Part shown: positions 1-37,323 of the stretch, in pieces
How the letters are laid out: every line of letters starts with the position of its first letter
How positions within the stretch are numbered: the first letter of the stretch is position 1
Origin: Arenimonas donghaensis DSM 18148 = HO3-R19
Lineage (GTDB): Bacteria; Pseudomonadota; Gammaproteobacteria; Xanthomonadales; Xanthomonadaceae
Direction of reading: 5' to 3'
Assembly: GCF_000743535.1 (NCBI RefSeq)
Contig: NZ_AVCJ01000008.1
Location: forward strand, 1-37,323
Length of the DNA stretch: 37,323 nucleotides
Made by a program: the position numbers and the translations under genes
The notes under the pieces: model-generated
The model's input: the letters and a program-made list of their open reading frames with translations, nothing else
Told to the model about the DNA's origin: nothing
Database searches by the model: none

Positions 1-20
1 GGTACCACCCGATGAAAAGA

Positions 21-50
21 AACGGGGCCCTCGCGGGCCCCGTTTTTTTT
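21..50 (+). terminator. Rho-independent terminator, possibly bidirectional
   Basis: A ten-base perfect stem (AACGGGGCCC, 21-30) and its partner (35-44) enclose the loop TCGC, and a run of T continues to position 50. This is a canonical intrinsic terminator for transcription on the plus strand. The A-rich stretch at 14-22 becomes a T-rich tail on the minus strand, so the same hairpin may also end the long minus-strand operon that finishes with rapZ at 144. Any plus-strand gene that it serves lies outside the window. Confidence 0.85.
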
Positions 51-59
51 CGCCCCTTT

Positions 60-138
60 TGTAGGAGCGGCTTTAGCCGCGAAGCCCTTCCTCGCCCAAG
101 GCAAAGTCAAATACTTCGCGGCTGAAGCCGCTCCTACA
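60..138. repeat. REP doublet, subfamily B (GCGGC/GCCGC stem)
   Basis: Two inverted 24-nt REP units (60-83 and 115-138) are separated by about 31 nt. Each has the head TGTAGGA, the stem GCGGC/GCCGC and a four-base loop; the left unit has TTTA instead of TTCA. The doublet begins five bases after the rapZ stop codon and lies between rapZ and the terminator at 21-50. In the minus-strand transcript it would form a long hairpin in the 3' untranslated region, a usual REP position. Confidence 0.85.
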
Positions 139-143
139 GGGGT

Positions 144-1019
144 CTATTCGAGTTCGCGGTGGAAGGTGAGCACGCCCTCGCGGCCCAGTTCGCGGCAGTG
201 CGCGGCGAGGCGTTCGGCCAGGTAGACCGAGCGGTGGCGGCCGCCGGTGCAGCCGAAGGCAATGGTCAGGTAGCTGCGCGTGCCGGCCTCGAAGCGTGGC
301 ACCCAGGTATCGAGGAAGGCCACGACCTGCGCCACGAACTCCTGCACCTGCGGATCCTGCTGCAGGTACTCGCGCACGGCTGCGTCGCGGCCCGACAGCG
401 GCCGAAGCCGCGCATCCCAGTGCGGGTTGGGCAGGGCGCGGGCGTCGAACACGAAATCCGCGTCCGCCGGCAGCCCGCGCTTGTAGGCAAAGGATTCGAA
501 CAACAGCGACATGTCCTGGTGGGCACCGGCGCCCAGCGCCGTGATCACCTCGCGACGCATCTGGTGCACGTTCAATTCCGAGGTGTCCATCACCAGGTCG
601 GCGATGGCCTTGAGCGGCCGCAGGCGCAGGCGTTCGAGCTCGATGGCGTCGGCCAGGGCCAGTCCGTCGTGGCTCAGCGGGTGCTTGCGGCGGGTGTCGG
701 AATACCGCTTGAGCAGGGTGTCGTCGCGGGTTTCGAAAAACACCAGCTGGTGGTCGATGCCCATTTCGCCCAGCGCCGAGAGCCATTGCGGGATGCGGGC
801 CAGGTCGGAGGCATTCCGGACATCGATGCCCACGGCCAGGCGGCGGGCCTGGCCCTCGCCTCCGGTCACCGACTTGACGAACTGCGGCAGCAGCTCGACC
901 GGCAGGTTGTCGGTGCAATGTACGTCCAGGTCCTCGAGCGTCTTGAGCGCGACCGACTTGCCGGAGCCCGAGAGCCCGGAGATGACGTAGAGCAGCGGGC
1001 GGGTGGGATCGGCGCTCAC
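144..1019 (-). CDS. rapZ: RapZ, RNase adapter / nucleotide-binding protein
   Basis: The 291-residue protein matches the RapZ (YvcJ) family, whose E. coli member is a similar length. A Walker A motif, GLSGSGKS, lies at residues 15-22. The C-terminal domain carries the hallmark [11 protein letters not shown] stretch of the RapZ effector-binding half. In Enterobacteria RapZ senses glucosamine-6-phosphate and directs RNase E to the small RNA GlmZ; whether an equivalent RNA exists here cannot be seen. The start is GTG (1017-1019) and overlaps the hprK stop as GTGA, indicating translational coupling. It is the last visible gene of the rpoN-hpf-ptsN-hprK-rapZ run. In related genomes PTS genes can follow, but here a REP doublet and a terminator come next. 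Confidence 0.93.
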
Positions 1020-1966
1020 TTGGTTTCTCCCTGCTGCAGGAAGGCGCTGTGGCGTGCCAGGAAGGCCGCCGCCGGGTCCATGCCCTTGCTGCGCAGCAGG
1101 TGCAGGCGCACGGCGGCCTCGGCCAGCACGGCCAGGTTGCGGCCGGCGGCCACGGGCAGCTCGACCACGGGAACGTCCAGGTCGAGCACCTTCCGGCTAT
1201 GCGATTCGCCGGTGATGCGGGCCATGGCCTCGTCGCTCTGCTGCGGCTCCTGGTCCAGGTGCACGATCAGGCGCAGGTACTTGTTCCGCTTCACGGCGGT
1301 GTCGCCGAACATTTCGCGGATGTTGAGCACGCCCAGTCCGCGCACTTCCAGCAGGTCCTGCAGCAGTTCCGGGCAGGTGCCGTCGAGCACGTCGGGGGCG
1401 ATCTGGGTGAATTCGGGGGCATCGTCGGCGACCAGGCGGTGGCCGCGGCTGATCAGTTCGAGCGCGAGTTCGCTCTTGCCGGCGCCGGAGTCGCCGGTGA
1501 CCAGGACGCCGATCGAATAGATTTCCATGAACACGCCATGCAGCGTCAGGCGCGGCGCCAGCGAACGGGCCAGGTGGTACTGCAGCAGGTTGAGCAGTTC
1601 GAAGCCGCGTCGTGGCGACACCCACAGCGGCGTGTCGCTTTCCTCGGCGGCATCGCGCAGGTCGGCGGGGCAGGACTGGTTCTGGGTGATCACCATGGCC
1701 AGCGGCCGGGATTCCATGATCTTGAGCAGCACTTCCCAGCGCGTGCGCGCGTCCAGGCCGTCGAGCCAGGCCAGTTCGGCCGAGCCGATGATCTGCACCT
1801 TGTTCGGGTGGATCACGTTCAGGTAGCCGGCCAGCGAGGGCCGGCGCGAGAGATGCTCGCCGCGTTCGATCAGGCGTTCACCGCCGGACTGGCCGCCAAC
1901 CCAGCGCATTTCGAGCCGCTCGCCCAGTTCGTCGAAGAGTTCGCGGGCGCTCAGGCGGTCGGTCAT
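1016..1966 (-). CDS. hprK: HPr kinase/phosphorylase
   Basis: This 316-residue HprK/P phosphorylates and dephosphorylates a serine of HPr-type PTS carriers. The P-loop GDSGAGKS is at residues 158-165. It is followed by the family signature region around [17 protein letters not shown], which is tied to the phosphorylase activity. The N-terminal domain is complete, so the protein looks full length. The gene lies four bases downstream of ptsN and overlaps rapZ by four bases. Proteobacterial HprK commonly sits beside rpoN and ptsN and is thought to tune an incomplete, regulatory PTS rather than carbon catabolite repression as in Firmicutes. The start is ATG at 1964-1966. Confidence 0.93.
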
Positions 1967-1970
1967 GGAT

Positions 1971-2441
1971 TCAGTGGGCCTCGGGGTGGCTGGCCTGCCA
2001 ATCCGAAAGCAGGCCGTGCAGGGCGGCAGAATCGCCCGCGGCGCGCAGCTCGTCGCGGAAATTGGCGTCGCCGAACATCTCCGCCAGCTGCGAAAGCAGC
2101 ATCAGGTGCTGGGAGGAAAAATGCTCGGGCACCACCAGAGCGAAGACGAGATCGACCGGCATGCCGTCGGGCGAACCGAAATCCACCGGCTCGGACAGGC
2201 GCAGGAAGGTACCGATGGCGGTGCCGACCTTCGGGCTGCGGCCATGCGGAATCGCCACGCCATGGCCCAGGCCGGTGCTGCCCAGGCGTTCGCGCCCGAC
2301 CAGGCTGTCGAACACGGCACGCTCGACCTCGGGATTGCCTTCGGCGAGCAGGGCCGATGCCTTCTCGAGCAGTCGCTTCTTGCCGGGGATCGGGCCCGGG
2401 GCCAGGACGCGCCCCGGGCTTAGCAGGTCAAGCAGGTGCAC
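1971..2441 (-). CDS. ptsN: PTS IIA-Ntr regulatory protein
   Basis: The 156-residue protein is a IIA-Ntr (fructose/mannitol IIA family) phosphocarrier that takes phosphate from NPr/HPr and acts as a regulator, for example of potassium transport and envelope stress in other bacteria. The phosphorylatable histidine is H66 in the motif GVAIPHGR. The start is GTG at 2439-2441, close behind the hpf stop (three bases), so the gene should be translated from the rpoN-hpf transcript. The order rpoN, hpf, ptsN is a classic arrangement, here extended by hprK and rapZ. The C-terminus ends in a histidine-containing tail just before the hprK start. Confidence 0.93.
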
Positions 2442-2444
2442 GGT

Positions 2445-2771
2445 CTAGCCGAAACTGTCGGAACGCGCAGCCGACTCGCCGCGGTGGTGGTCGGTCATCT
2501 TTTCCTTCTGCTTGAGCAGCAGGCGGTCGAGCTTGTCGGCGAGCATGTCGATGGCCGCGTACATGTCCGGGGCGATCGCGTCGGCGTGCACGGTCTTGCC
2601 CGTCGTGCCGACCGTGGCCTCGGCGCGCTGGTCGAGCTTGTCGACCGACAGGATGACCCGCGCCTCGGCATGGTGGTCGTAGTGGCGGGTGACGCGCGCG
2701 AACTTGTCGTTGACGTAGTCGCGAAGGGCCGGGGTAACGTCCATCTGATGGCCGCTGATGTCGATCCGCAT
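2445..2771 (-). CDS. hpf: Ribosome hibernation promoting factor (short HPF)
   Basis: This is a 108-residue short-form HPF/YfiA protein that binds the 30S decoding centre and promotes 100S ribosome dimers in stationary phase. The N-terminus MRIDISGHQMDVTP, followed by ALRDYVNDKF, is typical of the family, and the length fits the short class without the extra dimerisation domain. I chose ATG at 2769-2771 rather than the GTG six bases upstream (2775-2777). A perfect AGGAGG lies at 2781-2786, nine bases from the ATG but only three from the GTG. The gene follows rpoN after a 128-base gap that holds a strong hairpin, which could affect its expression independently of rpoN. Confidence 0.93.
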   Translation of the reverse strand: MRIDISGHQMDVTPALRDYVNDKFARVTRHYDHHAEARVILSVDKLDQRAEATVGTTGKTVHADAIAPDMYAAIDMLADKLDRLLLKQKEKMTDHHRGESAARSDSFG

Positions 2772-2780
2772 GGTCACGAT

Positions 2781-2786
2781 CCTCCT
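2781..2786 (-). promoter_or_regulatory. Shine-Dalgarno of hpf
   Basis: The minus strand reads AGGAGG here, a full anti-16S match, nine bases before the ATG of hpf. It is one of the strongest ribosome binding sites in the window and decides the start of hpf against the upstream GTG. High translation of hpf would fit an abundant hibernation factor. Confidence 0.8.
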
Positions 2787-2808
2787 TGGTGGGTACAGCT
2801 ACAGGTAA

Positions 2809-2834
2809 TCACGCCCCTCGATAACGGGGCGTGA
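2809..2834 (-). promoter_or_regulatory. Hairpin in the rpoN-hpf intergenic leader
   Basis: A perfect nine-base inverted repeat (TCACGCCCC at 2809-2817, GGGGCGTGA at 2826-2834) encloses an eight-base loop. It lies between the rpoN stop and the hpf ribosome binding site. No T-run follows on either strand, so it does not look like a simple intrinsic terminator. It may be an mRNA-processing or stability structure, or an element that separates hpf expression from rpoN. Function is inferred only from position and symmetry. Confidence 0.5.
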
Positions 2835-2899
2835 CCAGCGTCAAGTCCGTGGAAAGTCTGCGCGTGTTCGCGCTGGGGCGGCTGTGCCATTGGGTGACC

Positions 2900-4321
2900 T
2901 CAGGCCAACCGCTGCCGCTCGTTGGAGGCGGGGATGTTCATTGCTTCCCGGTATTTTGCCACGGTTCGGCGGGCCACGGGGATGCCCTCGGCCTTCAGGG
3001 TTTCGGCCAGCTTCTGGTCGGAAAGCGGCGTGCGCGGGCTTTCGGCGTCGATCAGCTTGCGGATCATGGCCTGGATGGCCGTGGCCGAGGCCGCGCCGCC
3101 GTGCTCGGTGGCGATGCCCGAGCTGAAGAAGTGCTTGAATTCGAAGGTGCCGCGCGGGGTTCGCAGGTATTTGCGGGTGGTGGCCCGGGATACGGTGGAT
3201 TCGTGCAGGCCCAGTTCCTCGGCCACTTCACGCAGGGTCAGGGGCCGCATGGCCTCGTTGCCGTGGTCCAGGAAGGCCGATTGCTGGCGGACGATGGCCC
3301 GGGCCACGCGCTCGACGGTGTCGGCGCGGGTTTCCAGGCTCTTGATCAGCCAGCGGGCTTCCTGAAGCTGGCCGCGCAGGTAGCTGTCGTCCTCGCGGCT
3401 GGCCTTGCCGATCAGGCCTTCGTAATGGCGGTTGATGGCCAGCCGGGGGCGGCTGCCGGCCGCCAGGCGGACCTTCCAGACGCCGTTCTGCCGGTAGGCG
3501 ATGGCGTCCGGGGCGATGTATTCGGGTTCGCTGCCGCCGACCTGCGCGCCCGGCTTGGGGTCGAGCGATCGCAGCAGGGCCACGGCCTGGGCCATGGCTT
3601 CCGGGCTTTCGCCCAGCTGGCTCCCCAGGCGCTCGGCGCCCAGCTTGGCCAGGCCGTCCAGATGGTCCTTGCACAGCCGCCGGGACAGGGCCAGGCCGGG
3701 GGTGTCGTCGCTGAGCAGGCTCAGCTGCACGCACAGGCATTCGGACAGGCAGCGCGCGCCGGCGCCGACCGGGTCGAAGTGCTGGACGATGTGGAGCACG
3801 GTTTCGATCTCGGCCTCGCCGACCTCCAGCTCGGGCCTCAGGGCCGCCTGGATGTCGGCCAGGGGGCCTTCGAGGTAGCCGTCGTCATTGATGGCTTCAA
3901 TGACCGCCTGGCCAATGGCCAGATCGCGCGGGCCCAGGTGGCTCAGCTGCAGCTGCCAGAGCAGGTGCCCGTGCAGGTCCACCGGCGCCGCCGCCGTGAA
4001 CTCGTCGGATTCGCCGCCGTCGTTGCCGCGGCGGTCGCCGGCGGGCGCCTCGTACCACTCGTCGAGCTCGCCGGGCTCGAATTCCTCGGGTGCGTCGGCG
4101 TCGCCGGGAGTGTCCTCGGCCGGGGCGTCGTCGGGTTTGTCGTCTTCGGGGCCGTCGCCCTGGTCCTCGTCGCCGCGCTCGAGCAGCGGGTTCGATTCCA
4201 GGGCCTGGTTGAGTTCGGTTTCCAGTTCCAGCGCCGACAGCTGCAGCAGCCGGATCGCCTGGCGCAGCTGGGGCGTCAGGGACAGCTGCTGGCCAAGGCG
4301 GGTCTGGAGGGTCGGCTTCAT
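2900..4321 (-). CDS. rpoN: RNA polymerase sigma-54 factor
   Basis: The 473-residue protein is sigma-54. Region I at the N-terminus is glutamine- and leucine-rich (QQLSLTPQLRQAIRLLQLS) and contacts activators. An acidic, Asp/Glu-rich region II follows at about residues 50-110. The core-binding and DNA-binding regions come next, and the RpoN box ARRTVAKYR lies at about residue 450, 16 residues before the end. A GGAG ribosome binding site lies five bases before the ATG. The gene is 30 bases downstream of lptB, an arrangement conserved across proteobacteria. Sigma-54 recruits core polymerase to -24/-12 promoters and needs AAA+ activators; no such activator is encoded in this window. Confidence 0.96.
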   Translation of the reverse strand: MKPTLQTRLGQQLSLTPQLRQAIRLLQLSALELETELNQALESNPLLERGDEDQGDGPEDDKPDDAPAEDTPGDADAPEEFEPGELDEWYEAPAGDRRGNDGGESDEFTAAAPVDLHGHLLWQLQLSHLGPRDLAIGQAVIEAINDDGYLEGPLADIQAALRPELEVGEAEIETVLHIVQHFDPVGAGARCLSECLCVQLSLLSDDTPGLALSRRLCKDHLDGLAKLGAERLGSQLGESPEAMAQAVALLRSLDPKPGAQVGGSEPEYIAPDAIAYRQNGVWKVRLAAGSRPRLAINRHYEGLIGKASREDDSYLRGQLQEARWLIKSLETRADTVERVARAIVRQQSAFLDHGNEAMRPLTLREVAEELGLHESTVSRATTRKYLRTPRGTFEFKHFFSSGIATEHGGAASATAIQAMIRKLIDAESPRTPLSDQKLAETLKAEGIPVARRTVAKYREAMNIPASNERQRLA

Positions 4322-4351
4322 GGTGCTCCGCGGGGGGCGGCGGTTGCGTGG

Positions 4352-5070
<719 letters not shown>

Positions 5071-5071
<1 letters not shown>

Positions 5072-5565
5072 CAGTCGGCCGCGGCGTTCTTGGGCAGGAT
5101 GCGCATGGAGACGCGGGCGCCGTCACCGCCGCCGTCGAGGCGGCCGGAATTGATGTCGTACTTGATCGTCTCGCCACGCAGGGTGCCACGCGGCTGGCTG
5201 ACGACGACGTTGCCGGTGAGCATCATCGACTCGTCGGCGAGCAGGTAGACGATGCGGTTGGCGGTGGCTTCCATCGGCTCGCCGGCGTCCGACACCTGGC
5301 GCAGGTTCGCCGGGCTGCCGGTCAGCACGATGCGGTTGATGTCGCCGCCGGCGCGATGCACTTCGGCGCGTGCCGCGTCCACTTCCAGGCTGCCCTGGCG
5401 GATGCGGACGTTGCCTTCGAGCGTGGACACGCTGTCGTCCCCGAGCAGGGCGTCGGTGCGGTCGGCGCTGATGTCCATGGGCTGGTTGCGGTCGCCGGAC
5501 CTGGCCAGCACCGGGGCGGTGGCCAGCAGGGTGGCGAGGATCAGCAGCTTGCTGGCGTGGCGCAT
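5071..5565 (-). CDS. lptA: LPS transport periplasmic protein LptA
   Basis: This 164-residue OstA-like protein forms the periplasmic filament that carries LPS to LptD. A cleavable signal peptide is visible ([21 protein letters not shown], with cleavage likely after residue 21). Beta-jellyroll repeats follow, such as the [21 protein letters not shown] and [16 protein letters not shown] segments characteristic of the OstA family. The start ATG lies 25 bases inside the lptC reading frame and the stop overlaps lptB by four bases, so translation is tightly linked on both sides. The length is within the usual range of 160-190 residues. Confidence 0.93.
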
Positions 5566-6107
5566 AGTGTCCCTCGGGTGTCGTTGAGTAACTGGAAACG
5601 CTTGGCAGCCATGTCCACCCGCAGGCCGGTACCGGCGTAGAAGGACTTGCCCTGGGCGATGTTAACCCGGTCGTCGGTGCTGGCGCGCTGCTCGTCCGGG
5701 AACACCGACAACAGGCCGGTGGTAAAGCGCGTGCGCTCGCCCGAGGCCGACGCCGGGCCGACGAGCTCGACGTCCTTGCGCAGCTGCACCTCCCGGGCGC
5801 GCGGGCCGACCCAAGCCGTGACCGATCGCGCCTGCCACATGCCGTCGCGGCCGGGGAAGCTGAAGCGCGGCAGACGGATGTTCATGCTGCGACCGTCGGG
5901 CTCGCGCTCGAGATAGGGCGATTGCAGGGTGAAGGCTTCGGTGCCCTGCTCGTTGAGCGCGGTGAGGTCGAAATCGCGCAGCACGTAGTCCGAACGCTGG
6001 ACGGGCTCGGGTGCCGGTACCTGGCGCTGCTGCCACTGCCAGACCGCGTAGCTGCCCAGGCCGATGGCCAGGACCAGCAACAGCGGGTTGAGTACGGTGC
6101 GGTTCAT
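5541..6107 (-). CDS. lptC: LPS transport inner-membrane-anchored protein LptC
   Basis: The 188-residue bitopic protein connects LptBFG to LptA. A single N-terminal transmembrane helix (about residues 7-25, LNPLLLVLAIGLGSYAVWQW) is followed by a periplasmic beta-jellyroll. The family's YVLRDFDLTALNEQG and FTLQSPYLERE patterns are present. The last eight codons overlap the start of lptA in another frame (25 bases), which is longer than the usual four-base overlap. The gene follows kdsC with only a four-base gap. LptC is poorly conserved in sequence, so the call leans on domain pattern and on its place between kdsC and lptA. Confidence 0.9.
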   Translation of the reverse strand: MNRTVLNPLLLVLAIGLGSYAVWQWQQRQVPAPEPVQRSDYVLRDFDLTALNEQGTEAFTLQSPYLEREPDGRSMNIRLPRFSFPGRDGMWQARSVTAWVGPRAREVQLRKDVELVGPASASGERTRFTTGLLSVFPDEQRASTDDRVNIAQGKSFYAGTGLRVDMAAKRFQLLNDTRGTLCATPASC

Positions 6108-6111
6108 GGCC

Positions 6112-6651
6112 TCATGCCGCGCCGAACTGTTCCAGCACCGCGGCGCGCAGGCCCTTGGCGTCGAGGATGAGGTCGCACAGTTCGCGCGCCGCGCCTTCGC
6201 CGCCCCTGGACCGGGTCTGCCAGTGCACGTGCCCGAGGATCCACGGGTGCGCGTTGGCCGGCGCCACGGCCAGGCCCACCTGCAGCAGGGCCGACAGGTC
6301 GGGCAGGTCGTCGCCCATGTGCGCGGCTTCGTCCGGGGTGATATCCAGCGAGGTGCACAGCTGCACGAGCACCGCGCCCTTGTCCTTCACGCCGGTGTAG
6401 ACGTGCTGCAGGCCCAGGTCGCGGGCGCGCGCCTGCACGGCGGCATTGCGGCGGGCGGTGATGAGGGCGACGGCGACGCCGTTTTCCTCCAGCAGCTTCA
6501 GGCCCTGGCCGTCGAGCACGTGGAAGGCCTTGGTTTCCCGGCCTTCGCCGTCATAGACCAGGCGGCCGTCGGTGAGCGTGCCATCCACGTCGAAGCAGGC
6601 CAGGCGGATGCGGGCGGCGCGTTGGCGCAGGTCGGATTCGGTCATCGTCAT
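6112..6651 (-). CDS. kdsC: 3-deoxy-D-manno-octulosonate 8-phosphate phosphatase
   Basis: KdsC hydrolyses Kdo-8-phosphate to Kdo, the inner-core sugar of LPS. The HAD-superfamily nucleophile motif FDVDGTLTDG places the catalytic aspartates at D21 and D23, and the magnesium-binding MGDDLPDL motif is near residue 120. From the chosen ATG (6649-6651) the protein has 179 residues, normal for KdsC. A start at 6687 would add 12 atypical residues and overlap kdsD by 29 bases; another ATG at 6643-6645 is also possible. There is no strong ribosome binding site to decide. The gene sits between kdsD and lptC, matching the pathway order. Confidence 0.92.
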   Translation of the reverse strand: MTMTESDLRQRAARIRLACFDVDGTLTDGRLVYDGEGRETKAFHVLDGQGLKLLEENGVAVALITARRNAAVQARARDLGLQHVYTGVKDKGAVLVQLCTSLDITPDEAAHMGDDLPDLSALLQVGLAVAPANAHPWILGHVHWQTRSRGGEGAARELCDLILDAKGLRAAVLEQFGAA

Positions 6652-6658
6652 CGTCGGA

Positions 6659-7660
6659 TCACACCACGCGCGCGCGCAACAGGTCATGAATGTTCAGGGC
6701 ACCGATCACCCGTCGCTGCTCGTCGAGCACCACCAGGGCGTTGATCTTGTGTTCTTCCATCAGGTGCGCCGCTTCCACCGCCAGCGCGTCGGCGCCGATG
6801 AACTTGGGCGAGCGCCCCATCAGCTGGCTGACCGGCGTGGTCTTGAGATCGGTGTCTTCGTCGTCCAGGCAGCGGCGCAGGTCGCCGTCGGTGAACACGC
6901 CCTGCAGCACGCCCTCGGCATCGACCACGGCGGTCATGCCCAGGCGGGTACGGGTCATCTCCAGCAGGGCCTGGGTGGCACTGGCCTCGATGCCCACCTT
7001 CGGCACGTCGTCGCCGGCGTGCATGACGTCGCGGATATGCAGCAGCAGGCGGCGGCCGAGCTGGCCGGCGGGGTGGGACCGGGCGAAATCCTCGGCGGTG
7101 AAGCCGCGGGCCTCGAGCAGGGCCACGGCCAGTGCATCGCCCAGCGCCAGGGCGGCGGTGGTGGACGAGGTCGGGGCCAGCCCCAGCGGGCAGGCTTCGG
7201 CGGGCACGCTGGCGTCCAGGTGGACGTCGGCCAGGCGCGCCAGGCTCGAGCCGGGGCGGCCGGTCATGGCCAGCAAGACGTTGCCCTGGCGCTTGAGCGA
7301 GGGAACGATGGACAGGATTTCGTCGCTTTCGCCGGAATTGGACAGCGCCAGCACCACGTCCACGTCGGTCACCATGCCCAGGTCGCCGTGGCTGGCCTCG
7401 CCCGGATGCATGAAAAAGGCCGGCGTGCCGGTGGAGGCCAGGGTGGCGGCGATCTTGGTGGCGATGTGGCCGGACTTGCCCATGCCGGTGCAGACCACCC
7501 GGCCGCCGCAGGCCAGCACGTGGCGGCAGGCGGCGGCGAAATCGGCGCCCAGCCGCGCCTTGACCGCTTCCAGGGCCTGGGCCTCGATGTCGATGACGGC
7601 CTGGCCGCTGGCGATCAGGGCGTGGTCGGAGACGGCCATGGTGGCTGGGGGGGCATTCAT
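6659..7660 (-). CDS. kdsD: Arabinose-5-phosphate isomerase KdsD
   Basis: The 333-residue enzyme interconverts ribulose-5-phosphate and arabinose-5-phosphate, the first committed precursor of Kdo. An N-terminal SIS sugar-isomerase domain (about residues 30-180) contains GMGKSGHIATKIAATLAS followed by the PGEASHGDLGM active-site region. Two CBS modules occupy the C-terminal third (about residues 205-330). It is the first gene of the ten-gene minus-strand run and is divergent from ibaG across 71 bases, where its promoter should lie. An internal ATG at 7637-7639 is a possible alternative start. Confidence 0.95.
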   Translation of the reverse strand: MNAPPATMAVSDHALIASGQAVIDIEAQALEAVKARLGADFAAACRHVLACGGRVVCTGMGKSGHIATKIAATLASTGTPAFFMHPGEASHGDLGMVTDVDVVLALSNSGESDEILSIVPSLKRQGNVLLAMTGRPGSSLARLADVHLDASVPAEACPLGLAPTSSTTAALALGDALAVALLEARGFTAEDFARSHPAGQLGRRLLLHIRDVMHAGDDVPKVGIEASATQALLEMTRTRLGMTAVVDAEGVLQGVFTDGDLRRCLDDEDTDLKTTPVSQLMGRSPKFIGADALAVEAAHLMEEHKINALVVLDEQRRVIGALNIHDLLRARVV

Positions 7661-7731
7661 GGGCAGGGCACAGGGAGTATGATGCGGGGCCGCATTGTAA
7701 GGCCTGCGCGCCCGCCGCGCCCCGCTCGCCC

Positions 7732-7971
7732 ATGAATCCCCAGATCATCCAGGAACTCATCGAAACCGGCCTCCCCGGCGCCAGCGCCCGGGTCCAGGGC
7801 GACGACGGCGTGCATTTCGAAGCCACGGTGGTCTGCGAGGCGTTCGCCGGCAAGCTGCCGCTGGCCCGGCACCGCATGGTCTACGCCACGCTGGGCGACC
7901 GCATGGGCGGCGAAATCCACGCCCTGGCGCTGCGCACCCTGACGCCGGAAGAAGCCAACCGCACCGTCTGA
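7732..7971 (+). CDS. ibaG: BolA/IbaG family protein
   Basis: The 79-residue protein belongs to the BolA family, and its placement directly upstream of murA matches ibaG (yrbA) of Enterobacteria. IbaG partners with monothiol glutaredoxins and binds iron-sulfur clusters, and has been linked to acid stress. The BolA core pattern VVCEAFAGKLPLARHRMVYATLGD is present, with the conserved FxGKxxLxRHRxVY motif. A TATGAT hexamer at 7678-7683 resembles a -10 box, but no convincing -35 accompanies it. The gap to murA contains a REP hairpin. Confidence 0.9.
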   Translation: MNPQIIQELIETGLPGASARVQGDDGVHFEATVVCEAFAGKLPLARHRMVYATLGDRMGGEIHALALRTLTPEEANRTV

Positions 7972-7991
7972 CCCTGTGACCTGGATTCCCC

Positions 7992-9352
<1,361 letters not shown>

Positions 9353-9354
9353 AC

Positions 9355-10071
9355 TCAGCGGATCGCGGTGATCCGCAGGTCCAGGGTTTCGCCGTCGGCT
9401 TCGTACTGCTTGATGCGCAGCGGCAGCCAGCCCAGTTCGCGGGCGAACCACAGCTTGGTGATCCGGCCGCTGTTGCTTGCGCGCACGCGCTCGACCCGCA
9501 CGGCGCGGTGGGTGCCGATGGCCGTGCGCAGGCGCACCGGCGCCGCGACACGATAGACCTGGGTTTCGACGCTACGCCGGTCGGCGATCGGCAGCGACAG
9601 GTTGCCGCGCTCGCCGGCAGCCAGCGCCACCATGATGGCCGCGGTCGCCCCATGCGCGTCGAGCACGCCCGGGGTCGCCGCATAACGCGCCGACTCGTCC
9701 TTCCAGCGGCTGTCGACCTGGCGGCTGGCCGGGTCGAGCACCAGCGCCTCGTTGCGCTTCTTCCAGCCCGCCTTCTGCTCCATGCGGTACTGCACCAGCT
9801 CGAAGCCCGTGCCGGTCCAGCGCAGCCGGGAACGCTCCTCGCGCTCGATGCCGGCAAGCGCGGCCAGGCCTTCGGTGCCCTGGCTGCGGGTGACCAGTTC
9901 GTAGGCGCCGTCGCCCAGCCTCTGCAGCGACACCTGGCCGGTGCCGATGCGCGCGTCGTTGCGCCGCACTTCGTAGTCGGCGCTGAAGGGCTTGGGCGGG
10001 GCGGCCGCCGTGGCCAACAGCGGCAGCGCCAGCAAAGCGGCGGCCAGCAGGCCGCGCAGGACGTTACGCAT
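9355..10071 (-). CDS. DUF3108 domain-containing exported protein
   Basis: From ATG at 10069-10071 the protein has 238 residues. It begins with a signal peptide ([23 protein letters not shown]), followed by the pattern [17 protein letters not shown] and a beta-rich body typical of DUF3108 proteins found beside purN/purM in pseudomonads and xanthomonads. It is predicted to be periplasmic; its biochemical role is unknown to me. The longer frame running up to 10338 is a shadow of purN and was trimmed because of the clear signal peptide. The start overlaps the end of purN by eight bases. The convergent murA stop lies two bases away. Confidence 0.85.
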
Positions 10072-10747
10072 GGGCCATCTCCGCGTGCAGCTGGTCGTCG
10101 TTGCCCAGGCGCAGTGGTGCGCCCAGCGACCGACCGTCGACCTGCCAGGCACCGCCCTGGAGGCGGGCGCGGGCGCTGGCGATCGCGCCGACGCTGGCCA
10201 CGAGCAGGGCGTGTTCGCGCGGCGCCAGCCGCCGGGCCAGGGATTCAGGCGTGTCGTCGGCAGTGACGTCCAGGCGGACCTGGGCCAGCACCGGGCCGGC
10301 GTCCAGCGCCGGGATGACGGCATGCACGCTGGCGCCATGTTCGGTTTCGCCGGCGGCGAGCACGCGGGCGTGGGTGTCCAGGCCCGGGTGGCGCGGCAGC
10401 AGGGAAGGGTGGAGGTTGATCATGCGGTCCTCGAATCGTCGCACCGTGGCTTCGGTGATGATGCGCAAGTAACCGGCACAGACGATGAGGTCGGGCTGAA
10501 CGTCGGCCACGGCGCTGAACAGCGCTTCATCGTGGGCGACACGATCGGCGTAGTCGCGGGGCTTGAGCGCCACGCTGTGCAGGCCGTGTTCGCGGGCGAT
10601 GGCGATGGCGCCGGACGTGGGTTTGTCCGAGAAAACGCCGACCACCCGCGCCGGCAGCGTGCCCGCATCGATGGCGGCCAGCAGGGCCTGCAGGTTGCTG
10701 CCCCGGCCGGAGGCCAGGACCGCCAGGCGCATCGTGCCGGGCGTCAC
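10064..10747 (-). CDS. purN: Phosphoribosylglycinamide formyltransferase PurN
   Basis: PurN formylates GAR with 10-formyltetrahydrofolate, step three of de novo purine synthesis. The N-terminal LAVLASGRGSNLQALL motif binds the phosphate. The active-site asparagine and histidine lie in INLHPSLLPRHPG, and the catalytic aspartate in VIPALDAGPVL. The 227-residue version starts at GTG (10745-10747), overlapping the upstream GGDEF gene stop as GTGA. An ATG five codons downstream (10730-10732) matches the usual PurN N-terminus MRLAVLASG and may be the true start; no strong ribosome binding site decides. The gene lies in a purM-GGDEF-purN-DUF3108 operon. Confidence 0.94.
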   Translation of the reverse strand: MTPGTMRLAVLASGRGSNLQALLAAIDAGTLPARVVGVFSDKPTSGAIAIAREHGLHSVALKPRDYADRVAHDEALFSAVADVQPDLIVCAGYLRIITEATVRRFEDRMINLHPSLLPRHPGLDTHARVLAAGETEHGASVHAVIPALDAGPVLAQVRLDVTADDTPESLARRLAPREHALLVASVGAIASARARLQGGAWQVDGRSLGAPLRLGNDDQLHAEMAHA

Positions 10748-11736
10748 GGGACGGGCTGCTTCCGGGCCCGCTTGGCCTGGTACATGCGCTGGTCGGCCAG
10801 CTCGAGCAGGTCGTTGGCATCGCCGGCCTCGGCGAGAGCCACGGCACCGCCGATGCTGGCGCGCAGTGGGAGCTGCGTGCCGCGATAGTGGTAGGGCAGC
10901 GCCAGGCTTGCCTGGAACCGGGCAATGGCGCGATCGAGGCTGTCGCTGCTTTGAAGCGGTGAAAGCAGCACCGCGAACTCGTCGCCGCCATATCGCGCGA
11001 CCGTATCCGAGCCGCGCGCGCAGCCCGCGAACCGGGTGGCGACTTCAACCAGCATCGCGTCGCCGGCGGCGTGGCCGTGTTCGTCGTTGACGGGTTTGAG
11101 GTCGTCCAGGTCCACCATCAGGGCCCCCACGGCCATGTCCAGGCGATGGGCATTGGCGATCGCCGCCTTCAGGCGGTCGGCGAACAGTGCGCGGTTGGGC
11201 AGGTTGGTCAGGGGGTCGTGGGTGGCCATGTGGAACAGGTCGCTGGCGGCGTGCCGGGTGGCATGGAACATCGCCGCGGCGACGGCGTCCACCAGTAGCC
11301 CGAGCAGCTCCGCGTGGGCGTCGGAAAAGCCGTTCACCTGGCTGGACATGGCCTTGAGCACGCCCACCGTGTGCCCGTCGTGCAGCAGCGGCAACACCAG
11401 CATCGAGCGCAGCCCGACGCGGCGGCAGGCTTCACGATCCACGCGCGGGTCGGTTTCGGAATCGTCGCAAAGCAGCGCCTTGCCCTGTTCGACGCACAGG
11501 CCCGACAGGCTGCCGAGCCTTGAGATACGCATGCCCAGGCTGCGCGCCGCGATACCGGCCGCGGCGCGATAGACCATCTGGTCGCCTTCGGCGAGCTCGA
11601 TCACCGCACCGTCGGCGCCGGCCAGGTCCAGCGTACGTTCGGCCACCAGGTTGATCACGCCGCCCAGGTCGTAGCCCATGCGGGCGATGTCCGCCTGCGC
11701 CGCGATGACTTGCTTGAGCTTTTCGGTGGAAACCAT
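10744..11736 (-). CDS. GAF-GGDEF diguanylate cyclase inside the purM-purN operon
   Basis: The 330-residue soluble protein has an N-terminal GAF sensor domain (about residues 20-160) and a C-terminal GGDEF domain (about 170-325). The catalytic signature GGDEF is intact at 250-254. The allosteric I-site RGSD (241-244) lies exactly five residues upstream, so an active, product-inhibited diguanylate cyclase is expected. The start is ATG at 11734-11736, with GGAGG eight bases upstream; the longer frame to 11865 is purM shadow. It lies 25 bases after purM, and its stop overlaps the purN GTG. Its place between two purine-biosynthesis genes suggests coordination of c-di-GMP synthesis with GTP supply, but that is inference. 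Confidence 0.9.
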   Translation of the reverse strand: MVSTEKLKQVIAAQADIARMGYDLGGVINLVAERTLDLAGADGAVIELAEGDQMVYRAAAGIAARSLGMRISRLGSLSGLCVEQGKALLCDDSETDPRVDREACRRVGLRSMLVLPLLHDGHTVGVLKAMSSQVNGFSDAHAELLGLLVDAVAAAMFHATRHAASDLFHMATHDPLTNLPNRALFADRLKAAIANAHRLDMAVGALMVDLDDLKPVNDEHGHAAGDAMLVEVATRFAGCARGSDTVARYGGDEFAVLLSPLQSSDSLDRAIARFQASLALPYHYRGTQLPLRASIGGAVALAEAGDANDLLELADQRMYQAKRARKQPVP

Positions 11737-11761
11737 GGCGGTGCCTCCAGGCCGGGGTGCG

Positions 11762-12796
11762 TCAGCCGATGCGTACGCGCTCGTCGCCGCCGGCCTTGAC
11801 CACCTGGCCGATGGCGCGGTGGGCCAGGCCCAGGCGCTGCAGGTCGGCGGACACCGCGGCGACATCGCCGGGCGCCAGCACCAGCACGAAGCCGACGCCG
11901 CAGTTGAAGGTGCGCCACATTTCCTCGCGGGCCACCGCGCCTTCGCGCTGCAGCCAGTCGAACACCGGCGGCAGCTCGATCGCCGAGGCTTCGATCGCCA
12001 GGCCCAGGCCGTCGGGAATGACGCGGATGATGTTTTCGGTCAGGCCGCCGCCGGTGATGTGGGCCATGGCGTGCAGTTCGTGCTTGCCCAGCAGCTCCAG
12101 CACCGGCTTCACGTACAGTGTGGTGGGCGCCATCAGCGCGTCCACCAGCTTGACGCCGCCAACCTCGAGCTCGGCCGGGCGGCCGGCGCGGTCGTAGATG
12201 CGGCGCACCAGCGAATAGCCGTTCGAATGCGGGCCGGACGAGGCAATGCCCAGCAGTACGTCGCCTTCGCGGACCTTGGCGCCGTCGAGCAGCTGGCTCT
12301 TTTCGACCGCGCCGACGGTGAAGCCGGCCAGGTCGTATTCGCCGGGGCCGTACATATCGGGCATTTCGGCGGTTTCGCCGCCGATCAGGGCGCAGCCCGC
12401 GAGCTCGCAGCCCTTGGCGATGCCGGACACGACGGCGACGGTGGTCTCGACGTCGAGTTTGCCGGTGGCGAAATAGTCCAGGAAGAACAGCGGCTCGGCG
12501 CCCTGGACCAGCACGTCGTTCACGCACATGCCGACCAGGTCGATGCCGATGCTGTCGTGGCGGCCCAGCTGCTGGGCCAGCTTGAGCTTGGTGCCGACGC
12601 CGTCGGTGCCCGACACCAGCACCGGCTCGCGGTACTTGCCGGCCAGGTCGAACAGGGCCCCGAAGCCTCCCAGGCCGCCCATCACTTCCGGCCGGAAGGT
12701 GCGCTTGACCAGCGGTTTGATGCGCTCGACGAGCTCGTTGCCGGCGTCGATATCGACACCCGCGTCGCGGTAGGTGAGGGGAGTGGGCGTGGTCAC
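11762..12796 (-). CDS. purM: Phosphoribosylformylglycinamidine cyclo-ligase PurM
   Basis: PurM closes FGAM to AIR using ATP, step five of purine synthesis. The family motifs [25 protein letters not shown] and [11 protein letters not shown] are all present. A GTG start at 12794-12796 gives 344 residues, almost identical to the E. coli enzyme; there is no in-frame ATG at a suitable place and the frame upstream has no homology. It is the first gene of the minus-strand operon and is divergent from the DUF2066 gene across about 200 bases that contain a REP doublet. Confidence 0.95.
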
Positions 12797-12850
12797 GGCG
12801 GGTCCGGCGCGTAGGAAAGACGGCCATTCTACCGTCCGCGGCAGCCCCCT

Positions 12851-12930
12851 TGTAGGAGCGGCTTCAGCCGCGAAGCTCTTGCCTTTGCCTTCAGCAAAGC
12901 AGTACTTCGCGGCTGAAGCCGCTCCTGCAG
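12851..12930. repeat. REP doublet, subfamily B, between purM and DUF2066
   Basis: Inverted REP units at 12851-12874 and 12907-12930 have stems GCGGC/GCCGC and loop TTCA. They are separated by about 32 bases that are themselves partly symmetrical (CTTTGCCTTCAGCAAAG). The doublet occupies the central third of the divergent purM/DUF2066 promoter region, leaving about 54 bases on the purM side and 67 on the other for promoters. Confidence 0.88.
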
Positions 12931-12997
12931 GGAGGAACATGGACGCGCCGGCCCCTATCCGGCACCATTCCAGCTTGCCCTGCACGCCCCCGAGCCC

Positions 12998-14173
12998 ATG
13001 CGCCCACGCCTCCACATCCGCTTGTTCGTCGTCCTGCTGGCCCTGGCGGCTGCCCCGTGGGTGGCCGCCCAGTCGCCCGCGCCCGTTGCAGCGGCCGAGT
13101 CCGGCGAGCCGGGCCTGGTGGCCGAGGCCGACACCCCGCGCGACATGGCGCTGTACACCGGCGAAAGCGAACTGCTCAGCCAGGACGCCGGCGAGCGCCG
13201 GGCCGCGACGGCCCGGGCCCTGGCCCAGGTGCTGGTGAAGCTGACCGGCGAGCCGCTGGCGAGCGCCAATCCGGTGGTGCGCCGCGCGCTGCCCAAGGCG
13301 GCCAGCTTCGTGATGCAGGAACAGACCGCCGACAGCGTCTCCGACCAGCAGGGCAATACCGCCATCGGCGGCGCACCGGTCTACAAGACCACGCTCCGCG
13401 TCCAGTTCGACCCCAACAAGGTGGATGCGCTGATCGTCGGCGCCGGCCTGCCGTACTGGGGTCCGGACCGGCCCAGTCCGATCCTGTGGCTGGCCATCGA
13501 CGACGGCCGCGGCGCCCGGCTGGTCAACGCCGGCCAGATCAACGTGGTCAAGCCGCTGGCCAGCCGTGGCACCGAGCGCGGCCTCAGCTTCGGCCTGCCG
13601 ACCGGCAGCGCGGTCGAGCAGGCCGCGGTGGACACCCTCTGGGCGCGCAACCCCGGGCCCATCCAGGCCCTGACCGAACGCTACGGCCACCAGACCCAGC
13701 TGCTGGGCCGGCTGTACCGCGAGGGCCAGGGCTGGACCGCCGACTGGGTGCTGTCCAGCGGTGGCAGCGAACTGTCGCGTTGGTCGTTTTCCGACCCCAG
13801 CCCGCAGCGTGCCCTGGCGTCGGGGGCGGACGGCGCCGCCGACGCTATCGCCCGCCGGGACGCCACCCGCGCGGCCGTGGGCGAACCCGGCGTGCACGTC
13901 GTGCGCATCAGCGGCCTGCGCCTGGCCGACGACTTCACCCGCGCCATGGGCTACCTGCAGACGCTGCCGGTGGTGCGCGAACTGACCGTGCTCGAAGCCA
14001 CGCCGGACAGCCTGCAGCTGCGCCTGGACCTGGCGGTGGGGCTGTCGTCCTTCGACGGCTTCCTGGCCGCCGGCGACGTGCTCGAGGCGCAAGCCCCTGC
14101 GGCCACGGCATCGCCGGACCCGGCCGGCCTGTCCGGCGAGCCCACCGAAGCCCGCTACCGCCTGCGGCCATGA
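12998..14173 (+). CDS. DUF2066 domain-containing exported protein
   Basis: The 391-residue protein begins with a signal peptide (about residues 1-24, ending AAPWVAAQ). It contains the DUF2066 pattern in which [20 protein letters not shown] is followed by a long alpha/beta body. The family is found next to purM and perM/hda in many gammaproteobacteria, which supports the call, but no biochemical function is established to my knowledge. A C-terminal segment (about residues 310-365) has a repeat-like fold prediction only. Its stop overlaps the start of the phosphatidyltransferase gene as ATGA, so the two should be coupled. The start ATG at 12998 has no clear ribosome binding site. Confidence 0.85.
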
Positions 14174-14730
14174 AGCTCCGGCACCTGCCCAACGCCATCA
14201 CCGGCCTGCGCCTGGCGATGGCGCCGGTGCTGCTGTGGCTGCTTTGGGCCGGCTTCCACCGCGAAGCGCTGTGGCTGGCCGTGGTCGCCGGCGCCAGCGA
14301 CGCCATCGATGGCCTGCTCGCCAAACGGTTCGGCTGGCGGAGCCGGTTGGGCAGCCTGCTCGACCCGGTGGCCGACAAGCTGATGCTGGGCTGTGCCTTC
14401 GCCGGCCTGTTGCTGGCGGGCGCCCTGCCGGGCTGGGTGGTGGGCCTGGTGCTCGCCCGCGACGCGGTCATCGTCACCGGGGCCGTGGTCTGGTGGCGCC
14501 TGGCCGGGCCCTTCGACGGCGAGCCGAGCTGGCTGGGCAAGGCCACGACCGTTGCCCAGATCGCCCTGGTGCTGGCCTGCCTGGTCGACCTGGCCGGCTG
14601 GGCGATTCCGGTGAACCGCCTGATCGACGGCATACTGGGCGTCGCTTTCCTTACCTTCGTCAGCGGCCTCGATTATGTTGTCCGTTATGGTGCGAAGGCC
14701 TGGCTGCACCGGAGGAAACCCACCGCATGA
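14170..14730 (+). CDS. CDP-alcohol phosphatidyltransferase family protein
   Basis: This 186-residue integral membrane enzyme belongs to the PgsA/cardiolipin-synthase superfamily, which condenses CDP-diacylglycerol with an alcohol such as glycerol-3-phosphate. The eight-residue active-site pattern is D44, D47, G48, A51, K52, G61, D65 and D69, so lysine replaces the arginine of the classical DGxxAR element. About five hydrophobic helices surround it. It overlaps the genes on both sides by ATGA. The actual alcohol acceptor cannot be told from sequence; it may be a second copy alongside a housekeeping pgsA elsewhere. Confidence 0.88.
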
Positions 14731-15917
14731 ATACGCTTCCCGCCCCGTCGCCCCTCGGCAACCGGCAACTCTGGCAGTGGCTGGTCGTGGCCGGCGCGGT
14801 GGGCGTGGTGATCTGGCTGCTCGGTCCCATCCTCACGCCCTTCGTCATTTCCGCGCTGCTGGCCTGGCTGGGCGAACCGCTGGTGCGCAAGATCGAGCGC
14901 ACCGGCCGTTCGCGCACCGCCGCGGTGCTGCTGGTGTTCACCCTGATGACCCTGGTGCTGGTGCTGGCGGTCCTGCTGCTGGTGCCGCTGGTGGAAAGCC
15001 AGGTCTCGAACTTCATCAACTGGCTGCCGCGTTTCGGCCAGTGGCTCACCGGCACCGCCGTGCCCTGGCTCGAGTCGCGTTTCAAACTGGAACTGGCCGG
15101 TTACGTCGATCCGAGCCAGCTGATCGCGCTGCTCAAAGAGCACTGGCGCCAGGCCGGCGGCGTCGCCGCCACGGTGATGGGCGAACTGTCCAAGTCCGGC
15201 ATGGCGGTGGTGACCTGGATCGTCAACCTGGCGTTGGTCCCCGTCGTGACCTTCTTCTTCATGCGCGATGGCTCGTCGATGCTGGCCAAGGCGCGCGACC
15301 TGCTGCCGCGGCCGATCGAACCCACCGTCACCAAGCTGGCGCATGAGTCCGACCAGGTACTGGGCGGATTCATCCGCGGCCAGCTGAGCGTGATGATCGC
15401 GCTGGGCACCATCTACGCGGTGGGCCTGACGGCCGTGGGCGTCGACCTGGGCATCCTGATCGGCATCGTCGCCGGCCTGGTCAGTTTCGTGCCCTACCTG
15501 GGGGCGATCGTCGGCCTCGGCGCCGCCGTCATCGCCACCCTGGTGCAACACGGCGATCTGATGCACCTGGCCCTGGTGCTGGGCGTGTTCGGCCTGGGCC
15601 AGCTGCTGGAAAGCTTCTGGCTGACGCCCTGGCTGGTCGGCGACAAGATCGGCCTGCATCCGGTGGCGGTCATCTTCGCGGTGATGGCCGGTGGCCAGCT
15701 GTTCGGTTTCCTGGGCGTGTTGCTGGCCCTGCCTGCCGCCGCCGTGGCCGTGGTGGTCGGCCGGCACGTTTACGAGCGCTACACCGAAAGCGAGCTCTAC
15801 GGCGCCGATGAGTCCGCCGCCATCATCACCGACGCCGAAGCTGTAAATCCCCCTGTGGGCGGGACTTCAGTCCCGAAGGGCTTCGGGACTGAAGTCCCTC
15901 CCACGAAAGACCAATGA
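14727..15917 (+). CDS. perM: AI-2E/PerM family transporter with a REP-encoded C-terminal tail
   Basis: The 396-residue protein belongs to the AI-2 exporter/PerM family with about eight membrane helices, including the repeated GxxxGxxVGLVSFVPYLGAIVG-type segment near residues 240-270. Members include transporters of varied or unknown substrate. A GGAGG lies ten bases before the ATG at 14727. The last 20 residues (377-396, VGGTSVPK through TKDQ) are encoded by a complete REP doublet and its edge. The natural C-terminus has therefore been replaced or extended, while the stop codon still overlaps the hda start as ATGA. A perM-hda order is usual in pseudomonads and xanthomonads. Confidence 0.88.
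   Translation: MNTLPAPSPLGNRQLWQWLVVAGAVGVVIWLLGPILTPFVISALLAWLGEPLVRKIERTGRSRTAAVLLVFTLMTLVLVLAVLLLVPLVESQVSNFINWLPRFGQWLTGTAVPWLESRFKLELAGYVDPSQLIALLKEHWRQAGGVAATVMGELSKSGMAVVTWIVNLALVPVVTFFFMRDGSSMLAKARDLLPRPIEPTVTKLAHESDQVLGGFIRGQLSVMIALGTIYAVGLTAVGVDLGILIGIVAGLVSFVPYLGAIVGLGAAVIATLVQHGDLMHLALVLGVFGLGQLLESFWLTPWLVGDKIGLHPVAVIFAVMAGGQLFGFLGVLLALPAAAVAVVVGRHVYERYTESELYGADESAAIITDAEAVNPPVGGTSVPKGFGTEVPPTKDQ
15854..15905. repeat. REP doublet, subfamily A, inside the 3' end of perM
   Basis: Two inverted 24-nt units (15854-15877 and 15882-15905) with stem GGGAC/GTCCC and loop TTCA are separated by the four bases GGGC. The left head carries one change (GGGC for GGGA). It is translated as residues 377-393 of the permease, in the same reading phase as the copy inside manC. 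The end of the palindrome is eight bases before the hda start codon. Confidence 0.92.
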
Positions 15918-16597
15918 CCACCCCGCAACTCCCGCTGGGCCTGCGCGCGCCGCCGGACCAGCGCCTGGAGGCCTTCGAAGCCAATGACGCCGTGCGCTCG
16001 GCTGTGCACGCCTGCGCCGTCGGCGGGTCGCGCGACTGGCTTTACCTGGCCGGCCCGTCCGGCAGCGGCAAGACCCACCTGTTGCTGGCCGCCTGCGCCG
16101 AGGCCGCGGCCACCGGCCGCCGCGCCGCCTACCTGCCCCTGGCCGCCTTCGCCGGTCGCCTGGCGGACGCCCTGGCCCAGCAGGAAGCCGCCGACCTGCT
16201 GTGCCTGGACGGCCTGGAGGCCGCGGCCGGCCATGCCGCCGACGAGGAGGCGCTGTTCCACTTCCACAACCGCGCCCGCCAGGGCGAGGGGGCGGTGATC
16301 TACGCGGCCCGCGGCAATCCGGCCGACATCGGCCTGCGCCTGCCCGACCTGCAGACCCGCCTGGGCCAATGCGTCCGATTGGGCATCGATCCACTGGACG
16401 AAGCGGGCCGCCGCCGCGTGCTGCGCCAACGCGCCAGCCGCCGTGGCCTTGAACTCGACGAGGCGGTGCTTGACTACCTGCTGCGCCGCGTCGACCGTGA
16501 CCTGGCCAGCCTGACCCGCCTGCTCGACCAGCTCGACCGGGCCAGCCTCGCCGCCCAGCGCCGCATCACCATTCCCTTCCTGCGCCAGCACCTCTGA
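15914..16597 (+). CDS. hda: DnaA regulatory inactivator Hda
   Basis: Hda is an AAA+ DnaA paralogue that, with the DNA-loaded sliding clamp, stimulates ATP hydrolysis by DnaA to prevent re-initiation. The clamp-binding motif QLPLGL is at residues 5-10. Walker A GPSGSGKT is at 47-54, and the Walker B region reads LLCLDGLE, with the non-canonical residue after the aspartate that is normal for Hda. The 227-residue length is typical. The ATG overlaps the perM stop. Because a REP doublet ends eight bases upstream, the hda ribosome-binding region consists of REP-adjacent sequence with only a weak GAAAG. Confidence 0.93.
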   Translation: MTTPQLPLGLRAPPDQRLEAFEANDAVRSAVHACAVGGSRDWLYLAGPSGSGKTHLLLAACAEAAATGRRAAYLPLAAFAGRLADALAQQEAADLLCLDGLEAAAGHAADEEALFHFHNRARQGEGAVIYAARGNPADIGLRLPDLQTRLGQCVRLGIDPLDEAGRRRVLRQRASRRGLELDEAVLDYLLRRVDRDLASLTRLLDQLDRASLAAQRRITIPFLRQHL

Positions 16598-16608
16598 CCC
16601 AGCCCCTC

Positions 16609-16678
16609 TGTGGGAGGGACTTCAGTCCCGAAATCCCCGGCCAGAGCAAACCCTTGTGGGAGGGACTTCAGTCCCGAA
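16609..16678 (+). repeat. REP array upstream of RAYT, two direct copies, 46-base period
   Basis: Two subfamily A REP units (16609-16632 and 16655-16678) stand in the same orientation, 46 bases apart. The 22-base spacer (starting AATCCCCGGCC) is identical to the spacers of the array downstream of the transposase. The array begins 12 bases after the hda stop. Identical spacers indicate tandem amplification of a 46-base unit, not independent insertions. Confidence 0.93.
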
Positions 16679-16744
16679 TTCCCCCACCTGTGGATGAAGG
16701 AAATCCCTATAGGTCAACACCACCTCAACGCCCAGCCTGCCGTT

Positions 16745-17233
16745 ATGGGCCTAACGTTCAACACACGCGGAGAATGTGCGCTTCGCCAAGGTCGCCGCTC
16801 GGTGCCCGGGCAGGCCTGTTTCATTACTTTCACTGCTTCCCAACGCCGGCGCTGGTTCGAAACATGGGAACACGGCAGCACGATGGCGGCCGCAATAGCT
16901 TCGCCATCGCAATGGACGGGCAGCGAATTGATGGCCTGGGTGTTGATGCCCGACCACTGGCACGGGCTCTTGGTGCTCGGCACGGAAAGCCGCCTGGGAC
17001 AGACACTCCAGCGGGCCAAGGGCTCAAGCGCACGCCTCTTCAATAAGCGGCTCGGGCGCAGGGGCTCGGTATGGGGGGCAGGTTTCCATGACCGGGCATT
17101 GCGAAGCCACGAGAACCTACGTGCAGCGGCACGCTACCTCGTGGCCAATCCTCTGCGTGCCGGACTCGTGGAACGAGTGGGCGACTATCCTTTCTGGGAT
17201 GCGACCTGGCTTGAAGGCGACTGCCCCATCTGA
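16745..17233 (+). CDS. REP-associated tyrosine transposase (RAYT, Y1/IS200-like)
   Basis: The 162-residue protein belongs to the Y1 HUH transposase superfamily, RAYT branch. Evidence includes the GRRSVPGQACFITFTA start, the metal-binding HUH motif in LMPDHWHGLL (H71, H73) and the catalytic tyrosine in RYLVANPLRAGLV (Y131). RAYTs cut single-stranded REP DNA at the conserved head and are single-copy, domesticated-looking genes flanked by their REPs. I chose ATG 16745; ATG 16694 is possible, and a frame from 16610 would read through REP DNA and is unlikely. The flanks hold five subfamily A units upstream and downstream, so this subfamily is probably its substrate. It interrupts the spacing between hda and amgK. 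Confidence 0.9.
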   Translation: MGLTFNTRGECALRQGRRSVPGQACFITFTASQRRRWFETWEHGSTMAAAIASPSQWTGSELMAWVLMPDHWHGLLVLGTESRLGQTLQRAKGSSARLFNKRLGRRGSVWGAGFHDRALRSHENLRAAARYLVANPLRAGLVERVGDYPFWDATWLEGDCPI

Positions 17234-17240
17234 CCCCTCT

Positions 17241-19139
<1,899 letters not shown>

Positions 19140-19272
19140 GCCACGGCGAAGCGTCGATTGGGTCACGAAACGCGGGATTGGGGTGCGGTTCGTTCAGCAC
19201 CTGGCCGGTCATCGGGGCTTACCCGTGACTTGTTTCCTTGAATTGGCGGGGGAATTACCCACTAATGCCGGG

Positions 19273-20382
19273 GTGCCAAAAGCCCTCGCCAACGCCGCGC
19301 GACTGATCCTGTGCCACGTCCTCGAGGGCGACCTGGCCGGTTTGCCCGCGCATGAGCGGCGCGAGCAGTACCGCCGGCAGACCCAGCTGTTGCACGGCCC
19401 GATGAGCGTGCTGCTGCTGGCCATGACCGTGCTGGCGGCGCTGGTGTCCGCCTTCGACGTGCTGACCCTGACCGCGGTGTCTGACCGGCTGATGGTGCAG
19501 ACCGGCGGCGTGGCCCTGCTGCTGCTGATGGCCCTGCGCTACCGCCACGTGGTGTCGATCCGTCGCCGGCGCGCGCTGGGCATGGGCTTCCTGGCGCTGT
19601 TGCTGGCCTGCCTGGCCTTGCCCGCACTGGACTGGACCGGCCCTTCGCTGACCCCGCTGGCGGTTTTCCTGCTGATTCCGGTGTCCTGGCTGCCGCTGCT
19701 GGTCAATCCGCAGGCCACCTATGGCGGACTGGCGCTGTGCACGGCGGTGGTGCTGGCCCTCCTGCTGGCGTCGACGGCGCCCCCCGGCGAGCTGTGGCTG
19801 TTTGGCCTGTACTACCTGGTGAGCGTCGGCGCCGGACTGGTGCTGCGCCGGGCCCGCAGCAACCTGGCCACGCGCCTGGACAAGCAGGTCGAAACGCTCT
19901 GGCAGCGCGCCGTCAGCGACCCGCTGACCGGCCTGCTCAACCGCCAGGGCTGGCTCAACCTCGCGGGTACCGCCATGACCGACGCCCTGCAGGCCGGCAA
20001 GCTGCCGGCGGTGCTGTTCATCGACGTCGACCACTTCAAGCGCACCAACGACCAATACGGCCACATGACCGGCGACGCCCTGCTGCGCGCCCTGGGCCAG
20101 ATCATCGACGCCCGCATCGGCCCCGGTGAATTCAGTGCCCGCCTGGGCGGTGAGGAGTTTGCCTGCCTCTTGCCCGATTCTTCCGAAGAAGCCGCGCAGC
20201 GTTTCGCCCAGCGCATCGCCGGCGAGTATCGGGAGCACGCCAGCGAGTTCGGTTCGACCCTGAGCATCGGCATCGCCACCCACGCGGACGACGACCTGCT
20301 CAACGACCTGCTCGCCCGTGCCGACGCGGCGCTGTACGAGGCCAAACGCGCCGGCCGCGACCAGGTCGTCGTCAGCCGGTAA
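19273..20382 (+). CDS. Membrane-bound GGDEF diguanylate cyclase
   Basis: From the GTG at 19273 the protein has 369 residues. About six hydrophobic helices lie between residues 45 and 192, followed by a short linker and a GGDEF domain (about 210-365). The catalytic motif is GGEEF (292-296), expected to be active. The inhibitory I-site is not conserved: the four residues five before the motif are GPGE, not RxxD. Other possible starts are GTG 19225 and TTG 19246; none has a strong ribosome binding site. The membrane part has no sensor fold that I recognise. It lies between murU and manC, without overlap on either side. Confidence 0.82.
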   Translation: MPKALANAARLILCHVLEGDLAGLPAHERREQYRRQTQLLHGPMSVLLLAMTVLAALVSAFDVLTLTAVSDRLMVQTGGVALLLLMALRYRHVVSIRRRRALGMGFLALLLACLALPALDWTGPSLTPLAVFLLIPVSWLPLLVNPQATYGGLALCTAVVLALLLASTAPPGELWLFGLYYLVSVGAGLVLRRARSNLATRLDKQVETLWQRAVSDPLTGLLNRQGWLNLAGTAMTDALQAGKLPAVLFIDVDHFKRTNDQYGHMTGDALLRALGQIIDARIGPGEFSARLGGEEFACLLPDSSEEAAQRFAQRIAGEYREHASEFGSTLSIGIATHADDDLLNDLLARADAALYEAKRAGRDQVVVSR

Positions 20383-20428
20383 ATCCGGTGTGGCACCATG
20401 GGCGCCTGTTTCCACGGCCCGCACGCCC

Positions 20429-21916
20429 ATGACCGTCATTGTCCCCGTCCTGCTATCCGGTGGCTCCGGCACCCGCCTGTGGCCGCTGTCGCGCGAAACC
20501 CACCCCAAGCAGTTCCAGCCGCTGGTGGGCGAAAAATCGCTGCTGCAGGCCACCTGGGAGCGCCTAGATGGCCTGGCGGGCCTGGCGCCGCCGATCGTGG
20601 TGGCCAACGAAGAACACCGTTTCATGGTCGCCGAACAGCTGCGCCGGGTCGGCGCGGTGCCCAGTGCCATCGTGCTCGAGCCGGTCGGCCGCAACACCGC
20701 CCCGGCCATCGCCGTGGCGGCCCTGCAGGCCCGTGCCGGCGGCGACGACCCGCTGCTGCTGGTGCTGCCCTCGGACCACGTCATCGCCGATCCCGAAGGC
20801 TTCCGCGTCGCCGTGCAGGCGGCCTGCGATGCCGGCACGCAGGGCGCCCTGGTCACCTTCGGCATCGTGCCGACGGGCCCGGAAACCGGCTACGGCTACA
20901 TCAAGGCCGCGACGCCTGAGGGTCATGCCGTTTCTGTGGGAGGGACTTCAGTCCCGAAGGCTTTCGGGACTGAAGTCCCTCCCACAAAGGTAGGCGTCAT
21001 GCCGGTGGAAGCCTTCGTCGAAAAACCCGACAAGGCGACGGCAGAAGCCTACGTCGCCTCCGGCGATTACTTCTGGAACTCCGGCATGTTCCTGTTCCGG
21101 GCCTCGACCTACCTGGCCGAGCTGGAAAAGCAGGCCCCAGCGATACTGGCCGCTGCCCGCGAGTCGCTGGCAAAGGCCCAGCGCGACGTCGATTTCCTGC
21201 GCCTGGACCGCGAGGCTTTCGAAGCCTGCCCGGGCGATTCGATCGACTACGCGGTGATGGAAAAAACCGACAAGGCCGCGGTGCTGCCCATCGACCTGGG
21301 CTGGAACGACGTCGGCAGCTGGTCGGCGCTGTGGGAAATCGCCGACCAGGATCCCGACGGCAACGCCCACCACGGCGACGTCATGGCCCTGGACTGCCGC
21401 AACACCCTGGCCTGGGGCGGCCGCCGGCTGGTGACCCTGCTGGGCCTGGACGACGTGATCGTGGTCGATACCGACGACGCCCTGCTGGTCGCGGCCCGCG
21501 ACCAGGTGCAGCAGGTGAAGGACATCGTCGCCCGACTCAAGGCCGAGGGCCGGCCGCAGGCCAGCATCCACCGCAAGGTGTATCGCCCCTGGGGCAGCTA
21601 CGACGGCATCGACGGCGGCGAGCGTTTCCAGGTCAAGCGCATCGTGGTCAATCCCGGTGCCGCCCTGAGCCTGCAGATGCACCACCATCGCGCCGAACAC
21701 TGGATCGTGGTCTCGGGCTCGGCCCGGGTGACCTGCGACGACAAGGTTTTCCTGCTCACCGAAAACCAGAGCACCTACATCCCCCTGGGCAGCAAGCACC
21801 GACTGGAAAACCCCGGCAAGGTGCCGACCGAACTGATCGAGGTGCAGTCGGGCAGTTACCTGGGTGAAGACGACATCGTGCGGTTCGAGGACGTTTATGG
21901 TCGCCAGAAGGACTAG
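20429..21916 (+). CDS. manC: Mannose-1-phosphate guanylyltransferase / mannose-6-phosphate isomerase with in-frame REP insertion
   Basis: ManC/XanB-type bifunctional enzyme that makes GDP-mannose for exopolysaccharide and LPS. The nucleotidyltransferase domain starts LLSGGSGTRLWPLSRE and keeps PKQF and FVEKPD. The C-terminal cupin isomerase domain carries PWGSYD and the metal-binding QMHHHRAEHW. The 495-residue length exceeds the usual 465-480. The excess is a REP doublet that encodes residues 170-186 (VGGTSVPK to EVPPT), inserted just after the conserved ETGYGYI motif and before PVEAFVEKPD. All catalytic motifs around it are intact, so a functional enzyme with a surface loop is likely. The start ATG at 20429 follows the GGDEF stop by 46 bases. 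Confidence 0.93.
   Translation: MTVIVPVLLSGGSGTRLWPLSRETHPKQFQPLVGEKSLLQATWERLDGLAGLAPPIVVANEEHRFMVAEQLRRVGAVPSAIVLEPVGRNTAPAIAVAALQARAGGDDPLLLVLPSDHVIADPEGFRVAVQAACDAGTQGALVTFGIVPTGPETGYGYIKAATPEGHAVSVGGTSVPKAFGTEVPPTKVGVMPVEAFVEKPDKATAEAYVASGDYFWNSGMFLFRASTYLAELEKQAPAILAAARESLAKAQRDVDFLRLDREAFEACPGDSIDYAVMEKTDKAAVLPIDLGWNDVGSWSALWEIADQDPDGNAHHGDVMALDCRNTLAWGGRRLVTLLGLDDVIVVDTDDALLVAARDQVQQVKDIVARLKAEGRPQASIHRKVYRPWGSYDGIDGGERFQVKRIVVNPGAALSLQMHHHRAEHWIVVSGSARVTCDDKVFLLTENQSTYIPLGSKHRLENPGKVPTELIEVQSGSYLGEDDIVRFEDVYGRQKD
20935..20986. repeat. REP doublet, subfamily A, in frame inside manC
   Basis: Two perfect 24-base inverted arms (20935-20958 and 20963-20986) enclose the loop GGCT. It matches the consensus of the arrays around the RAYT gene in every position. 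The doublet is read as residues 170-186 of ManC with no stop codon. The host gene remains open on both sides, so the element has become coding sequence. Confidence 0.96.
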
Positions 21917-22011
21917 GCGAAGCTGCAGGCATGGCCTGCCGCGCGCGTCGGCCATGGCCGTGTTCCCATCAAACGCCTCCAGGCGGAGGTATCAGGAAGG
22001 TCGGTTAGGCA

Positions 22012-23289
22012 ATGGAAAATAATCAGGTCGCGATCGGTGTGCTGGGGCTGGGCTATGTCGGGCTCCCGCTTGCGCTGGCGTTCTCGCGCTACTTTCGCGT
22101 GGTCGGCTACGACCCCAACGAGGTTCGCGTCGGGCAGCTGGTGCAGGGCAGGGACCAGACGGGAGAGGTCTCCGGCGAGGAACTGGCGGCGCGGTCGAAC
22201 ATCCGCTTCACCGCCGACGCCAGCGAGCTCGCAGGCTGCAACGTTTACATCGTCGCGGTGCCGACCCCGGTGGACCAGGCGATGACGCCCGACCTGCGCC
22301 CCCTGGTGGATGCCTGCCGGGTCGTTGGTGGCCAGCTCAAGCCGGGCGATACGGTCATCTTCGAGAGCACGGTTTATCCGGGCACCACGGAAGAGGTATG
22401 CGTGCCCGAGCTTGAGCGGGTTTCCGGCCTGGTTTTCAACAAAGACTTCAGCTGTGGCTACAGCCCGGAACGCATCAACCCGGGGGACCGCAACCGCCGC
22501 CTGGAATCGATCTGCAAGGTGACGTCGGGCTCCACCGAAGCCGCGGCCGAGTTCGTCGATGCGCTGTACCGGAAGGTGATCGTGGCGGGCACCTACAAGG
22601 CGGCGTCGATCCGCGTCGCCGAAGCGGCGAAGGTCGTGGAGAACACCCAGCGGGACGTCAACATCGCACTGATGAACGAGCTTGCGATGATCTTCCATGT
22701 CATCGGCGTGGACACGGCCCAGGTGCTGTCTGCCGCCGCCACGAAATGGAATTTCCTGCCCTTCAGTCCGGGCCTGGTGGGGGGGCACTGCATCGGCGTC
22801 GACCCCTACTACCTGACGCACAAGGCATCGGTGATGGGCTACCACCCGGAGCTCCTGCTGACTTCGCGGCGCATCAACAACCGCATGGGCCTGTATGTCG
22901 CCAACCGCCTGATGAGGCTGATGGCGGAAAAGGGCATCAGCGTCGTTGGCGCGCGAATCCTCGTGCTCGGACTGGCGTTCAAGGAGAACTGTCCGGACCT
23001 GCGCAATACCCGGGTGGTCGAGATCACCGAAGAGTTGCGCAAACTCAATGCCCGGGTGGATGTCTGGGATCCCCTGGTCGACCAGCAGGAGGCGGCCCAG
23101 GCGCTGGGCAGCCCGTTGGTCGAACCGGTGCCGGGTGGCAGGGCCTACGATGCGATCCTGCTCGCCGTTCCGCACGCGCCGTTCCTCGAGGGCCCCGAGG
23201 GTTGGCTGGACTCGCTTCGCAAGGAGCATTCCGTGGTTTTCGACGTGAAGTCCGTCCTGCCGGGCGAGTCGGTGGATGGCCGGCTCTGA
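22012..23289 (+). CDS. Nucleotide-sugar dehydrogenase, TviB/WbpA/WbpO type
   Basis: The 425-residue enzyme is a UDP-sugar 6-dehydrogenase, oxidising C6 of a UDP-hexose in two NAD-dependent steps. The Rossmann motif GVLGLGYVGLPLA is at the N-terminus, and the catalytic cysteine is C260 in GGHCIGVDPYYLTHKA. The motifs SPERINPGDRN and GGHCIGVDPYYL resemble the TviB/WbpA/WbpO branch acting on UDP-GlcNAc or UDP-GalNAc more than the UDP-glucose branch. The following gene encodes a matching epimerase. A GGAGG lies 28 bases before the ATG; nearer to the start there is only AGGAAGG. The substrate remains an inference. Confidence 0.85.
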   Translation: MENNQVAIGVLGLGYVGLPLALAFSRYFRVVGYDPNEVRVGQLVQGRDQTGEVSGEELAARSNIRFTADASELAGCNVYIVAVPTPVDQAMTPDLRPLVDACRVVGGQLKPGDTVIFESTVYPGTTEEVCVPELERVSGLVFNKDFSCGYSPERINPGDRNRRLESICKVTSGSTEAAAEFVDALYRKVIVAGTYKAASIRVAEAAKVVENTQRDVNIALMNELAMIFHVIGVDTAQVLSAAATKWNFLPFSPGLVGGHCIGVDPYYLTHKASVMGYHPELLLTSRRINNRMGLYVANRLMRLMAEKGISVVGARILVLGLAFKENCPDLRNTRVVEITEELRKLNARVDVWDPLVDQQEAAQALGSPLVEPVPGGRAYDAILLAVPHAPFLEGPEGWLDSLRKEHSVVFDVKSVLPGESVDGRL

Positions 23290-23323
23290 CGTCGATGGCA
23301 GGGCAAATCACAGGGGTGGACCG

Positions 23324-24334
23324 ATGCGTATCCTGGTAACCGGAGCCGCCGGCTTCATTGGCTCGCATGTCGCGCTGGCGCTGCTCTCGCGCGGGGACCA
23401 GGTGATCGGCCTGGACAACCACAACGATTATTACGACCCGGCGCTGAAGGCGGCCCGGCTCGCCCGGCTGCAGTCCCACGGCGCCTACACGCACTTGCGC
23501 TCGGACCTTGTTGATCGGGGCGCCGTCGAAGACGCGTTCGCCCGCTACAAGCCGGAGCGCGTCGTGCACCTGGCCGCCCAGGCCGGCGTCCGGTATGCCG
23601 CGCAGAACCCGCATGCCTACATCGCCAGCAACGTCACCGGCTTCCTGCACGTCCTGGAAGGCTGCCGCCACCACGGCGTCGAGCACCTGGTTTTCGCTTC
23701 GACCAGTTCGGTGTACGGCGCCAACACCCGGATGCCCTATTCCGAGCATGCCTCCACCGAGCACCCCCTGACCCTGTACGCGGCGACCAAAAAAGCCAAC
23801 GAGATGATGGCGCACAGTTATGCCCATCTTTATGGCTTTGCTTGCACGGGCCTTCGCTTTTTCACCGTCTACGGTCCCTGGGGGCGTCCGGACATGGCGC
23901 CCATCCTGTTCGCCAGGGCGATATCGCAAGGGCAGCCTATCAAGGTCTTCAACCACGGCCGCCACAAGCGCAGCTTCACCTACATCGACGACATCGTCGA
24001 CGGCGTCGTGCATTCGCTGGACACGCTTCCTGCAAGGAACGAAGCCTGGAGCGGGCTGCAGCCCGACCCGGCCACCAGTGGCGTGGCGCCTTACCGGATC
24101 TACAACATCGGGCACGCGCAGCCGGTGCAGCTGTTGGACTTCATCGGGCTGCTCGAGAAGAACCTGGGGCGGAAGGCGCAGATGGAAATGTTGCCGCTGC
24201 AGGTGGGTGACGTGCCCGACACCGAAGCCGACGTCACCGACCTGATGGCGAACGCGGGCTTCCGGCCGGTCGTCGGCGCCGAAGAGGGCGTGGCCAGGTT
24301 CGTCCGCTGGTATCGGGACTACTACCAGGATTGA
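23324..24334 (+). CDS. NAD-dependent sugar-nucleotide epimerase, CapI/UDP-glucuronate 4-epimerase type
   Basis: The 336-residue short-chain dehydrogenase begins ILVTGAAGFIGSHVA. It has the catalytic S128 or nearby serine with Y152 and K156 (YAATK). The segment GLDNHNDYYDPALKAARL is typical of UDP-glucuronate or UDP-galacturonate 4-epimerases (CapI, LpsL). The upstream dehydrogenase would supply the acid substrate, 34 bases away, and AGGGGTGG precedes the ATG at 23324. Together they would give a UDP-hexuronic acid for a capsule, O-antigen or exopolysaccharide. The product could be UDP-GalNAcA rather than UDP-GalA. No glycosyltransferase follows; the next gene is convergent. Confidence 0.88.
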   Translation: MRILVTGAAGFIGSHVALALLSRGDQVIGLDNHNDYYDPALKAARLARLQSHGAYTHLRSDLVDRGAVEDAFARYKPERVVHLAAQAGVRYAAQNPHAYIASNVTGFLHVLEGCRHHGVEHLVFASTSSVYGANTRMPYSEHASTEHPLTLYAATKKANEMMAHSYAHLYGFACTGLRFFTVYGPWGRPDMAPILFARAISQGQPIKVFNHGRHKRSFTYIDDIVDGVVHSLDTLPARNEAWSGLQPDPATSGVAPYRIYNIGHAQPVQLLDFIGLLEKNLGRKAQMEMLPLQVGDVPDTEADVTDLMANAGFRPVVGAEEGVARFVRWYRDYYQD

Positions 24335-24349
24335 TCCTGGCCGCGCTGC

Positions 24350-25528
24350 TCAGGCGCTGCCGCGGGAGGCGGGTTCTGCCGTCGCATCCGCCGGGGGGGC
24401 GGCGGCCAGGTCCTGGCAGGGAACCGTCAGGGTGAAGGTGGCGCCTTCGTTGCACTGGCCTTCGGCGCACAGGTGGCCGCCCAGGGTCCGGGCCAGGCGC
24501 TGACTGGTGGCCAGGCCGAGGCCGGCGCCCGGATATTTGTACTTGTCGTGCAAGCGCATGAAGGGCTCGAACAGCCGGGAGGCATGTTCGGGCGCGAAGC
24601 CGGTGCCGTTGTCGCGCACGCTCAGGCGCCAGGTGGGACGCTCGCCCGTCTGCTGCCATTCGCCCTGGACGTGGATCTCCGGCACGACGCCATCGCGGCG
24701 GTACTTGATGGCGTTGCCCAGCAGGTTTTGCAGCACCTGGCCGATGGCGCAGGCGTCGACGTCGACCGCGGGCAGTTCGCCCACGGTGAGCACGGCCCCG
24801 GCGGCGACGATGTGGCGGTCCAGGTCGGCCACCACCTGCGCCAGCACGTCGGCCAGCGGCAGCCGTGGGCCGTGCGTGCGGTCCTGGCCGGTGCGGGACA
24901 ACAGCAGCAGGCCGTCGATCATCGCCTGCATGCGGTCGGCGGCGGCCAGCATGCGCAGCAGGTAGTCGCGGTCGCCGGGGTCGATCTGGCTGCGCTGGCT
25001 GTGCAGCAAGCGGTCGCCGAAGGCACGTACCTTGCGGGTGGGTTCGGACAGGTCATGCGCGGCACTGGCTGCGAAACGGTCCAGCTCGGCGTTCACCCGT
25101 CCGAGGTGCGCACGGGCCTGTTCGGCTTCGCGCTTGCTGCGCAGCAGTTCGCGTTCGTGGTCGGTGCGGCGCGGCGCCGGCAGGATGGCAAACTGCACGA
25201 CGGCGTCGGCGCCCAGGCCTTCCCGGCGCGCGCTGATCAGTACCGACAGGTCGCTGCCGTCGGCGTGCAGGAGATCCAGGGCGATTTCGTCGGCCTGGCC
25301 GTGCCCCATCAGCAGGGGCAGGACATAGGTACGCAGGAACATGGCGCTGCCGGGGGTCAGCAGGCTGTCCAGGCGGCTGCCCAGCACCTGGCGGCGGTTG
25401 CGGCCCACCAGGGCCAGCAGGCGTGCGTTGACGGTGGTGATGCGACCGCCGGCGTCGAAGCCCAGCAAGGCACAGGGCAGGGTGTCCAGCGGGCTGTCGG
25501 TGGTGGATGGGTCTAGTGCGCGGTTCAT
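24350..25528 (-). CDS. PAS-containing sensor histidine kinase, cytoplasmic
   Basis: The 392-residue protein has a PAS-like sensor domain (about residues 15-120), a short coiled coil, a HisKA dimerisation domain with the phospho-acceptor H158 in AAHDLSEPTRK, and an HATPase domain. The N box is NLLGNAIKYR, the G1 box DNGTGFAP and the G2 box GAGLGLATS. No membrane helix or receiver domain is visible, so it should sense an intracellular signal, as phytochrome-like kinases do. The ATG at 25526-25528 overlaps the stop of a small ORF upstream; the longer frame to 25711 has shadow composition. No response regulator lies beside it. Confidence 0.87.
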   Translation of the reverse strand: MNRALDPSTTDSPLDTLPCALLGFDAGGRITTVNARLLALVGRNRRQVLGSRLDSLLTPGSAMFLRTYVLPLLMGHGQADEIALDLLHADGSDLSVLISARREGLGADAVVQFAILPAPRRTDHERELLRSKREAEQARAHLGRVNAELDRFAASAAHDLSEPTRKVRAFGDRLLHSQRSQIDPGDRDYLLRMLAAADRMQAMIDGLLLLSRTGQDRTHGPRLPLADVLAQVVADLDRHIVAAGAVLTVGELPAVDVDACAIGQVLQNLLGNAIKYRRDGVVPEIHVQGEWQQTGERPTWRLSVRDNGTGFAPEHASRLFEPFMRLHDKYKYPGAGLGLATSQRLARTLGGHLCAEGQCNEGATFTLTVPCQDLAAAPPADATAEPASRGSA

Positions 25529-25698
25529 GCAGCAATGGCCTCGCGCAGGGCTCGTGATACTCGGCAGGGGTGGCTGAGGTGCGGGCCGCGGCCGTTGGCG
25601 TCGAACAAACGCAGGCAGGCATCGGGAAGCGGACCCACCGGGTCGCGGGGGACGGCCGTGGGGGCGGAATCGTCGTACGGGTTTTGCACGACCAGCAC
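25525..25698 (-). CDS. Small ORF coupled to the histidine kinase
   Basis: A 57-codon frame starts at GTG 25696-25698 (or GTG 25687-25689) and its TGA overlaps the kinase ATG as ATGA. Most of its codons end in G or C, as in real genes of this genome, whereas the other two minus-strand frames here give arginine/proline-rich shadow peptides. The predicted peptide contains QNPYDDSAPTAVPRD and ends RALREAIAA. I do not recognise the family. It might be a small partner or leader peptide that couples translation to the kinase, or a remnant of a longer gene. It has no strong ribosome binding site. Confidence 0.4.
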   Translation of the reverse strand: MLVVQNPYDDSAPTAVPRDPVGPLPDACLRLFDANGRGPHLSHPCRVSRALREAIAA

Positions 25699-25843
25699 CC
25701 CCGGTGATCACGCGGCATGACGCGCATGCTACGTCGACGGCGTGTGAACGCAGAGGAACTGGGTCACAGAACGCCAGGGCGTCCGTTTTGCAAGCGGGGG
25801 GTCAGCCACCACAATCCGGGCGGCTGCTTTTGGCAGTGGAGCG

Positions 25844-25868
25844 CTTCGCGGCGGGTGCCGCTCCTGCC
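25844..25868. repeat. Degenerate REP half, subfamily B
   Basis: The stretch matches the reverse REP unit (CTTCGCGGC, then GCCGCTCCTGC) except that the central CTGAA loop region reads GGGTG. It lies between the exported-protein gene and the histidine kinase leader. It looks like a decayed single unit with no partner. Confidence 0.55.
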
Positions 25869-25890
25869 GGAGCGGGGAGACGCGATGGTC

Positions 25891-26886
25891 TCAGAGGTCT
25901 TGCTCGTAGCGGATGTAGGGGACGCGGGTCGACTCGTCGTCGTCGTCCGTGGCATTGCTGAAGGGGTTCTGGCCCCGGCTGGTGACGCTGGCGGCACCAA
26001 CGCTCAGGCGGGCCTGCCAGGGCGCGCGCCAGGTGACGCCGATGCCGACGTCGCTGTAGGTGGCCGGGCTGCCGGGTAGTTCGATGATGCGGCCGACGAT
26101 TTCACCGCCGAAGTCGCCAAACCCTGCTTCCAGGCGGACGGTGCCGGTATTCCACTCGGGGCGCACGCCGCCGGGCAGCTGGTTGGCGCCGACGATGCGG
26201 GCGCGGGCCAGGGTGCCGCCAATGCTGATCCAGCCGGTCTGGCCAACCTGCATCTCGCCAAGCAGGCCGATGTCGCGTTCTTCGATGTTGGCGCCGGCCA
26301 GGCTGAGGATGAGATCGCTCTGGGCGCCGCCGAAACGCGCGCCCGGCAACAGCAGCGGCGACTGGGTGTCGAACTGGTTCAGGCCGATGCTGGCGGTGAG
26401 CCTGCTGCGGTCGCCTTCGAGCGTGGCGTTGGCGCGCACGCCGGGGCGCGAAAGCGCCAACGGAATAGCGGTGCCGGAATTCGCCAGGTTGGCGGCCAGG
26501 CAGTGCTGCGCCAGCTGGCCGACGCTGCGCGCGACGGCGCTGTTGTCGCACAGCAGGCCCAGGGTGGGATTGCTTTCGAGCTGCAGGCTGGCGCCGACGC
26601 GGCGTCCGTTGCTCATCGGCAGGACCACGCCGGCGCCGGCGGCGGGCGCGGCCTTGCGGCCCAGCAGGCGGTCGAGCGAGGAGTCGCGGCCGGTGCCGCG
26701 ATCGATCAGCAGGAAACCTTCGAGCTGGCCGCTGCGATTGTTGAGGATGGGCAGGGCGGTGGTGCTGGCGTTTTCATCTTCGCTGGCCTGCTGCTGGGGC
26801 AGGTACAGCGGTGGCGTCTGCGCAAACGCGGAAGTCGCCGCGAGGGCGATCAGGATTCCGACGATGGGGCGCAGCAGCGGCGACAT
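25891..26886 (-). CDS. Uncharacterised exported, probably outer-membrane beta-barrel protein
   Basis: The 331-residue protein starts with a signal peptide (about residues 1-22, ending ATSAFAQ). The mature part contains many short amphipathic strands with alternating hydrophobic residues, such as RLTASIGLNQFDT, WISIGGTLARARI and ARLSVGAASV. This suggests a small outer-membrane barrel, though the final residue is leucine rather than the classical phenylalanine. Two cysteines (in LLCDNS and QHCLAANL) could form a disulfide. AAGGA lies seven bases before the ATG. I do not recognise a named family. Neighbours (histidine kinase and hslO) give no firm clue. Confidence 0.7.
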   Translation of the reverse strand: MSPLLRPIVGILIALAATSAFAQTPPLYLPQQQASEDENASTTALPILNNRSGQLEGFLLIDRGTGRDSSLDRLLGRKAAPAAGAGVVLPMSNGRRVGASLQLESNPTLGLLCDNSAVARSVGQLAQHCLAANLANSGTAIPLALSRPGVRANATLEGDRSRLTASIGLNQFDTQSPLLLPGARFGGAQSDLILSLAGANIEERDIGLLGEMQVGQTGWISIGGTLARARIVGANQLPGGVRPEWNTGTVRLEAGFGDFGGEIVGRIIELPGSPATYSDVGIGVTWRAPWQARLSVGAASVTSRGQNPFSNATDDDDESTRVPYIRYEQDL

Positions 26887-26990
26887 GGGGGCGTCCTTGT
26901 TGGCTCGGCTTGGAGCCGATTTCCGCCAGGAAGTTCCCGGACGGTTAGCTGCGAATTTACCACTTTTTAACAGAACGGCAAAGGGCGGCC

Positions 26991-27884
26991 CTACTGCAGG
27001 CGCGTGGGGCCAGGGACGGTGGGCGCGGGGCTGAACAGGGCTTCAATCTGTTCAGGTTCGAAGCGGTAGCCCTGGCCGCAGAAGTCGCAGTGCACCTCGG
27101 CCACGCCGTCCTGGATGGCGCCGCGGGCCTCGTCCGGGCCCAGGCTGCGCAGCACGTCGGCCACCCGCTCGCGCGAACAGCTGCAGGCGAAAGCCATGGG
27201 CCGGCTGCCCAGCAGCTTGACCTGCTCTTCGTGGAAAAGCCGCCAGAGCAGGGTTTCGACCGGGGTGTCGGCCAGTTCCCGCCCCGACAGGGTGTCGAAC
27301 AAGGCCTGGCAGCGCGGCCAGGCGTCGGTGTCGCCGGCGGCCCCCGGCAGCTGCTGCAGCATCAGGCCGGCGGCGCGGCCCTCGCCAGTGGCCAGCAGGA
27401 TGCGGGTCGGCAGCTGTTCGGACTGCTGGAAATAGCTCTCGAATGCCTCGGCCAGGGTGTCGGCATCCAGGCCCACGAGGCCCTGGTAGCGCGTGGGTTC
27501 GCGGCTGCCCGGCGGGGTGGATTCAATGGTGATGGCCAGGATCGAACCTTCGCCAAACGCGCGCGGGGTCAGCGGCTCGGGCACCGGCTCGTCGAAGTGG
27601 GCAATGCCGCGCACGGTGTCCTCGGCGGTGCACTCGGCGAACAGGGTGCGCAGGGCGCCGGTGCCGCGCAACTGCACGCTCAGCCGGCCGTTGATCTTGG
27701 CGTGGCCGGTGAACAGCGCCGCGGCGGCGCAGGTTTCGCCCAGGCGTGCGGCGACCTCCGGCGGGTAGTGCAGGCGGCCGGCGATTTCGCGCCAGGTGTC
27801 GTCCAAGTGCACGACGATGCCGCGCACGCCGGAGCGTTCGAGCAGGAAGCGGGTCAGGGTGTCGGCGTCGGGGTGTTTGTCCAT
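26991..27884 (-). CDS. hslO: Redox-regulated chaperone Hsp33
   Basis: Hsp33 is a cytoplasmic holdase activated by oxidation and unfolding. The 297-residue protein has the N-terminal segment TRFLLERSGVRGIVVHL. Its four zinc-binding cysteines are arranged as CSC and CDFC near the C-terminus, which form the redox switch. I used ATG at 27882-27884; another ATG three codons upstream (27891-27893) is equally possible, as neither has a clear ribosome binding site. The divergent mtgA gene starts 130 bases away, and most of that gap is a REP doublet. Confidence 0.93.
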   Translation of the reverse strand: MDKHPDADTLTRFLLERSGVRGIVVHLDDTWREIAGRLHYPPEVAARLGETCAAAALFTGHAKINGRLSVQLRGTGALRTLFAECTAEDTVRGIAHFDEPVPEPLTPRAFGEGSILAITIESTPPGSREPTRYQGLVGLDADTLAEAFESYFQQSEQLPTRILLATGEGRAAGLMLQQLPGAAGDTDAWPRCQALFDTLSGRELADTPVETLLWRLFHEEQVKLLGSRPMAFACSCSRERVADVLRSLGPDEARGAIQDGVAEVHCDFCGQGYRFEPEQIEALFSPAPTVPGPTRLQ

Positions 27885-27913
27885 GGGCGGCATTTTACGC
27901 CGCCGGTTCACCC

Positions 27914-28002
27914 GTAGGAGCGCCTTCAGGCGCGAATCTTTTGGCCTTGGCTTTGACTTTGCCCGCGGCAAGGAAGAGATTCGCGCCTGAAGGCGCTCCT
28001 AC
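27914..28002. repeat. REP doublet, subfamily C (GCGCC/GGCGC stem), between hslO and mtgA
   Basis: Two inverted units with head GTAGGA, stems GCGCC/GGCGC and loop TTCA stand at the outer ends of an 89-base element. Its central part is also partly self-complementary (AATCTT and AAGAGATT). The doublet fills most of the divergent hslO/mtgA intergenic region, 20 to 30 bases from the hslO start and 12 from the mtgA start. Confidence 0.9.
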
Positions 28003-28014
28003 AGGGACGGATGC

Positions 28015-28716
28015 ATGGCGGAAGAAACGAAGGGCAAGCGTCGCTGGCTGCGGCGGCTGTTATGGCTGCCGGTCTGGGTCGCCGCGCTGATGCTGCTGCA
28101 GGTGGCGCCCTTGCGCTGGCTGGATCCCCCGACCTCGATGTTCATGCTGATCCGGCAGGCCGAAGGCATCGGCGAGCCGGATTTCGCGCTGCGCCAGGAT
28201 TGGCGCGATCTCGAGGACATCGCCGAGTGCCTGCCCATTTCCGTGGTGGCGGCCGAAGACCAGACCTTCCCGGCCCACTCGGGCTTCGACCTGCGTGCGA
28301 TCGAAAAGGCGCTCGACACCAACGCCGAAGGCGGCCGCGTGCGAGGCGCCAGCACCCTCAGCCAGCAGGTGGCCAAGAACCTGTACCTGTGGGGCGGCGG
28401 CGGTTACCTGCGCAAGGGCATCGAGGCCGTCTACACCGTGCTCGTGGAAAGTTTCTGGTCCAAGCGGCGCATCCTGGAGGTGTACCTGAACATCGCCGAG
28501 TTCGGCGACGGCATCTACGGTGCCGAAGCGGCGGCCCAGGCATTCTTCGGCAAACCCGCCAGTGCCCTGTCGCCGGCCGAGTGCGCGCGCCTGGCGGCAG
28601 TGCTGCCCAATCCGAAGAGCTACAGCGCGGTCCGGCCTGGCCCTTACGTGCAGCGGCGTACGGCCTGGATCCTGCGCCAGGTGCGCCAGCTGGGTGGGCC
28701 TGCCTACCTCGACTAG
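28015..28716 (+). CDS. mtgA: Monofunctional biosynthetic peptidoglycan transglycosylase
   Basis: MtgA polymerises lipid II into glycan chains at the inner membrane. The 233-residue protein has one N-terminal membrane anchor (about residues 15-30) and a GT51 domain. Catalytic E81 lies in [13 protein letters not shown], with the further family motifs [17 protein letters not shown] and [20 protein letters not shown]. No transpeptidase domain follows, which separates it from class A PBPs. The real frame starts at ATG 28015; an ATG at 28011 belongs to an out-of-frame shadow. The start lies 12 bases after a REP doublet, so its promoter or leader must overlap the repeat. Confidence 0.94.
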
Positions 28717-28718
28717 CG

Positions 28719-28747
28719 CCCCTCCCACAAGGAGGTCCCTCCCGCAG
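28719..28747. repeat. Decayed subfamily A REP tails between mtgA and glycosyltransferase
   Basis: Two fragments match the outer end of the inverted subfamily A unit: CCCTCCCACAAG at about 28719-28731 and GTCCCTCCCGCAGG at 28735-28747. No complete stem-loop remains. This short stretch is nearly the whole mtgA-glycosyltransferase gap, and the glycosyltransferase start is 15 bases further. Confidence 0.5.
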
Positions 28748-28761
28748 GTAGACTTCCGGGT

Positions 28762-29706
28762 ATGCCACAGCGCCAGTCCCTGACCATCGTCATCGCGGCC
28801 TTCAACGAGGAGGCGTCCCTGCCCGAGATGCACCGGCGCCTGGGTGACGTGCTCGATAGCCTCGAGGCCCAGGCATCCGTGCTGTACGTCGACGACGGCA
28901 GCCGCGACGGCACCTGGGGCGTGCTGCAGGCACTGGCCGCCGAAGACGGGCGCGTGCAGCTGCTGCGCCTGGCCCGCAACTTCGGCAAGGAACTGGCGCT
29001 GACCGCTGGGCTGGACCACGTCGACACCGATGCCGCGCTGGTGCTCGACGCCGATGGCCAGGATCCGCCCGAACTGATCCCGGCCTTCGTCGCGAAATGG
29101 CGCGAGGGCTACGACGTGGTCTACGGCACCCGGACCCGGCGCGATGGCGAAAGCTGGCTCAAGCGCTTCACCGCGGCGGCGTTCTACCGGGTGATGTCGC
29201 GCCTTTCGCCCACGCCCATCCCCGCCGACACCGGCGACTTCCGCCTGATGTCCAGGCCGGTGCTCGATGCCTTGCGCCAGCTGCGCGAACGCCAGCGGTT
29301 CATGAAGGGCCTGTTCACCTGGGTCGGTTATCGCCAGGTGTCGCTGCCCTATGAACGCGCGCCGCGCCTGGCCGGCGGCAGCAAGTTCAACTACTGGCGG
29401 CTGTGGAACCTGGCGCTGGAAGGCATCACCAGTTTCTCCACCGTGCCCCTGCGCCTGGCGACCTACGTCGGCGTGCTGACGGCACTGGTCGCCTTCGCCT
29501 GGGGCCTGTGGATCGTCGCGCGCACGGTGCTCTGGGGCGACCCGGTGCAGGGCTGGCCGTCGCTGATGACGGTGATGCTGTTCCTGGGCGGCGTGCAGCT
29601 GGTGGCCCTGGGCATCATCGGCGAGTACCTGGGCCGGCTCTACCTGGAAGTGAAGCAGCGGCCGCTCTACCTCGTCGCCGAAGCCAGGCTCCCGCCCGCC
29701 CTGTAG
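28762..29706 (+). CDS. Family 2 glycosyltransferase, GtrB/DPM1-like, membrane
   Basis: The 314-residue enzyme has an N-terminal GT-A domain with the NDP-sugar-binding DDGSRDGT and the DAD-type metal motif VLDADGQDPP, followed by two C-terminal membrane helices (about residues 235-260 and 270-295). This is the layout of GtrB and ArnC-like polyprenyl-phosphate glycosyltransferases, which load a sugar onto undecaprenyl phosphate at the inner face of the inner membrane. The sugar cannot be determined. Its TAG stop codon lies inside the first REP unit of the following doublet. Mismatch of neighbours gives no partner flippase in the window. Confidence 0.87.
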   Translation: MPQRQSLTIVIAAFNEEASLPEMHRRLGDVLDSLEAQASVLYVDDGSRDGTWGVLQALAAEDGRVQLLRLARNFGKELALTAGLDHVDTDAALVLDADGQDPPELIPAFVAKWREGYDVVYGTRTRRDGESWLKRFTAAAFYRVMSRLSPTPIPADTGDFRLMSRPVLDALRQLRERQRFMKGLFTWVGYRQVSLPYERAPRLAGGSKFNYWRLWNLALEGITSFSTVPLRLATYVGVLTALVAFAWGLWIVARTVLWGDPVQGWPSLMTVMLFLGGVQLVALGIIGEYLGRLYLEVKQRPLYLVAEARLPPAL

Positions 29707-29779
29707 GAGCGCCTTCAGGCGCGAAGCCCTTCCTGGCCAGGGGCCAAGTAAAAAATTCGCGCCTGAAGGCGCTCCTACA
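29702..29779. repeat. REP doublet, subfamily C, supplying the glycosyltransferase stop codon
   Basis: Inverted units at 29702-29725 and about 29756-29779 have stems GCGCC/GGCGC and loop TTCA. The third to fifth bases of the left unit (TAG, 29704-29706) are the stop codon of the preceding gene. The spacer is about 30 bases. The second unit ends 66 bases before the CBS-protein start. Confidence 0.9.
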
Positions 29780-29845
29780 GGGTGGTGGTGCTTCGGGGGA
29801 CTGGCGGGTCTATCATCGGGCCAGGGACTCACGGAGGGCCGATGC

Positions 29846-30274
29846 ATGCGCAATGTCAACCAGATCCTGGCAGGCAAGTCCGGGCGCCTGGTCACCGTGC
29901 CCAAGGAGGCACCGGTGCTCGAGGTAATCCGCCTGATGGCCGAAAACCACATCGGTTCGGTGCTGGTGATGCAGGGCGAAGAATTGGTCGGCATCGCCAC
30001 CGAACGGGATTACGCCCGCAAGGTCATCCTGCAGGGCCGCTCTTCGGCGGAAACACCGGTCGGCCAGATCATGTCCCACCCGGTGGTCGCCGTCTCCCCT
30101 GTGGACTCCGCCCAGACCTGCATGGCCCTGATGACCGAGCGACGCATCCGCCATCTCCCGGTGCTCGACGAAGGCAAGGTCGTGGGCATGGTGTCCATCG
30201 GTGATTTGGTCAAGGCGGTCATCGAGGACCAGCAACTCGAGATCGAACAGCTGCAGCAATACATCGCCAGCTAG
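29846..30274 (+). CDS. CBS-domain pair protein
   Basis: The 142-residue soluble protein consists of two CBS motifs (about residues 8-62 and 74-132) and a short charged tail. The pattern GIATERDYARKVILQGR followed by PVGQIMSHPVVAVSP is typical of stand-alone CBS-pair regulators, which usually bind adenine nucleotides such as AMP, ADP or NADH. Its target is unknown. GGAGGG lies 7 bases before the ATG at 29846, and a TATCAT hexamer at 29811-29816 may be a -10 box. The stop directly abuts the stop of the convergent trhA with no base between. Confidence 0.9.
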   Translation: MRNVNQILAGKSGRLVTVPKEAPVLEVIRLMAENHIGSVLVMQGEELVGIATERDYARKVILQGRSSAETPVGQIMSHPVVAVSPVDSAQTCMALMTERRIRHLPVLDEGKVVGMVSIGDLVKAVIEDQQLEIEQLQQYIAS

Positions 30275-30925
30275 TTACAGCGGCACCACGTGCTGGGTGA
30301 CGGCGACGAAGTGGCAGGCGCTGCCCAGCAGCACGAAGCCGTGCCAGATCGCATGCGTGAACGGGATGCGCTTGTGCATGTAGAAGTAGGTGCCGGCCGT
30401 ATAGGCCAGGCCGCCGGCCAGCAGCCAGCCGATGGTCACCGGCGGGACCTGGCGCAGGAAGGGGCCTATGGCCGTCACCAGCATCCAGCCCATCGCCAGG
30501 TAGATGGCGGTGGATAGCCCCTTGAACCGGCCAGTGAAAAACAGCTTGAACACGACGCCGGCCACCGCCAGCGTCCAGATGGCCGCGAACAGCCACCAGC
30601 CGCCGTCGGCGCGCAGGCCGACCAGGGTGAAGGGTGTATAGGTGCCAGCGATCAGGATGAAGATGGCGCAGTGGTCGAAAACCTTGAGCCGGCCCCGCCA
30701 GGTCAGGTCCGAGACCAGGTGGTACAGCGTCGACGCCAGGTAGAGCACGAACAGCGAGGCGCTGAACACGATCGCCCCCGCCAGCTGCCAGCCATTGCCG
30801 AAGCTCGCCGACAGGGTGATCAGCACCGAGCCACCGACCAGCGCCGCCAGCGCGCCGGCGCCATGGCTGATCGCATTGGCCAGCTCTTCGCGGTGCGACT
30901 CGTGGTCTTTTTCGTATTCGGTCAT
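30275..30925 (-). CDS. trhA: Hemolysin III / TrhA family membrane protein (PAQR)
   Basis: This 216-residue seven-helix protein belongs to the hemolysin III (YqfA/TrhA) branch of the PAQR superfamily. The conserved intramembrane metal-binding residues are present: the STLYHLVSD segment, DHCAIFILIAGTYTPF, and the histidine pair in HAIWHGFVLLGS. In E. coli, TrhA (YqfA) has been linked to membrane-energetics and lipid homeostasis; a haemolytic role is not implied. A REP doublet ends 11 bases before its ATG on the upstream side, so no promoter of its own is evident between them. Confidence 0.9.
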   Translation of the reverse strand: MTEYEKDHESHREELANAISHGAGALAALVGGSVLITLSASFGNGWQLAGAIVFSASLFVLYLASTLYHLVSDLTWRGRLKVFDHCAIFILIAGTYTPFTLVGLRADGGWWLFAAIWTLAVAGVVFKLFFTGRFKGLSTAIYLAMGWMLVTAIGPFLRQVPPVTIGWLLAGGLAYTAGTYFYMHKRIPFTHAIWHGFVLLGSACHFVAVTQHVVPL

Positions 30926-30936
30926 CGCACGTTCCG

Positions 30937-31013
30937 TGTAGGAGCGCCTTCAGGCGCGAATTTTCGCCCGGCCACGGACCAGGAAGGACGTCGCGCCTGA
31001 AGGCGCTCCTACA
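30937..31013. repeat. REP doublet, subfamily C, upstream of trhA
   Basis: Inverted units at 30937-30960 and 30990-31013 with stems GCGCC/GGCGC and loop TTCA are separated by about 29 bases. The element sits immediately before the trhA start, with only 11 bases between, and 30 bases after the terminator of the propeller-protein gene. Confidence 0.9.
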
Positions 31014-31043
31014 GTAAGCGCTTTGGACCAAGCCTGGAAAGAA

Positions 31044-31065
31044 AACGGGGCCCGAAGGCCCCGTT
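31044..31065 (-). terminator. Terminator of propeller gene 1
   Basis: A nine-base perfect stem (AACGGGGCC at 31044-31052, its partner at 31057-31065) with loop CGAA. On the minus strand it is followed by TTTTCTTTCC, giving an intrinsic terminator for the gene that ends at 31107. An identical hairpin lies at the same distance from the stop of the paralogous gene. Confidence 0.85.
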
Positions 31066-31078
31066 CCGTGTCGCTCTT

Positions 31079-31102
31079 CGTGGGAGGGACTTCAGTCCCG
31101 AA
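31079..31102 (+). repeat. Single subfamily A REP unit at the stop of propeller gene 1
   Basis: One unit, complete except for a C at the first base, lies four bases downstream of the stop codon on the gene's transcript and before the terminator. It has no inverted partner. Confidence 0.85.
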
Positions 31103-31106
31103 GCCC

Positions 31107-33395
31107 TCAGTTGGTGCCCGGACGCACCATCACGTGGTTGCTGATCGAGCCCGAATCCGGGTTCACGATCTGGTACAGGCCCTGGATCTGCTGGCTCGGC
31201 GCGGCCACGGTCAGCTTGACGGTGGCGCGCGGGGCGCCGGTGAAGCCGGTCAGCACGCCGTCGAGGTCGATCACGCGGGTGGCCTCGGCTTCGATCACAC
31301 CGCTCATCGGGCCGCTGGTGCTGATCACGTTGCCGGTCTCGCCGAACACTTCGATGCGGAACGCGCGACCCACGGGGCCGGAGTTGGTCAGCACGATGCG
31401 GCTGATCCAGCCACCCGGCACCTGTGCCAGCGGCGCCTGCAGCTCGGTGCCATTGCGGGTGATCGCGCCCAGGTCGAACGGACCCAGGTCGGTCACCGCG
31501 AACACGGCCGGCGCGGCAGGCACGGCGTCCAGGGACACGGTGTACTCGCCGGCGGCGATCGGCGTGGCGCCGTCGGCCAGGAAGCACAGCTGGTGGTCGA
31601 GCGCATCGGCGCTGCCGATGGTGAACACGGCTTCGACCTGGCTGAAGTCGTCGGCCGACTGGATGTTGACCGAACAATCCGCCAGTGGGCTGAAGAAGAC
31701 GTCGGCGGCCGAGCTGAAGTCACCTTCGAAGACCAGCGCGGTGTCCGGGTGCATCAGGTCGGCCAGGGTAATCTGGGCGCCGGCCGGGGTCAGCGGCTGC
31801 GCACCCAGGCCCATGTCCAGGCGGGTGCCGTAGCTGAAGCCACCGAGGTTGCCCAGCAGCGAATCGTTGGTCGGCGGCTCCACCACGAACTCGGCGAAGG
31901 CCGGGATGCCGGACTCGACGTCGGCGATCGGGCTGCCCTGGCTGTCCACTTCCAGCGCGTAGCTGGCGGCGAAGCGGATGTAGGGGCCGGAAACCGTATA
32001 CACGCGGCCGTTCGATCCACCCGCGGCGGCCTGCGACGGGAAGTCGTACAGGCTGTAGCGGCAGTTGATGTCGTCGGCGGTGCCGATGATCTGGCGGTCG
32101 CCTTCGATGACCAGGCGATCACTGGCGACGACGTTGTTGTCGTTGGCGGTGATCGAGAAGTGCATGGCCGAACCGCCCAGGCCATTGATCGCACCCAGGC
32201 CGGCGCTGCCGGTGCCGTCGTAGGTGGCGGCCGAACCGGCGTTGAAGACCAGGCCGTTGTCGCACTCGAAGCGCGCGTAGCGGACTTCGCCGATCGAGAA
32301 GTTGTAGCCGAGGTTGGCCGACAGGTTCAGGTCGCCGGCCGGGTTGAGCAGGGTCACCGGCGAGCCGGGCGAGGCGATGATCTCTTCGGCGTAAATCACC
32401 GGGGCGCCGGGTACGGCGTCGAGCTGCACGCCCTGGGCAATCGGCGGTGCCGCGGCGCCGGCAGCGAACATGTCACCCATCGCGTAGGGCGAACCACCCA
32501 CGGCGACCGTATTGACGATCGTATTGGTGGCGACATCGATGATGTAGACCTCGCCGGTGTTGCGGTTGGTCACGTAAAGCTGCGTGCCGTCGGGCCTCAT
32601 CGAAGCGCCGATGACGTTGGCGGCGGTGGGAATGGTCTGCACGACGGTGTCCGTGCCGGTGTCCACCAGCAGTACGCCGCCGACGCTCCAGTTGGTCAGG
32701 TAGGCAATCGAGCTGTCGGGCAGGAAGGCCACGTCGCCATTGGATCCCGTGCCGGCGATGGACGTCACGACGCCCGTGCCCAGGTCAATCGAAGCGGCCG
32801 GGCTGCCGCCGCCGCTGGTGGCATAAGCCTTGCTGCCGTCCGGCGTGACCTGGACGACGAAGGGATTGTTGGCGGTGACGTAGGTTTGCACGATGGTGCG
32901 GGTGCCGGTGTCGATCGCGTAGACCGCGTTGGACCCGACGTCGGCGACCAGGACCCGCGAACCGTCCGGGGTGAAGTCGAGGAAGTAGGGGTTGGCGAAG
33001 CCGGGCACCGTCGCCACGACGGTGTTGGTGCTGGTGTCGATGACCGACACGTTGCCGGAGCCGAGATTGGTTACATACAGTTCGGCGCCATCGGGCGACA
33101 CGGTCGCGCCGTAGGGCGATGCGCCGACCGGGACGGTCGCGGTGACGGTATTGGTGGAGGTATCAATGACGCTGACGTTGTTGCTGCCAGGGTTGGGCAC
33201 GTAGACCCGGGTCCCGTCCGGCGAGGCCGCCACGCCCCAGGCGCCGGAACCGACCGGGATGGTGGTCACGACGGTCTGGGTGACGCTGTCGATGACATCG
33301 ACATCGCTGGTCGCGGAATTTGAAACGTAGGCATACGGCTGGGCGGCGACCTGGCTGGCGCCAAGCAGCAACACCGCGAACAAAGCAAAACGCAT
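31107..33395 (-). CDS. Secreted YncE-like seven-bladed beta-propeller protein with unknown C-terminal domain (copy 1)
   Basis: The 762-residue protein has a signal peptide (residues 1-18, LLLGASQVAA). Seven repeats of about 42 residues (20-325) follow with the YVTN beta-propeller pattern: YVTN, NVSVIDTSTNTVVATVP and PDG. A long region (about 335-762) follows with cysteines and beta-rich segments, for example GEVRYARFECDNGL and AMHFSITANDNNV. It ends in NPDSGSISNHVMVRPGTN, with no LPXTG or PEP-CTERM signal. I do not recognise this C-terminal region. It is likely extracellular or surface-bound. ATG 33393-33395 was chosen because of the signal peptide and a GGGGGA upstream. The next gene upstream is a paralogue. 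Confidence 0.85.
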   Translation of the reverse strand: MRFALFAVLLLGASQVAAQPYAYVSNSATSDVDVIDSVTQTVVTTIPVGSGAWGVAASPDGTRVYVPNPGSNNVSVIDTSTNTVTATVPVGASPYGATVSPDGAELYVTNLGSGNVSVIDTSTNTVVATVPGFANPYFLDFTPDGSRVLVADVGSNAVYAIDTGTRTIVQTYVTANNPFVVQVTPDGSKAYATSGGGSPAASIDLGTGVVTSIAGTGSNGDVAFLPDSSIAYLTNWSVGGVLLVDTGTDTVVQTIPTAANVIGASMRPDGTQLYVTNRNTGEVYIIDVATNTIVNTVAVGGSPYAMGDMFAAGAAAPPIAQGVQLDAVPGAPVIYAEEIIASPGSPVTLLNPAGDLNLSANLGYNFSIGEVRYARFECDNGLVFNAGSAATYDGTGSAGLGAINGLGGSAMHFSITANDNNVVASDRLVIEGDRQIIGTADDINCRYSLYDFPSQAAAGGSNGRVYTVSGPYIRFAASYALEVDSQGSPIADVESGIPAFAEFVVEPPTNDSLLGNLGGFSYGTRLDMGLGAQPLTPAGAQITLADLMHPDTALVFEGDFSSAADVFFSPLADCSVNIQSADDFSQVEAVFTIGSADALDHQLCFLADGATPIAAGEYTVSLDAVPAAPAVFAVTDLGPFDLGAITRNGTELQAPLAQVPGGWISRIVLTNSGPVGRAFRIEVFGETGNVISTSGPMSGVIEAEATRVIDLDGVLTGFTGAPRATVKLTVAAPSQQIQGLYQIVNPDSGSISNHVMVRPGTN

Positions 33396-33461
33396 GGTGG
33401 ATCCCCCGCTGGAAGTCTGAGAGGGGATATGGGCCCGGGCAGGGCAGGCGCCCGACCGGGA

Positions 33462-33499
33462 GCGCTCCCCCCGGTGCGCCAGGGGCAAGGATGAGGCCT
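33462..33499 (-). promoter_or_regulatory. Conserved leader element of propeller gene 1
   Basis: On the minus strand this block reads AGGCCTCATCCT, then a GC-rich hairpin with loop containing GGGGGGA, starting about 67 bases before the ATG. It matches the block upstream of copy 2 with few differences. The hairpin here has four G-C pairs plus a wobble pair. It could be a regulatory 5' untranslated element or a protein-binding site; the exposed GGA would suit a CsrA/RsmA-type protein. Function is inferred. Confidence 0.45.
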
Positions 33500-33554
33500 G
33501 GCACGACGGCTGTCGAGCCGAGAAAAATTCTCTGCAGCAGGCCGCTGAAAAGAA

Positions 33555-33576
33555 AACGGGGCCCGAAGGCCCCGTT
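33555..33576 (-). terminator. Terminator of propeller gene 2
   Basis: The hairpin is identical to that at 31044-31065 (nine-base stem, CGAA loop), followed on the minus strand by TTTTCTTTTC. It stands 42 bases from the gene stop, exactly as in copy 1, so the two genes should be transcribed separately. Confidence 0.85.
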
Positions 33577-33589
33577 CCGTATCGCTCTT

Positions 33590-33613
33590 TGCGGGAGGGA
33601 CGTCAGTCCCGAA
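33590..33613 (+). repeat. Single subfamily A REP unit at the stop of propeller gene 2
   Basis: One unit with two changes (TGC for TGT in the head, loop GTCA for TTCA), four bases from the stop codon. Its position is the same as in copy 1, so it was present before or duplicated with the gene. Confidence 0.8.
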
Positions 33614-33617
33614 GCCC

Positions 33618-35891
33618 TCAGTTGGTGCCGGGACGCACCATCACGTGGTTGGAGATCGAGCCCGAGTCCGGGTTCACGATCTGGTACAGGCCCTGGATCG
33701 TGCGGTTCGGGGCGGCGACGGTCACGTTCAGCGTCGCCCGCGGCAGGCCGGTGAAGCCGGTCAGCACGTCGTCGAGCTCGACCACCAGGGTGGAACCCGC
33801 CTTCACGGTGCCGGCCAGGTTGTCGGTGGAGATCGTGTTGCCGGTCTCGCCCATCACCACGATTTCGTACTCGCGGTCCTTCGAACCGGTGTTGGTCAGC
33901 ACCATGCGGCTCAGCCAGCCGGCCGGGATCTGCGCCAGCGGGGCCTGCAGCTCGGTGCCGTTGCGGGTGATTTCGCCCAGGTCCAGCGGGCCGCGGTCGG
34001 CCACGGCGTACAGCGCCGGGGTCGCCGACACGGCGTCGAGCATCACGGTGTACTCGCTGGCCAGCATCGGCACGCCGCCGGCTTCGAAGCACAGGTGGTG
34101 GGCCAGGGCATCGTTGCTGCCGATGGTGAACACGGCTTCCAGGTCGCTGAAGTCGTCGGCCGACTGGATGTTGACCGAGCAGTCGGCCAGCGGGCTGAAG
34201 AACACGTCCGCGGCAGCGCTGAAGTCACCGGCGAAGACGAGCGCGGTGTCGGCGTGCATCAGGCCGGCGAGGGTGATCGCCGGGCCGGCCGGGGTCAGCG
34301 GCTGCACGGCGCCGGTCACGTCCTGGACCTCGCCGTAGCTGAACGCGCCAATGCGGCCCAGCAGCACGTCGAAGGTCGGCGCGGCATTGGTGAACTCGCT
34401 GTAGGCCGGGTCGGTGGACTCGACGTTGGCGATCGGGTTGCCCTCGGCGTCGACTTCCAGCGCGTAGCTGGGGGCGAAGCGGATGTACGGGCCCGACACC
34501 GTGTAGACGCGACCGGCGGCACCGCCAGCGGCGGCCTGCGACGGGAAGTCGTAGAGGCTGTAGGTGCAGTTGACGCCGTTGGTGCCGGTGATCTGGCGGT
34601 CGCCGGTGATCACGAGGCGGTCCGAAGCGGTGACGTTGTTGTCGTTGGCGGTGATCGAGAAGTGCATGGCCGAACCGCCCAGGCCATTGATCGCACCCAA
34701 GCCGGCGCTGCCGCTGCCGTCGTAGGTGGCGGCCGAACCCGCGGCGAAGCGCAGGCCGTTGTCGCACTCGAAGCGCGCGTAGCGCACTTCACCGATCGAG
34801 AAGCTGTAGCCCAGGTTGGCCGACAGGTTCAGGTCGCCAGCCGGGTTGAGCAGGGTCACCGGCGAGCCGGGCGAAGCGATGATCTCTTGCGCGTAAACCA
34901 CCGGGGCGGCCGGATTGGCGTCGAGCTGCACGCCCTGGGCGATCGAGGCGGCGCCGGTGGCGAAGAAGTTGCCATGGGCGAACGGAGTCGAACCGACCGC
35001 TACCGTGTTGGAAACCGCCAGCGTGGCGGTGTCGAAGATCCGCACGGCATCGGAGTTAACCATCGAGACGTAGAACTGGCTGCCATCGGGCGTGAAGTCG
35101 ACGCCCCAGGTCTGCGTGCCCATGGCGATGGTCGAGTCCACGGTCAGGGTCACCAGGTCGACGATCACGAGGCTGGTGAAGCTGTCGCTGGTGACTACGG
35201 CCATGGTGCCGTCATTGGATATCGCCACGCCGCTTGCCCGCCAGCTAAACCCGACCGTGCCGGTGACGGTGTCGGTGGCGGTATCGACAATCAGCAGTTC
35301 TTCATTGAACCCATTGGCAACGACCAGGCGGGTGCCGTCCGGCGACATGGCCAGCTGCAGCGGGCCAGAACCCGCCGGGATCGAGCCGGTTACCGTAAAC
35401 GTGCCCGTGTCGATGACGGTGATGCTGTTGCCGCTGTAATTGGAAACATAGAGTTTGCTGCCGTCCGGCGTCGTCACCAGGCCATAGGGGTTCGAGCCAA
35501 CCGCAACGCTGTTGACGACCGAGTGGGTCGCGGTATCGATGGCCCGCACGACATTGCCACTGAAGTCGACCACGTAAGCCACGCTGCCATCCGGCGAAAA
35601 GGTGACGCCGATTGCGTCGCCAACGACGCCGATCGTGGCGACGACCGTATTGGTGCTGGTGTCGATGGCCGACACGCTGCCGCCGCGGTTGCCGATATAG
35701 ACCAGGCTGCTGTCGGGTGATACGGACACCCCCCAGGGCTGGCTGCCCACGGGGATGGTGGCGACAACGGCCTGCGTGGCGTCGTCTACGACCGAAACGT
35801 TGTTGCTGTTGGAGTTTGGCAGGTAGGCATAGGGCTGCGCCGCTACCTGGCTCGCGCCAAGCAGCAGCGCCGCCATCAGAGTGATTCGCAT
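33618..35891 (-). CDS. Secreted YncE-like seven-bladed beta-propeller protein with unknown C-terminal domain (copy 2)
   Basis: The 757-residue paralogue of the preceding protein has the same layout: signal peptide (1-18), seven YVTN-type blades (about 20-320) and the same C-terminal region of about 430 residues. The two C-terminal regions are close to identical over long stretches, and both end VNPDSGSISNHVMVRPGTN. The propellers are much more divergent. The three DNA elements of copy 1 (leader block, terminator, half REP) are all repeated. AGGGGA precedes the ATG at 35889-35891. It is probably exported and surface-exposed; ligand and function are unknown. Confidence 0.85.
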   Translation of the reverse strand: MRITLMAALLLGASQVAAQPYAYLPNSNSNNVSVVDDATQAVVATIPVGSQPWGVSVSPDSSLVYIGNRGGSVSAIDTSTNTVVATIGVVGDAIGVTFSPDGSVAYVVDFSGNVVRAIDTATHSVVNSVAVGSNPYGLVTTPDGSKLYVSNYSGNSITVIDTGTFTVTGSIPAGSGPLQLAMSPDGTRLVVANGFNEELLIVDTATDTVTGTVGFSWRASGVAISNDGTMAVVTSDSFTSLVIVDLVTLTVDSTIAMGTQTWGVDFTPDGSQFYVSMVNSDAVRIFDTATLAVSNTVAVGSTPFAHGNFFATGAASIAQGVQLDANPAAPVVYAQEIIASPGSPVTLLNPAGDLNLSANLGYSFSIGEVRYARFECDNGLRFAAGSAATYDGSGSAGLGAINGLGGSAMHFSITANDNNVTASDRLVITGDRQITGTNGVNCTYSLYDFPSQAAAGGAAGRVYTVSGPYIRFAPSYALEVDAEGNPIANVESTDPAYSEFTNAAPTFDVLLGRIGAFSYGEVQDVTGAVQPLTPAGPAITLAGLMHADTALVFAGDFSAAADVFFSPLADCSVNIQSADDFSDLEAVFTIGSNDALAHHLCFEAGGVPMLASEYTVMLDAVSATPALYAVADRGPLDLGEITRNGTELQAPLAQIPAGWLSRMVLTNTGSKDREYEIVVMGETGNTISTDNLAGTVKAGSTLVVELDDVLTGFTGLPRATLNVTVAAPNRTIQGLYQIVNPDSGSISNHVMVRPGTN

Positions 35892-35955
35892 GGTGGTCCC
35901 CTGTGGAAATTAAGGGGGGACGAGCCCTGTTCGCCCTCTGCGGGGCGTGCCGGGT

Positions 35956-35996
35956 CTGGCGCTCCCCCCGGCGCGCCAGGCGCGAGGATGAGGCCT
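35956..35996 (-). promoter_or_regulatory. Conserved leader element of propeller gene 2
   Basis: The minus strand has the block AGGCCTCATCCT followed by a perfect seven-base stem (CTGGCGC / GCGCCAG, 35973-35979 and 35956-35962) with the ten-base loop GCCGGGGGGA, 65 bases before the ATG. The same block stands upstream of copy 1. The promoter itself is not obvious; prfC ends 33 bases further upstream. Confidence 0.5.
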
Positions 35997-36028
35997 CATC
36001 AGGTATTTGTCGAGAGGGGGCGGGCGTC

Positions 36029-37323
36029 TCAGTCGACGGCCAGGGCCTGGGCGTGCTCGCGGGTGGCGGCGAATTCGAAGTCCGGCCAGCGTTCCTGGGT
36101 CAGCTGCAGGTTCACGCGTGAAGGCGCCAAGTAAACCAGCTGTCCGGCGGCGTCGACGGCCAGGTTGCTGGCATTCTTCTCCCGGAACTCTTCCATCTTC
36201 TTCGCCGTGCCGCCCTTGACCCAGCGGGCCGTGGCGACGGTGACGGGCTCGAAGCTGGCGTCGACGCTGTACTCGTCCTTGAGCCGGTAGGCGACCACGT
36301 CGAACTGCAGCATGCCCACCGCGCCCAGGATCAGGTCGTTGGACATCAGCGGCCGGAAGAACTGGGTGGCGCCTTCCTCCGACAGCTGGGCCAGGCCCTT
36401 TTGCAGCTGCTTGAGCTTGAGCGGGTCGCGCAGGCGGGCGCGGCGGAACAGTTCCGGCGCGAAGTTCGGGATGCCGGTGAAACCCATGGACTCGCCGGCG
36501 CTGAAGGTGTCGCCGATGGAGATGGTGCCGTGGTTGTGCAGGCCGATCACGTCGCCCGGGTAGGCGGTTTCGGCGATCTCGCGGTCGGACGCCATGAAGG
36601 TCAGGGCGTTCGCGAGCTTCTGGTCCTTGCCGCTGCGCACGTGGAAGGCCTTCATGCCGCTTTCGTAGCGGCCCGAACACACGCGCAGGAACGCCACGCG
36701 GTCGCGATGCTGCGGGTCCATGTTGGCCTGGATCTTGAAGACGAAGCCGGAGAAGGTTTCTTCCTCGGGCTTCACTTCGCGGGTGGTGGTGGCGCGCGGG
36801 CGCGGCGACGGCGCGTGCTTGACGAAGAAGTCCAGCAGCGGCTGCACGCCGAAGTTGTTCACCGCCGAGCCGAAGAACACCGGCGTCTGCCTGCCCGCCA
36901 GGTAGGCCTCCGGGTCGAACGGATGCGAGGCGCCTTGCACCAGCTCGAGTTCGTCGCGCAGGTCGGCCAGCATGTTTTCCCCGATGCGTTCGGCCAGGCC
37001 GGGCGCGTCGATGGAGGGGAAGATCGTGCTGTCCTGGCGGGTGAAGTTGCGGCCCGGTTCGTACAGGTGCACTTCGCCGCTGACCAGGTGCACCACGCCC
37101 CTGAGGCGCTGGCCCATGCCGATCGGCCAGGTGATGGGCGCGCACTGGATGCCGAGCACGCTTTCCACTTCGTCGAGCAGCTCGATCGGCTCCTTGCCTT
37201 CGCGGTCGAGCTTGTTGATGAAGGTCATGATCGGCGTGTCGCGCAGCCGGCAGACTTCCATCAGCTTGATGGGGCGGTCCTCGACGCCCTTGGCGACGTC
37301 GATCACCATCAGCGCGCTGTCCA
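36029..37323 (-). CDS. prfC: Peptide chain release factor 3 (RF-3), 5' part missing
   Basis: RF-3 is a translational GTPase that recycles RF1/RF2 from the ribosome after termination. The window holds the last 431 codons. The frame is open to the edge and starts inside the G domain ([14 protein letters not shown], just after the G3 region), so the N-terminal 100 or so residues with the P-loop lie outside. The G4 motif NKLD is visible. The C-terminal half shows family segments such as [22 protein letters not shown] and [19 protein letters not shown]. An internal ATG at 37307-37309 is not the start. The gene is unbroken here and ends 138 bases before the start of propeller gene 2. Confidence 0.95.

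Follow-up and report, generated by a model that had tools for sequence, protein, structure and literature searches.

RAYTs (REP-associated tyrosine transposases) are HUH single-strand transposases, and the Rickettsia palindromic elements (RPEs) are the classical case of palindromes inside genes. The sections of Di Nocera et al. (2013, PMC3733652) that bear on our subject describe GTAG-tagged, RAYT-linked palindromes in several species, mostly intergenic and at times inside genes for known proteins. They suggest loops and linkers as neutral REP sites and mention that recB of X. campestris and X. oryzae holds different REPs at about the same site. REPINs are presented in the corresponding part of Bertels and Rainey (2011, PMC3116915) as inverted REP doublets forming one long hairpin. 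The relevant text of PMC2229807 treats RPEs as palindromic selfish DNA of 105-146 bp lying in frame within conserved enzymes, and an RPE-bearing guanylate kinase is given there as translated and active, with a changed substrate affinity; RPE-4/6 are equated in PMC3733652 with CGTC-tagged REPs that have no dedicated transposase. TnpA-REP cuts single-stranded REP DNA at CT according to the biochemical part of PMC8266576, which for the Marinomonas enzyme reports that a GTAG-to-GTGG change moves cleavage to CC, CA also being stated for GTGG. The RepRanger paper (PMC12306157) likewise forms part of the prior work on REPs.

Here we describe a REP doublet inside manC of Arenimonas donghaensis and follow its site through the genus. 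Measured against the parts of these papers cited above, the doublet architecture is that of REPINs (PMC3116915), whose analysis concerns extragenic space, whereas our element lies inside a conserved coding gene. As with RPEs, an in-frame palindrome is found in conserved proteins (open frames, predicted translation), but the element is 52 bp long with a GTGG tag, as against 105-146 bp or, for RPE-4/6, a CGTC tag, and the genome has RAYT genes, whereas RPE-4/6 are without a dedicated transposase. The Rickettsia parallel drawn by a sequence-only reading of the locus therefore holds for the behaviour and not for the element, which is a GTRG-tagged, RAYT-linked REP and no RPE. With the REPtrons and TnpA-REP of PMC8266576 the locus shares a RAYT gene placed between REPs, but the tag is mostly GTGG rather than GTAG and the RAYT is assigned from its sequence. 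Compared with the intragenic GTAG REPs described in PMC3733652, we find same-site occupancy in manC, tsaD, a molybdopterin oxidoreductase gene and dsbD within one genus, and one reading phase for all 15 phased forward arms. Translated or intragenic REPs have already been described; the dense same-site recurrence in conserved genes of one genus is the new part, and no report of a manC or tsaD REP, or of recurrence across several genes, was found among the open-access matches listed. The manC REP is ordinary in kind and unusual in density.

Materials and methods

The A. donghaensis genome under study, called G000, has an assembly of 2,975,084 bases (~2.98 Mb) in 51 contigs; the window, i.e. the whole stretch of 37,323 nucleotides that was analysed, is contig 8, and G001 etc. 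denote relatives of the same genus. A same-genus search at E <= 1e-50 found manC in 23 of 27 genomes, and the loop from TGYGY to EKP was read at 24 loci (23 genomes plus a second copy in G007). The gene context of REPs was called with a codon-usage gene caller made for this analysis and independent of the annotation. The context analysis of G000 arms covered 136 distinct arms at up to three mismatches, to be set against the 205 counted genome-wide at up to two. A scan for arms with up to three mismatches was run over the available coding sequences of manC, tsaD, the molybdopterin oxidoreductase and dsbD, a procedure chosen to avoid expectation bias; it took in tsaD without two G012 pieces (L217 and L218), whose loop was read separately.

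Results

A REP doublet inside manC

The manC gene (20429..21916, plus strand), identified from its open reading frame, profiles and a genome search, encodes a xanB-type mannose-1-phosphate guanylyltransferase / mannose-6-phosphate isomerase of 495 aa and is present as a single copy. Its product matches TIGR01479 (GMP_PMI) over profile positions 1-467 of 467 with 711 bits (cut-off 373), shows the Pfam order NTP_transferase, ManC beta-helix and MannoseP_isomer, and matches proteins at 63-70% identity in Stenotrophomonas, Luteimonas, Lysobacter and Xanthomonas, which points to the family Lysobacteraceae (Xanthomonadaceae). No second full manC was found in G000, where 40 of the 41 genome matches span merely the REP peptide and its surroundings; the second intact copy considered in the sequence-only reading can thus be set aside.

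An inverted-repeat search together with family membership identified a head-to-head REP doublet at 20935..20986 (unstranded), whose 24-nt arms (20935-20958 and 20963-20986) are 100% complementary and lie 4 nt apart, 52 nt in total. By arm scan and phasing, the forward arm GTGGGAGGGACTTCAGTCCCGA (20936..20957, plus strand) gives the peptide VGGTSVP(K) and the reverse arm (20964..20985, minus strand) the peptide (F)GTEVPPT. The doublet encodes residues 170-186, and the reading frame is open throughout. The earlier description of a perfect 52-base doublet within an intact 495-aa frame is confirmed, and the REP coordinates map onto exactly the residues it had given for the insert. Its expectation that 52 bases had entered with two more does not hold: the net gain is about 24 codons and flanking codons are altered too.

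The REP family and a neighbouring RAYT gene

The window contains 15 REP arms at up to three mismatches, as against a mean of 0.00 in 100 shuffles, and the genome 205 arms at up to two mismatches, as against 0 for a reversed control pattern, which rules out a chance palindrome. There are furthermore 66 exact-core inverted doublets in G000 (control 0). The tag reads GTGG in nearly all G000 copies among those listed and GTAG or GTGG in relatives, a strict GTAG not being kept. Most REPs were expected to be intergenic, and this is the case for 48 of the 57 distinct G000 doublets in the examined stretches (66 in the genome), with five lying across gene ends and four within genes; in G007, 43 of 51 doublets are intergenic among those listed. 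Within the window, arm scan and gene caller place a plain intergenic doublet of the same family as that in manC at 7993..8041 (unstranded).

A RAYT gene (16691..17233, plus strand; NF047646 at 119.6 bits with a cut-off of 80, PF01797), encoding 180 aa from the given ATG, lies 3.2 kb upstream of manC with REP arms on both flanks (arm starts 16610 and 16656; 17242-17422). The arm scan places two tandem arms just upstream of it (16610..16677, plus strand), the open frame of the RAYT starting at 16610 within one arm, and five arms just downstream (17242..17422, unstranded), including a doublet at 17334-17384. The genome has three PF01797 genes, the one in the window included. Given the copy number of the family, its doublets and the REP-flanked RAYT, the manC insert belongs to a RAYT-REP system of the ordinary kind.

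Several further observations concern this neighbourhood. A diverged single arm with two mismatches (33591-33612) follows closely on the 3' end of a gene that the gene caller places on the minus strand (33618-35876). The amgK-murU-GGDEF block (17455-20382), which has the REP cluster 17242-17422 at one edge, is inverted relative to manC in G000, and amgK is on the strand opposite to manC in 13 of 14 regions from relatives, namely the 13 where amgK and murU were found. In G005, a RAYT 55% identical to that of the window sits between hda and a GGDEF gene (L153:10631), i.e. in the same neighbourhood.

The manC loop across the genus

Complete doublets occupy the manC loop in four of 23 genomes (G000, G003, G007 and G017), and partial REPs are seen in G009 and G001 as one recognisable arm and in G014 and G023 as a REP-like end of 10 nt. 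The segment from FGIVP to EKPD measures 33-36 residues (mode 34) at 13 of the 24 loci (12 genomes and the second G007 copy), 37-42 residues in G001, G002, G009, G011, G014, G015 and G023, 53 in G003, 56 in G007 and G017 and 58 in G000. The empty site that had been anticipated in sister species is therefore there, in the form of the short loop of relatives, and the interpretation of the doublet as an insertion is supported. Occupation of the site in several species, and the like pattern in other genes, lay beyond what the sequence-only reading could show. Outside the genus, no REP was present in the 30 manC loops read, and 80 outgroup loci gave merely two loose arm matches altogether. G007 has two manC genes (L089 and L111), one alone of which carries the REP.

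The four doublets differ in their loops or arms: the arms are of the GGGAC..GTCCC type in G000, GGGCC then GGGAC in G007, GGGAC in G017 and GGGGC in G003. Exact GGGAC, GGGGC and GGGCC arms number 172, 3 and 0 in G000, 150, 6 and 114 in G007, 85, 5 and 8 in G017, and 11, 9 and 6 in G003, and by these counts the manC arms are of types used by their own genome; the match is uninformative for G003, which has no dominant type and in which two of the nine GGGGC copies are the manC arms themselves. The remnant in G001 manC belongs to the CGCC type, and exact copies of that type account for 38 of 63 G001 arms among those listed. In the manC tree, the sister of REP-bearing G003 is G026, with a short loop (96), and that of G014, which carries a REP end, is G005, also with a short loop (100), while deep nodes are weak (50-75), a point against our preferred reading.

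REPs in other coding sequences

The four in-gene doublets of G000 are those in manC, in the molybdopterin oxidoreductase gene (residues 294-310 of 807), in dsbD (residues 297-317 of 721, the linker between DsbD_N and DsbD_TM) and in an AI-2E-type transporter gene. The latter (14787..15917, plus strand; profile and gene caller) has a REP-coded C-terminal tail, the doublet at 15855..15904 (unstranded; gene caller), which is the second in-gene doublet of the window, covering residues 357-373 of 376. When this C terminus was read in 13 relatives, G009 and G002 proved to have REP arms, as G000 does, and G017 to have a fragment. The protein tail in G002 (L152) consists of five successive REP arms in one frame. 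In G007, four of the 51 doublets are in genes, among those listed: tsaD, manC, an icmF-like mutase gene, where the REP separates the GTPase domain from the mutase domain, and a gene whose product matches AsmA below threshold and has the REP at its C terminus.

A further G000 doublet, with a decayed second arm, lies at about residues 284-300 of tsaD, a gene present in 25 of 27 genomes and giving a single match wherever it is whole. The tsaD loop was read in 20 genomes (the motif missed G025, G022, G016, G006 and G013): G000, G007 and G017 carry a REP at identical codons, and the 17 others have a 31-residue segment. These empty segments are ordinary sequence of constant length, e.g. with AEKRRG, except in G009, whose segment has the same length and a REP-like start, CTTGTGGGCGGGGCC, exactly at the junction. 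Among 15 genomes searched, the oxidoreductase gene holds a REP in G000, G002, G007, G023 and G014, and fragments were read by eye in G009 and G005; dsbD, searched in 15 genomes of which G014, G015 and G017 were covered partially, has a complete REP in G000 and G001. A different palindrome family, of the CCCTCTCCCC...GGGGAGAGGG type, is translated at the REP site of the oxidoreductase in G017 (L221) and G004 (L228). The G014 oxidoreductase gene is broken across two contigs (L232 and L234); the break coincides with the REP, and one of the contig ends shows a run of G.

In the scan of the four coding sequences, 22 of the 24 arms outside G000 fall at the G000 site. The two off-site arms are both from G002, one overlapping the tsaD 3' end and the other a loose match at oxidoreductase residue 636. 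Matches to 10-nt REP-end patterns are likewise confined to the G000 sites, bar one arm in the tail of G000 tsaD.

Gene ends form a separate matter. The stop codon of G000 tsaD (L175:6705-7793) is supplied by another REP arm, giving the tail VGGTSVPTRSNRD, and the end of tsaD in G002 overlaps an arm. Three predicted G000 genes (L082, L169 and L175) terminate within a REP arm and have tails that resemble one another, CGRDFSPE...RD, so that the frame CGRDFSPE...RD* is used three times at gene 3' ends. As a side remark, REPs may serve as ready-made C termini at these three gene ends.

Reading phase and predicted consequences for the protein

The predicted reading frames of manC, tsaD, the oxidoreductase gene and dsbD are open through the REP. 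Across these genes, all 15 phased forward arms are in phase 0 (VGGTSVP or equivalent), a count that excludes the G014 oxidoreductase arm. Among 17 phased reverse arms, 13 are in the matching phase; three, namely those of G017 manC and G000 dsbD and the loose match at residue 636, use a different open phase, and one, at the tsaD end of G002, falls in a stop-containing phase. On inspection the G000 forward arm is open in all three frames; the phase bias therefore suggests either that the peptide is under selection or that ancestry is shared.

AlphaFold2, run on ManC with an alignment of 52 sequences, gave a mean pLDDT of 89.9, with residues 165-186, between strands 157-160 and 191-197, as the sole internal stretch below 50. 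The ManC fold is thus predicted to be kept, the insert forming its sole disordered internal loop. In PDB entry 2x5s, from Thermotoga, the stretch left unaligned between the two parts matched to ManC is five residues long (155-159).

With the loop removed, manC of G000 gave dN/dS values of 0.21-0.23 against four relatives. A dN/dS of about 0.2 together with the single copy argues for ManC being a working enzyme; the insert is probably translated in vivo and the enzyme probably active. The four G000 pairs are the highest of ten, the other pairs giving 0.04-0.20; some relaxation is possible, and constraint in G000 is perhaps slightly weaker.

Relationships among REP-bearing genomes

A concatenated protein tree of 14 genomes, G014 not among them, unites G000, G009 and G001 (99.7/100), joins G005 to this group (100/100) and leaves G007 and G017 outside. 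The tsaD REPs belong to two separate lineages, the nearer relatives of G000 carrying short segments, and in the case of the oxidoreductase the REP carriers G002, G007 and G023 are not members of the G000 clade. The dsbD REPs could go back to one ancestral insertion, since the second carrier, G001, is in the sister group of G000.

We considered an exchange of tsaD alleles between G000 and the G007/G017 lineages. The closest sequence to G000 tsaD is that of G005 for the 819 nt before the insert (0.894), of G014 for the last 150 nt before it (0.900) and of G004 for the 135 nt after it (0.919). Since the flanks are nearest to these REP-free genomes and not to G007 or G017, no exchange is indicated.

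In G007, an extra GTCCCTCCCACAGG piece follows the oxidoreductase REP and a TTGTGGCTGGGCC piece precedes the tsaD REP. We read these pieces as older REPs beside newer ones.

Discussion

We put the probability at roughly 65% that a small number of tolerant loops are colonised again and again by RAYT-type REP doublets, which persist solely where their frame is open and innocuous. According to this reading, a REP doublet (REPIN) of the GTRG-tagged family of G000 itself would have entered the short turn between two nucleotidyltransferase strands of ManC, with the frame restored, and the insert would be translated as a 17-residue, Gly/Pro-rich and probably disordered loop that ManC tolerates. The likely mover would be a RAYT, one being encoded 3.2 kb upstream between the same REPs, and we infer that it is RAYT activity that mobilises the REPs. 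The manC loop and single sites in tsaD, the oxidoreductase and perhaps dsbD would each have received REPs on more than one occasion within the genus, and some new REPs may have landed on or beside remnants of older ones. Selection would then retain copies in the stop-free, small-residue frame VG[GA].S.[PA] ... [FI][GA].E.PPT. Loop tolerance alone could concentrate surviving insertions at the same sites, with no target preference needed. The manC insert has the look of selfish DNA that recurs within proteins and is tolerated there. Besides the weak deep nodes of the manC tree, G005 counts against this reading, as it has a RAYT at the same locus and a manC without REP; just three exact arms of the three types were counted in that genome.

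The rival explanation that survives best is a single ancestral insertion in each gene, kept in frame, with its arms homogenised by gene conversion and the insert lost by decay or by replacement with a REP-free allele. It would account for site and reading phase being identical across species, for the chimera of two arm types in G007 manC and for the dsbD carriers being in sister groups. The single arms or 10-nt ends in manC of G009, G001, G014 and G023 speak for it too, since partial REPs in several relatives fit an old, decayed insertion. So does the G009 tsaD segment, whose unaltered length and REP-like junction fit either repeated or single insertion. However, decay would not restore the ordinary, constant-length tsaD segments seen in all empty genes except that of G009, and the short manC loops of G026 and G005 are nested as sisters of REP-bearing G003 and of G014 with its REP end. 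Moreover, on either side of its insert G000 tsaD is nearest to relatives that lack a REP, with no sign of exchange with G007 or G017. We regard a single ancestral insertion as unlikely, though by no means far-fetched; the same-site recurrence would then reflect repeated insertion, and repeated insertion, partly REP-on-REP, is what we prefer on these sequence comparisons over one ancestral event followed by gene conversion.

We see little chance that the insert has been adopted for a function, its 24-bp mRNA hairpin or the added loop regulating the gene or the enzyme. The manC transcript region does fold far better than its shuffles (-93.1 kcal/mol against a shuffled mean of -56.5, z -8.9), and the insert is found in several species; but the fold is strong because a palindrome trivially folds, and the variation of arms and loop between species, the relatives without the insert and the unrelated proteins hosting the same element point to neutrality. 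Finally, a repeat misassembled into manC, or a pseudogene, deserves almost no credence: REP hairpins can break assemblies, as in the split G014 oxidoreductase gene, but complete doublets lie in the same loop of three other genomes, leaving the assembly artefact once considered unsupported, and the intact frame of the single-copy gene, its full coverage of the family profile and a dN/dS of about 0.2 rule both out.

Going beyond repeated insertion into tolerant loops, it is conceivable, at rather less than even odds, that manC, tsaD, the oxidoreductase gene and perhaps dsbD hold true REP landing sites, entered independently by REP types of the respective genome to a degree beyond what loop tolerance gives. 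A random-placement null (nine events, 50-residue windows) yields P of about 2e-10, a value that ignores loop tolerance and shared ancestry, predates the G014 arm and is not relied on. In a DNA-fold scan of empty genes, the windows at the target sites ranked within the stabler quarter (0.02-0.24), this being a minimum of five windows and hence biased, and two of the three tsaD rows failed the motif test. If the sites are true landing sites, RAYT-REP systems would inhabit coding genes with a preference for particular sites, almost in the manner of homing elements, and older REPs would give way to new ones in the same frame.

On a practical level, an in-gene hairpin can fragment an assembly, as it did in G014. 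For the biology of these elements, the genus amounts to a replicated experiment of nature on the entry of selfish palindromes into proteins and their survival there, in which one site occurs in empty, full, chimeric and partial form. With the sites described here, tsaD among them, one can ask whether RAYT-REP systems prefer certain targets or whether the pattern is decided by the tolerance of loops alone.
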